From positions 1 to 39,840 of the forward strand of contig LDXL01000009.1 of assembly GCA_001443365.1 (NCBI GenBank): a stretch of 39,840 bases of DNA, in the 5' to 3' direction. Every line of letters starts with the position of its first letter. Within the stretch, counting starts at the first letter, position 1. Below are positions 1 through 39,840 of this stretch, one piece after another. The position numbers and the translations under genes are program-made. Under the pieces are notes generated by a model that was given only the letters and a program-made list of their open reading frames with translations, searched no databases and had not been told where the DNA came from. This DNA is from Thaumarchaeota archaeon CSP1-1. GTDB lineage: Archaea; Thermoproteota; Nitrososphaeria; Nitrososphaerales; Nitrosopumilaceae.

Positions 1-56
1 ACAGGGCAGAGCACAGTCCGATGGTTACGGTAGGGATGGAGTAGCATGCCATTCGG
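1..56. ncRNA. possible end of a structured RNA (cut by window edge)
   Basis: The first 56 bases are clearly richer in G and C than the following intergenic DNA and carry no open frame of note. CCGATGG (18-24) can pair with CCATTCGG (49-56) with one bulged base, enclosing a 24-base loop, and a T-rich stretch follows. This would fit the 3' end of a non-coding RNA whose body lies left of the window. I cannot match it to tRNA, rRNA, SRP RNA or RNase P RNA. Strand and identity are unknown. Confidence 0.25.
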
Positions 57-113
57 TGTTTATTTGAAAAAAACAAACTTCTTCTTATAGACAAAAATTG
101 GCTTTGATATAAT

Positions 114-365
114 ATGGCATTACGGGTAATTTCAACCAAATTATCAGAAGAGGAATATGGAAAAATCACACAAATTTGTAATAATGCTGGATGCACACTG
201 TCAGCATTTCTAAAGGAATGTGTGATGGATTTGGTTGATAAAGAAGGAAATAAAATTGAAAGACCAATTGAAGAGACAATAAATGCTCTAGAGTTCACAT
301 TAAGTAATGATCTTCCAGTGCAGGAACAGAAATTAGCTGCAAGAATACGTTATCAGTATTTTTAA
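114..365 (+). CDS. small ribbon-helix-helix-like protein (copy 1)
   Basis: An 83-residue protein that opens with a short beta-strand-like stretch (RVISTKLSEEEYGKI) followed by two predicted helices (residues about 10-22 and 28-40). This is the pattern of ribbon-helix-helix DNA-binding domains, which dimerise through the strand. The neighbour at 443 begins with almost the same motif (VVSTKLTEEEYGKL), so the two are tandem duplicates. The C-terminal half is not conserved between them. The role is probably transcriptional repression or an antitoxin-like function, but no toxin gene is next to it. The ATG at 114 is well placed before the conserved strand. The fold is inferred from pattern only. 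Confidence 0.7.
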   Translation: MALRVISTKLSEEEYGKITQICNNAGCTLSAFLKECVMDLVDKEGNKIERPIEETINALEFTLSNDLPVQEQKLAARIRYQYF

Positions 366-442
366 CAAGCAGCTAGAACAAAAGGTTGTTTGAGAACAAA
401 ATCAACACTGATACTTATATGGTATATTCTACAACAAATAAA

Positions 443-694
443 ATGATGGGATCAAAGGTAGTTTCAACAAAATTAACTGAAGAAGAGTATGGAAAACTGG
501 TTGGCTTGTGTAGTGCCAGTGGATATACAGTATCAAAACTACTAAAGCGTGCCATACTAGCAAGAATGAATGAAGAAGCATATAGAGAGTATATTCCAAC
601 TCCAAAACATGTAACCAAAGCAGAACCTCAAGTCATCCATGAGTATCAAATAAAAAAGACAGCAGGTTCAGAAGACAAGTTTCTATATTATTAG
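443..694 (+). CDS. small ribbon-helix-helix-like protein (copy 2)
   Basis: This is a tandem paralogue of the gene at 114. The conserved strand-helix-helix unit is VVSTKLTEEEYGKL followed by a Cys-containing turn and a second helix (TVSKLLKRAILARM). The C-terminal tail is unrelated to copy 1 and ends KFLYY, where copy 1 ends YQYF. The frame is open from a TTG at 386 and has ATG codons at 419, 443 and 446. I choose 443/446 because this places the strand at the same distance from the start as in copy 1. It is probably a DNA-binding dimer. It lies 77 bases downstream of copy 1 and could be co-transcribed with it. Confidence 0.7.
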   Translation: MMGSKVVSTKLTEEEYGKLVGLCSASGYTVSKLLKRAILARMNEEAYREYIPTPKHVTKAEPQVIHEYQIKKTAGSEDKFLYY

Positions 695-766
695 AAAAAT
701 ACATCAAAGTTTTGCTCAAATAATATCTTATACTAATATTACCATTAATTCTAATCAAATCAGTAC

Positions 767-1858
767 ATGATTAAGAGCTCTGAAATTAAAAAAATTGTAA
801 ACGGGTATGCTGGTCTACAAATAGGAGTTTTGGGAAGTCATTCTGCATTAGAGGTGATGGATGGTGCAAAAGATGAAGACCTTAAAACAATTGTAATTTG
901 TCAAAAAGGTAGAGACACACCATATAGAAGGTTTAGCAGAATTGCTGATGAAATAGTTGTATTAAACAAGTTCAAAGAGATGGCATCACCAAAATTTCAG
1001 AAAAAATTACGCGAAGAAAATACAATAATCGTACCACATAGAGCATTAACTGCATATCTAGGATACAAAACAATTGAGAATAACTTCAAAGTACCAATAT
1101 TTGGGAATAGGGCTTTGTTTCAAGCAGAAGAGCGTGCAAACAAGAAAAATCAATATTATCTGTTAGAAAAGGCTAGAATCAAACATCCTAGACTCTTTAA
1201 GAATCCTAAAAATATTAACACACCATCCATAGTTAAAGTTCAAGAAAAAAGTAGAAAGCTAGAAAGGGCTTTTTTTACTGTAACCTCGTACTCTGATTAT
1301 AAGAAAAAATCTGATGAAAAAATAAAGCAAGGAATAATTTCAAAAAAAGATCTTCAAAATTCCAGCATTGAAGAACTTGTTATTGGAACATATATGAATT
1401 TTAACTATTTTCATACACCAATTTCAGAAAATGTTGATTTTATTGGAATAGAACGAAGACTTCAAACCAACTTACATGATTTTAATGCACTACCTGCAAA
1501 ACAGCAATTAGAAATGGATATTGATCTACAAAACATCGAAGTAGGACATACACCTGCAAGTATTCGTGAATCTCTGCTTGAAAAAGTAATCACCATGGGG
1601 GATAAATTCGTAAAAGCTGTGAAAAAGGAATATCCGCCAGGAATTATTGGTCCATTTTCTTTACAAAGTGTAATTACAAAGGATTTAGAATTAATTGTAT
1701 ATGATGTTTCTTTAAGAGTTCCTGGAAACCCAATTGTTGCAACAACAAGTCCATACACAAAATATCAATATGGAACAACATTTGGAGTTGGCAGAAGAAT
1801 TGCAATGGAAATTAAGAAGGCACAAGAACAAGGAAGATTAGAAGAAATAGTAACTTAG
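767..1858 (+). CDS. purP: FAICAR synthetase PurP (formate-dependent AICAR ligase)
   Basis: This 363-residue protein matches PurP, the archaeal ATP-grasp enzyme that makes FAICAR from AICAR, formate and ATP in purine biosynthesis. Archaea use it in place of the transformylase half of bacterial PurH. Recognisable stretches are an N-terminal GVLGSHSALEVMDGAKDE segment for AICAR binding, a central YMNFNYFHTPIS, and a C-terminal PGIIGPFSLQS followed by SLRVPGNPIVATTSPYT. The length is typical of the family and the protein appears intact. An AT-rich box around 728-737 lies roughly 30 bases upstream of the ATG. The 3' end overlaps the convergent gene by 4 bases. Members of this family include paralogues of uncertain activity, so the exact reaction is inferred from similarity. 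Confidence 0.92.
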   Translation: MIKSSEIKKIVNGYAGLQIGVLGSHSALEVMDGAKDEDLKTIVICQKGRDTPYRRFSRIADEIVVLNKFKEMASPKFQKKLREENTIIVPHRALTAYLGYKTIENNFKVPIFGNRALFQAEERANKKNQYYLLEKARIKHPRLFKNPKNINTPSIVKVQEKSRKLERAFFTVTSYSDYKKKSDEKIKQGIISKKDLQNSSIEELVIGTYMNFNYFHTPISENVDFIGIERRLQTNLHDFNALPAKQQLEMDIDLQNIEVGHTPASIRESLLEKVITMGDKFVKAVKKEYPPGIIGPFSLQSVITKDLELIVYDVSLRVPGNPIVATTSPYTKYQYGTTFGVGRRIAMEIKKAQEQGRLEEIVT

Positions 1859-2280
1859 GCTTCCATCTTTTCTTTAAGAAGATTTTTTCTAACTAAAATT
1901 GGAATTTTATAAAATGTAGCTAATGCCAAGCCATCAGAAGCACGGTAATTTCTTAAAACTAAATCTTTTTTTCCTGTGAAATACAAATTTGCTCTCAAAA
2001 CCTCGCCGCTTTCATAAATTTTGACTTTTACAAGCATTAGTTCGTTTTCTTCACAAATTTCTTCAACCATCTTGTAAATCGTTGGAACAGAGTTGTTATT
2101 TTCTTCAGAAAAACTGGAAATGTGTTTTGCTACTTCACCAGAAAAAGCCCTCATGTGAAATTCCTTTCCATTATCTGCAGTTAAGACAAGCATTCCCTCA
2201 ACGGCGTATGGGTCGACAAAACCAACGTATGTAATTTTTACAACATCATAATCAGGTTCTTGGCCTTGATCAATCTTCAC
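1855..2280 (-). CDS. bifunctional nuclease (BFN/DUF151) domain protein
   Basis: A 141-residue protein with the BFN (DUF151) signature: a compact alpha/beta domain beginning VKITYVGFVDP, a central IYKMVEEICEE helix, and the C-terminal conserved block NYRASDGLALATFYKIPILV, where family members have R-(P/A)-SDAIALA. The family is named after a plant protein with DNase/RNase activity; in prokaryotes its role is mostly unproven. The whole protein is essentially one domain. It starts at a GTG (2278-2280) and ends inside the last codon of purP on the opposite strand. Confidence 0.85.
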   Translation of the reverse strand: MKIDQGQEPDYDVVKITYVGFVDPYAVEGMLVLTADNGKEFHMRAFSGEVAKHISSFSEENNNSVPTIYKMVEEICEENELMLVKVKIYESGEVLRANLYFTGKKDLVLRNYRASDGLALATFYKIPILVRKNLLKEKMEA

Positions 2281-2356
2281 TACGTACTCACTAGATAGCT
2301 AATTTGTTAATGCATATAAAGATACAATTTAATTCAACGGTTTAATTTTTTTAATT

Positions 2357-3187
2357 ATGGAAAAACAGACTGAAGTTAGAACCCAAAAAGGCAAATCTTT
2401 AATAATTTTAGGTTTTGTAGTCATCGCAATTCTCTTTTTAATTTATGCAAGAACCGCAAGTCTTGGATTAACTCCTGAGGCGGTTTTAGCAATAGAACGG
2501 CTCGCAGGTATTTTTTACGTTATTATCATTATGGCTTTTGGAGTAATTACATTTGGACTGTTCAGATACCATAAACAAAAAGCACTCGAAAATAATGGAG
2601 GAGTACTTTCAATAATAGCTGCAACAACGTTTAACAAAAAATCACGGAGAATATTTCTTCTGACTTTCATTGGATATGGAATCTTTTTTTCTCTAACTTC
2701 AGGCATGTTAGTATACCAACCAGAAGTTGTTTTCTCTTATCATTATGGTGCAATAATTCCCTCAGCACACCTTACTGCTTGTTGTGGGGATCCAGGGTAT
2801 ATGCCTAAAATTACAGTGTATCTTACAGAACACATAGGATTACAAATTGTTCCAATCAATCTAGTTCTTCAGATAATTGTTTCATATCTTGTTGGACTTA
2901 ATACAACATTAGCTGTAAGTGCTTTTACTTTTTTTAAAAAAGAAGGAGGGCTAAGCAGTGTTGGTGCGACAACAGGATTATTTATTGCATGTCCAACATG
3001 TGTGGGAGCATTTAGCTCTATTTTTGTTGGAAGTGCAGGGGCAATCGCATTCACATTAGCAATTACCCAGCTACAAACTATGTTTATTCTAATCACAATT
3101 CCTATTTTACTTATTACGCCCTTTATTATGGCAAAAAAATTAAGAGTACGAGGAGGAAATTGTGCAACAGAAACTAAGCATGAGTAA
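2357..3187 (+). CDS. polytopic membrane protein with two cysteine pairs
   Basis: A 276-residue hydrophobic protein with predicted membrane segments near residues 14-31, 49-70, 98-120, 165-187, 203-222 and 228-258. It has a CC pair at 142-143 in an external-looking loop (TACCGDPGYMP) and a CPTC pair at 212-215 at the start of a membrane helix. The cysteines and a nearby HLT/HIG histidine pattern could bind a metal such as copper or form a redox pair, but this is inference. I do not recognise a named family. The stop overlaps the 3' end of the convergent small gene by 14 bases. The basic tail ends in a single further cysteine. Confidence 0.75.
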   Translation: MEKQTEVRTQKGKSLIILGFVVIAILFLIYARTASLGLTPEAVLAIERLAGIFYVIIIMAFGVITFGLFRYHKQKALENNGGVLSIIAATTFNKKSRRIFLLTFIGYGIFFSLTSGMLVYQPEVVFSYHYGAIIPSAHLTACCGDPGYMPKITVYLTEHIGLQIVPINLVLQIIVSYLVGLNTTLAVSAFTFFKKEGGLSSVGATTGLFIACPTCVGAFSSIFVGSAGAIAFTLAITQLQTMFILITIPILLITPFIMAKKLRVRGGNCATETKHE

Positions 3188-3431
3188 ATTTCTTGATTTC
3201 AGGAATTTTCGAATTTCCTATATCAAATCCATCTAGTCTTAGATACTTTAATGATAGTTTGTAAACGAGCTCATCATGATCAACTTTTTCTAAAAGTTCC
3301 TTCCATGAAACCTTACCATTTTCTAAAATCTGTTTTTGGATTTGTATGTTAATTGATTTTGCTATTTCTTTACATTGATCAAAAGTCTTTCCATTTCTAT
3401 ATGCTCTAATTCTTCTATCACAACTTTCCAT
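3174..3431 (-). CDS. small helical protein next to a PIN-like gene
   Basis: An 85-residue, charged, predicted all-helical protein beginning MESCDRRIRAYRNGKTFDQCKEIAKS. It lies 32 bases downstream of the DUF5615-type PIN-like gene on the same strand, so the two are probably co-transcribed. Size and placement would suit an antitoxin or adaptor partner, although antitoxins more often precede toxins. No DNA-binding motif is obvious. The 3' end overlaps the membrane-protein gene at 2357 by 14 bases. The family is not recognised. Confidence 0.65.
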   Translation of the reverse strand: MESCDRRIRAYRNGKTFDQCKEIAKSINIQIQKQILENGKVSWKELLEKVDHDELVYKLSLKYLRLDGFDIGNSKIPEIKKFTHA

Positions 3432-3463
3432 AACACACCATTATTTTCATAAGATAAAAAGAA

Positions 3464-3763
3464 TTAATTATTCTTTAACTTCGCTAACTCTGGCAAGATA
3501 ATTTTTTCAAAAACCAAGTCATCACTAATCCAAATACAAGCAATACCATTTGCTTTACATGCCTTTCCAGGTTCTTTATCCTTAGTAATGAAAACCATAT
3601 CATTTTCTTTGGCATATTGAATAACATTATAGTCATGCCCCATTTTTTCATTTTTATTTCTCAGTTTTTTTACGCTTTCAGCATAATAACCGGCATTTTG
3701 TAATTTGATATCTAACCCATCACTAGTCTCATCGACAAGAATTTTTAGTGGTTTTGATGACAT
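3464..3763 (-). CDS. DUF5615-type PIN-like domain protein
   Basis: The roughly 99-residue protein has the layout of the short PIN-like DUF5615/Mut7-C group: an N-terminal KILVDETSDGLDIKLQNAGY (acidic residue in a strand followed by a helix), a central GHDYNVIQYAKENDMVFITKD (conserved D and TKDK), then a beta-rich tail. These proteins are predicted ribonucleases and often toxins paired with small antitoxins. The frame also opens at a TTG two codons upstream (3769), but the ATG at 3763 fits better. No Shine-Dalgarno is seen. The gene immediately downstream (3174-3431) may be its partner. Nuclease activity is inferred. Confidence 0.75.
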   Translation of the reverse strand: MSSKPLKILVDETSDGLDIKLQNAGYYAESVKKLRNKNEKMGHDYNVIQYAKENDMVFITKDKEPGKACKANGIACIWISDDLVFEKIILPELAKLKNN

Positions 3764-3819
3764 CGACAAATTTGTGGCATTATGCTAATTATATTAGTTT
3801 AGAAGATTTAAAATTAATT

Positions 3820-3915
3820 TTAGTGAGAGAACCCAATAATCAAGGGTAAGAGAAATCCTAATGCTGCTAATCCAGCTAATATTAGAAGTATTGCATGCAA
3901 ATGAGTTTTCTCCAT
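3820..3915 (-). CDS. 31-residue single-span membrane peptide
   Basis: A short open frame encodes MEKTHLHAILLILAGLAALG, then a further hydrophobic run ending IIGFSH. It has one strong membrane helix (about residues 8-29), a His-containing charged N-terminus and a clean ATG and TAA. Codon use and the perfect hydrophobic pattern argue against chance. It could be a small subunit or regulator of a membrane complex, as small hydrophobic peptides often are, but nothing shows which one. An inverted repeat at 3952-3966 lies 37-51 bases upstream of its start. Confidence 0.6.
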   Translation of the reverse strand: MEKTHLHAILLILAGLAALGFLLPLIIGFSH

Positions 3916-3951
3916 TTTAAAAATTGTTTAGAACATATTGATACCCATGTA

Positions 3952-3966
3952 TGTTCAGTATGGACA
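3952..3966. promoter_or_regulatory. inverted repeat TGTTCA-GTA-TGGACA
   Basis: A 6-3-6 inverted repeat with one mismatch between arms lies in the gap between the 31-residue membrane peptide (starts at 3915 on the minus strand) and the gene ending at 4002. The same pattern occurs at 24659-24673 and 35284-35298. The preceding CATGTA is also shared with the 24.6 kb copy. It is probably an operator or activator site for the small peptide gene. This is inferred from recurrence, not from a known motif. Confidence 0.45.
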
Positions 3967-4001
3967 GATATCTAGTTTACATTAAAATTTTTTATAATAG
4001 A

Positions 4002-4382
4002 TCATAAATGAGTAGTGAGTTTTTTAATTCGCATTACTAATTGTAATTTTTTGTTAATGCTTAATTCAGGCTCCACAGTAAAGTAAATGGTTTTGCGTTT
4101 TGAATAAATCACCAGCTGAGTAACTTTTTCTCGCTCCACGTGCACATAACTAACTTTACCTAGATGTCTATCAAACTCATGCCGCATTTTCCTTCTTTTG
4201 GCAACTTGTTGGCAAAAGTGTAATTCTTCTTTTTGGGTTTTTAATGAGGTCTTACCACGTTTCATAATTGACTCCACGATATTTCCTCTTAGATCAATGA
4301 TGGCTACAAACCTCATCTTAGGATTAAGATCAATAATATCTTCAACAAGTTCTAATAGTTTTGATTTTTTTGGTTTATTCAA
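4002..4382 (-). CDS. conserved small archaeal protein, unknown function
   Basis: A 126-residue protein with an N-terminal helix, then RFVAIIDLRGNIVESIMKRG (a strand-turn-strand resembling the sensor part of roadblock/profilin-like folds), a basic middle helix with CQQVAKRRKMRHEFDRHLG, and a C-terminal beta region VSYVHVEREKVTQLVIYSK ending in basic residues. The alternation suggests a small alpha/beta ligand-sensing or dimerising domain. I do not assign a family. The start appears to be a TTG at 4380-4382; no in-frame ATG occurs upstream before a stop. Confidence 0.65.
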   Translation of the reverse strand: MNKPKKSKLLELVEDIIDLNPKMRFVAIIDLRGNIVESIMKRGKTSLKTQKEELHFCQQVAKRRKMRHEFDRHLGKVSYVHVEREKVTQLVIYSKRKTIYFTVEPELSINKKLQLVMRIKKLTTHL

Positions 4383-4449
4383 ATCGATATGAAAAAATTT
4401 TGATTCATTAAATATATCTTTGTTAAAAATTCTAAAACAATATCAAATT

Positions 4450-6240
4450 TTATGAGCTAAAAGTATTACTAGGTTTTATTTTCCTTTTTGTTTTTCTAGG
4501 TTTTGTTGGTTTAGTTAATGTTTTTGATTTGATTTTTAATGATTTTAAGGATTTTTTTGATATTTTATTTTTCAAATCTTTTAACTTTTCATTTTTACGC
4601 TTGACTTTTTCTTCCATTTTTTTCCGTTTTTCTTTTAGTTTCTCATATTTTACATGGTCTCTTTTTAGTTTTTCAACAAGTTTACTTTGTTTTAACAAAT
4701 TGATGTTTTCTTGTTTGGTAAGGGAGGTTAGCTTGTCTTGCTCTTGTGTTAATTGTTCTGTGACCTTGATTCTTTTTTCGCCAATGTATTTTAGAGCGCG
4801 TTCTTTACGAATAATTGATTTCTTAATGTTTTCTTGTTCTGTTAGCTTTTCTTTTCTTTGTTGTTCCTGAATTGCTACTTTTTGTTGTTCTAGTTTTATC
4901 TCTTGAAGATTCTCAACTTCTTTTTTGTTTTGTGTGGTTAATCTTTCCTCTTCTTGTTTTAATCGTTCAGCTAAATTTAATCGCTTTTCTGAGATCTTCT
5001 TAAGAGTTCTTTCATTTTTGATTACTTCTTGTTTAATTTTTTCCTGTTCTGCTAGCTTTATTTTTTCCTGTCTAACAGTTTCTGCCATCTTTTTTTGCTC
5101 GAGTTTTATTTCACTAAGATTCTCTTGATCCTGTTTGATTTTTTGTACTAGTATAATCTGCTTTTCAAGACGTGATTTTTCCTCTTTTATTTTTTCAGCA
5201 ATCAAATTCTTTTCTAATTGTGCTTGTTTTTCGATCTCCTCACGCTCAACTTTTGCTTTTTCTAGATTTTGTTTTTCTTTTTTCAGTTCTAAAGAGATTA
5301 ATGCCTGTTTTTCTTGTATTTGTTTAACAATTTTGTCTCTTTCGATTCTTGCATAATCTAATTCAATTTTTTGATTGGTTATTTGCTCTGCTAATTTAGT
5401 TTGTAACTCTACTTTTTGACGCTCAATTTTTATTTGCTCTTCTAATCGGTTTTTTTCTATCTCAACTTGTTTTTCATATTCTTTTCTATTTAGTACAAGC
5501 TGGGTTAGTTTAGATTTTTGTATTTCTATTTGCTGAGAAATTCTTTTTTGTTCTTCTAATTTATCGTTTTCAATTTTAATCTTCTCTGAAATCTCAGCAA
5601 GCTCGTTTCTCTTTTGTTCTAGTACAATTTTTTGGGTTTGTTCTTTTTCAGGTATGACCCAGCCTTTGGGCATAATACCGTTACTTTGTTTGACTAACTG
5701 TACTTCTTGTTTTGTAGATTCAGTTTGCATTGAAATTTCAAGTTTGGATTTGCTTTTATCCAAAAGAGTTTCTAGATGATTGATTTTTCTGTTAGCTTCA
5801 ACTAGATCGGATTTTAATTCTATAATTGATTCTCTTTTTATTATAGGCGTATCTTGAATAATACTTGTTATTGTTGATGGAGAAATCGTAGAGTTTAATT
5901 TTTCGTTAAGATATTTTTTATCAGATTTGTAAAGTGGTTTTCCCTTTTGTAATGTTTCATTGATAAATTGTAGTCTGCCAGAGTCACCAATTCCAAGTTT
6001 AATTAGTTCCCGTATGGATGAAATTAGTTCAAATTCGGGTTTAGGTTCCTCTTGATGTTTTTCTACTAAAACAAATGTAGTGTTTAATTTTTTTTCGAGA
6101 TATTTTTGATCAGATTTGTAAAGTGGATTTCCTCTTCTGAGGGTCATCAAAATAAATCGTAATCTGCCTAGATCACCTTCTCCAGAATCCATCAATTCTT
6201 GAATTTTCCCTAAGATTTCATCTAGTGTAATGTTAGTCAT
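4450..6240 (-). CDS. long coiled-coil protein with duplicated N-terminal module
   Basis: About 597 residues. Residues 1-50 and 72-120 are two copies of one module with the pattern L..G.GD.GRL..I...L..G.PLYKSD.KYL..KLN (for example GDLGRLRFIL and GDSGRLQFIN). From about residue 140 the protein is an almost unbroken coiled coil rich in K, E, Q and I/L. Within it a unit of about 70 residues is repeated, recognisable by EIKLEQ...EKL.EQE.IK...I..ER.LK.I.EKR. The C-terminus is strongly basic (KTLTKPTKPRKTKRK). There is no signal peptide or membrane segment. A structural, filament- or nucleoid-associated role is plausible. The ATG at 6240 is preferred over a TTG at 6249. Confidence 0.75.
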   Translation of the reverse strand: MTNITLDEILGKIQELMDSGEGDLGRLRFILMTLRRGNPLYKSDQKYLEKKLNTTFVLVEKHQEEPKPEFELISSIRELIKLGIGDSGRLQFINETLQKGKPLYKSDKKYLNEKLNSTISPSTITSIIQDTPIIKRESIIELKSDLVEANRKINHLETLLDKSKSKLEISMQTESTKQEVQLVKQSNGIMPKGWVIPEKEQTQKIVLEQKRNELAEISEKIKIENDKLEEQKRISQQIEIQKSKLTQLVLNRKEYEKQVEIEKNRLEEQIKIERQKVELQTKLAEQITNQKIELDYARIERDKIVKQIQEKQALISLELKKEKQNLEKAKVEREEIEKQAQLEKNLIAEKIKEEKSRLEKQIILVQKIKQDQENLSEIKLEQKKMAETVRQEKIKLAEQEKIKQEVIKNERTLKKISEKRLNLAERLKQEEERLTTQNKKEVENLQEIKLEQQKVAIQEQQRKEKLTEQENIKKSIIRKERALKYIGEKRIKVTEQLTQEQDKLTSLTKQENINLLKQSKLVEKLKRDHVKYEKLKEKRKKMEEKVKRKNEKLKDLKNKISKKSLKSLKIKSKTLTKPTKPRKTKRKIKPSNTFSS

Positions 6241-6416
6241 TTTTAACAATCCCCCATTTTATCGATAATGTTCATACGGATATAGATAAACATGCTCGAT
6301 GACTAGGAAATATCAGGTCGAAGGGATTAGAAGTTGATTTTAATATTACGGGATTTCGTATGTTCAAATCATACACACATAGCTAGTATTATTCTGATTT
6401 CATACCTAGAAAATAA

Positions 6417-7118
6417 TTGACTCGAAAATTCATTAATCGTGAAGATAAAAAAGGATTAGATGCAAAAAAAGATGTAACTGCAGAAGATGAATGGGCGCAT
6501 CTTGCTGGAGGAGAAGATGGGAGTATAGAAACAAAGATTGAAGAAAAGATTGAAGCAGCAGATGCTGCTGATGTAAGTGATAGAAGTATTACTTTTGGAA
6601 ATCAACAGCAAGTAGGTCAAAAAACTAAATTTGATATTGTAAGGGAGGAAGCTAGAAATGCAATGGATGCGGCTGGAAATACAGGTCAGTACATTCGATT
6701 TGTCAATAAACATATTGACAACCAAAAACGAGAGATAGATAAGATTAAGAAAATTAAGGAAAGATTTGACCATGAAATTGATTTACTACAATCAAATCGT
6801 TATAAGATAGATACATTAAACAATAAATTATTACCTAAGCCTGATGTGAAAACTATTACTGAATCTCTACATCAACTTTTGTTAGAAAAAGGTATTACTA
6901 AAGCTAAATTAGATAATTTAAAAAATGAGATAGGGGCAGTGGAAGAAGAACTTCAACAGCAAGAAAACCAAATTGAAGAAGTAAGTGAAGAAATTAAGAA
7001 TAAAAAATTAGTCCCAGTGAATGAAGATAAAAAAGAAAAAATGAAAGAAGATCTAGAAACCCTTATGAAAAAATATGGTGTTACTAACATATCTGATCTT
7101 GAGAAATTTATGAAATAA
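6417..7118 (+). CDS. coiled-coil protein, unknown function
   Basis: A 233-residue soluble, acidic protein. The first 75 residues are low-complexity and probably disordered (EDEWAHLAGGEDGS, an alanine/aspartate stretch). Residues about 85-205 form coiled coil with a break at LLPKP, and the C-terminal end (LETLMKKYGVTNISDLEKFM) resembles a short helical hairpin. It is divergent from the coiled-coil gene that starts at 6240, so the two may be functionally related. The start is TTG at 6417; an ATG is lacking nearby. No known family is recognised. Confidence 0.65.
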   Translation: MTRKFINREDKKGLDAKKDVTAEDEWAHLAGGEDGSIETKIEEKIEAADAADVSDRSITFGNQQQVGQKTKFDIVREEARNAMDAAGNTGQYIRFVNKHIDNQKREIDKIKKIKERFDHEIDLLQSNRYKIDTLNNKLLPKPDVKTITESLHQLLLEKGITKAKLDNLKNEIGAVEEELQQQENQIEEVSEEIKNKKLVPVNEDKKEKMKEDLETLMKKYGVTNISDLEKFMK

Positions 7119-7127
7119 TAGGAGAGG

Positions 7128-7319
7128 CTATCTGAATTTACTAGAAAAAGATGTATTCTTTTCACATCGTGGACACTTGAGGCCATTTGTTTTATAGCCA
7201 CATTTTTTACAGTGCACATTCATTGTTACTGCCTCGTATGAAGGAGTTTTTACAACTTTAACAAGTAAGATTACTGCTATAAGAATCCCTACTGCAATAC
7301 CAATCCAAATAAGAACCAA
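7128..7319 (-). CDS. membrane-anchored zinc-ribbon protein
   Basis: A 63-residue protein with one N-terminal membrane helix (about residues 3-23) followed by CKKCGYKTNGLKCPRC, two CxxC knuckles that should bind one zinc in the cytoplasm or outside. The C-terminus is short and basic. It starts at TTG (7317-7319) and ends 10 bases from the convergent coiled-coil gene. Its function is unknown; many small zinc proteins of this kind occur in this window. Confidence 0.65.
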   Translation of the reverse strand: MVLIWIGIAVGILIAVILLVKVVKTPSYEAVTMNVHCKKCGYKTNGLKCPRCEKNTSFSSKFR

Positions 7320-7370
7320 GATAGATAAAATACGGCTTTCTCTCTTTTATAGGCTCACTTGATTACTAAA

Positions 7371-7502
7371 TTATGGAAGTTCTACTGCTTCTGTTAAACA
7401 GTGTTTGTGTACCCATTTTCCAGAATTATCTTTAGCAATCTCCTTTCCAGGATTAATTTCTCCATTACAAGAGATGCATGTTGTTTTGAATTTGGCTTTC
7501 AT
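7371..7502 (-). CDS. 43-residue zinc-finger-like protein
   Basis: The frame from the ATG at 7502 encodes MKAKFKTTCISCNGEINPGK, continuing EIAKDNSGKWVHKHCLTEAV. CxxC followed by WVHKHC (HxxC spacing) is a typical zinc knuckle, similar to PARP-finger-like mini-domains where a tryptophan precedes the histidine. ATG and TAA are both clean. It lies between EF-2 (whose 3' end is at 7574) and the zinc-ribbon gene on the same strand. Confidence 0.6.
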   Translation of the reverse strand: MKAKFKTTCISCNGEINPGKEIAKDNSGKWVHKHCLTEAVELP

Positions 7503-7573
7503 GCATTCATTGTAACACTATATGATAAAATTCCTAGTATTGAAATTGGTTAAACCATAGGTTAGGATGTAGT

Positions 7574-9766
7574 TTATTCTTTGTCGATAAATTCGTCTGC
7601 AGTTGGAGGATCTGGACTAAGACCCTTTCTTTTTCTAATTTCAGATACTAGTTTAGCCTGTATTGATTTTGGTGCAGGAGTCCATGCCTTAAAGTGAGTA
7701 TTCCACATTGCTTTTCCAGCGGTTTGACCTCGCATTACCTCAGATATATCAAATGTTTCAGATGCAGGGATTTCGCCAATTACAATGTTTAAGATGCCTT
7801 TTTGTTGCATATCAATTATCTTGCCCCTCTTACTAGTTATTACACCTGCAACATTTCCAATAAGATCTTGTGGCACTCTGACCTCAATTCCAAGCATTGG
7901 TTCTAAGAGTACTGGTTCTGCTTTAATAGCAACTCCCATACATGCACGCCTTGAGGCAGGACCCAGTTGTGATAATCCTCTATGAGCAGTATCTTCGTGA
8001 GGAACAAAGTGTGTAAAGATAAACTTGCAGTTTCTCATTTGCTCTTTAGCAAGTGGACCTTCCTTCATTACGTCCTCAAACCCAGACAAAATTGAGTCAG
8101 ATGATTCTTGAATAAATTGAACGCCTCTTGTTGCATTAATCATTACGTTTCCACGAGAATCAAACCTCATAACATTTTTTGCTCTGTCGGGATCCCAGCC
8201 TTTTTCTCGCAAGATCCTAGTCATTTCCTTTTTATCTTTCATCTCCCCAAGTTGGCCAGTTCTTATCATCTCAGCAATGTCTTGCTCAAGTGGTTCAACT
8301 GCCATGAAGATCTTGTTATGTCTGTTTGGAGATTTTGCCATAATCGCATCATGTGACTTTGAGATTGTCTCTCTATAGTTAATTAGAGGTTCAGATGTAA
8401 CAACTTCTACGCCTGCCTGTTTAATTAATGAAGATGCAATTTCAAGGTGCAAAACACCCATACCTGCAATTACTGTTTCTCCACTTTCTTCGTTAATTTT
8501 TACAACAAGGTTTGGATCCTCAATAGTTATTCTACGTAATGCCTCAACAAGTTTTGGTAAATCTTTTGGATGTTTTGGTTCAACTGCCATTTGAATAACT
8601 GGTTCAGAAACATATTGAACACCTTCAAAAAGCGCTATTCCTTTTACTGAGGAAAGAGTTTGACCTGCTCTGGCATCTTGTAACCCAAGCAAAGCAGGAA
8701 TGTTTCCTGCACCAAGTTCTCCTACCATCTCTCTTTGATTTCCCATAAAGAAATTGACAGATTGAACTCTGCCCTCACGTTTAGTATCAATAAGATTAAC
8801 TGTTTGACCATCTTTGATTGTTCCAGAAAACAAGCGTCCAATGGCTACTGGTCCTGCAGCTGGGTCAAATGTCATGTTAACAATCATCATAATTGTAGGG
8901 CCGTCATCCTCGCAATTCAAAAGGGCTTTTCCAATGTCTGATTCTAGATCACCTTTCCATATTTTTGGAATTCTATATTTTTGAGCAACTTGTGGAGGAG
9001 GGTGATGTTTAACAACCATTCCTAAAACTGCGTCAGCCAACGGTGCTTTTTTGACAAGATCTTCTAATTTACCTCCTTCTGAATATGCTTCAAATACGTC
9101 TTTGAAAGAAATTCCTTTTTCCTTCATTAAATCTATGTTAATAGCCCATTTGTCCTTAGCAGAACCTAGAGACACACTGCTATCCTGAATTGAAACTTTC
9201 CACTTTTCTTTGAATTCAGGTTCAGCATAAGTATCAATTAATCCATTAAAGTTTGCAACTAGAGCTGCTAGCTGTTCTTGCATCTTCTCTGGGGTGAGTC
9301 TGAGCTCCTTAATTAGACGGTCAACTTTATTGATATACAAAACAGGTTTTACTCTTTCTTCTAATGCCATTCTTGTCACAGTTTCAGTTTGAGTCATGAC
9401 TCCTTCAACTGCGTCACACACTACAACTGCCCCATCAATTGCTCTAAGGCTTCGAATAACCCTACCAGAAAAGTCTACGTGACCAGGTGTATCAATCATG
9501 TTAATAACGTATTCTTTATCATCTTTGGAAAAATGCAAAGTAACATTGGCTTGTACAATAGTAATTCCTCGCTCTTGTTCATCTTTCATATAGTCAAGTG
9601 CTAGGGCTTGACCTACAGCAGAAGGAGCGATGATTCCACTAGCTGCCAAAAGACTATCACTCATTGTGGTTTTACCGTGATCTACATGAGCGATAACACC
9701 AAAATTTCTAATTTGGTTCTTATCCTTAATTATTTTTAAGACTTGTTCAGTGGACTTGTACTTCAT
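7574..9766 (-). CDS. fusA: archaeal translation elongation factor 2
   Basis: A 730-residue protein with all EF-2 hallmarks: G1 AHVDHGKT (26-33), the switch I region ERGITI (65-70), G3 DTPGH (92-96), G4 NKVD (146-149), and domain IV with the AHRG loop whose histidine (about residue 595) is the diphthamide site in archaea and eukaryotes. It catalyses ribosomal translocation using GTP. The length is normal and the ATG start is clear. The residues after the diphthamide loop read GLSQLGPASRR, somewhat different from the usual GPAQ-type sequence. It stands alone, with small zinc proteins downstream and the SIS gene, also on the minus strand, upstream. Archaea sometimes label this gene fusA or aef2. 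Confidence 0.97.
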   Translation of the reverse strand: MKYKSTEQVLKIIKDKNQIRNFGVIAHVDHGKTTMSDSLLAASGIIAPSAVGQALALDYMKDEQERGITIVQANVTLHFSKDDKEYVINMIDTPGHVDFSGRVIRSLRAIDGAVVVCDAVEGVMTQTETVTRMALEERVKPVLYINKVDRLIKELRLTPEKMQEQLAALVANFNGLIDTYAEPEFKEKWKVSIQDSSVSLGSAKDKWAINIDLMKEKGISFKDVFEAYSEGGKLEDLVKKAPLADAVLGMVVKHHPPPQVAQKYRIPKIWKGDLESDIGKALLNCEDDGPTIMMIVNMTFDPAAGPVAIGRLFSGTIKDGQTVNLIDTKREGRVQSVNFFMGNQREMVGELGAGNIPALLGLQDARAGQTLSSVKGIALFEGVQYVSEPVIQMAVEPKHPKDLPKLVEALRRITIEDPNLVVKINEESGETVIAGMGVLHLEIASSLIKQAGVEVVTSEPLINYRETISKSHDAIMAKSPNRHNKIFMAVEPLEQDIAEMIRTGQLGEMKDKKEMTRILREKGWDPDRAKNVMRFDSRGNVMINATRGVQFIQESSDSILSGFEDVMKEGPLAKEQMRNCKFIFTHFVPHEDTAHRGLSQLGPASRRACMGVAIKAEPVLLEPMLGIEVRVPQDLIGNVAGVITSKRGKIIDMQQKGILNIVIGEIPASETFDISEVMRGQTAGKAMWNTHFKAWTPAPKSIQAKLVSEIRKRKGLSPDPPTADEFIDKE

Positions 9767-9831
9767 AAACGCGATAAATCCTTTTTGCGCATCTATTAAA
9801 TCTTATGAAGAAAACCTGGCTATTTTTCAGA

Positions 9832-10740
9832 TCAATAAATCATATTGGAGCTTGCATTTCTTAGTTTTTTAGCAGTAATAAAATAGCATTCTTTTTGATA
9901 ATTTTTTTTTGCATAAAATAATGGGGTTAATTGTGAGAAAAATGTGAAAAAAATTATCTGTGCAATTTTGTTCCTCGTGCCTGGATTTGGCTGATAAACA
10001 TTCAAACCAAGTTTTTTCAAATTTTTTGTAATTCTATAATTATGAGAATTTTTTTCTTCAAAGATTATCACAGTATCTCCTGACTTTGCTGAAAAAATCC
10101 CCATATGTAGAAATTGTTCGATTCTTTCATAATGTACATCAGTACCTAATATCTCATAGAATTTTGCAGCACCATATACTGCTACAGGAAAAGTATGCAG
10201 ATTACCTATAATGAAGATTTTTTTTCCAAGTTTTATCTTTTTACTTTCAAGTAAGGCTCTTTTGAATAATTCCATTATGCCTGTAATGTGTAACTTTGAA
10301 ACTAAAGAAATACTAGTCAACGCACTTGAAATGAATCCAATACTTCCAGAAGTAAAAACTCCAGAACTTGGATAATCAAGATGAATACATTTAGAGCAGG
10401 CTTTTGCCAGCTTGCTGTTATCATTTAATGTAATCGCGGTTGCTCTTTTAGCATTTTTTGCAACCATTATGTTTGAAATTGTATTTCCTGAAATCGAAAT
10501 TAGATAAACATCATTATTTTTTGTTATAGATTTATTTTTCAGTAAATCGAGTGGATCAGCAGATCTAACTCGAAAATTTGAAAATGCTTCTGCTAGTAAA
10601 GCGGCTGCAAATGAATCTCCATTTCCACAAAAAATTGTCCTTCGTTGTTTCTTCTCTGATAACTGTTTTTGAAGATGTATTGTTTGTAAATAAGGAATTT
10701 GTAATAGAATATCATTTTCAAAGGCTTCGATTGTTTTCAT
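9832..10740 (-). CDS. SIS-domain protein (phosphosugar isomerase-like)
   Basis: A 302-residue protein with two SIS-like alpha/beta halves. The first contains GNGDSFAAALLAEAF and the phosphosugar loop SISGNT (82-87), where family members have S-x-SGxT. The second half, from about 170, contains KIFIIGNLHTFPVAVYGAAKFYEILG and HYERIEQFLHMG, similar to the isomerase half of GlmS and the bifunctional PGI/PMI proteins. There is no glutaminase domain, so it is not a full GlmS. It probably isomerises or binds a sugar phosphate; the substrate cannot be read from the sequence. The start is ATG at 10740. Confidence 0.82.
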   Translation of the reverse strand: MKTIEAFENDILLQIPYLQTIHLQKQLSEKKQRRTIFCGNGDSFAAALLAEAFSNFRVRSADPLDLLKNKSITKNNDVYLISISGNTISNIMVAKNAKRATAITLNDNSKLAKACSKCIHLDYPSSGVFTSGSIGFISSALTSISLVSKLHITGIMELFKRALLESKKIKLGKKIFIIGNLHTFPVAVYGAAKFYEILGTDVHYERIEQFLHMGIFSAKSGDTVIIFEEKNSHNYRITKNLKKLGLNVYQPNPGTRNKIAQIIFFTFFSQLTPLFYAKKNYQKECYFITAKKLRNASSNMIY

Positions 10741-10802
10741 AATTTATCATATGAATTCCTTGTAATATTTATATAGAAAGTTATTTTCTTGATTTTTTAA
10801 AT

Positions 10803-10964
10803 TTAATTTTTGATTAGAAAATCGGAATTTTCTAACGATTGAATGGCATTTTCTACATCTTTAGGGGTGAATCCAGCATCAGGCTTCAAATCTGTAAAGA
10901 TTAGTAAGCATTTCTTGGTTTGTTTGGATATAATTACAAACAATTTCTTAATTGATAATATCAC
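10803..10964 (-). CDS. 53-residue hypothetical protein
   Basis: A short frame from GTG (10962-10964) gives MILSIKKLFVIISKQTKKCL, then LIFTDLKPDAGFTPKDVENA and a short helical tail. A plausible alpha/beta pattern (hydrophobic strand, second strand, loop, helix) and ordinary codon use make it a likely small gene. There is no family match. It is divergent from the 33-residue frame at 10976. Confidence 0.4.
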   Translation of the reverse strand: MILSIKKLFVIISKQTKKCLLIFTDLKPDAGFTPKDVENAIQSLENSDFLIKN

Positions 10965-10975
10965 GATTAATCATC

Positions 10976-11077
10976 ATGCTAAACATTGGAAAGCAAAACA
11001 AAGAGGAAAATACAGATCCTAAAACCATACTGCCACAAAATGCTGTAGACTGGGCAATGCTTTTTAGGTCAAAATAA
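10976..11077 (+). CDS. 33-residue hypothetical peptide
   Basis: The ATG at 10976 opens a frame MLNIGKQNKEENTDPKTILP that continues QNAVDWAMLFRSK and stops at 11077. It is hydrophilic with an amphipathic C-terminal helix. It is too short to be certain; the support is a clean start and stop in an otherwise unexplained 390-base gap. It could also be chance. Confidence 0.3.
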   Translation: MLNIGKQNKEENTDPKTILPQNAVDWAMLFRSK

Positions 11078-11157
11078 GCACAATTTATCCTCAGATTCAA
11101 ATTGTTTGGTAAAAATTACAAACATTTGCTTATGTGAAATTTCTGTCTATTATTTTC

Positions 11158-12129
11158 ATGGGAAAAATTCTACGTACTGTAAACCTGATAGTTAATGCAT
11201 TAAAGCCAAAACAGGTTACTTGGAGGCTCAATGAAGATGGTACAGGATATATCGCCGAAGAAAAAGAAATGGAAAATAAGTTTGATATAGAATTAGTAAA
11301 TCCTACAACAGAAGAGTTAGAGATTCCATTTGAGGTTTATCTTACAGATAGCGGAATACCTTGGTGTGGACCAAAAAAGGAAGTAAAGCCTCTAATAAAC
11401 AACACAAGCCTGGCAAAACGTAAACATTCAATCGAAGAACCTGAAGATCACAAAATAGATGATCATGATCTAAAAACAATCAGGGAAATGCAAGAAACAC
11501 TAGCAAGCAAATTAAAAATTGAAAAAATAATAGAGGAAAAATGTCAGGCATACATTTCTAGTTTAAAAAATTCTAGATTTACTAGAGAAGAGCTTGCACG
11601 TGAAAAGAAGGCTGACTTAGAAACGCGTAGAAGGTTACTATTACTTTTAGAAGAATTAAAACCAAAAAAACAAATAGAAAAGGAACCTAAAATGAACATT
11701 TCAAGTTCAGAAAAGTGCAGATTTACCAGAGAAGAGCTTGCACGTGAGAAAAAAGCAGATCTTGAAACGCGTAAAAGATTGCAAGCATTTTTAGAAAAAA
11801 TAAAGACAAAAAAAGAGAAAGATATTGCAACTTTGTTTGACCCACTACAAGGAGCAGAATATTATCTAAATAGATACAATAGCGAACCTGCCTTCAAAGC
11901 CTGGTTTGATACAAACTTTAAAGATTACTCTATTGAAGAGGTTTTAGAGTTGGCAATTCCTGTGACATTTTCAAAATCTCAATCAAAGCTAGATTTACAT
12001 TACAAAAACTCTGATCTTCAAAAATACATTGACATTTACAACAACGAGCCCATGTACAAGGACTGGTTTGATAGAAAGTATCATGGTCACACTATTTATG
12101 ATATTATTGGAATACCAGAACCTCAATAA
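11158..12129 (+). CDS. protein with two pairs of internal repeats, unknown function
   Basis: About 323 residues. After an N-terminal small domain (VTWRLNEDGTGYIAEE, FEVYLTDSGIPWCGP) come two near-identical helical blocks built on RFTREELAREKKADLETR (about 60 residues apart). Two copies of a C-terminal module follow: Y...YNSEPAFKAWFDTNFKDYSIEEVL and Y...YNNEPMYKDWFDRKYHGHTIYDII. There is no signal peptide or membrane segment. The tryptophan-containing EP.(F/Y)K.WFD module looks like a small helical binding unit. The frame is also open from GTG at 11134; I prefer the ATG at 11158. The family is not recognised. Confidence 0.7.
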   Translation: MGKILRTVNLIVNALKPKQVTWRLNEDGTGYIAEEKEMENKFDIELVNPTTEELEIPFEVYLTDSGIPWCGPKKEVKPLINNTSLAKRKHSIEEPEDHKIDDHDLKTIREMQETLASKLKIEKIIEEKCQAYISSLKNSRFTREELAREKKADLETRRRLLLLLEELKPKKQIEKEPKMNISSSEKCRFTREELAREKKADLETRKRLQAFLEKIKTKKEKDIATLFDPLQGAEYYLNRYNSEPAFKAWFDTNFKDYSIEEVLELAIPVTFSKSQSKLDLHYKNSDLQKYIDIYNNEPMYKDWFDRKYHGHTIYDIIGIPEPQ

Positions 12130-12300
12130 GCCAAATTCCTATTTATCAATTTTACAATAAAACACCAGTAGAAGTAAAATTAAGTACAAAATTGTCCCCC
12201 AAGAAGAAAAAACTAATTACACATTTGCTTATCACTAATAAATATTTGAGATAATTACTCTTTTCTCTAGAATTACATATAAAAAAATAGTTGATGTAAT

Positions 12301-12308
12301 ATTTATAA
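12301..12308 (+). promoter_or_regulatory. TATA box for mqnD
   Basis: ATTTATAA is centred about 26 bases before the GTG start at 12330. This is the archaeal TATA-to-start-site distance, so the transcript would begin at or next to the start codon (leaderless). Confidence 0.55.
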
Positions 12309-12329
12309 CGAGATTCTAAGATCAAATAC

Positions 12330-13151
12330 GTGGAAATTTCTGTAGGACACACTCCTGATTCAGATGATGCATTCATGTTTTACGCTATGCTCACAGGAAA
12401 GATACAATCTCCAGATTTTACTATAAAACATGTTATTGGAGATATTGAAGAGCTAAACAAAAAAGCATCTAATCCAGAACTTGATGTAACTGCAGTTTCA
12501 GTCCATGCATGTGCCTATATTCCTAATTACACCATTTTAAGAAGTGGTGGAAGTTTTGGATTAGGATATGGTCCTATAGTAATTGCAAAAAAAATGATTC
12601 CAATTGACGAACTTAAAAAATTAAAAATCGCCATACCTGGCAAAATGACCTCAGCATTTCTACTTTTACAATTAATGATTGGAAAATTTGAATATGTAGA
12701 GATGAACTTTGCTGAAATTCCAAAAGCAGTTTTAGAGGGAAAAGTTGATGCAGGTCTGGTCATACATGAAACACAGCTTTCCTATGACCAAGAAAATCTA
12801 ACTAAAATTCTAGACGTAGGGGAATGGTGGGATAAAACTACTAACGGTTTACCAGTCCCTCTTGGGATAAACGTGATAAGCAATAGGCTAGGTTCAGATA
12901 TAATTAAAAAATTTGACAATTATCTTCGGGATTCAATAAACTATGCTCGTTCTCATACAGAAGAAGCCTTAGACTATGCCATGCAGTACAGTAGAGGAAA
13001 ACAGCGTTCTCTTATTGAAAAATTTGTAAAAATGTATGTAAACGATGTTACTGTTGATATGGGAAAAAAAGGCGAAGAATCAATTAGACATCTCTTTGAG
13101 ATGGCAAAAAAGAAAAATCTAGTTCCAAATTTTGAATTGAAAATAGCATAA
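12330..13151 (+). CDS. mqnD: menaquinone biosynthesis protein MqnD-like
   Basis: A 273-residue protein beginning VGHTPDSDDAFMFYAM, the signature of the MqnA/MqnD family, which has a periplasmic-binding-protein-like two-lobe fold but acts in the cytoplasm. MqnD releases 1,4-dihydroxy-6-naphthoate from the cyclic futalosine intermediate. LDVTAVSVHACAYI and GLPVPLGINVISNRLG support the MqnD branch. The gene mqnE lies 340 bases away on the opposite strand, so the futalosine pathway is present. The GTG start sits right at the predicted transcription start. MqnA and MqnD are similar; the D assignment comes from the opening motif. Confidence 0.85.
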   Translation: MEISVGHTPDSDDAFMFYAMLTGKIQSPDFTIKHVIGDIEELNKKASNPELDVTAVSVHACAYIPNYTILRSGGSFGLGYGPIVIAKKMIPIDELKKLKIAIPGKMTSAFLLLQLMIGKFEYVEMNFAEIPKAVLEGKVDAGLVIHETQLSYDQENLTKILDVGEWWDKTTNGLPVPLGINVISNRLGSDIIKKFDNYLRDSINYARSHTEEALDYAMQYSRGKQRSLIEKFVKMYVNDVTVDMGKKGEESIRHLFEMAKKKNLVPNFELKIA

Positions 13152-13177
13152 TAATATACATTAAACGTCATCTATAA

Positions 13178-13468
13178 TTGAGGGTAGTTTTGCTAATTGA
13201 TAAAAAAATTCTAGTAGCAGGAATTATCATGGTATCTATAGGAATTTCTCTTTCACTATATCTGAACTCTACAAGTCCAGTTGGAACATCAGGTATGACA
13301 GAAGAAGAGACATTGGATCTTCTAATTGAACAGCAGGAAAATCAGGACTTTAACACATTGGCCGGAATATTAATTGGCATAGGCTTTATGTTAGTACTAA
13401 TTAGTTTTGGAGCACGTAGAAGAAGAAAGGGGAGTCCAAAGAAGGTTGAAAAAAAACCTGAAACCTAA
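13178..13468 (+). CDS. small two-span membrane protein
   Basis: A 96-residue protein with hydrophobic segments near residues 11-28 and 60-78, an external loop rich in T, E and Q between them, and a very basic C-terminal tail (RRRRKGSPKKVEKK), consistent with both ends in the cytoplasm. It follows mqnD by 26 bases and may share its transcript. The start is TTG at 13178, or a second TTG at 13190. Its function is unknown. Confidence 0.55.
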   Translation: MRVVLLIDKKILVAGIIMVSIGISLSLYLNSTSPVGTSGMTEEETLDLLIEQQENQDFNTLAGILIGIGFMLVLISFGARRRRKGSPKKVEKKPET

Positions 13469-13488
13469 GTAATTGCAATGTAATTAAT

Positions 13489-14586
13489 TTAGAATGTTTT
13501 CAAAATATTAAAAAATGTATCACGTTGTGCTGGCTTTTTCCCTACTTCTCTAACCATATTTGCAAGATCTAATACTGATGAATTAGTTGGCTTGCCAGCT
13601 GCACGATAGATTTCTTCAGAAAAGGCTGTGCCTACCAAGTCGTTTCCGCCATTTGATAAGGCAACCTGCGCTAGTTTTTTGCCGTATGCAACCCAATATA
13701 CCGAAATATTGTTAAGAACATTTGCAAGCATTAGTCGTGATAATGCAATTACTTGAAGGTCATACACTGAAGAACATTCATGAGTAACTTGCTTTTCTTG
13801 TTCAAGTTCTGTATTATCTAAACTAAACTTTAGTGGAATTAATGTGATAAACCCTCCAGTCTTTTTTTGTAGTTCCCTAATCTTAATTAAATGATCAATT
13901 ACATGTTCAGGTTTTTCAATATGGCCATAAAGCATTGTTGCATTGGTTTTAATTCCTAAATTGTGTGCCTGCTCAATTGTATCAAGCCATTCTTGACCTG
14001 TGCATTTTCCTCTAACTATTTTATTTCTAATATCTGGATGGAAGAGTTCTGCTCCACCTCCAGGCATAGAATCAAGACCTGCTTCCTTGAATCTTGAAAG
14101 TATTTCTTTTACAGAATTTTTTGTGAGTTTAGATAAATAGAAAATTTCTGCTGCAGTAAAAGCTTTGATATTTAGATGTGGATGATTCTTTTTGATGATT
14201 CTCATCATCTCTTCATAATAATCAAGTTGGAGTTTTGGATGAAATCCACCAACAATATGCACCTCAGTTGCACCCATCTCCTTTGCCATTGAAACTCTTT
14301 TTTCAATTTGTTCAGGAGTTAGCGTATATGCATCATCCTCGTGTCCTTTTCTATAAAAGGCACACATCTGACAGCTAGCTGCGCAAACGTTTGTGTAATT
14401 CATGTAATAGGATGCTGCAAAAGTAACAGCATCTCCTACAAGTTTTTTTCTTGTGATATCAGCTACTGCACCTAGCATATGGAGATTTTCAAAATTCATT
14501 AGTTCCATTCCGTCCTTAAGTGATAATTCTTCTCCAGCAATTGCACGATCAAGTGCTTGTGATTCACCTACCAGTTGTTCTAACAC
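13489..14586 (-). CDS. mqnE: aminofutalosine synthase (radical SAM)
   Basis: A 365-residue radical SAM enzyme. The iron-sulphur motif CAASCQMC is at C68, C72, C75. LDSMPGGGAELF and the stretch NATMLYGHIEKPEHVIDHL followed by IPLKFSLDNTELE are characteristic of MqnE, which joins a SAM-derived adenosyl radical to the enolpyruvyl ether of chorismate to give aminofutalosine, the first committed step of the futalosine menaquinone route. MqnC and CofH are the closest alternatives, but the GGGAE(L/I)F and GHIE stretches favour MqnE. The GTG start is preceded by a TATA-like box at 14610-14619, so the gene is probably leaderless. It converges with mqnD and the 96-residue membrane gene. Confidence 0.88.
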   Translation of the reverse strand: MLEQLVGESQALDRAIAGEELSLKDGMELMNFENLHMLGAVADITRKKLVGDAVTFAASYYMNYTNVCAASCQMCAFYRKGHEDDAYTLTPEQIEKRVSMAKEMGATEVHIVGGFHPKLQLDYYEEMMRIIKKNHPHLNIKAFTAAEIFYLSKLTKNSVKEILSRFKEAGLDSMPGGGAELFHPDIRNKIVRGKCTGQEWLDTIEQAHNLGIKTNATMLYGHIEKPEHVIDHLIKIRELQKKTGGFITLIPLKFSLDNTELEQEKQVTHECSSVYDLQVIALSRLMLANVLNNISVYWVAYGKKLAQVALSNGGNDLVGTAFSEEIYRAAGKPTNSSVLDLANMVREVGKKPAQRDTFFNILKTF

Positions 14587-14609
14587 ACCTTGAATCCAAT
14601 TTTCTGCAA

Positions 14610-14619
14610 ATATATAATT
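14610..14619 (-). promoter_or_regulatory. TATA box for mqnE
   Basis: AATTATATAT read on the minus strand is centred about 28 bases before the GTG at 14586, at the expected archaeal spacing for a leaderless transcript. Confidence 0.5.
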
Positions 14620-14667
14620 TGACTAATCAATCTCAAAAGATAAGTAACCTAGACGCACCCAAATAGT

Positions 14668-14841
14668 ATGGTATTACCACTAGTTGATGAAGATAAACCA
14701 AAATGCTTCCTGTGCCACGAAGGTTTTGAAAACATAGAAGATCTTCAAAATCATCAAAAAACGATTCACAAAGAGTTTTTTGATTTCCATGAGAAGAATG
14801 TAAGAAGAGAGCCTGCGCCAGGCGATGTTACTGTGTTTTAG
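14668..14841 (+). CDS. single C2H2 zinc-finger protein, 57 residues
   Basis: The frame from the ATG at 14668 encodes MVLPLVDEDKPKCFLCHEGF followed by ENIEDLQNHQKTIHKEFFDF. It contains a complete C2H2 finger: CFLC, a 12-residue finger with a central F and L, then HQKTIH. The tail is short and acidic-to-neutral (PGDVTVF). It is probably a nucleic-acid- or protein-binding micro-protein. Its last 14 bases overlap the convergent TPR gene. Another C2H2 protein with two fingers is at 38936. Confidence 0.7.
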   Translation: MVLPLVDEDKPKCFLCHEGFENIEDLQNHQKTIHKEFFDFHEKNVRREPAPGDVTVF

Positions 14842-15331
14842 AGTGTTTTAGTTCCTTTATTTTTGACTTTAGAAGGTCTTGGGCCATCTTTTTACTCAAG
14901 TTTGCAAGATCATAGTCCAGGTCAATTTCTAAGGCTTTTTTGAAATATTTTAAGGCCTCCTGAATTTCATCTAGCTCACCTAAGGACAATCCTTTGTATG
15001 CAAGTGCAATAGCACATTTTTTATCAAGGTCAAGGGCTTTATCATACAAAATTATCGCTTCGTTGAATTTTCCTAAAGAATGTAAGGCAGTTCCCTTGTT
15101 AATTAGAGCATCTAGATTTTTTGGATTGATTTTTAGTGCTTTATCATAAAGTGTTAGAGATTGTTTAAATCTTCCAAGATTTTGTAATGTAACTCCTTTG
15201 TCAATTAATGCTCTAACATTTTTTGGATCTTTACTTAAAACCTTATCATAACATTGTAAAGCCTCAGCATACTCTTCATTTTCACTCAGATCAAAAGCCT
15301 GTTCTAATAAATTCATTAATTCTCTCTTCAC
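14828..15331 (-). CDS. tetratricopeptide-repeat protein (four repeats)
   Basis: 167 residues consisting of about four TPR units in tandem (ALQCYDKVLSKDPKNVRALI, SLTLYDKALKINPKNLDALI, AIILYDKALDLDKKCAIALA, ALKYFKKALEIDLDYDLANL), each a 34-residue helix pair. TPR stacks bind partner proteins. There is no signal peptide, so it is cytoplasmic. The start is GTG at 15331, with an ATG five codons in as an alternative. A second, shorter TPR gene (15406-15633) lies just upstream on the same strand and is probably transcribed with it. Confidence 0.85.
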   Translation of the reverse strand: MKRELMNLLEQAFDLSENEEYAEALQCYDKVLSKDPKNVRALIDKGVTLQNLGRFKQSLTLYDKALKINPKNLDALINKGTALHSLGKFNEAIILYDKALDLDKKCAIALAYKGLSLGELDEIQEALKYFKKALEIDLDYDLANLSKKMAQDLLKSKIKELKHSKTQ

Positions 15332-15405
15332 TATTTACAATTAATGGTTTGTCTATAATATAGATTGACGATTAGTTAATAGTGAAACTCAAATGTCAGT
15401 CACCA

Positions 15406-15633
15406 TTACGATGCTTTTTTGTCTCTGGGATCAAGTTCTAATGATTTGTTAAAACATTCTATAGCCTCATTATATCGTCCCATGCTTCTCAAGGTAACTC
15501 CCTTATGATTCCATAATTCCGGATCGTTTTGATTTAATAAAAGAGCCTGATCAAAAAAACCTAGAGCCTCTTCAAATTTACCTGCTTCAAGGAATCTATT
15601 TCCTTTGTCTACAAGGTCCTCAATTCGGCTCAT
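15406..15633 (-). CDS. short tetratricopeptide-repeat protein
   Basis: 75 residues with two TPR units (ALGFFDQALLLNQNDPELWN and AIECFNKSLELDPRDKKAS), the second cut off after its first helix. It may be a minimal TPR protein or the detached N-terminal part of the neighbouring TPR protein. The gap between them is 74 bases and the repeat ends at a stop, so a split of a once-longer gene is possible. The ATG at 15633 is preferred over an upstream TTG. Confidence 0.75.
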   Translation of the reverse strand: MSRIEDLVDKGNRFLEAGKFEEALGFFDQALLLNQNDPELWNHKGVTLRSMGRYNEAIECFNKSLELDPRDKKAS

Positions 15634-15712
15634 GCTGTGGTACAACGCTGTTCGTTTGTTTTAAACATACTTGTCTTAAAAGACAAAAAATGAGAAAAGA
15701 ATTTGGATTAAA

Positions 15713-16102
15713 ATGGCATTAAACATCCTCATTGCAGAAGACAACGACTTTACTGCTTTACAGTATAATAGAATCTTAGAAAAATGTGGCCACAAAGTAA
15801 TCGTTACAAAAGATGGTGAAGAATGTCTACAAAGATACAAAGATGAGAAGAAAAAAAACGAGTATAAAATGCTTGGAGAAAGCCCTTTTGATGTAGTTGT
15901 TTTAGATCAGTCAATGCCAAAAAAAACTGGAAAGGAAGTTGCTAATGAAATCTTAAAAACTACACCTAACCAGAGGATAATTTTTGCCTCAGCATACGCC
16001 TTGGGTGGTGAGAATGAGACAACAGAAGATTTTAAAGAAAATGTAGAATTTTTACAAAAACCATTTTCATTGACAAAGCTAATTAGACAAGTAGGAAATT
16101 AA
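15713..16102 (+). CDS. single-domain response regulator (CheY-like receiver)
   Basis: 129 residues, a stand-alone receiver. The acidic pocket is AEDND (E9, D10, D12), the phosphoacceptor is D65 in VVVLDQSMP, the Thr/Ser position is S93 in IIFASA, and the conserved lysine is K116 in LQKPF. All catalytic positions are present, so it should be phosphorylatable by a histidine kinase, for example the one at 32668-33765, although they are not linked. There is no output domain. It is divergent from the short TPR gene. Confidence 0.9.
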   Translation: MALNILIAEDNDFTALQYNRILEKCGHKVIVTKDGEECLQRYKDEKKKNEYKMLGESPFDVVVLDQSMPKKTGKEVANEILKTTPNQRIIFASAYALGGENETTEDFKENVEFLQKPFSLTKLIRQVGN

Positions 16103-16115
16103 ATTCATAAACCAA

Positions 16116-16352
16116 TTATTTAACGAATTTTATACAGTTACAGTCTAAAACTAAGCAGGTTTCAGAGTTTCTAATATGATCATTTAATGAATGTCTGCAT
16201 TGAAGGTTTTTACACTTTCGCCTTTCAATTTCTCTTTTGATAATATTTTGAGCTATTGAGTTTGCTTGTTCCTTTGAAAAATGTTTCTTGTCTACATAGT
16301 AATGAACAATCTTATTGTAAAGTAAATCTGACTCGAATTTTTTTTCAATCAA
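16116..16352 (-). CDS. small cysteine-rich protein
   Basis: A 78-residue protein with an N-terminal helical half (YVDKKHFSKEQANSIAQNII) and a C-terminal zinc-binding half: CKNLQCRHSLNDHIRNSETC followed by LDCNCIKF. C, H and C spacing is consistent with one or two zinc ions. It starts at TTG (16350-16352). The helix resembles a vWA- or SH3-free docking helix, but I assign no family. It converges with the receiver gene, with 13 bases between the stops. Confidence 0.6.
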   Translation of the reverse strand: MIEKKFESDLLYNKIVHYYVDKKHFSKEQANSIAQNIIKREIERRKCKNLQCRHSLNDHIRNSETCLVLDCNCIKFVK

Positions 16353-16428
16353 ATTTTCAGATCCTTTTGTTCGAATTGAAGAAATACATTAAGGATAATA
16401 TGTGCTCAATAAATATATGATTTATCAT

Positions 16429-16992
16429 ATGAAGAATCAAATTCTTATTTTATTTTCAATTTTTATGCTTTCCTTGATAATTCCTGTGTTTCCACAGGAT
16501 GAAGCACCAACAAAAAATCCAAACGAATTGATTGTGAGTAATGAGGATTTAATAGTTATTTTTTCTAGTTTTATTGTGGCTGTAATAGCAATTTTTCTTT
16601 ACTTAGCTCGTAATCAAATTCTTCGAAAAAAATTTTCTTATGATGTGGGGGATTATGAATCTAAAAAGAATAGAGATTATGAAAAATATCATTCTGATTG
16701 GACTAGTGATGAGTTTGTTGGTAAAAAGAGTGTCAATAAAGATGACGAAGAATTTAGAAAATCCATGCAAAATTCTAATTTTCCTAATTACTATAAGATC
16801 CTCGAGGTATCAAATGATGCCACTCAAGGAGAAATTAAAAATCAGTTTAGACGGTTGGTAAAGGAATGGCATCCAGATAAAAATCCTGATCCCACAACCA
16901 AAGAAAAAATGGCAGAAATTAACAAAGCGTATGAAGTTTTATCAGATAAAGAACGCCGGAAAAATTACGACAAGTATTTTGATATCTCGTAA
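16429..16992 (+). CDS. membrane-anchored J-domain (DnaJ-like) protein
   Basis: 187 residues. The N-terminal hydrophobic stretch (residues 5-22, ending PVFPQ) looks like a signal peptide or first membrane segment. A second membrane helix (about 40-60) is followed by a charged linker and a C-terminal J domain (YYKILEVSNDATQGEIKNQF) with the HPD motif at about residue 148-150, which stimulates Hsp70 ATPase. There is no G/F or zinc-finger region, so it is not a full DnaJ; it probably recruits DnaK to the membrane. The frame opens at GTG 16402, but ATG 16429 gives the best signal-like start. Confidence 0.85.
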   Translation: MKNQILILFSIFMLSLIIPVFPQDEAPTKNPNELIVSNEDLIVIFSSFIVAVIAIFLYLARNQILRKKFSYDVGDYESKKNRDYEKYHSDWTSDEFVGKKSVNKDDEEFRKSMQNSNFPNYYKILEVSNDATQGEIKNQFRRLVKEWHPDKNPDPTTKEKMAEINKAYEVLSDKERRKNYDKYFDIS

Positions 16993-17003
16993 ATTCAAAG
17001 GGA

Positions 17004-17408
17004 TTATCCAATTTTTAATCTAATAATTGTCATATTTAATTCAATGTGAGATGAACTTTGCATGCTATTTGTTAGATTTACAAAAAATGTTACTTTTTTT
17101 ATTGAATCTTTAATTGGCACATTTGTAGTAATTTCAAGTTCTTGAAATTCAGGGTTTGGCCCCAACATACTCTTTGATAATAATTCTGCTATAGAGAGAT
17201 CATCTACAACGGCTTTAATTTTGAAAGCAAAGGTATCGGAAAAATAGATACCCCCTCTGTTTGTAGGTCTATTTACTGGAGTAGAAGATTTGGTAATTGC
17301 TACACTATCCAGCGAATAAGTGACTTTTCCTAGATGAAGTATGTAATCTAATTTATGAGATTTTTGAACTTCAATAATTTCAACTAGAATTTTTTCATCT
17401 AAAGACAA
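17004..17408 (-). CDS. conserved hypothetical beta-rich protein
   Basis: A 134-residue soluble protein, largely beta by pattern (ILVEIIEVQKSHKLDYILHL, FAFKIKAVVDDLSI, KKVTFFVNLTN, HIELNMTIIRLKIG). It has no cysteines and no signal peptide. I do not recognise it; the fold could be a small beta-sandwich or PilZ-like barrel, but no motif proves that. The start seems to be TTG at 17408. It converges with the J-domain gene, with 11 bases between the stops. Confidence 0.6.
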   Translation of the reverse strand: MSLDEKILVEIIEVQKSHKLDYILHLGKVTYSLDSVAITKSSTPVNRPTNRGGIYFSDTFAFKIKAVVDDLSIAELLSKSMLGPNPEFQELEITTNVPIKDSIKKVTFFVNLTNSMQSSSHIELNMTIIRLKIG

Positions 17409-17505
17409 AGTGTAAATGATTTCATTTCAGATGTATAAATAGAATATACACCACGTGCTGTTCAATCTAGTGAAGCTATCTCTCAAATCGTAGATTTTAA
17501 GATTA

Positions 17506-18159
17506 ATGTTAATGAAAAATAAGAATTTTCTAGAAGGGTTTATTGTATTTTCTGTGATGACTGGGGTGTTATTACCAGTTAGACTTTTTTTTGTAACGCA
17601 TATTTCCACTGATTGGTTTGGATCATTTGGCATAATTTCTGCCATTTCGGTTTTAATGATAATTCTAACCAAAAAAGGAAAACTTGGACGATTTGGAAAA
17701 ATGTTCGAGCGTCAAATGAATAAGTTACAAAAAGGAAAGCGGGCTAAAATAATTTATGGACAATCCATAATTTTTCTGCTAATTTTAGGAGGAACTATTT
17801 TTGCAATAGAACAAGGAAATTCAGTCTATGTAGATTTGAAAAACCAACTATTGGAAGAACATGAAGAATTTGCAAATCCAGAAGAAATTCTCAAAAAAAC
17901 AGATGAGTTACAATTTCAAGATTGGATATATGGAATTGTTGGTATGTTTTTAGCAATATTCTTTGCATTTCCACAATTGTCTGCAGTTCTTGCTGTTCTA
18001 AATGATAGTCTTGATGGATGGATCCTACATTTTTACACAGTGGCATTTGTTGAATATTTAGAATTATTTGGTATTTTGATATTTTTCAGGATTTCTCTTT
18101 CAAAAAAAAATTCACTACAACCATCAATTGATAAAAAGCCTGAGAGTGAAATTGTATAA
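17506..18159 (+). CDS. four-span membrane protein (paralogue A)
   Basis: 217 residues with hydrophobic segments around 12-30, 40-56, 84-102, 140-162 and 175-195. It is a clear paralogue of the gene at 34298: both contain (L/F)PVR(L/I)FF, WxGSxGxxSAxxV, GxFGxxFExQM and a C-terminal SDGW or DGWxxHxxxVxxVExxELxGxLxFFR stretch. The acidic loop around 110-135 differs between copies. The family is not recognised; conserved H, E and D residues in the C-terminal membrane region might be functional. The start is ATG at 17506, or 17512. Confidence 0.7.
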   Translation: MLMKNKNFLEGFIVFSVMTGVLLPVRLFFVTHISTDWFGSFGIISAISVLMIILTKKGKLGRFGKMFERQMNKLQKGKRAKIIYGQSIIFLLILGGTIFAIEQGNSVYVDLKNQLLEEHEEFANPEEILKKTDELQFQDWIYGIVGMFLAIFFAFPQLSAVLAVLNDSLDGWILHFYTVAFVEYLELFGILIFFRISLSKKNSLQPSIDKKPESEIV

Positions 18160-18264
18160 AATATTAGGGAATAATTTACTGCCAGATTTCAAGTTGGGAA
18201 ATATTGCATCTCAAACCTAAGTGATAATCTAAAATTAGATTGAAAACCTCATAATAACACACAC

Positions 18265-18273
18265 CTTTAAAAA
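18265..18273 (+). promoter_or_regulatory. TATA-like box for the HD-GNAT gene
   Basis: CTTTAAAAA is centred about 27 bases upstream of the GTG at 18296, the usual archaeal distance, suggesting a leaderless transcript. Confidence 0.4.
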
Positions 18274-18295
18274 CCAGAAATCAGATTAATATTTA

Positions 18296-19624
18296 GTGCA
18301 ACTTGTTTCAGACACACAAACACTTAGAGATGAAATTAACAACTTAGCAGTCCTAATGGGTTTGGATAAACCGTGCTACTCTGAAATGCTGGATTTTACA
18401 ATTGACTTGTTTGAAACACAAGGACTTGGAATTGATTATTATGGTTATCACAATATAGAGCATGAATTAGAGGTAACCTACATCACTCTAGTTGCTGCAA
18501 ACTGGAAAAGTAGTCTCAATCCCATAAATCAAGAAGACCTCAAGTATCTTTACACAGCAGCACTTTTTCATGATTTTGATCCTGATAAGAGCGTAGACAA
18601 ACCTCATGAAGAAAGTGTATTAAAATTTCTCTCTGAGAGTGAGACATTAAAAAAATTTCTTATTGATGCAGAGATTGATCTCAACATAATAAAAGCTCTG
18701 ATATTAAGAACTACATTTCCATGGAAGGGAAATTTAAAAGAAAATGCTGAGAAAGAAATAAAAAAATGTTTTGAGAATTGTGAAATTATAAAAAATAATC
18801 CAGAAAAGCAAGATCATTATATGAGATTAGGTTGGTTTTTGTCAGTAGTTGATAGAATAAGTGGATATGCATTGGGCGATTTTGCTAAAGGAATGGAAAT
18901 GGCAAAAAAGAATGCTCATGCGCTTGCATGGCATCCATCACTCATATTTCAAAGATCGGTTGCGTATTTTGAAGATCTTCTAAATAATGAATCTGAAATG
19001 TGTGAGCGCGTACTTATTTCTATTCCAAAACATATGAGAAAAAACTTTATGCATAATGTTCTGTCATTTTTGAAACTTCGTCAACAAGAAATTCAAATTC
19101 ATGCAGATTTTGTGTATGAAAATCTAAAAATTGTTCCAACAATAGAGCAGAACATAACTAGAACACAAGATGACTTTGTAAAAACTCTCCGTAAAATTTA
19201 TGACGAATTACCAAAACCATTACAAATGACCAGAGATAATTTTGAAGAATCAGTTAAAAATCCTAATACAATCATTAGTACCATAAGATTAACTGACACA
19301 GGCGGGCCAATAATTGGATTTGCTAAAGGAGGTCCTCTTGAAAATTATGAAATTTTACACCAAAAAGTAAATGACGAAAACTTTGGTGCTAAAAATACAA
19401 TATTTTTAGAACCACTTGCAATCAAGATGGGTTATTGGGGACATCATGGAGGAAGTGAACTGCGCCATTTGTTTACAATGCAGGCACATTCAAAAAGATA
19501 CAAGTATCAGACGAGTTTTGCTCTCCGAGATGTGATTTCTAAACGTGCAAAAACTCACGAAGAAGCAAAATTTGTTACTCAGTTTGACCCAGAACGATGG
19601 GATTACTACAGAATAGAGCTATAA
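18296..19624 (+). CDS. HD-domain phosphohydrolase fused to a GNAT-like acyltransferase
   Basis: 442 residues. The N-terminal half is an HD/PDEase-type domain: H52 and H56 in YHNIEHELEV, the HD pair H92-D93 in ALFHDFD, H104, and D186 in VVDRISG as the likely metal ligands. The C-terminal half (about 320-442) resembles a GNAT acetyltransferase: IIGFAKGGPLENY, NTIFLEPLAIKMGYWG, then GGSELRHLF and a final YKYQTSFALRDVI. The combination is unusual: a metal-dependent phosphohydrolase, possibly for cyclic nucleotides, linked to an acyl transfer domain. The start is GTG at 18296. The substrate is unknown; the GNAT assignment is less certain than the HD part. Confidence 0.75.
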   Translation: MQLVSDTQTLRDEINNLAVLMGLDKPCYSEMLDFTIDLFETQGLGIDYYGYHNIEHELEVTYITLVAANWKSSLNPINQEDLKYLYTAALFHDFDPDKSVDKPHEESVLKFLSESETLKKFLIDAEIDLNIIKALILRTTFPWKGNLKENAEKEIKKCFENCEIIKNNPEKQDHYMRLGWFLSVVDRISGYALGDFAKGMEMAKKNAHALAWHPSLIFQRSVAYFEDLLNNESEMCERVLISIPKHMRKNFMHNVLSFLKLRQQEIQIHADFVYENLKIVPTIEQNITRTQDDFVKTLRKIYDELPKPLQMTRDNFEESVKNPNTIISTIRLTDTGGPIIGFAKGGPLENYEILHQKVNDENFGAKNTIFLEPLAIKMGYWGHHGGSELRHLFTMQAHSKRYKYQTSFALRDVISKRAKTHEEAKFVTQFDPERWDYYRIEL

Positions 19625-19672
19625 TGCCTAGTCCAAGAAAATTATTCAATTACAGATAAGGTCAGGAAGAAA

Positions 19673-19930
19673 TTAGGAGATCCCAGTATTACTTCCAAAA
19701 TCATTTTGTACTATATCAAGTGCCTCTTCTATGTCTTGGCGGGTATCATTTTTGGCTTCTTTTATAATGTTAGGGGTTTGACATCCAACGGCAATAATTT
19801 TATATTTTTTGAGAACGCTTACGATAAAAAATGATCTTTGTTCTCCAGTTTTGAATTCTTTATTTGTATTTATGATTTCATCTATAGTTTTAGTTTTTAG
19901 CGTTATAAAGAATCGCTGTTTCTCTATCAT
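19673..19930 (-). CDS. small hypothetical protein
   Basis: 85 residues, with a beta strand (QRFFITLKTKTIDEI), a charged helix, a second strand pair (RSFFIVSVLKKYKIIAVG) and a C-terminal acidic helix (DTRQDIEEALDIVQNDF). The pattern suggests a compact alpha/beta domain. The ATG at 19930 is clear. It converges with the HD-GNAT gene. I do not recognise the family. Confidence 0.6.
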   Translation of the reverse strand: MIEKQRFFITLKTKTIDEIINTNKEFKTGEQRSFFIVSVLKKYKIIAVGCQTPNIIKEAKNDTRQDIEEALDIVQNDFGSNTGIS

Positions 19931-20418
19931 TTACCATCTCCTTAATTACATTAGCTGGAATTATGATGTACTAATTCTCTTTAATCACAGGCCTAGGGAC
20001 AAAAAAGATAGTTAACAGATCTAGTTGATTGAATAAGATTGGACCCCAAAACTGCATACGGCAGATAAAAGGCCTAATCGAAATGTTTTTGAAAGTAGTA
20101 AAACTAATCGTTAAATTTTTCTTAGTTCTTTTGTATGTTTGTAAATATTTTCATGTTAAAGTTTTGAACATTTTTCATCTAATAAAATAACCCTATATTT
20201 TTGATTATTTTTGCTAAAGAATGATCTTCGTTTCCTATTTTTAGTTTATAATAAAGTTGTCGAAGGATTTGTCATTAAAATTTCTGAAAATCAGGAAAAA
20301 TCAGATTTTTTGTTCCAAAGTTTGCGTTTTCATACAAAAAAAATTAGATCGATACTACCCTGTGGTTAAATAATTTTTACAGCATGTCGCTAATATCACC
20401 TCACACCTGATTGATACC
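19931..20418. other. 488-base gap, possible decayed gene
   Basis: No intact gene is seen here. On the minus strand between about 20150 and 20270 there is a protein-like stretch (QILRQLYYKLKIGNEDHSLA, then KIIKNIGLFY before a stop) that lacks a start, with in-frame stops upstream. A short ATG frame (MKTQTLEQKI) lies further upstream in another register. This may be the remains of a small gene, or chance. The rest is AT-rich with no strong hairpin. Confidence 0.25.
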
Positions 20419-20562
20419 ATGACAACTGGATACTGTGTCAAATGCAGAAGTAAAAGAGAAATGCAAAAAACTCAGGCAGTAACCCTGAAAAACGGCAAAC
20501 CTGCCACTAAAGGTCAATGTCCTACCTGCAACACAAAGATGTTTAGAATTGGTAAAGCCTAA
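20419..20562 (+). CDS. DUF5679-type zinc-ribbon protein, 47 residues
   Basis: The frame from the ATG at 20419 gives MTTGYCVKCRSKREMQKTQA, then VTLKNGKPATKGQCPTCNTK and a short basic end. Two CxxC knuckles enclose a beta-hairpin with an NGKPAT turn, as in the DUF5679 zinc ribbons that are widespread in archaea. It is probably a nucleic-acid-associated micro-protein; the function is not known. Confidence 0.75.
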   Translation: MTTGYCVKCRSKREMQKTQAVTLKNGKPATKGQCPTCNTKMFRIGKA

Positions 20563-20601
20563 GGGCTTACCTTCACTTTTTTAATTTATCAAATTTAGGG
20601 G

Positions 20602-20853
20602 TCAGTATTTCCATTCTTTAGAATTTTCGTTCCATAGTGCTCTAAATGGTTTTGGGTCTTTTCCTATCTCCTCGGTGATTCTGTTTTGAATGGCAAAAAA
20701 CATGTTTTCCATAGCATCGACCCCACCATCCAAATAGAGGTCTTTACCGATTTCCGAAATCCGACTTTTTTTACCCTTAACTTCGTCAGAATCTGGATTT
20801 TGGAGACAAAATGTTATCAGGTCAATCATTTCTTCTTCAAGCATTGCGTCCAT
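20602..20853 (-). CDS. small acidic helical protein
   Basis: An 83-residue acidic protein beginning MDAMLEEEMIDLITFCLQNP, with a second helix containing AMENMFFAIQNRITEE and a tail KPFRALWNENSKEWKY. It is cytoplasmic. It lies 40 bases downstream of the convergent DUF5679 gene and 43 bases downstream of the start-proximal side of nothing else; the SNF2 gene ends at 20897 on the same strand, so both may share a transcript. The family is not recognised. Confidence 0.6.
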   Translation of the reverse strand: MDAMLEEEMIDLITFCLQNPDSDEVKGKKSRISEIGKDLYLDGGVDAMENMFFAIQNRITEEIGKDPKPFRALWNENSKEWKY

Positions 20854-20896
20854 AATTTGATATGTTCTAGAATGAGATAAAAAGATTCAAAAAAAT

Positions 20897-22660
20897 CTAG
20901 TTTGTAACAATTTGTTGGGCAGAATTTAATTTATCTTGAATTTGAGCAAGTATCAATTCTGCCTTTTCCTTATTCTCAAAAGATTCACTGACCGTGTCCA
21001 TTACAGAGTCTATTTCATAACTCTTATCAACTAAGATTTTTGCAACATGATCATCTAAAGTTCCATTACCTATCAAATAGTAAGCAAAGACAGTATTTTT
21101 TTGTCCCATTCTGTGTAGCCTGTCTTCTGCTTGTCTATGGATGGCAGGACTCCAATCTAATTCAGCAAAGATGACATATTTTGCACGTGTTAAATTAATT
21201 CCAACATTTCCAGCTCTTAATCCAGCAATCATTAGTTTAGTTTTCCCTTCCTGAAACATGTCGATTTGAAGTTGTCTGAGATTATCGGATTGACCTCCAA
21301 TTATAGAAGCTGGATTATATTCACTTAGACTTTTGTGTAATAAATCATGAATCGCTCTATGATGACAAAAAACAACTACACTTTCATCAATTTCCATAAT
21401 ATTTTTTACAAAATTAATTACATGTGGAAGCTTTGCCACACCTGCAGCTTGTCTCTCACTTTGTATTGCCCTGTGATATGAAGCTGATTTGTCAAATTCG
21501 GTTTCAGCTTGTTTTTGTTCTTCTTCTAATTTTTTCCAAATTTTGTCTAACTCTTTATTATAATAAGTTGAGTCAGAATCTATAACCTCTTTATAGCGTA
21601 CTTTGTCTTTAAGCTCCTTTAGGACATCAGATTTTTTTCGTCTGAGCATTACGTGATTACATAATTCAGATCGTAGAGATTCACGTTTATTCTCTAAAAC
21701 AATTGCTTTTCCCTTATCATTTACATAACAAAAATATTCACAAAATTCTTTAAAACTTCCTAGCAATCCGGGTCGTAAGATATCAACAATTGGCCATATT
21801 TCAGAACCACGATTATAAATTGGAGTACCAGAAAGACCAATTCTATATTTTACAGAGTCTAAGGCTGCAAGTTTTTTTACTGCAGCATATTTTTTAGTAG
21901 ATTTTGAGCGGAGATTTTGAACTTCATCACAGATAATTGATCTGATGTTTAATTGGGATAAATCTGCTAGTCGTTTTTCTAACAATTCATAATTTATTAT
22001 ATAAAAATCAAATTTACCAATTTCTTGGGATTTGCCTTTTCTAATTACAGTTGATGAAGGAACTTCTCTTCCCATCAATCGTCCATTTCTGCTCTTTTTT
22101 TTCATAAAATTACCAATTTCTCTTTGCCAGTTCCTTAGTGTAACCAATGGAGCAATCACAAGAGCTGGCAGGGCCTGTTTTTCTGTTGCAAGATAAGCCA
22201 ATGTTTGAACTGTTTTTCCCAAGCCCATCTCATCAGCTAGCAATGCGTTTCCAGATGATTTTAAAAGAAAATCAAGACCTTCTTTTTGAAAATTATATAA
22301 TTTTCCCCGAAATTGCTTACTAGGAGTAGCTTTGCTAAGCTTTTCTATTTTTTTTAATTTAATTTGCGGTGTAGAAGATTTTGAAATTTTTCTATGCCAT
22401 GTGGATTTTGAAAGAATTTCCATTGGATATCTTTCCAGAATCCACTGGATTTGTTGGACATTTTGATGACTGTCTGGAATAATTGCCTCGTTTGGGCCTT
22501 CGCCATACCATGATTGAGGGATAAGTCTCGAAACCATTGTGACGGCACGAGTTCCAGTTACCTTCCAGCTCCAGGTTCTAGAATATTTATCTAATACATA
22601 TTCTAAAGTTCCAAAATTTTTTACTTTACTTAGATCTACTGGCTCGGTAATTACTTTCAA
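20897..22660 (-). CDS. SNF2-family DNA-dependent ATPase/helicase
   Basis: 587 residues. The Walker A motif is DEMGLGKT (residues 143-150), motif II is DEVQ (245-248, where many relatives have DEAH), motif III is LSGTP, and the second RecA lobe ends with motif VI RQAEDRLHRMGQ (509-520). The single Q-type domain follows a 120-residue N-terminal region of unknown function, and there is no RING or chromodomain. The overall shape recalls SMARCAL1- or RapA-like enzymes that translocate on DNA and remodel protein-DNA or RNA polymerase complexes. The start is TTG at 22660, with no ATG nearby. An acidic small gene follows it. Confidence 0.88.
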   Translation of the reverse strand: MKVITEPVDLSKVKNFGTLEYVLDKYSRTWSWKVTGTRAVTMVSRLIPQSWYGEGPNEAIIPDSHQNVQQIQWILERYPMEILSKSTWHRKISKSSTPQIKLKKIEKLSKATPSKQFRGKLYNFQKEGLDFLLKSSGNALLADEMGLGKTVQTLAYLATEKQALPALVIAPLVTLRNWQREIGNFMKKKSRNGRLMGREVPSSTVIRKGKSQEIGKFDFYIINYELLEKRLADLSQLNIRSIICDEVQNLRSKSTKKYAAVKKLAALDSVKYRIGLSGTPIYNRGSEIWPIVDILRPGLLGSFKEFCEYFCYVNDKGKAIVLENKRESLRSELCNHVMLRRKKSDVLKELKDKVRYKEVIDSDSTYYNKELDKIWKKLEEEQKQAETEFDKSASYHRAIQSERQAAGVAKLPHVINFVKNIMEIDESVVVFCHHRAIHDLLHKSLSEYNPASIIGGQSDNLRQLQIDMFQEGKTKLMIAGLRAGNVGINLTRAKYVIFAELDWSPAIHRQAEDRLHRMGQKNTVFAYYLIGNGTLDDHVAKILVDKSYEIDSVMDTVSESFENKEKAELILAQIQDKLNSAQQIVTN

Positions 22661-22763
22661 ATCAGCCCGTAAGCTTGTTTTAGGGGAATTTAAGCGGTTC
22701 GAGTCAAATTATGAACACTTGATTTTATCCATTATATTTAGGAACGAATTTTCATTTTTTCCC

Positions 22764-22801
22764 TGAACATAGACAACATCTGTTGTTTGTTCATTTGAAC
22801 A
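22764..22801. promoter_or_regulatory. nested palindromes with TGAACA/TGTTCA half-sites
   Basis: TGAACA (22764-22769), ACAACA-TC-TGTTGT (22773-22786), TGTTCA (22788-22793) and TGAACA (22796-22801) form an outer and an inner inverted repeat plus a second palindrome, TGTTCA-TT-TGAACA. It lies between the SNF2 gene (minus, starting at 22660) and the gene at 22972 (plus). It is probably an operator region, related by its half-sites to the elements at 3952, 24659 and 35284. Confidence 0.45.
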
Positions 22802-22848
22802 GCGGTTTTTGTTAAAGCCTTTTTTCATACCTGACTATAGGCAAAGAT

Positions 22849-22922
22849 CTGAGAACTTGACTAAGCCATTCCTAATTTTTGAGTTCTCAGTGTAGGTAAA
22901 ATAGGGGGCTTTTAGCCCTCTA
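22849..22922 (+). other. two successive stem-loops before the 22972 gene
   Basis: The perfect 9-bp repeat CTGAGAACT (22849-22857) and AGTTCTCAG (22882-22890) encloses a 24-base loop. It is followed by TAGGGGGCT (22902-22910), a three-base T loop, and AGCCCTCTA (22914-22922), a 9-bp stem with one G-T pair. This may be a short RNA, an untranslated leader or a terminator pair. With the nested palindromes at 22764-22801, it fills most of the 311-base gap between the SNF2 gene and the gene at 22972. Confidence 0.4.
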
Positions 22923-22971
22923 TTCTTAATAATTTATTACTGATAGAAAAAAAGAACAGAAAGTTACAAAA

Positions 22972-23730
22972 ATGGATTCATTTATTGTTGAAGATGTAAA
23001 TGCGCTTCTCAAATTAAAAAAAGGAGATCCCAGTAGGCTTAATCATATTAAGGATTTATGTGAAGCCAACGAGATTGTTTCTCTTTCTGATCGCAAGTAC
23101 ATTGAAAGATTGGCATCACAGTACCTAAGTAAATTTGAGCAGAAAAAACCAAAAAGTCAAGACAAACCGAGATTGATTCCAATTGAAGAATCAATTTCTA
23201 CACCTAAGACTTTTGAGACAGATGCATCAAAACATCAAACTGATTTATTAAAAGAAGTACAAATTACTGAAGATGCAGATTCTAAAAAAATTCTCTCAAA
23301 ACCCTTCGATTTAAGCTCAAATAAAAAAATCATATTGGGGGCGGGGGCTATCATTTTAGCAATCATTTTGGTATATACAGTTGGTATTGCGTACGATGGC
23401 ACCCAAATCCCATATGACTCTGACACAAAGAGTGACACATTGCAAGAATTTTCCTTAGAAACTGATGAATCATCATATGAAACATCAGATATTATTTCAA
23501 TATCTGGGCAGATTTCTTCATCGTCAAGTGGAACTGTTCGATTATCAATTGAAAATGAAAATAGTAAAGTGATATGGGCAGAAAATTTGAACATAAAAAA
23601 TGATGGGAATTTTTCAACATTATTGATTGCTGGAGGAACAGGATGGGAAAATAGTGGCAAGTATACTTTGAATGCAGAACATGAGGAGTTATCAAATCAA
23701 ATTTCATTTGATTTTATTGCTAAAAAATAG
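22972..23730 (+). CDS. single-span membrane protein with module shared with coiled-coil protein
   Basis: 252 residues. The N-terminal cytoplasmic part (about 1-52) is the same module as in the coiled-coil protein at 4450-6240, with GDPSRLNHIKDLCEANEIVS followed by LSDRKYIERL. A charged linker follows, then one membrane helix (about 119-141), an acidic linker and an external beta-sandwich domain of about 85 residues containing DIISISGQISSSSSGTVRLS. The beta domain resembles those in the secreted proteins at 25961, 27251 and 35344. It probably links a cytoplasmic partner to the surface layer. The ATG at 22972 follows two stem-loops. Confidence 0.75.
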   Translation: MDSFIVEDVNALLKLKKGDPSRLNHIKDLCEANEIVSLSDRKYIERLASQYLSKFEQKKPKSQDKPRLIPIEESISTPKTFETDASKHQTDLLKEVQITEDADSKKILSKPFDLSSNKKIILGAGAIILAIILVYTVGIAYDGTQIPYDSDTKSDTLQEFSLETDESSYETSDIISISGQISSSSSGTVRLSIENENSKVIWAENLNIKNDGNFSTLLIAGGTGWENSGKYTLNAEHEELSNQISFDFIAKK

Positions 23731-23740
23731 TTTCAAAGTT

Positions 23741-24451
23741 TTATTGATTAATTTCAATTATTCCTTGTTCAATTAAAAATTTTAGCGCAGATATTAATTC
23801 ATTTTCTGTAATACTACCATCTGCATATAAAATGAAGATATTTTTTACCCAATCTGGAATGTTTTGAACGTTTTCCAATTCTGATTCAATCTCAATAGAT
23901 TCCTCAGCAGATTCTGTTTTGCCAGTCTGATCAATTTCTTCAGTTGTATCAGTATCAGATTCCTCAGATTCTGGATTTTCTATAACTAGAATATTTTGAG
24001 ATATACTGGGTTTTATTATTGAAAATGTTGTGGCACCAATCGAGTTGCCATTTTTAGAAAACACTTCAATGGTATAATCACCTTGAATAATAGTACCATT
24101 TGTGTTAATTACATCATCATCTATCAAGTAGGCAATATCAGTACCTGCCTCTCCGTTACTTTTTTCACGAATTATGATTTCTTTTTCTGTAATTATTTTA
24201 TCAGTAGGAGTTTGAACTATTCGCATATAATAGAAACCATCGCTTGGATTAAAATTTAAAATATCAACATAAGCCCGAATCAATCTGTTATCAGAATCCA
24301 AATTAATTATAGAATTTCCAACAATTGAAACGCTTATCTGTGATTCTTCTTCCCAGCTTGTCTCTTCATCTGCTTTAGCTACATAACTTGTAGGTATTAG
24401 AAAAATTATAAAAATGGAAACTAATAACCAACTTTTAATTTCTGCTGCCAA
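23741..24451 (-). CDS. secreted protein with C-terminal tryptophan module
   Basis: 236 residues. The N-terminus is a signal peptide (WLLVSIFIIFLIPTSYVAKA, cleavage near residue 27). A beta-sandwich of about 110 residues follows, then an acidic linker (SEESDTDTTEEIDQTGKTES) and a C-terminal 37-residue module starting IPDWVKNIFILYADGSITEN and ending FLIEQGIIEI. The same module occurs in the genes at 30305 and 35344, where it is repeated. The start is TTG at 24451, needed for a complete signal peptide. It converges with the membrane gene at 22972, with 10 bases between the stops. Confidence 0.75.
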   Translation of the reverse strand: MAAEIKSWLLVSIFIIFLIPTSYVAKADEETSWEEESQISVSIVGNSIINLDSDNRLIRAYVDILNFNPSDGFYYMRIVQTPTDKIITEKEIIIREKSNGEAGTDIAYLIDDDVINTNGTIIQGDYTIEVFSKNGNSIGATTFSIIKPSISQNILVIENPESEESDTDTTEEIDQTGKTESAEESIEIESELENVQNIPDWVKNIFILYADGSITENELISALKFLIEQGIIEINQ

Positions 24452-24560
24452 TATAAGACTGTTACAATTCTGATTATTAAAAACCTGTTTGCATAATAAC
24501 TACAATCATCATTAAAACTGAATATAATTTTCAAAATGTTTTTGTTGTTATAAATTGGAG

Positions 24561-24623
24561 TTGGGCCGAACGCACAGCTGCACGCCCATGAGGTATGTGT
24601 CGACACAATGCGTTCGCGCCCAA
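24561..24623. ncRNA. very stable GC-rich hairpin, candidate small RNA
   Basis: TTGGGCCGAACGCA (24561-24574) pairs with TGCGTTCGCGCCCAA (24609-24623) over 14 base pairs with one bulged base (24617). The 34-base interior contains CAGCTG and a palindrome GTGTCGACAC (24597-24606). It is far richer in G and C than its surroundings and is the only such element in the 265-base gap. A TTATAAA-like box at 24549-24555 lies just upstream on the plus strand, and A/T runs follow. It could be a small RNA, a terminator-like structure or a DNA site. Strand and identity are unproven. Confidence 0.5.
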
Positions 24624-24658
24624 AAAAATTAAAACGAAATTGGCTTTAGCATCATGTA

Positions 24659-24673
24659 TGTTCAAGTTGGACA
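24659..24673. promoter_or_regulatory. inverted repeat TGTTCA-AGT-TGGACA
   Basis: A 6-3-6 inverted repeat. The preceding CATGTA and the following bases also match the copy at 3952-3966. It lies between the hairpin at 24561-24623 and the zinc gene ending at 24717. It may control the hairpin RNA. Confidence 0.4.
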
Positions 24674-24716
24674 AATTTAATTTGATTCTAATCGCCAGTT
24701 GACAATTGTTTTTATT

Positions 24717-24950
24717 CTAAGTAAAAATATCGAGCATCATCTCATCTATTTGCTCTATTTGTCCTTCAACAATTTTGTAGGCTGATTCTAAATCCTCATC
24801 TCTTACCAAGGAAACTTCGAGGGCACATGTAGGGCAATATAATATGCCTTTCCAGCTAGCGACGACTCTTCCCTGTAAATGATCGTTACATGATATGCAT
24901 TTGGAGTTAAAGGGATAAAAATACACAAAAGTACTTTCGCCTATTTTCAA
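24717..24950 (-). CDS. small zinc-binding protein
   Basis: 77 residues with a beta-rich N-terminus (FVYFYPFNSKCISCNDHLQG) and a second pair of cysteines (LYCPTCALEVSL), giving CxxC...CxxC for one zinc, followed by an acidic helix that could mediate dimerisation (LESAYKIVEGQIEQIDEMML). It starts at TTG (24950). A weak variant of the TGTCC-N-AACA operator pattern lies about 70 bases upstream at 25021-25035. The function is unknown. Confidence 0.65.
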   Translation of the reverse strand: MKIGESTFVYFYPFNSKCISCNDHLQGRVVASWKGILYCPTCALEVSLVRDEDLESAYKIVEGQIEQIDEMMLDIFT

Positions 24951-25075
24951 AGGCTGCCCCTTCTTTGACCAATTTCCTTCATTGAAAATTTCTTAACATG
25001 TTTTGTAATAAGATAGAATTTGTCCGAATAAAACAGACACTAGTCAAAAATCAGATTATGTTTAAGATTTGATGC

Positions 25076-25207
25076 TTAATGTTTCTGTTCTTTATGGGGC
25101 TTTGTTGAAGCATTGTGGCAGTCACATTCACATAGATATGTCTTATGATCGCTCTGACAATCTATACAATCATAGTGCTTGTGGTTCTCGCAATTGGCAC
25201 ATTTCAT
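25076..25207 (-). CDS. 43-residue Cys/His-rich protein
   Basis: The frame from the ATG at 25207 encodes MKCANCENHKHYDCIDCQSD, then HKTYLCECDCHNASTKPHKE. Seven cysteines and several histidines are packed into about 30 residues, consistent with a pair of zinc sites resembling a cross-brace or knuckle fold. The clean ATG/TAA and the residue composition make it a real small gene. The role is unknown. Confidence 0.65.
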   Translation of the reverse strand: MKCANCENHKHYDCIDCQSDHKTYLCECDCHNASTKPHKEQKH

Positions 25208-25248
25208 GATATACTTCTGGTAAATACTACTTGAAAACTTTTTTATTT

Positions 25249-25908
25249 TTATTGGTCAACTTCGCTTTTTTCTTGCAATTTTTCAGTCAATTCCACATAA
25301 TTACATGGATCTAATTCTTTGGCAAACCCCTTGTCAATATGGATTAAATAAACCGAATGTAACCTTGCGTTTAAAATTTCATTATACTCTATTGGTGGAT
25401 TTTTGTAATATCGATTACAAAGGGATTGTGCTTTGATTATATCATTTTTATCACGTGAATGTGGGGGGATAAGAAAAATTTTGGGTATTGGCAAAAGCCC
25501 AATAACTGGAGTTGCTAATGAAAACTTTGAACAGTGTTGACTATATCTTGCAATTTTACTCATAATTCTTGCAGTATAGTAATCAATTGTATCCAAAGCA
25601 TGTTCTGGGGGTGTAAATCCTGTCTCTATTTCTATGATAACTGAACCATCACCCTTTTTTGCAAAAATGTCACATACTAAAATGTCAGAAACTGATTTTT
25701 CAGCATCTACTGTGTATCCTCGACCGATTAGATTTGCTGCACAAATAAGTTCCAATACAGAGTGATTGATTTTTACAAGGTTTTCTTTATAGAGATCGAT
25801 TAGCCTTTGCCTGACATAATTTAGTTTTGGAATCTCGTTATCATTAAGATTTTTTCCAAGTCTTTCTGTAATTTCATATACATCGTTTTGAAATTTTTCT
25901 AAATCCAA
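25249..25908 (-). CDS. predicted nuclease-fold protein (PD-(D/E)XK-like)
   Basis: A 219-residue soluble protein. After a helical N-terminus comes LICAANLIGRGYTVDAEKS, then DILVCDIFAKKGDGSVIIEIETG, a strand-turn-strand with D and ExE in the positions where PD-(D/E)XK nucleases have D and ExK. Downstream there is an alpha/beta core with IARYSQHCSKFSLATPVIG. The fold resembles archaeal endonuclease-like domains, but the usual lysine is replaced, so catalysis is uncertain. The start is TTG at 25908. It is not next to a methylase. Confidence 0.55.
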   Translation of the reverse strand: MDLEKFQNDVYEITERLGKNLNDNEIPKLNYVRQRLIDLYKENLVKINHSVLELICAANLIGRGYTVDAEKSVSDILVCDIFAKKGDGSVIIEIETGFTPPEHALDTIDYYTARIMSKIARYSQHCSKFSLATPVIGLLPIPKIFLIPPHSRDKNDIIKAQSLCNRYYKNPPIEYNEILNARLHSVYLIHIDKGFAKELDPCNYVELTEKLQEKSEVDQ

Positions 25909-25960
25909 AATTAACTGTACCTCTCCATTTATTTGAATTGAGTAAATTGGTTTAAAATTA

Positions 25961-26839
25961 TTAATTACTTAAAGTTGAGATTTTACCTGAAAACATTAAT
26001 CTTTTTCTTGAAAACACAACTCCTGTAATTATTGCAACAATTAATATTAACACAGCAAAAGAACCAAATTCTGGAATCACAAATGTACCAATGACTTCAA
26101 TTTCTTCAGTTCCTGCAGGGAACATAATAGTTACATCATTACCAATTATAGTTACATCATCCCATTCCTGGCCGTCAACTAGAACCAGAGATATGCCTTT
26201 TATTATATCAGTAGAAGGTTTTATGGCAAGTGTCCCGTCATCGGAGTCACTCAACATTATCACAATTGATTTGTTTTTTGTGTTAAGTGATGAACTTGAT
26301 ACAGTTGCACCAGTAATGCTATATGGTATACAATAATCATTGGCATTTAATTCGTTTACAGCACATTCTACACCGGTAGGAACTCCACCAGTTAACTCTA
26401 CTTGTGTTTTAAAGACTGTAGATTGGCCCCCTCCTTGTGCTTTAATTATATACATACCATCCTTTGTCCAGAGAGGGCTACCGGAGTTAAATTTAACGTT
26501 AAAGTCGGAATTTGGTGCTACCATAATTTGCTGTACTGTAACTAGGTTACCAATTGGGTTAGTCACCGTAATTAGGATGGGAGTTTCTGGATTATTGAGA
26601 TTAGAGTGACCACTTATACTAATTATTGAATTATGATCGTAGGTATAATCAAAATTCTCTGCCCAAAGAATTATTGGTAATGGGAGATTTTTGTGAAGCC
26701 CCAAAGTTTTGGTATCAGATATGGTAATACAGCTAGAGCATGACATATCCTGAATTGTTTGGGCAAAGATGGAATTTAGGGAAGATACTGCTATAACAAT
26801 CATCGCTAGTGAGACGAGGGCGATTTTACTTTTAGACAT
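25961..26839 (-). CDS. secreted protein with PEFG-type C-terminal sorting signal
   Basis: About 292 residues. There is an N-terminal signal peptide (KIALVSLAMIVIAVSSLN, cut after AQ), then beta-sandwich domains (YDHNSIISISGHSNLNNPET) similar to others in this region, a second beta domain, and a C-terminal PEFG motif directly before a membrane helix and basic residues (SRKRLM). PEFG-CTERM tails are known from Thaumarchaeota as predicted archaeosortase substrates, so this protein is probably anchored in the envelope. The start could also be an upstream TTG at 26845; the ATG is preferred. A TTTATATATA box lies at 26870-26879. Confidence 0.8.
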   Translation of the reverse strand: MSKSKIALVSLAMIVIAVSSLNSIFAQTIQDMSCSSCITISDTKTLGLHKNLPLPIILWAENFDYTYDHNSIISISGHSNLNNPETPILITVTNPIGNLVTVQQIMVAPNSDFNVKFNSGSPLWTKDGMYIIKAQGGGQSTVFKTQVELTGGVPTGVECAVNELNANDYCIPYSITGATVSSSSLNTKNKSIVIMLSDSDDGTLAIKPSTDIIKGISLVLVDGQEWDDVTIIGNDVTIMFPAGTEEIEVIGTFVIPEFGSFAVLILIVAIITGVVFSRKRLMFSGKISTLSN

Positions 26840-26918
26840 ATTCAACTTATAAAACGAACATTTGTTATTATTTATATATATTTGATAAATTATCCTTCAC
26901 TAGATTAGAATCATTTAG

Positions 26919-27119
26919 TTAACTTTGTAAAGTTGCATATTTTATTGAGGTTTTTTTCTTGATCCTAAATCCAGCAATTATAGGAGCCACTAACAATGAA
27001 CCTACAACAAATGCTAAAATCGCTCCAGAAGGCCATGGGAAAGCCATGCCCCAAGCGATATAATTAATAACAAAAACAGCAACAGCAATTAAAACGCCTA
27101 AGACCATTATTTGATTCAT
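26919..27119 (-). CDS. small two-span membrane protein
   Basis: 66 residues with two membrane helices (residues 4-24 and 32-50), a short tryptophan- and proline-containing loop between them (WGMAFPWPSG), and a basic C-terminus (RIKKKTSIKYATL). The ATG start at 27119 is clear. It is divergent from the large secreted protein at 27251. The function is unknown. Confidence 0.6.
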   Translation of the reverse strand: MNQIMVLGVLIAVAVFVINYIAWGMAFPWPSGAILAFVVGSLLVAPIIAGFRIKKKTSIKYATLQS

Positions 27120-27250
27120 GAATTTTCAAGATTAAACTAGGAATTAAGAATTATCAGAATTTTTTCTAGAACAACAACCTGAATATCAATAAATAATCTG
27201 GAACAAAGATACCCAAACCTTAAGTATGATTGCGGCTCATCGATCTTTTC

Positions 27251-30238
27251 ATGAAGGAGTTTGCGGTTGGGCTATCACTAGCTATACTTTTACTGATACC
27301 AGCTGCCTATGCCCAAAGCTCACAGGGGATAACCATACTTGGCGACTATACGGAATTTAAAAAAGGCCAGGACATTTTCATTTATGGCAAGCTGTCCCAG
27401 GTCAATGCCGACTCGTTTCTAATTTTAGAAATCATAAATCCTAGAGGTGACTTGTGTCAGATTCAGCAAATCGTTCCCCTTTCAAATGGTTTGTTTCTAA
27501 CAGAACCGATTCCACTTGAGGGAAGAGTTTGCGGACTGGAAGGAAATTATGAAATAAAGATTTTCTATGGCGATGATACCAAAAGTGACGAGTTTAAGGT
27601 AAGCTCATCTGTCTTTAAAGAAAAAACCGGAGCAGAGTATTTGGATTCTGCAACAAAGCTAGTCTCTGAAAAAATTGATTTTGTTGGCAAAAAAACCGAT
27701 ACTGCCATGAACTTTTACACTGAACGATTATCCGCAGCAAATGCCATACCATCTGAGGATACAATCTCGGCACTAGAAGCAATCTATGTTGATTTGATGG
27801 ACGAGTTTTTCATAAGTGACGAGATCCTTGAAATTGATGATGAAATAAGACCTGCAATAGAGAACACCTTGGCAAAAACTGCCTCACTTGTAGAAGAAAA
27901 CAAGATCCCATTTGATATTGCAAAAGACATTGACAGAAAAACATACTCTGCAATTTTTTATTATGACATTGGCAACACCCAAAAGGCAATAGAAACACTA
28001 AATGATGTATTTATTTTAATTTCAAACTCTGATCCAATAAAGCTCCAAGAGGCTCCTCAAAAAAGTTTTGCAGAGCTAGACGAGTCTCTTCTTAATCTTA
28101 TGACAAAGACCCAGTCTATTCTGAGCAGACCAGTTAAAGAAGAGATCGGATTTATCTATGCTCGCGGTACTGCTCCAATTTACAGCGAGGAGATAAATTC
28201 CCTAATTGATCTTCTATCCAAATCTCGATATCTTGATGTAGTATTGCAAAAAAATGATCCACTATATCGTTTTGTGTCAAGCCAGTGGGAGTCAACAAAG
28301 CCCTCGCTTTTTGAAAAAGAGTCTATTGAAAAACTCTTAGAACAAAAAGACAAAGTAGATAAACTCCACAAGGCAGCCTTGCTTTTACGCCAACTCGATA
28401 AAGTAGATAGATTCATCTCATCTGATTCGGAACAAAACTCAGAGCTTGCAAACCTGCTTTCTCCAAAATGGGACGAGATTCGTAATCAATTGACCCTGGC
28501 AACCTCAGTAGACCAGATTCTAGATTCGCAAAAAAAGATTGAGGACATGAAAAATGTCATAGATGCCTCATCAAGGATATCAAAGGCAATTGAGATCCTA
28601 AAGGGGATTAACATTAATGACGCTCTACTTGATAATTGGGAGACTCTCCTTGCTCAGATAAAAGAGCAAAATTCTCTTGAAGAGATTCTTTTGGTTGTAT
28701 CAGAATTTGATAAATCAATGAATGATCTTCGAGAAAAGCGAAACCCGTTATCTATCTTAAAGTTCGAGTATGAGGACATGAAGGCAAAGGCAGAGCTTCA
28801 GGCTGATAACAAAAACCTATTCACAATAAACAATGCTCTAAAAATAATTGATACCGCTCAGCAAATGGAACAAGGAAATCCATCTGTATCAAAAATAGAC
28901 AGAATTGAGGTTTTACTTTCATGGGCAAGTGCAATTGCACCAGAGATAAAAAGTGAGCTAGATGCATACTCCAAGGATGCCTACAAGATTAGAGCGGCAG
29001 ACATTTTACAGAGAGCGCAATCAGTTGAGGATCTCGTTGAGCTAAGTCTAACTAAAAGCAGATTCTTGCCAGGTTATGTCGACTTTGCTGATTCAATTAA
29101 ATCCAAAGTGGATGAGGCTCGTGCGCTTGTAATTAAAAATGATCTTGATGCAGCAGACAATATGGTGCGCAAGATATTTGATGAATGGCAAGAGGTCTCA
29201 GCTGCATATAGCAAAGACCCACATGGCTCTGATGTAGGTTACAGCAGTGATGAGCTAAAAAGAATCGAGTACAGAAAAAAGCTTGATGCATTATCCAACA
29301 CGGTCTCTAACTTTTACAACTCTGGTTTTGCTCCCCACTCTGATGAATTTTCAGATATGCTCAATACCGCATCTGACTATGTAGTTCATGGAAACTTTCT
29401 TGGCGCTGATTCAAAAATAAAGGAGATGAATCAGCATCTTAGAAACTATTTGGTTCTAAGTAATGACCGAATTATATTTAATTCAAAGTATGATCCAGAA
29501 TATGGATTCTGGATACTGCAAGGTTATGTTGACAAGCCTGACATGGATAGGCGAGAGCAAATCTATGTTACTGTCTATTCGATGGACGGAGAAAAACACA
29601 GCTCACTACAGTTTCATGATACTAAACACGGCGCGTTTTTCACTCAATGGGAGGCTCCAGTAGAGTCTGGTCTTTACATAATCATGTTACAATACCAAAA
29701 TGCACAAGCATCCCAGCTAGTCAATGTTGAAGAAAAAATAGACCGAACCTACTCATCATCAGATCTTGAGCGGATTACTCTATCGGAGGATTTTGAGCAA
29801 CTCAAAGAGTTTGTCGAAAAATTCGGTGGTGCAAATCTTAGTTCAAACTCTGACAAGTTTGAGATCATATTTGGTGAAATCACATCTGCACTAGCAGACC
29901 AGAACCTGGAAAAGGCAGACGCAAAACTCTCAGAGCTCAAACGACTAATTGAAAGACACCTTCCGGCAAGGTCAAGAGCTGCAGTTGTAGAGGCAGTGTT
30001 TGATAATGATAAGCTTGTAATTTCTGGAGCAGTCCAAAAAACTCTCTCCTTCCGCGAGGATCTTTTCGTCGACATATTTGATCAGAGAGGAAACCACATT
30101 GATGAGATTGTATTAAAGGATACTTCGTCTGGCCAATTCAACGAAGTGCTTTCAAAACCATTTGAGCCTGGAATGTATGTCGCACAGCTGCAGTATCATG
30201 ATTTGACTGTCTCAGACTTTTTTTATGTGACGGGCTAA
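27251..30238 (+). CDS. large secreted helical protein with terminal beta-sandwiches
   Basis: About 995 residues. The signal peptide (FAVGLSLAILLLIPAAYA) is followed by a beta-sandwich domain (about residues 20-120) with FKKGQDIFIYGKLS, then about 600 residues of predicted helices in long charged runs, and finally two beta-sandwiches near residues 745-830 and 915-995 (YGFWILQGYVDK; KLVISGAVQKTLSF). Base composition is higher in G and C than in neighbouring genes (about 40-45% in sampled lines against about 33-35%), suggesting different codon pressure or origin. It probably forms an extended rod at the cell surface. The ATG at 27251 gives the best signal peptide; a TTG lies seven codons upstream. 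Confidence 0.8.
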   Translation: MKEFAVGLSLAILLLIPAAYAQSSQGITILGDYTEFKKGQDIFIYGKLSQVNADSFLILEIINPRGDLCQIQQIVPLSNGLFLTEPIPLEGRVCGLEGNYEIKIFYGDDTKSDEFKVSSSVFKEKTGAEYLDSATKLVSEKIDFVGKKTDTAMNFYTERLSAANAIPSEDTISALEAIYVDLMDEFFISDEILEIDDEIRPAIENTLAKTASLVEENKIPFDIAKDIDRKTYSAIFYYDIGNTQKAIETLNDVFILISNSDPIKLQEAPQKSFAELDESLLNLMTKTQSILSRPVKEEIGFIYARGTAPIYSEEINSLIDLLSKSRYLDVVLQKNDPLYRFVSSQWESTKPSLFEKESIEKLLEQKDKVDKLHKAALLLRQLDKVDRFISSDSEQNSELANLLSPKWDEIRNQLTLATSVDQILDSQKKIEDMKNVIDASSRISKAIEILKGININDALLDNWETLLAQIKEQNSLEEILLVVSEFDKSMNDLREKRNPLSILKFEYEDMKAKAELQADNKNLFTINNALKIIDTAQQMEQGNPSVSKIDRIEVLLSWASAIAPEIKSELDAYSKDAYKIRAADILQRAQSVEDLVELSLTKSRFLPGYVDFADSIKSKVDEARALVIKNDLDAADNMVRKIFDEWQEVSAAYSKDPHGSDVGYSSDELKRIEYRKKLDALSNTVSNFYNSGFAPHSDEFSDMLNTASDYVVHGNFLGADSKIKEMNQHLRNYLVLSNDRIIFNSKYDPEYGFWILQGYVDKPDMDRREQIYVTVYSMDGEKHSSLQFHDTKHGAFFTQWEAPVESGLYIIMLQYQNAQASQLVNVEEKIDRTYSSSDLERITLSEDFEQLKEFVEKFGGANLSSNSDKFEIIFGEITSALADQNLEKADAKLSELKRLIERHLPARSRAAVVEAVFDNDKLVISGAVQKTLSFREDLFVDIFDQRGNHIDEIVLKDTSSGQFNEVLSKPFEPGMYVAQLQYHDLTVSDFFYVTG

Positions 30239-30304
30239 ATTACTGAAATAACTCTATGATGGGCTGAAATATCTGAAAACCCAACACTAACAGGAATTAG
30301 CCTT

Positions 30305-31444
30305 TTAATTTTTGAAAAGATATTGCATCCCACTAACAAATTCTTCATGGGTGATTTTACCTGAAATCCACCAAATCGCTCTGGTCTTGAACCATTGAGG
30401 TAGAGATTTTGGTAACTCATCATTAGGGATTTCTTCTTCAATATTTTCAGCAAATGGTACCATTAACAAAATATTTTTTTCTCTTTGTTTTACCCACTCT
30501 ATAGTTGTATCAGACTCTAAAAGATCGTCTTTCAAATCTTTTGGAGGGTCTGTAAAAATTACATTCCTAGAATCTTTAGAAATAAATTCAACAGTACTGC
30601 CTAAATCTATCTCGTCTTCAGTTAATATCTCCAAACTTTTTGCAAAATGCTCGTCTGTTATTCTTCCATCAAGCCACCATTGCGTAATTTCTGCTTGCAT
30701 GGCAATTTTGTATTGAGGAATGACAATATCTTTATCAATTTCATTTGAAAAAACCTTTTTGCCAATTGCATCAGCATATGGTGCCATCACCGTCCATCTG
30801 TGACTGTCAGTATCCATTCTAGTTTTTACAGGCAAACATTTTGCCTCATCGTACTCTTCTTCTACACAATAATCGTACTTTGCATCTAGATCATGTACAT
30901 GATCCTCTACCACTTTAGAATCAAATCCCAGATAGTACAAAATGAAATGAGATAGTTCGTGAGTTAAAATCCAGTTTGGATCTGAAAATTTGAAGTTTGG
31001 ACAGTCACAAAACACAATTGTGTGGTTATGCGTCCATTCTCTTCCAATGTGGCTGTAAAAACCCCCAATGTCGTTGCTGTGAAGTTCTGCACGTCCTTTG
31101 TTTCTATCATAAACTACAATCAAAAGATCCAAGTCAGCAGAAGGTTCAAACTCTGTATTGTATTTCTTTTCTGTCATGCATATTGGTTTGAAGTTGGTAT
31201 TTTCAAGTTGATATAATCCAAAATAACTTTGGGTAATCTCATTGTACCTTTCAGTCATCTGATAATGATAGTTACTGCATGCAGGATAACTTGAAATCAT
31301 TACTAGTTGCCATGTCAGTTTATCGGATTGATGGACTGCATAAGATGGAACAGCACTGCTAGAAACTAAAATTAAAGCAATTATAATAGGAAAAATTATG
31401 AAGATTCCTTTTTTTGAGAATACATTACATTGATTCAGGACCAT
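30305..31444 (-). CDS. secreted/anchored zinc metalloprotease with tryptophan modules
   Basis: About 379 residues. The N-terminal signal segment (FIIFPIIIALILVSSSAV) is followed by a protease domain with HELSH (H162, E163, H166 from the ATG) and possible third ligands in VVEDHVHDLDAK 16-18 residues later; this resembles a gluzincin or metzincin-like arrangement. Cysteines in CDCP and CVEE may form disulfides. The C-terminal 150 residues contain two tryptophan modules (QWWLDGRITDEHFAKSLEIL; WFKTRAIWWISGKITHEEF), shared with the proteins at 23741 and 35344. It probably processes or anchors surface proteins. The ATG at 31444 is preferred to TTG 31456. The protease group is inferred from the HExxH motif. 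Confidence 0.75.
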   Translation of the reverse strand: MVLNQCNVFSKKGIFIIFPIIIALILVSSSAVPSYAVHQSDKLTWQLVMISSYPACSNYHYQMTERYNEITQSYFGLYQLENTNFKPICMTEKKYNTEFEPSADLDLLIVVYDRNKGRAELHSNDIGGFYSHIGREWTHNHTIVFCDCPNFKFSDPNWILTHELSHFILYYLGFDSKVVEDHVHDLDAKYDYCVEEEYDEAKCLPVKTRMDTDSHRWTVMAPYADAIGKKVFSNEIDKDIVIPQYKIAMQAEITQWWLDGRITDEHFAKSLEILTEDEIDLGSTVEFISKDSRNVIFTDPPKDLKDDLLESDTTIEWVKQREKNILLMVPFAENIEEEIPNDELPKSLPQWFKTRAIWWISGKITHEEFVSGMQYLFKN

Positions 31445-31685
31445 GCCCCCATTCAATGTATTTTATTTTCCTATACACCAATATGCCCAATTAATTATAG
31501 TGTTAAAGATACTTAAGTAATTTGATATTCCTAATCTAGTTTTCACACTCTAAAGTGAATTAGCGAAAAATTGGGATCAAATCTACACTATAATAGATCA
31601 TCCCCTGGCTAATATCATCTGCAAATGAGTTTATCGAAATAGAGTAAAAAAAGAAAAAAATAGGAGGAATTAGTAATTTAGAATT

Positions 31686-32606
31686 TCAATTATACTGATG
31701 CTCTAAAAATCTCTCAAAATCTAATGGTAATGAGTTCTGCCAAGAATAATTAAATAGTTTTTTCATTGAACTGATCAAGGAATTAGTATCTGTCCAAAAC
31801 GCAAAAGCATTTCTTGAAGTTTGATCGGCATTTCTCAAAAATACGAGAACCTCATCAGAGTCCTTTACAATAAAACATTGATTATCTAAATCGTGTGTTG
31901 GCATCAATCGAATTTTAGAACGATCAAGTGTCTGAATAAAACGAGGAATTTTTTGAGTTGGTGAGATAATCAGCTTTACATCAATGGGTAGATTTCCCAA
32001 CATATCAAGAAAATCAGAGTAATAGAATCGTGAAAGATCCTTTTCAGTACATATAATTTTGATTTCATTTTCTGCATCCTTTATCATTTCTTTTAGTTTG
32101 TTGTTAATTCTAGGAATTCCTTGAAGCATTTGAAATTTTTCTAACTTTCCATCAGTTAAACTTGAATCAAATGATGGAACTTTATTCCATAATTGTGCTA
32201 CCTCTAATTCTTTTTTTGCTAACTTGTTGACATTTTCTTGTGCATCATTTACCATTGTTAAAATTGCCTTATCCATTGGCAGTGCAGAATATTTAGTCGG
32301 ATGATGAAATTCAGAAGAGATTATTCCAAGATTTAATAAATCATTTAAAACATTGTATGTTTCAGTTCTTGGTAATTTTAAGGCCTTACAAACTTCTGGG
32401 GATGTCTTTGAGCCATATTTTCCTAAATATATGAAAACTTTAGCTTGGTTTCTTGTAAGACCAAACTTTAAAAGCTCATTACATATTTTTTCAAGTTCAA
32501 GCTTATACTCGTGCATTTGTGAATCTGGTTCAGAATCAAAAACTGTCGTTATTGCCTGTTCTGTAGACTTCATAATTATAGATGATTTAGAATCACTTAT
32601 AGTCAA
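31686..32606 (-). CDS. TrmB-type transcriptional regulator
   Basis: 306 residues. A winged helix-turn-helix lies at about 38-105 (LTRNQAKVFIYLGKYGSKTS, then LPRTETYNVLNDLLNLGIIS), typical of TrmB/sugar-responsive archaeal regulators. A coiled linker and a C-terminal effector-type region (EIKIICTEKDLSRFYYSDFL) follow. It regulates transcription through DNA binding; the ligand is unknown. It starts at TTG (32606) or an ATG near 32573. It lies 61 bases downstream of the histidine kinase on the same strand, so the two could be an operon. Confidence 0.85.
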   Translation of the reverse strand: MTISDSKSSIIMKSTEQAITTVFDSEPDSQMHEYKLELEKICNELLKFGLTRNQAKVFIYLGKYGSKTSPEVCKALKLPRTETYNVLNDLLNLGIISSEFHHPTKYSALPMDKAILTMVNDAQENVNKLAKKELEVAQLWNKVPSFDSSLTDGKLEKFQMLQGIPRINNKLKEMIKDAENEIKIICTEKDLSRFYYSDFLDMLGNLPIDVKLIISPTQKIPRFIQTLDRSKIRLMPTHDLDNQCFIVKDSDEVLVFLRNADQTSRNAFAFWTDTNSLISSMKKLFNYSWQNSLPLDFERFLEHQYN

Positions 32607-32667
32607 TATGGAAATATCTTCTAATTTTTTGTTCCAATATGGAAGAGTAGAAAGAAATTATTTGATT

Positions 32668-33765
32668 CTAAAGGCTATCAGAACTAGAGTCTGAAGCCTT
32701 GTAATATCCACGAAGGTTTTTTGGCAATCTGACACTAAATACTGTAGGTGGACTAGATACCTCAATGTTACCTCCATGTTGTTCTATAATATTTTTACAA
32801 ATAGATAATCCAAGACCTGTTCCAGTATCTTTTGTTGTATATAATGGGTCAAAGATCTTTTCCATAACAGATTTTGTCATGCCAGGTCCAGAATCTTCAA
32901 ACTTTATTAAAGCATCATCGTCATCTTCTACGATTTTAATTTTAATTTCGCCTTTACCATCCATTGCCTGATATGCATTTGTAATTATATTAGAAAAAAC
33001 AGCCTCTAGTTTTCTAGAGTCACAGTTTACTACAATATTTTGTAAGTTTAGTTTTATCTTGACATCGTTTGGAAGATCCATTCCTGAGATAGTTGATTTT
33101 AAAATCTCTTCAACAGATTGTCTTTTCAAATGTAGTTCTGATTGTCTTACAAAATCTAAAACATCCTCTATTTGGTAAGTAATCTTTTTTAGTGCACTTT
33201 CAATTCGTTGAAATTTTTGTGCTGTCTTTTCATCCATGTTGTTGTTTCCAAGTTTTAAAATTTCTACTGTACTTTTTACAACACTAAGGGGGTTACGTAA
33301 ATCATGGACTAATCTAGAAGACAGCTGGCCAACGCTTGCCATTTTTTCTGTTTTGATTAGATCACGGGTTTTTGTTTCGACTTCCATGAGAAGTTTATTA
33401 CGTTGAAGTTCAAGATTTTTTTCTCTTTCCACAACACTACCGAAATCTTTTTTGAGTTTTTTTGATAGTTGGTTATAATGTGCCTTTTGGGTTTCTAATT
33501 CCAAATTAATGCGCTCCAAGTATTGATTTTTTTCATTTAAACTATTTGTAATTTCTTGTAAAAATTCTACTTTGCCTTTTAGTTCTCTATTTGCCCGTGC
33601 AGAGTCATTAATTTTTTGATTTGCTAAGGTAGCCAAATCCATTAGTTGGAGTTCTTTTTCATTTAGTTCTTGTTTTGTTAATTCAAGCTCTTTGTAGGTC
33701 TTGATAGTCATTTCTGACAGATCTTCTAATAATTTATGATTATGACTAGGCTCCGGCGTCTGCAA
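32668..33765 (-). CDS. soluble sensor histidine kinase
   Basis: 365 residues without a membrane segment. An N-terminal coiled-coil (about 20-140) is followed by HisKA with the phosphorylated H154 in LVHDLRNPLSV, the N box NIITNAYQAM (259-268), the G1 box FEDSGPGM, the F box IFDPLYTT and the G2 box GTGLGLS (315-321). All ATPase motifs are present. No receiver follows; the next gene is a TrmB regulator, so this may be a nonstandard pair, or it may signal to the receivers at 15713 or 38474. The start appears to be TTG at 33765; the next ATG is 18 codons in. There is no PAS or GAF domain. Confidence 0.9.
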   Translation of the reverse strand: MQTPEPSHNHKLLEDLSEMTIKTYKELELTKQELNEKELQLMDLATLANQKINDSARANRELKGKVEFLQEITNSLNEKNQYLERINLELETQKAHYNQLSKKLKKDFGSVVEREKNLELQRNKLLMEVETKTRDLIKTEKMASVGQLSSRLVHDLRNPLSVVKSTVEILKLGNNNMDEKTAQKFQRIESALKKITYQIEDVLDFVRQSELHLKRQSVEEILKSTISGMDLPNDVKIKLNLQNIVVNCDSRKLEAVFSNIITNAYQAMDGKGEIKIKIVEDDDDALIKFEDSGPGMTKSVMEKIFDPLYTTKDTGTGLGLSICKNIIEQHGGNIEVSSPPTVFSVRLPKNLRGYYKASDSSSDSL

Positions 33766-33883
33766 ATGAATCTAGGGATATTTTCCAAAAAATTTCCTAT
33801 TATCTTATGTATGTTAATTACGGACACACATTATTCTCTTCTAACCTGCCCTTGAGAAAGAGGCTATTGGCTAGAATGCCAAT

Positions 33884-34189
33884 TTGGAACTTGTAAATTC
33901 GATCAAATTCCGCGCTCGATATATGAAATTTGATAGTATTGATATCATGTTTGAAACGAGGGTTAACTTGGGCTGCGGGATAATCAAAAACCTCTCATCT
34001 ATTCTAATAGATGAGCAGGGAGTCCCTATTGAAAATATCTGGGACACCATAGAGGAATTTGGAATCAGGAGAGAGGAACTAAAAAAGCTTGATCCTACCT
34101 ACAAAGAACTCTTTGAGATATACTCTGCAATTAGAGCATATCGAGTAAGTGTCAGATATCTAAAGCAATTGAAGACTCGCTTTGCCTAA
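33884..34189 (+). CDS. hypothetical protein, 101 residues
   Basis: 101 residues, helical with a conserved-looking core (RVNLGCGIIKNLSSILIDEQ, then ENIWDTIEEFGIRREELKKL). Residues 78-101 form a basic amphipathic helix (YSAIRAYRVSVRYLKQLKTR). The frame opens at TTG 33884; a later ATG lies 13 codons in. I do not recognise the family. Confidence 0.5.
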   Translation: MELVNSIKFRARYMKFDSIDIMFETRVNLGCGIIKNLSSILIDEQGVPIENIWDTIEEFGIRREELKKLDPTYKELFEIYSAIRAYRVSVRYLKQLKTRFA

Positions 34190-34214
34190 ATCAGCGAAAA
34201 CTCAGGTAAAGGAC

Positions 34215-34258
34215 AAAGATGTAGACAGACATGTCTCGATACGTGTATCGGCATCTTT
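34215..34258. other. nested palindromes forming a possible branched stem
   Basis: AAAGATG (34215-34221) and CATCTTT (34252-34258) pair as an outer 7-bp stem. Inside lie two adjacent palindromes, AGACATGTCT (34227-34236) and CGATACGTGTATCG (34237-34250). The whole block could fold as a three-way junction in RNA, or carry two operator sites in DNA. It sits in the gap between the genes at 33884 and 34298. Confidence 0.45.
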
Positions 34259-34297
34259 AATCACCTTTCTCAAACAGTAAAACTGGGCATGGGGTAA

Positions 34298-34924
34298 ATG
34301 AAAATGGATAAAAAAGATTTAAAAGAAAAAATAATTGTTTTAGGCGTAACGGTTGGATTATTTTTTCCTGTTAGAATATTTTTCTCAGCATATGTTTCAG
34401 AGCACTGGCTAGGCAGCTTAGGCGTAATGTCTGCCTTGGCAGTTTTATTGGTTGTGCTCATAAAGAAAAAGAAACTTGGATGGTTTGGCATAATATTTGA
34501 AAAACAGATGAGAAAAACAGTAGGAGGAAAAACTGGTAAATATCTGATAGGTTTTGCAATATTTTTCCTTATTTATTTTGGAGCAACTTTATTTTTTATT
34601 GATAGAGGTAATAATACCTATGTTGATGACAAAGAGATATTTTATTTAGCAATCATGGAAGAAGGAGGCTATAATATCAATGATTTATCTAGCTATGAGT
34701 TAATAGGACCTAAATTAATATCTCAAAAAAATTTACAAAATTTTGAAGTGTTGGGAAATATTGACTATATGTTTTCTATAGCGTATGCTGTAATGAATGA
34801 CATGTCAGATGGATGGCTTGAACATGTTGTTATGGTAATGGTTGTTGAGCAAATTGAGTTAATTGGCCTATTATTCTTCTATAGAAATATTTTCAAGTCA
34901 ACAAAAGTCCAAGTTACAAATTAG
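34298..34924 (+). CDS. four-span membrane protein (paralogue B)
   Basis: 208 residues, homologous to the gene at 17506: shared FFPVRIFF, WLGSLGVMSALAV, GWFGIIFEKQM and DGWLEHVVMVMVVEQIELIG. Hydrophobic segments lie around 12-30, 40-58, 80-100 and 160-195. The loop between (VDDKEIFYLAIMEEGGYNIN) differs from paralogue A. The conserved charged residues within the last membrane pair (D, H, E, E) are notable. It follows the branched palindrome block and is followed by a terminator-like hairpin at 34968. The family is not recognised. Confidence 0.7.
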   Translation: MKMDKKDLKEKIIVLGVTVGLFFPVRIFFSAYVSEHWLGSLGVMSALAVLLVVLIKKKKLGWFGIIFEKQMRKTVGGKTGKYLIGFAIFFLIYFGATLFFIDRGNNTYVDDKEIFYLAIMEEGGYNINDLSSYELIGPKLISQKNLQNFEVLGNIDYMFSIAYAVMNDMSDGWLEHVVMVMVVEQIELIGLLFFYRNIFKSTKVQVTN

Positions 34925-34967
34925 TTCCCATTTTTTTATAATTTTCAAACTATCATTTTATACCGCC

Positions 34968-35000
34968 AAAGTCAATTTTGGGGCAAAAACTGACTTTTTT
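34968..35000 (+). terminator. hairpin plus T run after the 34298 gene
   Basis: AAAGTCA and TGACTTT (34968-34974 and 34991-34997), with an inner TTTTG/CAAAA (34976-34980 and 34984-34988) around GGG, form a strong stem-loop ending in a run of T. It lies 44 bases after the stop at 34924 and could end that transcript. Confidence 0.45.
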
Positions 35001-35066
35001 AGAAAGAGATGAACGACTTATCAGTCCTACGCGCGTCTTATAACTAAAATTTGTTCTGTTTACTTT

Positions 35067-35234
35067 ATGGAACAATTATTTGTCACATGTCCAACATGTG
35101 GGGGAAACAGATTATTTCTGGCAAAATATGACGCACCATTAAAGATCCTAAAGGAGCGTAGTTGGCTAATTTGCAAAGATTGTGATTATCAAGTCCAAAC
35201 AGAAGAATTCAAAAAGTCACTTTTTTGCGTATAA
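35067..35234 (+). CDS. 55-residue zinc-ribbon protein
   Basis: The frame from the ATG at 35067 gives MEQLFVTCPTCGGNRLFLAK, then YDAPLKILKERSWLICKDCD and a short acidic tail. CPTCG and CKDC should bind one zinc. The tail contains a third cysteine (FCV). The TATA-like TTATAAC at 35039-35045 is about 26 bases upstream, so the transcript is probably leaderless. It is a small nucleic-acid-type zinc ribbon with unknown partner. Confidence 0.7.
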   Translation: MEQLFVTCPTCGGNRLFLAKYDAPLKILKERSWLICKDCDYQVQTEEFKKSLFCV

Positions 35235-35283
35235 ATTCAAAGACCCTCTTTTTTTGTCTAAAAATCTAGCCTGCTACGTAATA

Positions 35284-35298
35284 TGTTTAGTATGAACA
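35284..35298 (+). promoter_or_regulatory. inverted repeat TGTTTA-GTA-TGAACA
   Basis: A 6-3-6 inverted repeat upstream of a TATA-like box (ATATAATT, about 35310-35317) that serves the plastocyanin-like gene at 35344. It is the third copy of the element also seen at 3952 and 24659. Its position upstream of the TATA box suits an activator site. Confidence 0.45.
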
Positions 35299-35343
35299 GA
35301 CAAAATCGGATATAATTTAATTAAAAAGTAAACTTGGGCACAA

Positions 35344-36354
35344 ATGGCAATTAGTCTATCAACGCTTTATGTTATGATTCATTTATTAGCAGTTTTTGCA
35401 TTAGCCACAGCTCCGTTTATTTTCTTTAGTGTATATGCAGATGATACTCAAAATGAGTGGAAAATAACTATTCCAAACGGGGCATCAGGTAAAGGACCAG
35501 TACAAGGATTTTCCCCTAATCAATTGCCGGTTTTGGTTGGAGACACTATAGTGTGGGAGAATAAGGACAGTGTTACTCATAGTATAACAAGTGGCGTACC
35601 AGAACATCCAGAACATTCTGGGGTATTCTTTAATCTGGGCGAGGTAGCACCTGGAAAATCTGTTTCACATGTAATGCCAGATACAGATTTTCTAGCATTC
35701 TATTATTTTTGTGAAATTCATCCATGGATGACTGGAAAATTTTTTAATAGTGGTTTGGAAGTTGCACAGCCAGAAACTGATACTGAAATAATAACTAAAG
35801 AAAACAAATACGATTATGGAGACTCGATTACCATCTCAGGTCAAGTTCACAAAGATTTTGCAAAAACAGAGTATATGGTACTAATTTATGATCAAAGTAA
35901 TAATCTAGTCGACATTTCATATGGATATTTTGATGAGAATTCAACTTATTTACAATCAATAAATGCAAATGGCCCTGCTTGGGCAACAAATGGAAATTAT
36001 CAAGTAAAATTGGTATATGGAGTACCAAGTAAAGCATCCCAAACAAGTTTTCAGTTCTCAAGTGAATTAAACGCCCTAGAAACTGAACAATTAATTCCCC
36101 TATGGGTAAAAAACATCGGAGGTTTTTGGTGTAATGATAAAATTGATGACTCGGAATTTGTTAGCGCTGTTCAGTATTTGATTCATGAAGACATTATTCA
36201 TTTAAGAAATATAGTATCTGATACTTCGCCTTCGAATCAAGTCCCAGATTGGGTTAAAAGCAATGCTTGCTGGTGGGCAGATGATAAAATACCTGAGGTT
36301 GATTTTATTTCTGGTATAGAATATCTAGTGAATGTTGGAACAATTAGGGTGTAG
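35344..36354 (+). CDS. plastocyanin-like blue-copper protein with tryptophan modules
   Basis: 336 residues. The N-terminal hydrophobic segment (about 1-32, a signal or anchor) is followed by a cupredoxin domain with type 1 copper ligands H79 (SVTHSI), C123, H126 and M129 (FCEIHPWM). A beta-sandwich follows (about 145-245, YDYGDSITISGQVH), then two tryptophan modules (LWVKNIGGFWCNDKIDDSEF and VPDWVKSNACWWADDKI). Blue-copper proteins are numerous in ammonia-oxidising archaea and probably carry electrons outside the cell; here the protein is also tied to the surface modules seen in the genes at 23741 and 30305. The stop abuts the convergent SWIM gene. Confidence 0.88.
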   Translation: MAISLSTLYVMIHLLAVFALATAPFIFFSVYADDTQNEWKITIPNGASGKGPVQGFSPNQLPVLVGDTIVWENKDSVTHSITSGVPEHPEHSGVFFNLGEVAPGKSVSHVMPDTDFLAFYYFCEIHPWMTGKFFNSGLEVAQPETDTEIITKENKYDYGDSITISGQVHKDFAKTEYMVLIYDQSNNLVDISYGYFDENSTYLQSINANGPAWATNGNYQVKLVYGVPSKASQTSFQFSSELNALETEQLIPLWVKNIGGFWCNDKIDDSEFVSAVQYLIHEDIIHLRNIVSDTSPSNQVPDWVKSNACWWADDKIPEVDFISGIEYLVNVGTIRV

Positions 36355-36594
36355 TTACTTTTCTTTTTTGAATATTCGTATCGCTTCAAGGTGGGAACAA
36401 TTTGCTTTTAGTCCTTTTCCATGATGAAACTTGTAAAAGTTCTTGAATCCCTCACATTCACAGGTTTCAGATGTAACAAAATATGATTTGTTTGGATCTG
36501 TTAACGATTTGATTTGAAAAAGATCTTCTTCGATCTGTATCACGCCTCCACTTTCAACGAGTTTTTTTGCTTTCCTTAGTGTACTTGCACTCAT
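36355..36594 (-). CDS. small SWIM-type zinc-finger protein
   Basis: 79 residues. It has an N-terminal helix (MSASTLRKAKKLVESG), a beta stretch ending SYFVTSETC, and the SWIM pattern C45-x-C47...C66-x-H68 (CEC, then NCSH). SWIM fingers bind DNA or proteins. The last residues are basic (IFKKEK). It ends exactly where the plastocyanin gene ends on the other strand. The ATG start is clear. Confidence 0.78.
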   Translation of the reverse strand: MSASTLRKAKKLVESGGVIQIEEDLFQIKSLTDPNKSYFVTSETCECEGFKNFYKFHHGKGLKANCSHLEAIRIFKKEK

Positions 36595-36699
36595 TATCGA
36601 TCAAAGATTCAGTTGTTTTTTCAAGATATTGATGTTTTGCTAAATATAGACAATCTAAAATAGTGAACAAAAAATCATTTTATTCGAAGGGGAGATTAA

Positions 36700-37035
36700 C
36701 TGTCAGTAGAGAGGAGATTCAACCAAACACCTGGGGATACTAATATTAGCGTTCTAGGATACTTGACTAAAATTGGTACATGGTTAAATCTAAGACAGAT
36801 TACAACTGGTACCCCAGGATCTGACCTAAACAGAGATAGATTAAAAAAAATTATTGATGGGTTTGTTAACAAAGGATTTGTAGAAACAAGGGACAGCGAA
36901 AATCCAAAGGCCAAATTAGAATATAAAATAACAGACAAAGGGAAAAATGCCTTTAGAAAATGTGTCAGTTTTGATCCTGACATTAAATTTGTTTTGGGAT
37001 TACAAGATACAGAATTTTTCCCAACAGGGGACTAG
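36700..37035 (+). CDS. winged-helix DNA-binding protein, probable CTG start
   Basis: The frame is open from CTG at 36700 and continues with TWLNLRQITTGTPGSDLNRD, then LKKIIDGFVNKGFVETRDSE and a beta hairpin and final helix. This is a small winged helix-turn-helix of about 110 residues. The first ATG-like choice, the TTG at 36763, would drop about 20 well-formed residues (SVERRFNQTPGDTNIS). A GGGGAG motif is 7-10 bases before the CTG. The stop overlaps the convergent membrane gene by 4 bases. It is a candidate regulator of the operator pair at 37914-37980. The start codon remains to be proved. Confidence 0.65.
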   Translation: MSVERRFNQTPGDTNISVLGYLTKIGTWLNLRQITTGTPGSDLNRDRLKKIIDGFVNKGFVETRDSENPKAKLEYKITDKGKNAFRKCVSFDPDIKFVLGLQDTEFFPTGD

Positions 37036-37880
37036 TCTATCCACAACATAGAGTACCCGTGTTCTTCTTCAAAGATTAAATCAAGTTTAAAGTACTTTGG
37101 TAACTGGTCCATGATACCAATTAATTTGTTTGATTGAAGTTCTTCGTCATAATCCTTTGCAACACATAACACTCGAAATATTTTATCACGTGATTTAGAT
37201 AATAGAGTAACCAAGTTTTTGATATCAGAAACAGTTACAGTCTTGTCATAAAACTTTACGATAAAATCGCCTTTCTTAGTTGATACTATTCCATCTATTG
37301 TATCACCATTAATTTTTTGATCTAATTTGTATGGAATTTTAGTTTGTTTTTGTTTTGCTTTGCGTTGAATTTCTTTTAGAGTGGGAAATACATGAATTGC
37401 TTCATTTAGAATTTTTTCAACCCTTGTTTGGCCTTCTGGTACTGATGTTTCAAAATTAACCAGATATGATTGACGGATAAACTGTCTTTCTATTGATTCG
37501 AACTCTTGGGTATGTGCTTTTCCTCTGTATGTGACCCATACAAAAAGAAATGATAGTAATGCTATGACTATACCGTTTCCATACATCAACCAAACTTGAG
37601 TAATGTATAGTGCGACTATACCTTCTGCAGGAAAGATATCCTCTGTAAAGGGGATAAATGCAAGAACTGTAATGTCTTTGTCTTGAACATAAATTTCATC
37701 AATATATCCATGCTTGCCAATTTCATCATGAAAATAAAATTGTGACATTGAAATAATTCCAGACAAGGAAGCTAAACCAACTAAAACTATTATAATGCTA
37801 ATTCTGTACCAAGCACCTAATTGTTTAATAGCATTGTCTAGCTTCTCTGCTAAAGATAGATCCTGTGGCCCCTTCGACAC
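37032..37880 (-). CDS. membrane-anchored nuclease-fold-like protein
   Basis: 282 residues. It has two membrane helices (about 24-46 and 96-118) flanking a loop that carries acidic residues (FFAEDI-type region near 77-84), then a charged linker. A C-terminal domain (about 195-282) contains NGDTIDGIVSTKKGDFIVKF, then SDIKNLVTLLSKSRDKIFRV. That pattern (D-G-I-V, then xVK, then an amphipathic helix) resembles the Mrr/PD-(D/E)XK fold, although the usual acidic residue before the lysine seems to be replaced. The start is GTG at 37880. It is divergent from the PIN gene, with two palindromes between them. Confidence 0.6.
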   Translation of the reverse strand: MSKGPQDLSLAEKLDNAIKQLGAWYRISIIIVLVGLASLSGIISMSQFYFHDEIGKHGYIDEIYVQDKDITVLAFIPFTEDIFPAEGIVALYITQVWLMYGNGIVIALLSFLFVWVTYRGKAHTQEFESIERQFIRQSYLVNFETSVPEGQTRVEKILNEAIHVFPTLKEIQRKAKQKQTKIPYKLDQKINGDTIDGIVSTKKGDFIVKFYDKTVTVSDIKNLVTLLSKSRDKIFRVLCVAKDYDEELQSNKLIGIMDQLPKYFKLDLIFEEEHGYSMLWID

Positions 37881-37913
37881 GATGTGATGTCAATATGCCA
37901 ATATTTAACGTGA

Positions 37914-37930
37914 TGTTACAAATTGTAACA
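37914..37930. promoter_or_regulatory. operator-like palindrome 1
   Basis: TGTTACAAATTGTAACA is a perfect 8-1-8 inverted repeat in the divergent space between the genes at 37880 and 38031. A near-identical copy follows at 37964-37980. The spacing between centres (37922 and 37972) is exactly 50 bp, close to five helical turns, so proteins bound at both would lie on one face. The regulator is unknown; the winged-helix protein at 36700 is a candidate. Confidence 0.65.
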
Positions 37931-37963
37931 TGACAAATAAGGTTCTGATCAAAAGTTAAAAAC

Positions 37964-37980
37964 AGTTACAATTTGTAACA
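37964..37980. promoter_or_regulatory. operator-like palindrome 2
   Basis: AGTTACAATTTGTAACA is a 7-1-7 inverted repeat, the same as palindrome 1 apart from the outer pair and the central base. It lies 24-40 bases before the TATA-like box of the PIN gene. Confidence 0.6.
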
Positions 37981-38003
37981 TGATACGTTTGCTTCAAAAT
38001 CGC

Positions 38004-38010
38004 TTTTATA
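38004..38010 (+). promoter_or_regulatory. TATA-like box for the PIN gene
   Basis: TTTTATA is centred about 24 bases before the TTG at 38031, which suits a leaderless transcript. The proximal palindrome ends 24 bases upstream of it. Confidence 0.45.
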
Positions 38011-38030
38011 GTCTAAACTAATGCTTTGTA

Positions 38031-38459
38031 TTGCCAATTAATAATACAGGACAGCCAGTGGTAGTTGATTCTGACATTATCATTAAAGAGATTCAAGAGG
38101 GAAGATCATTAAAACCAATAGCCAAGAGAATTAAAAAACATAAATCAAAAATGGTTATTCCAGAGTCTGTTCTAGGTGAAGTACAAAAGATTACTGGTAA
38201 TCAAACAGATTCAATAATGGATACCATTTACCAGTTTTGCAAGTATCCAATCACACTTGATAAGACTGATGAGATTAATGCTGAATCAGATAGATTAGTT
38301 GCTCAATACAATGAATGTCATCATCCACATAGTTTGATTTTGGCTACAGCAAAGGTAACAGGTTCTGCTCTGGTAAGTTTTGATAGAGAATTCTTAGAGA
38401 CTGCAAAACTAGAAGGGATACAAGCATTTTTGCCTCGTAATTTTGTTAGATGGTGGTAA
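38031..38459 (+). CDS. PIN-domain protein, probable ribonuclease
   Basis: 142 residues. PIN-like acidic positions: D13 and D15 in VVVDSDIIIK, E45 in IPESVL, and D118 in SFDREF. The region NECHHPHSLILATAKVTG aligns with the helix that usually supplies another acidic residue, but here carries H/S instead, so the active site may be incomplete. PIN proteins are typically RNases, often toxins. The gene is followed within 15 bases by the pseudo-receiver gene and seems co-transcribed with it. The start is TTG at 38031; no in-frame ATG lies upstream. Confidence 0.78.
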   Translation: MPINNTGQPVVVDSDIIIKEIQEGRSLKPIAKRIKKHKSKMVIPESVLGEVQKITGNQTDSIMDTIYQFCKYPITLDKTDEINAESDRLVAQYNECHHPHSLILATAKVTGSALVSFDREFLETAKLEGIQAFLPRNFVRWW

Positions 38460-38473
38460 GGAGGAAATATACA

Positions 38474-38818
38474 ATGAAACTGCTTGTGCTAGAACAAAAT
38501 GAACTAGTTTCCAAGATTTATAAAAAAATTTTCGAGGAAAAAAAATATGATGCAGACTATGCAAGAAATGACTTGGAGTGTTTAGAGAGATTTGATAAAA
38601 ATTATGATTATGTTGTATTAGAAAACTCCAATTTAGGCACACTTGAGCAAAAAATTCGAAAAATCAAGCCAGACCAAAAAATACTCTCTTTATCCCAATA
38701 CATCAATTCTGAATGCGCACCTGAGCTTAAAGAGACTAGAGAACTAATCGAGAAACCCTTTGCCGTTTTAACCATGATTAGCAGATTAGAACTAGAGTGC
38801 ACAAATTTGCATAATTGA
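38474..38818 (+). CDS. degenerate receiver-like protein (D to E at the phosphosite)
   Basis: 114 residues with the CheY-like beta/alpha order: MKLLVLEQNELVSKIYKKIF, then YDYVVLENSNLG, KILSLS and LIEKPFAVL. The phosphoacceptor aspartate is replaced by E50 (VVLEN), and the acidic pocket is also altered (LEQN). The lysine (K94) and Ser of the T/S position remain. It is probably a constitutive or non-phosphorylated receiver. AGGAGG (38459-38464) is a strong Shine-Dalgarno 9 bases before the ATG at 38474; it overlaps the stop of the PIN gene, so the two are translationally coupled. This ATG is preferred over an upstream in-frame ATG at 38450. Confidence 0.8.
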   Translation: MKLLVLEQNELVSKIYKKIFEEKKYDADYARNDLECLERFDKNYDYVVLENSNLGTLEQKIRKIKPDQKILSLSQYINSECAPELKETRELIEKPFAVLTMISRLELECTNLHN

Positions 38819-38935
38819 TCTTCCAGATTGGCATATAATTTTTTTATTCAAAAACTTGTTTACGAGAATAACTTTATGATTCAACCTTCATTAAATTATA
38901 AACTTAGAACTAGAGATTAATATTTTTACAAAACA

Positions 38936-39124
38936 CTACTTACACTTTTTCTTATGCTTTCGTAGTTCTTCGGAATAATCAAATTCGGTTCCACAAACTC
39001 TACATTTTTCTTTAGTTTTTTTGTGTGCTTTTTCTTGGTGTTTTTTTAACCGTTCAGAATCAGAAAGTTCTAGTCCACATTCTTTACACTTTGTGCTATT
39101 GGAACCAAAGCTAAATAATCCCAT
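38936..39124 (-). CDS. protein with two C2H2-type zinc fingers
   Basis: 62 residues. Finger 1 is C13-x2-C16 with H29 and H34 (CKECGLELSDSERLKKHQEK). Finger 2 is C41-x2-C44 with H57 and C61 (CRVCGTEFDYSEELRKHKKK), so the last ligand is a cysteine. The N-terminus (MGLFSFGSN) is short. It probably binds nucleic acid. The ATG at 39124 is clear. It is stand-alone. Confidence 0.72.
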   Translation of the reverse strand: MGLFSFGSNSTKCKECGLELSDSERLKKHQEKAHKKTKEKCRVCGTEFDYSEELRKHKKKCK

Positions 39125-39176
39125 AACCTGATTATACTATATCTAATAGAAAAATAGTTCTAGATAGTAAATTAAT

Positions 39177-39293
39177 TTAGGCGTCAAAAATTGTATCGTT
39201 TGAAGATTCATCTGACTTTGGAAGAATTATTCTTGCAGATGTAATCTTGAGCCAGGTTTGTGACTCGCCTGAATAGATTATTCGTGCATTCAT
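39177..39293 (-). CDS. 38-residue hypothetical peptide
   Basis: The frame from the ATG at 39293 encodes MNARIIYSGESQTWLKITSA, then RIILPKSDESSNDTIFDA, with two amphipathic strands. It has a clean start and stop and normal codons. It may be a small strand-rich peptide, or chance. No family is recognised. Confidence 0.4.
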   Translation of the reverse strand: MNARIIYSGESQTWLKITSARIILPKSDESSNDTIFDA

Positions 39294-39408
39294 TTATTAT
39301 TCAATTTTTTATCTAGTAAGAAAATAATACCTTTTATGAAACTGGTAATCTAGACTCGCTGATTCATATTATAAGTTAGCGAGGAACAGAGTAATTAAGA
39401 TAGAATAA

Positions 39409-39840
39409 TCATTCCTGCTCTTTGACAACATTTAATGTCATTGTTGTTCTGATAAATTTCAATTTTCTTATCTTTTTTGTAATTATCTTTTCAAGTTCCT
39501 TATGGTTTTCAGCTTCAATTTTTCCTACAACATCATAGTTACCATAAACTACATCTGCTTCTTTTACCTCAGGAATTTCATTGAGGTCTCGTAGTACAAG
39601 ATCTTCTTTGCCTTGGTCACAATGAATGACAATGTAAGCTTGTGCATCATTTTTTCCCAAAAGGGAGCCCATTAATTTTTCATGGTGTGCTTTAAACAAT
39701 TCCTCTCCTTCTACTTTCATAAGTGTCATTGTAGAACCAATTTTTTCCACCTTCCTAATTTTTTCGGTAATGGTTTGCTTAATTTTTTCATCAGAATCTG
39801 CTTCAAGCTTTGCAATAATGTCGTATAGCCCTAGAGTTCC
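39409..39840 (-). CDS. tandem Lrp/AsnC ligand-binding (RAM) domain protein, 5' part outside
   Basis: The frame continues to the right edge, so the true start is beyond the window; a GTG at 39750 is only internal. The visible 143 residues contain two Lrp/AsnC effector-type units. The first ends in LGLYDIIAKLEADSDEKIKQ, then EKIGSTMTLMKV. The second runs AYIVIHCDQGKEDLVLRDLN, then VVYGNYDVVGKIEAENHKEL and ends RTTMTLNVV. These domains bind amino acids or other small molecules. No helix-turn-helix is visible in this part, though one could lie beyond the edge. It may be a stand-alone sensor. Confidence 0.75.
   Translation of the reverse strand, partial: GTLGLYDIIAKLEADSDEKIKQTITEKIRKVEKIGSTMTLMKVEGEELFKAHHEKLMGSLLGKNDAQAYIVIHCDQGKEDLVLRDLNEIPEVKEADVVYGNYDVVGKIEAENHKELEKIITKKIRKLKFIRTTMTLNVVKEQE

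Follow-up and report, generated by a model that had tools for sequence, protein, structure and literature searches.

The window analysed here is the whole 39,840-nucleotide stretch of contig LDXL01000009.1 from Thaumarchaeota archaeon CSP1-1. Between two minus-strand protein genes it holds a hairpin at 24561-24623, preceded on the minus strand by an inverted-repeat operator. The features of the locus are as follows, with negative positions counted from the predicted transcription start.

24717..24950, minus strand: upstream neighbour, gene for a 77-aa cysteine-containing protein without Pfam match
24659..24673, minus strand: inverted-repeat operator TGTCCAACTTGAACA (consensus TGTNCANNTTGNACA), exact match, -52 to -38
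24644..24649, minus strand: TATA-like box CTAAAG, -28 to -23, read from the 37-nt leader
24563..24621, minus strand: predicted small RNA of 59 nt, hairpin from first to last base, placed by the 37-nt rule and the end of the conserved block
24609..24621, minus strand: 5' arm GGGCGCGAACGCA, from the predicted RNA fold and comparison with the related genome G003
24575..24608, minus strand: 34-nt loop, the best-conserved part (2/34 differences from G003)
24596..24607, no strand: 12-bp palindrome TGTGTCGACACA within the loop
24563..24574, minus strand: 3' arm TGCGTTCGGCCC, from the same fold and comparison
24474-24483, minus strand: TATA-like TTTTTAATAA of the 236-aa gene, read from the sequence
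23741..24451, minus strand: downstream neighbour, gene for a 236-aa protein with a signal-like N-terminus, without Pfam match

The first-pass annotation described a very stable, GC-rich hairpin with a 14-bp stem and one bulge, and its coordinates and pairs agree with the present analysis. The stem consists of TTGGGC/GCCCAA and CGAACGCA/TGCGTTCG with one unpaired G, and closes the 34-nt loop. The SalI-type palindrome reported inside it is GTCGAC, contained in TGTGTCGACACA. Compared with dinucleotide shuffles the fold scores z -3.4 on the plus strand and z -3.3 on the minus strand. At -30.6 kcal/mol on the minus strand, the hairpin is the lowest-energy 75-nt stretch among 15,906 scored over both strands, the runner-up reaching -26.7 kcal/mol. 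Its 75-nt stretch has a G+C content of 0.55 vs. 0.33 for the whole window. Stem length by itself is not rare, with at least 14 pairs found in 23 of 50 shuffled windows. What is unusual about the hairpin is its energy and G+C content rather than the length of its stem. The loop may contain a small upper stem, which is preserved in all three sequences of the genus. The hairpin is single-copy in the source genome (1.36 Mb, 10 contigs). A stem scan of the window found its longest stem, of 17 pairs, at 37922-37972.

Operator and predicted start

The operator element at 24659-24673 reads TGTTCAAGTTGGACA. It has one exact copy in the window, and nine matches at ≤2 mismatches vs. 4.05 expected. The first-pass annotation had called the element at 24659 shared; its position is exact, and the sharing holds between genomes rather than within the window, as this is the sole exact copy there. 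A BLAST search with the G003 stretch in 250 family genomes gave intergenic matches in other genera with the upstream block alone in common. An alignment of 11 sites from three genera shows TGTNCANNTTGNACA followed by a looser YACA...CTAA part. The block is present in genera g3 and g16 and partly in g14.

The distance from operator to start was examined in the 250 genomes by an exact pattern, consisting of the operator and an ATG 24-54 nt further on, with the reversed pattern as control. The pattern returned 31 rows vs. one for the control, corresponding to 29 distinct places. Nineteen of these were excluded as copies of a single conserved coding gene, on the basis of a 254-codon open frame over the motif in G108 and less directly for the others: only a long downstream frame was read in G024, G051, G099 and G177, and the rest were judged from near-identical sequence. 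Among the other ten places a start codon lies exactly 37 nt after the operator in eight (7 ATG, 1 TTG), while one has its start at 36 nt and one has no start. These ten are not independent, as three represent one secreted-protein gene of this genus and three one CheY-like gene of g12, and the true start at the place in G231 may lie further in. Leaderless starts at a fixed 37 nt from the operator imply that transcription starts there.

The secreted-looking protein, of 104-105 aa, has its ATG exactly 37 nt past the operator in G000:C5:110550 (L238), G001:C53:4736 (L239) and G002:C2:74401 (L240). In all three genomes the first 45 nt of its mRNA, spanning the AUG, fold into a 16-17-pair hairpin (z -5.4, -4.3 and -3.0, respectively). 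In g12 the operator precedes the start of CheY-like response-regulator genes by 37 nt (L244 in G045, L245 in G046, L246 in G050), and in g15 by ~39 nt (L182 in G179, L230 in G177, L191 in G205). In 19 family genomes (e.g. L242, L247, L254, L265) the operator pattern is also found within a conserved protein gene, with the frame CSYCTYKAEP. By our reading this gene is presumably FO-synthase-like, and the pattern in it is probably a coding coincidence. A regulon scan with the operator should mask this gene.

A sequence-only model of the operator matched at E≤0.05 in 136 of the 250 family genomes, many of these necessarily by chance. Outside the 11 training sites there were 21 matches at E≤1e-3, which by our own, unblinded classification comprise nine non-coding RNA-like loci, five with a start codon at 36-37 nt, two with one at 39 nt, two inside long open frames, and three in no class.

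Read along the minus strand, the window operator has 24659 as its last base, and the 37-nt distance then places the start on 24621. This base, the first G of GGGC, is paired with the stem's final C (GGGC...GCCC). Likewise, 37 nt after the operator in G003 lies the first G of GGGAA. In the window background, only 6 of 11,366 stretches of 65 nt fold at ≤-20 kcal/mol with their first base paired. The TATA-like box CTAAAG has equivalents at the same place in the leader of G000:C5 (TTAAAG) and in G003 (CTATAG). The predicted 59-nt RNA folds at -29.1 kcal/mol (z -2.9), and in the window genome the hairpin has no T-run after it.

With moderate confidence, we take the hairpin to be the body of a non-coding minus-strand RNA of ~59-63 nt that has its own operator-linked promoter and is probably under activator control. 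Transcription would begin at 24621, with the TATA-like box at -28 to -23 and the operator just upstream. The position of the operator upstream of this box suggests that the putative factor binding it would be an activator. An RNA folded from its first nucleotide would have a closed 5' end and display the conserved 34-nt loop. Most likely it would regulate post-transcriptionally, with this loop as the place of pairing or protein binding. The hairpin, the conserved block up to its 3' foot, the occurrence of the operator across genomes and the 37-nt spacing at protein genes are shown; that the RNA is transcribed, that its control is activating and not repressing, and that it acts in trans on targets are inferred. 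The first-pass annotation had left the choice between a small structured RNA and a DNA site; the RNA is better supported, given a start on the first stem base and conservation that ends at the 3' foot. It had missed that the RNA would lie on the minus strand and that the operator-like element is probably part of the RNA's own promoter.

Conservation in the genus and alternative readings

Among the four genomes of the genus, the element is also present in G003 and G001, in the same position and flanked by the same pair of genes. The 77-aa neighbour gene has no match in G002 (84% complete). A structure-model search of 400 genomes of the class returned nothing else credible; G001 itself was either not drawn or missed by the filters and is absent among the listed matches, so the absence of the hairpin elsewhere is unproven. 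Matches in G374 and G313 fall within long open frames and were discounted as chance, and a second match in the window's own genome scored 18.9 bits (E 0.23). The exact core pattern, searched in 84,980 GTDB species with near-window records possibly omitted, was found in JACZUQ010000025 only, at the position seen in G003:C66. In viral contigs the core pattern had no matches and the arms-only pattern had six, near chance for 16 fixed bases by a rough estimate.

By gene comparison G003 and G001 are near each other (pS 0.13-0.26), and the window genome stands apart from the two (pS 0.59-0.82). Synonymous sites in the neighbouring genes are near saturation between the window and G003, at a divergence of 0.60-0.82. 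Differences between these two amount to 1/15 positions in the operator, 11/37 in the leader, 5/25 in the arms, 2/34 in the loop and 36/54 in the 3' flank. The low counts in arms and loop against that in the flank indicate that the conserved block ends at the hairpin's 3' foot (24563). Within the arms, the window sets GGGC[G]C against GGCCC, where G003 has GGGAA[U] against UUCCC.

G001 retains the operator, and the stem is not formed in its predicted fold. Against G003, its arms differ at 10/25 positions and its flank at 5/54, and across the element 17/63 positions differ, mostly from G/C to A/T. As the arms have changed more than the flank, the stem is unformed and the changes run mostly in this one direction, the pattern in G001 is read as loss of the hairpin. 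The first-pass annotation had proposed that compensating stem changes among relatives would support an RNA. In a fixed alignment of three sequences two pairs have changed on both sides, one of them owed to G001; 68 of 500 shuffles attain the same two and the stem of G001 is broken, and the outcome of this check is mixed. Weak covariation, the decayed stem of G001, the failure of the hairpins to align between genera, the stem set ~12 nt inside the predicted RNA in g16 and the missing T-run all count against the RNA reading.

A reading in which the locus never yields RNA, and operator and hairpin with TGTGTCGACACA form one extended protein-binding region controlling the flanking genes, is unlikely. 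The perfect 12-bp palindrome lies in the best-conserved part of the hairpin and the two strands fold with similar stability, as would suit a DNA site. However, the 37-nt rule places the start of transcription on the first stem base, and the palindrome, present in G003, has been lost from G001, which kept the operator. The palindrome is also absent from the operator-linked loci of other genera.

It is highly unlikely that the hairpin is a decaying relic without present function, a formerly functional G+C-rich element such as an old mobile or structured sequence that survives by chance in two genomes. Its restriction to this genus and the G/C to A/T drift of G001 relative to G003 (17/63 positions) are consistent with decay. 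At near-saturated synonymous divergence, though, conservation spans operator and hairpin and stops at the 3' foot, and the predicted start hits the first stem base.

Both neighbouring genes lie on the strand of the predicted RNA, and the hairpin could then be the 3' end of the 77-aa gene's mRNA or a 5' leader element of the 236-aa gene. This is given a similarly low probability: the operator and TATA-like box stand between the 77-aa gene and the hairpin, and in other genera operator-linked hairpins sit between convergent or divergent genes. The leader idea was dropped because the 236-aa gene has its own TATA-like box after the hairpin, 32 nt before the first codon, in the window and G003 alike.

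Translation of the minus-strand frame through the hairpin is almost certainly wrong: the frame is open in G003 (81 aa) and also in the window, where it starts with TTG, but differences are spread evenly over codon positions (30/32/30; pN 0.61 vs. pS 0.72), G001 has two stops, and the product has no match in Pfam or phage records and only an E=8 match in plasmids. The earlier statement that no coding frame explains the hairpin thus holds.

Known classes were also compared with the hairpin. Rfam 15 gave no match in the window at the gathering score, and permissive scans only sub-threshold ones. In H/ACA guide RNAs an ACA box follows closely on the stem, on the 3' side of the pocket; here the 3' foot is followed by AACTCC in the window and ATCAAA in G003, with no ACA box. 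When folded, integron attC sites start with RYYYAAC (5') and finish with GTTRRRY (3'); by reading, the window has the two in the opposite order and G003 has not preserved these ends. A REP/MITE-type repeat, which has many copies in a genome, was rejected on the single genomic copy and the synteny of the copies within the genus, and a tRNA or tmRNA on ARAGORN reporting 0 genes in the window.

Operator-linked loci in other genera

Non-coding structured loci stand behind the operator, between unrelated genes, in g3, g14 and g16. The predicted first 65 nt were folded for 31 sites, which we chose by hand as non-coding. At the 13 sites of g14 the predicted RNA opens with ACAGA...UCUGU, which forms a 5-pair hairpin from base 1; its pairs are preserved at all sites (13/13), and a second stem comes after it. 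Most of the 11 sites of g16 begin A(A/C/G)GTGGAGTC; the stem is set back by ~12 nt from the predicted start, and at most sites it is followed by a T-run. The stem is internal or weak at the two sites of g3, and the singletons comprise G116, with 14 pairs from base 1, and G118, without structure. A hairpin at base 1 is therefore counted at 2/3 sites in g1, 13/13 in g14 (a short stem), 0/11 in g16, 0-1/2 in g3, and 1/2 singletons. Covariation is slight, at 0/8 pairs in g16 and 1/16 in g14, because the stems barely vary; these stems support the keeping of pairing, not compensation.

The conserved non-coding stretch of g14, ACAGAATAATCTGTGCCCAACATAACCCATACCTAGC and a stem behind the operator, was seen at L180, L181, L184, L186, L221, L223-L227, L234, L235 and L237, and had no Rfam match in the three loci scanned. 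At the four g14 loci whose neighbours were read, it lies between genes that we take, by reading, to be NAD-synthetase-like and Rieske-like. The g16 loci read lie between presumed M24-peptidase-like and methyltransferase-like genes, likewise named by reading. L189 (G116:C58:6280) is a distinct operator site in G116, with the 14-pair stem starting at +37.

The same operator stands at the same 37 nt before leaderless-looking protein genes of this genus and family and before gene-less hairpin loci of three other genera, which suggests that it marks a regulon. Aligning the hairpins across genera gave no alignment beyond the promoter, which is therefore the only part shown to be common. CAUACCU occurs in the RNAs of both g1 and g14, which is estimated to be within chance. 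A wider proposal would have one family regulator run a regulon of small RNAs and leaderless mRNAs, marked by the fixed 37-nt operator-to-start distance and often by a hairpin at base 1, with the small-RNA members rewritten by lineage: the same promoter, an unrelated hairpin, a different locus. This is speculative and we consider it doubtful.

Significance and comparison with known systems

In the open-access papers searched we saw no account of this operator or RNA, nor of any small RNA from this group that a named operator controls. If the readings above are true, the operator provides a sequence handle on a regulon of small RNAs, CheY-like response regulators and small secreted proteins, and does so in archaea for which metagenomes are the main source of knowledge. 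RNA 5' ends would then be predicted to the single base by the 37-nt rule.

Three systems offer comparison. Yfr103 of marine picocyanobacteria is a non-coding RNA with a conserved imperfect palindrome at -29 to -58, a suggested factor site (PMC5069720), and so resembles the window RNA in having a palindrome just upstream of its promoter. However, it is bacterial, ~300 nt long, present in several copies and very abundant, and no sequence relation is claimed. Archaeal TrmB-type activators bind where the window operator sits, centred near -45 (PMC4158304). There too a palindromic motif upstream of the TATA box is in the position for activation, but the motifs described in that work, such as TACT-N3-AGTA, are unlike TGTNCANNTTGNACA.

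By analogy, the closest known system is sRNA154 of Methanosarcina mazei. It is intergenic, with a potential NrpRI operator, GGTA-N6-TACC, in its promoter; its transcription has been shown and it matters for nitrogen metabolism (PMC3177094). The two differ in operator, phylum and RNA, and the transcript of sRNA154 has been shown whereas the window RNA is predicted from sequence. Both are archaeal intergenic small RNAs, that of the window being predicted, with a potential regulator operator in the promoter, one of the marks of operator-controlled archaeal sRNAs of the sRNA154 kind.

Follow-up and report, generated by a model that had tools for sequence, protein, structure and literature searches.

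Genes of the locus

The window, by which we mean the whole stretch of 39,840 nucleotides analysed here, comes from a genome of 1.36 Mb and contains four genes arranged around a divergent promoter, which we refer to as the cassette. A winged-helix (wHTH) protein of about 110 aa with a MarR/LmrR/AF1382-like fold, the candidate operator binder, is encoded on the forward strand at 36700..37035. Tail to tail with it lies the gene for a membrane protein of 282 aa (37032..37880, reverse strand), and in the window the stop codons of the two genes share a CTAG at 37032-37035. On the other side of the promoter, the gene for a PIN-domain protein of 142 aa (38031..38459, forward strand) is followed by that for a pseudo-receiver protein (38474..38818, forward strand), whose open reading frame runs from 38450 and whose ATG at 38474 stands after a GGAGG at 38460-38464. 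No open reading frame of at least 60 aa was found between 37880 and 38031, and the PIN gene is the first of its operon. In two of the three genera that carry the cassette, the window's genus and a third besides Nitrosotenuis, there is no ATG, GTG or TTG at the conserved N-terminus of the wHTH protein (36700-36709); the likely start is a CTG after GGGGAG, where Nitrosotenuis has TTG or GTG.

The gene identities proposed in the first-pass annotation (restriction-endonuclease-like fold, PIN, receiver-like and winged helix) all held. The membrane protein consists of a transmembrane helix, a short extracytoplasmic loop, a second transmembrane helix and a cytoplasmic domain, the core of which is predicted to have the beta-beta-beta-alpha-beta order of the restriction-endonuclease-like fold. 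Its top structural match was NucS (2vld; probability 1.00, E 1.4e-3), with SfsA and restriction enzymes ranking next; whole-chain TM-scores were low (0.2-0.3). The PD-(D/E)xK catalytic set is incomplete: D196 and K209 are kept, and the Glu of ExK is absent, residue 207 being I, V, A or T, and never E, in the aligned close relatives. Because this Glu is missing, a nuclease activity of the membrane protein is doubtful. In NCBIfam no match was found for either the membrane or the PIN protein, and a wider search of the class found no member of the membrane family outside Nitrosopumilaceae. Distant homologues of the membrane protein in two other genera adjoin a wHTH gene that differs from the one in the cassette, and the cassette's motif was not found upstream of them. 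In one of these genera, the outer loop between the transmembrane helices carries a PDZ domain. This arrangement suggests a receptor in which the sensor can be exchanged and a wHTH protein remains the partner. Upstream of the PDZ-bearing genes at L022 987-2189 and L023 889-2091 there is an inverted repeat, GTCTTAAAAAAGTTAAGAC, which is possibly a diverged operator.

The PIN family match passes the Pfam cut-off (PF01850, 29.4 bits against 23.6). All four conserved acids are kept in the other two genera and three in the window (D13, E50 and D118), in which H100 takes the place of the third acid, Asp; the corresponding codon (38328-38330) encodes His in the window, Gly in Archaeon MnTg01, and Asp in the other two genera. 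In the pseudo-receiver protein, Glu replaces the phospho-acceptor Asp in all aligned homologues. The toxin of VapBC systems is a PIN domain, and toxin-antitoxin operons typically have palindromic autoregulatory operators, both of which speak for the PIN/receiver pair being a toxin-antitoxin module and the palindrome described below its autoregulatory site. However, no VapB-like open reading frame precedes the PIN gene, whose partner is the receiver-like protein downstream; the third catalytic acid of PIN has been lost in the window's genus; and the cassette has stayed at the same chromosomal position in all three genera. A toxin-antitoxin module is therefore very improbable.

The order of wHTH gene, membrane-protein gene, operator, PIN gene and pseudo-receiver gene is the same in the three genera. 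Core genes flank the cassette, a SWIM-like gene on one side and a DppB/C-like permease pair on the other, both named by eye from the sequence and not by family match. In three genomes of the Nitrosotenuis genus (G069, G099 and G125) the four genes and the operator are all absent, and the SWIM and permease genes adjoin. The four genes are present or absent as one block. The SWIM-like gene (36355-36594) was considered as a further member and rejected, because it occurs in 147 of 200 genomes. Adjoining it, a cupredoxin-like secreted protein is encoded at 35344-36354, with a close homologue there in every cassette genome whose gene order was compared; it is missing at the locus in the cassette-less genomes of the Nitrosotenuis genus. 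Since its presence at the locus follows that of the cassette, this gene may be a further member of the unit. Two open reading frames at 38936-39840, a zinc-finger-like one of 62 aa and an AsnC-like dimeric-barrel one, separate the cassette from the permease; they stand at that place only in the window's genome and are absent there in MnTg01. Just beyond the window end the sequence is a run of N. Our literature searches found no paper on the cassette, and none of the family libraries searched names the combination of membrane nuclease-fold, PIN and pseudo-receiver proteins as a system.

The palindromic sites and their distribution

Between the GTG at 37880 and the TTG at 38031 lie 150 bp of divergent space, in which there are two palindromes. 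Candidate operator site 1 (37914..37930, centre 37922) reads TGTTACAAATTGTAACA and is a perfect palindrome with 9-bp arms, including one flanking base. Candidate operator site 2 (37964..37980, centre 37972) reads AGTTACAATTTGTAACA and has perfect arms of 7 bp, its outermost pair being broken (A/A). The two sites have a 15-bp core in common and their centres are exactly 50 bp apart, which confirms the coordinates of the first-pass annotation. The same annotation placed the sites on one face of the helix, five turns apart; this holds only approximately, since 50 bp corresponds to a non-integer 4.76 turns at 10.5 bp per turn. A lone palindrome would be unremarkable, because odd palindromes with arms of at least 7 bp number 5 in the window against 5.7 expected under a first-order Markov null. 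A pair less than 200 bp apart with near-identical arms has an expectation of 0.01 per window.

To place the motif in the family, we searched 200 genomes of Nitrosopumilaceae. The exact 15-mer core, GTTACAAWTTGTAAC, occurs in 14 of them, in every case at the divergent promoter of the cassette and nowhere else. Three further genomes, all of which have the gene pair, contain the motif with one mismatch, and the resulting set of 17 is the same as the set of genomes with the gene pair. The reversed motif, used as a control pattern, had no match in the 200 genomes. Those cassette-less genomes that were scanned with mismatches allowed, the three of the Nitrosotenuis genus among them, contained no site with fewer than two. 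Of the named relatives that carry the locus, MnTg01 is the nearest; the locus also occurs in Candidatus Nitrosotenuis species, N. chungbukensis MY2 among them, and in Nitrosopumilus sp. b1. In the window's own genome a third near-site (C1:17470) lies inside a TFB coding sequence and was taken as chance. The proposal that the locus is a self-contained regulated module is supported by the presence or absence of the genes as a block and by the restriction of the palindrome to that block. On this distribution the palindrome looks like a dedicated operator of the four-gene cassette.

Nitrosopumilaceae encode many small regulators, and the protein on the site could be a general or chromosomal one, for instance of the Lrp/AsnC or TrmB kind, instead of the wHTH protein of the cassette; a gene for an AsnC-like C-terminal domain is indeed found nearby, at 39409-39840. 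However, one motif locus per genome, in cassette genomes only, does not suit a regulator with other targets, and the AsnC-like gene is absent between cassette and permease in MnTg01 and in the other genomes whose gene order was compared. We consider a chromosomal regulator unlikely.

Promoter geometry and the number of sites

Site 1 lies 5 bp from the TATA box of the membrane-protein gene (37902..37908, reverse strand; TATTTAA on the forward and TTAAATA on the reverse strand), which is invariant in the 17 genomes. Site 2 lies 23 bp from the TATA box of the PIN gene (TTTTATA, 38004..38010, forward strand), which is 97% conserved. Both distances hold without exception in the 17 loci, from three genera: TATTTAA always has a site 5 bp to its right, and TTTTAT a site 23 bp to its left. 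Conservation across the 17 genomes is 97% in the columns of the site and 56-64% in the outer flanks. On the PIN side of site 2, the extension TGATAC (37981..37986) is 99% conserved over the 17 genomes and reads as a putative third half-site-like element. The PIN transcript is probably leaderless, because the TTG start follows the TTTTATA box by about 25 bp. The stretch between the membrane-gene TATA box and site 1 may be read as the BRE position; judged by eye, the bases before TTAAATA (ATCACG/ATTGA) are not A-rich.

Palindromes are inverted repeats and could as such be RNA hairpins or terminators, or could overlap a coding region, instead of being operators. In this locus, however, they lie upstream of both TATA boxes and outside both predicted transcripts, with a fixed spacing to the boxes, and no open reading frame of at least 60 aa covers them. 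This explanation is hardly credible.

The number of sites differs among the genera. All 15 loci of Nitrosotenuis and the third genus have a single site, in the arrangement TATTTAA-5 bp-site-23 bp-TTTTATA. The window and MnTg01, which represent the window's genus, have two, of which site 1 keeps the 5-bp and site 2 the 23-bp distance, with a linker of 33 bp between them. The first-pass annotation had tied the palindrome pair to the gene pair; the motif is present in all 17 genomes that keep these genes, but the two-site form is absent from 15. MnTg01, the second species, retains the two sites at the same distance of 50 bp, and 24 of the 33 linker positions are identical to those of the window. 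That both sites are intact despite drift of the linker between the two species points to selection on the sites. Most likely, the two-site region was lengthened by about 50 bp through tandem duplication of a site-bearing segment. Similarity within the linker, with a shuffle p of about 0.008 in the window and 0.08 in MnTg01, is weakly suggestive of such a duplication. Only the genus with two operator sites has lost the third PIN acid.

These comparisons bear on the earlier proposal that two dimers, bound 50 bp apart, loop the DNA or bind cooperatively and so silence both genes. The distance is exactly 50 bp in both species of the window's genus with a complete locus, which is in line with that proposal. 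However, a single site is present in 15 of the 17 loci that have this gene pair, the spacing is not a whole number of turns, and a tandem duplication would by itself keep both promoter distances, so that a spacing of 50 bp need not have been selected. Because the other two genera have a single site, looping or cooperating dimers are not supported as the basic mechanism; two-site looping would be limited to one genus at most, and as an account of the locus it is quite unlikely.

The candidate binder and the mode of control

The wHTH protein is the only DNA-binding fold among the cassette proteins. It was found in 18 of the 200 genomes, namely the 17 with the membrane-protein gene and a close PIN gene, and G031, a fragmentary genome of a cassette-carrying genus in which the contig ends inside the wHTH gene. 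Its AlphaFold model (pLDDT 73.8) has a winged-helix fold, with MarR (E 4.8e-4), LmrR (9.9e-4) and AF1382 among the top Foldseek hits, and the segment LRQITTGTPGSDLNR is invariant. The model fold and the size of the operator resemble those of MarR/PadR-type dimers on palindromes of 16-20 bp; unlike these, the wHTH sequence stays below the curated family cut-offs (HTH_45, 20.3 bits against 25.5; PadR, 15.8 against 27). Co-occurrence alone cannot single out this protein as the binder, because all four cassette genes co-occur. The combination of being the only DNA-binding fold in the cassette and of occurring only with the cassette makes it the best candidate, and it is probably the protein that binds the operator. 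The region of its own promoter contains no site (best match 9/17), and it therefore lacks a signature of autoregulation. Searches for a viral origin found no relative among viral contigs, and a defence-system library gave only weak wHTH matches (LmuC, 8e-4; CARF3, 0.007).

We propose that one putative wHTH dimer, bound between the two TATA boxes, would co-regulate the two units that flank it, namely the membrane-protein gene and the divergent PIN/pseudo-receiver operon. In the ancestral arrangement with one site, the dimer would lie directly upstream of the membrane-protein gene's BRE, and its distance upstream of the BRE of the PIN gene would be about two turns. In the window's genus, each promoter would have gained its own copy of the site at the ancestral distance after the duplication. 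We infer the duplication, the identity of the binder and the sign of control from the arrangement of the locus, and we give the explanation as a whole (dedicated operator, wHTH dimer, co-regulation and duplication) a probability of about 0.7.

Control could be of either sign, and the silencing of both genes that was first proposed is one of the two. We lean towards activation, because the site stands just upstream of both BRE/TATA elements and not on or after them. By analogy with TFB-RF1 and EarA, recruitment of TFB/TBP has a slightly better than even chance of being the mode of action. Alternatively, the footprint of the dimer over the BRE of the membrane-protein gene could repress, and steric hindrance at that promoter is a tenable, if less probable, outcome.

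TFB-RF1 of Thermococcales activates from a palindrome, TCTG-N5-CAGA, just upstream of a weak BRE and TATA box, and has few targets per genome, its own operon among them (PMC5937170). EarA, also an activator, recognizes a motif at the arl operon that is separated from the BRE downstream of it by nine nucleotides and has one to three copies among relatives (PMC10665913). The cassette resembles TFB-RF1 in its small regulator candidate, its few targets and a short palindrome at a conserved distance near the promoter. It shares with EarA the fixed distance upstream of the promoter and a number of sites, here one or two, that varies among relatives. As in both systems, the palindrome lies at a fixed distance just upstream of the promoter elements, here in 17 genomes. 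The palindrome differs from that of TFB-RF1, two divergent promoters share a single site, and no site accompanies the wHTH gene; activation has been demonstrated for TFB-RF1, whereas the sign of control in the cassette is read from position. EarA, which occurs in Thermococcales and methanogens, differs in its motif and acts in a single promoter direction.

To our knowledge, few pairs of transcription factor and operator are known from ammonia-oxidising archaea, and our literature search found none for the cassette locus. The cassette offers such a pair in directly testable form, since its motif is found at one locus per genome, the geometry of the promoters is fixed and a single protein stands out as the candidate binder. 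The cassette would give these archaea a chromosomal unit of membrane nuclease-fold, PIN and pseudo-receiver proteins with a DNA switch of its own between the two divergent promoters, and its locus shows one operator becoming two within a genus.

The membrane protein may sense an outside cue that is passed to the wHTH and PIN parts. More tentatively, and with some doubt, the cassette could be a membrane-to-RNase signalling system not described before. Such a system would consist of a receptor with two transmembrane helices and a nuclease fold without its catalytic glutamate, which would control the partner wHTH protein; through a single operator reserved for the cassette, the latter would switch on the receptor and the PIN/pseudo-receiver effector. 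The sensor loop on the outside would be exchangeable, distant homologues having a PDZ domain there.

Distant PIN paralogues (25-33% identity) in other Nitrosopumilaceae are divergent from a gene of the HFX_2341-type CARF-wHTH family (128.8 bits against a cut-off of 30). At these loci, as in the cassette, the PIN gene shares a divergent promoter with a sensor/wHTH gene, and at several of them this promoter bears a palindrome. They differ in that a soluble CARF domain is fused to the wHTH domain, whereas the cassette has a separate membrane protein and wHTH protein, and also in their operator; no pseudo-receiver gene was seen there. The sharing of a divergent promoter with a palindrome by a PIN gene and a sensor/wHTH gene thus seems to be a repeated arrangement in Nitrosopumilaceae, which we offer as a lead. 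The palindrome ATAGTATGCATACTAT or a similar one is found in the CARF-wHTH/PIN divergent promoter at several of them, namely L086 (686-1914), L087, L089, L092 and L094.
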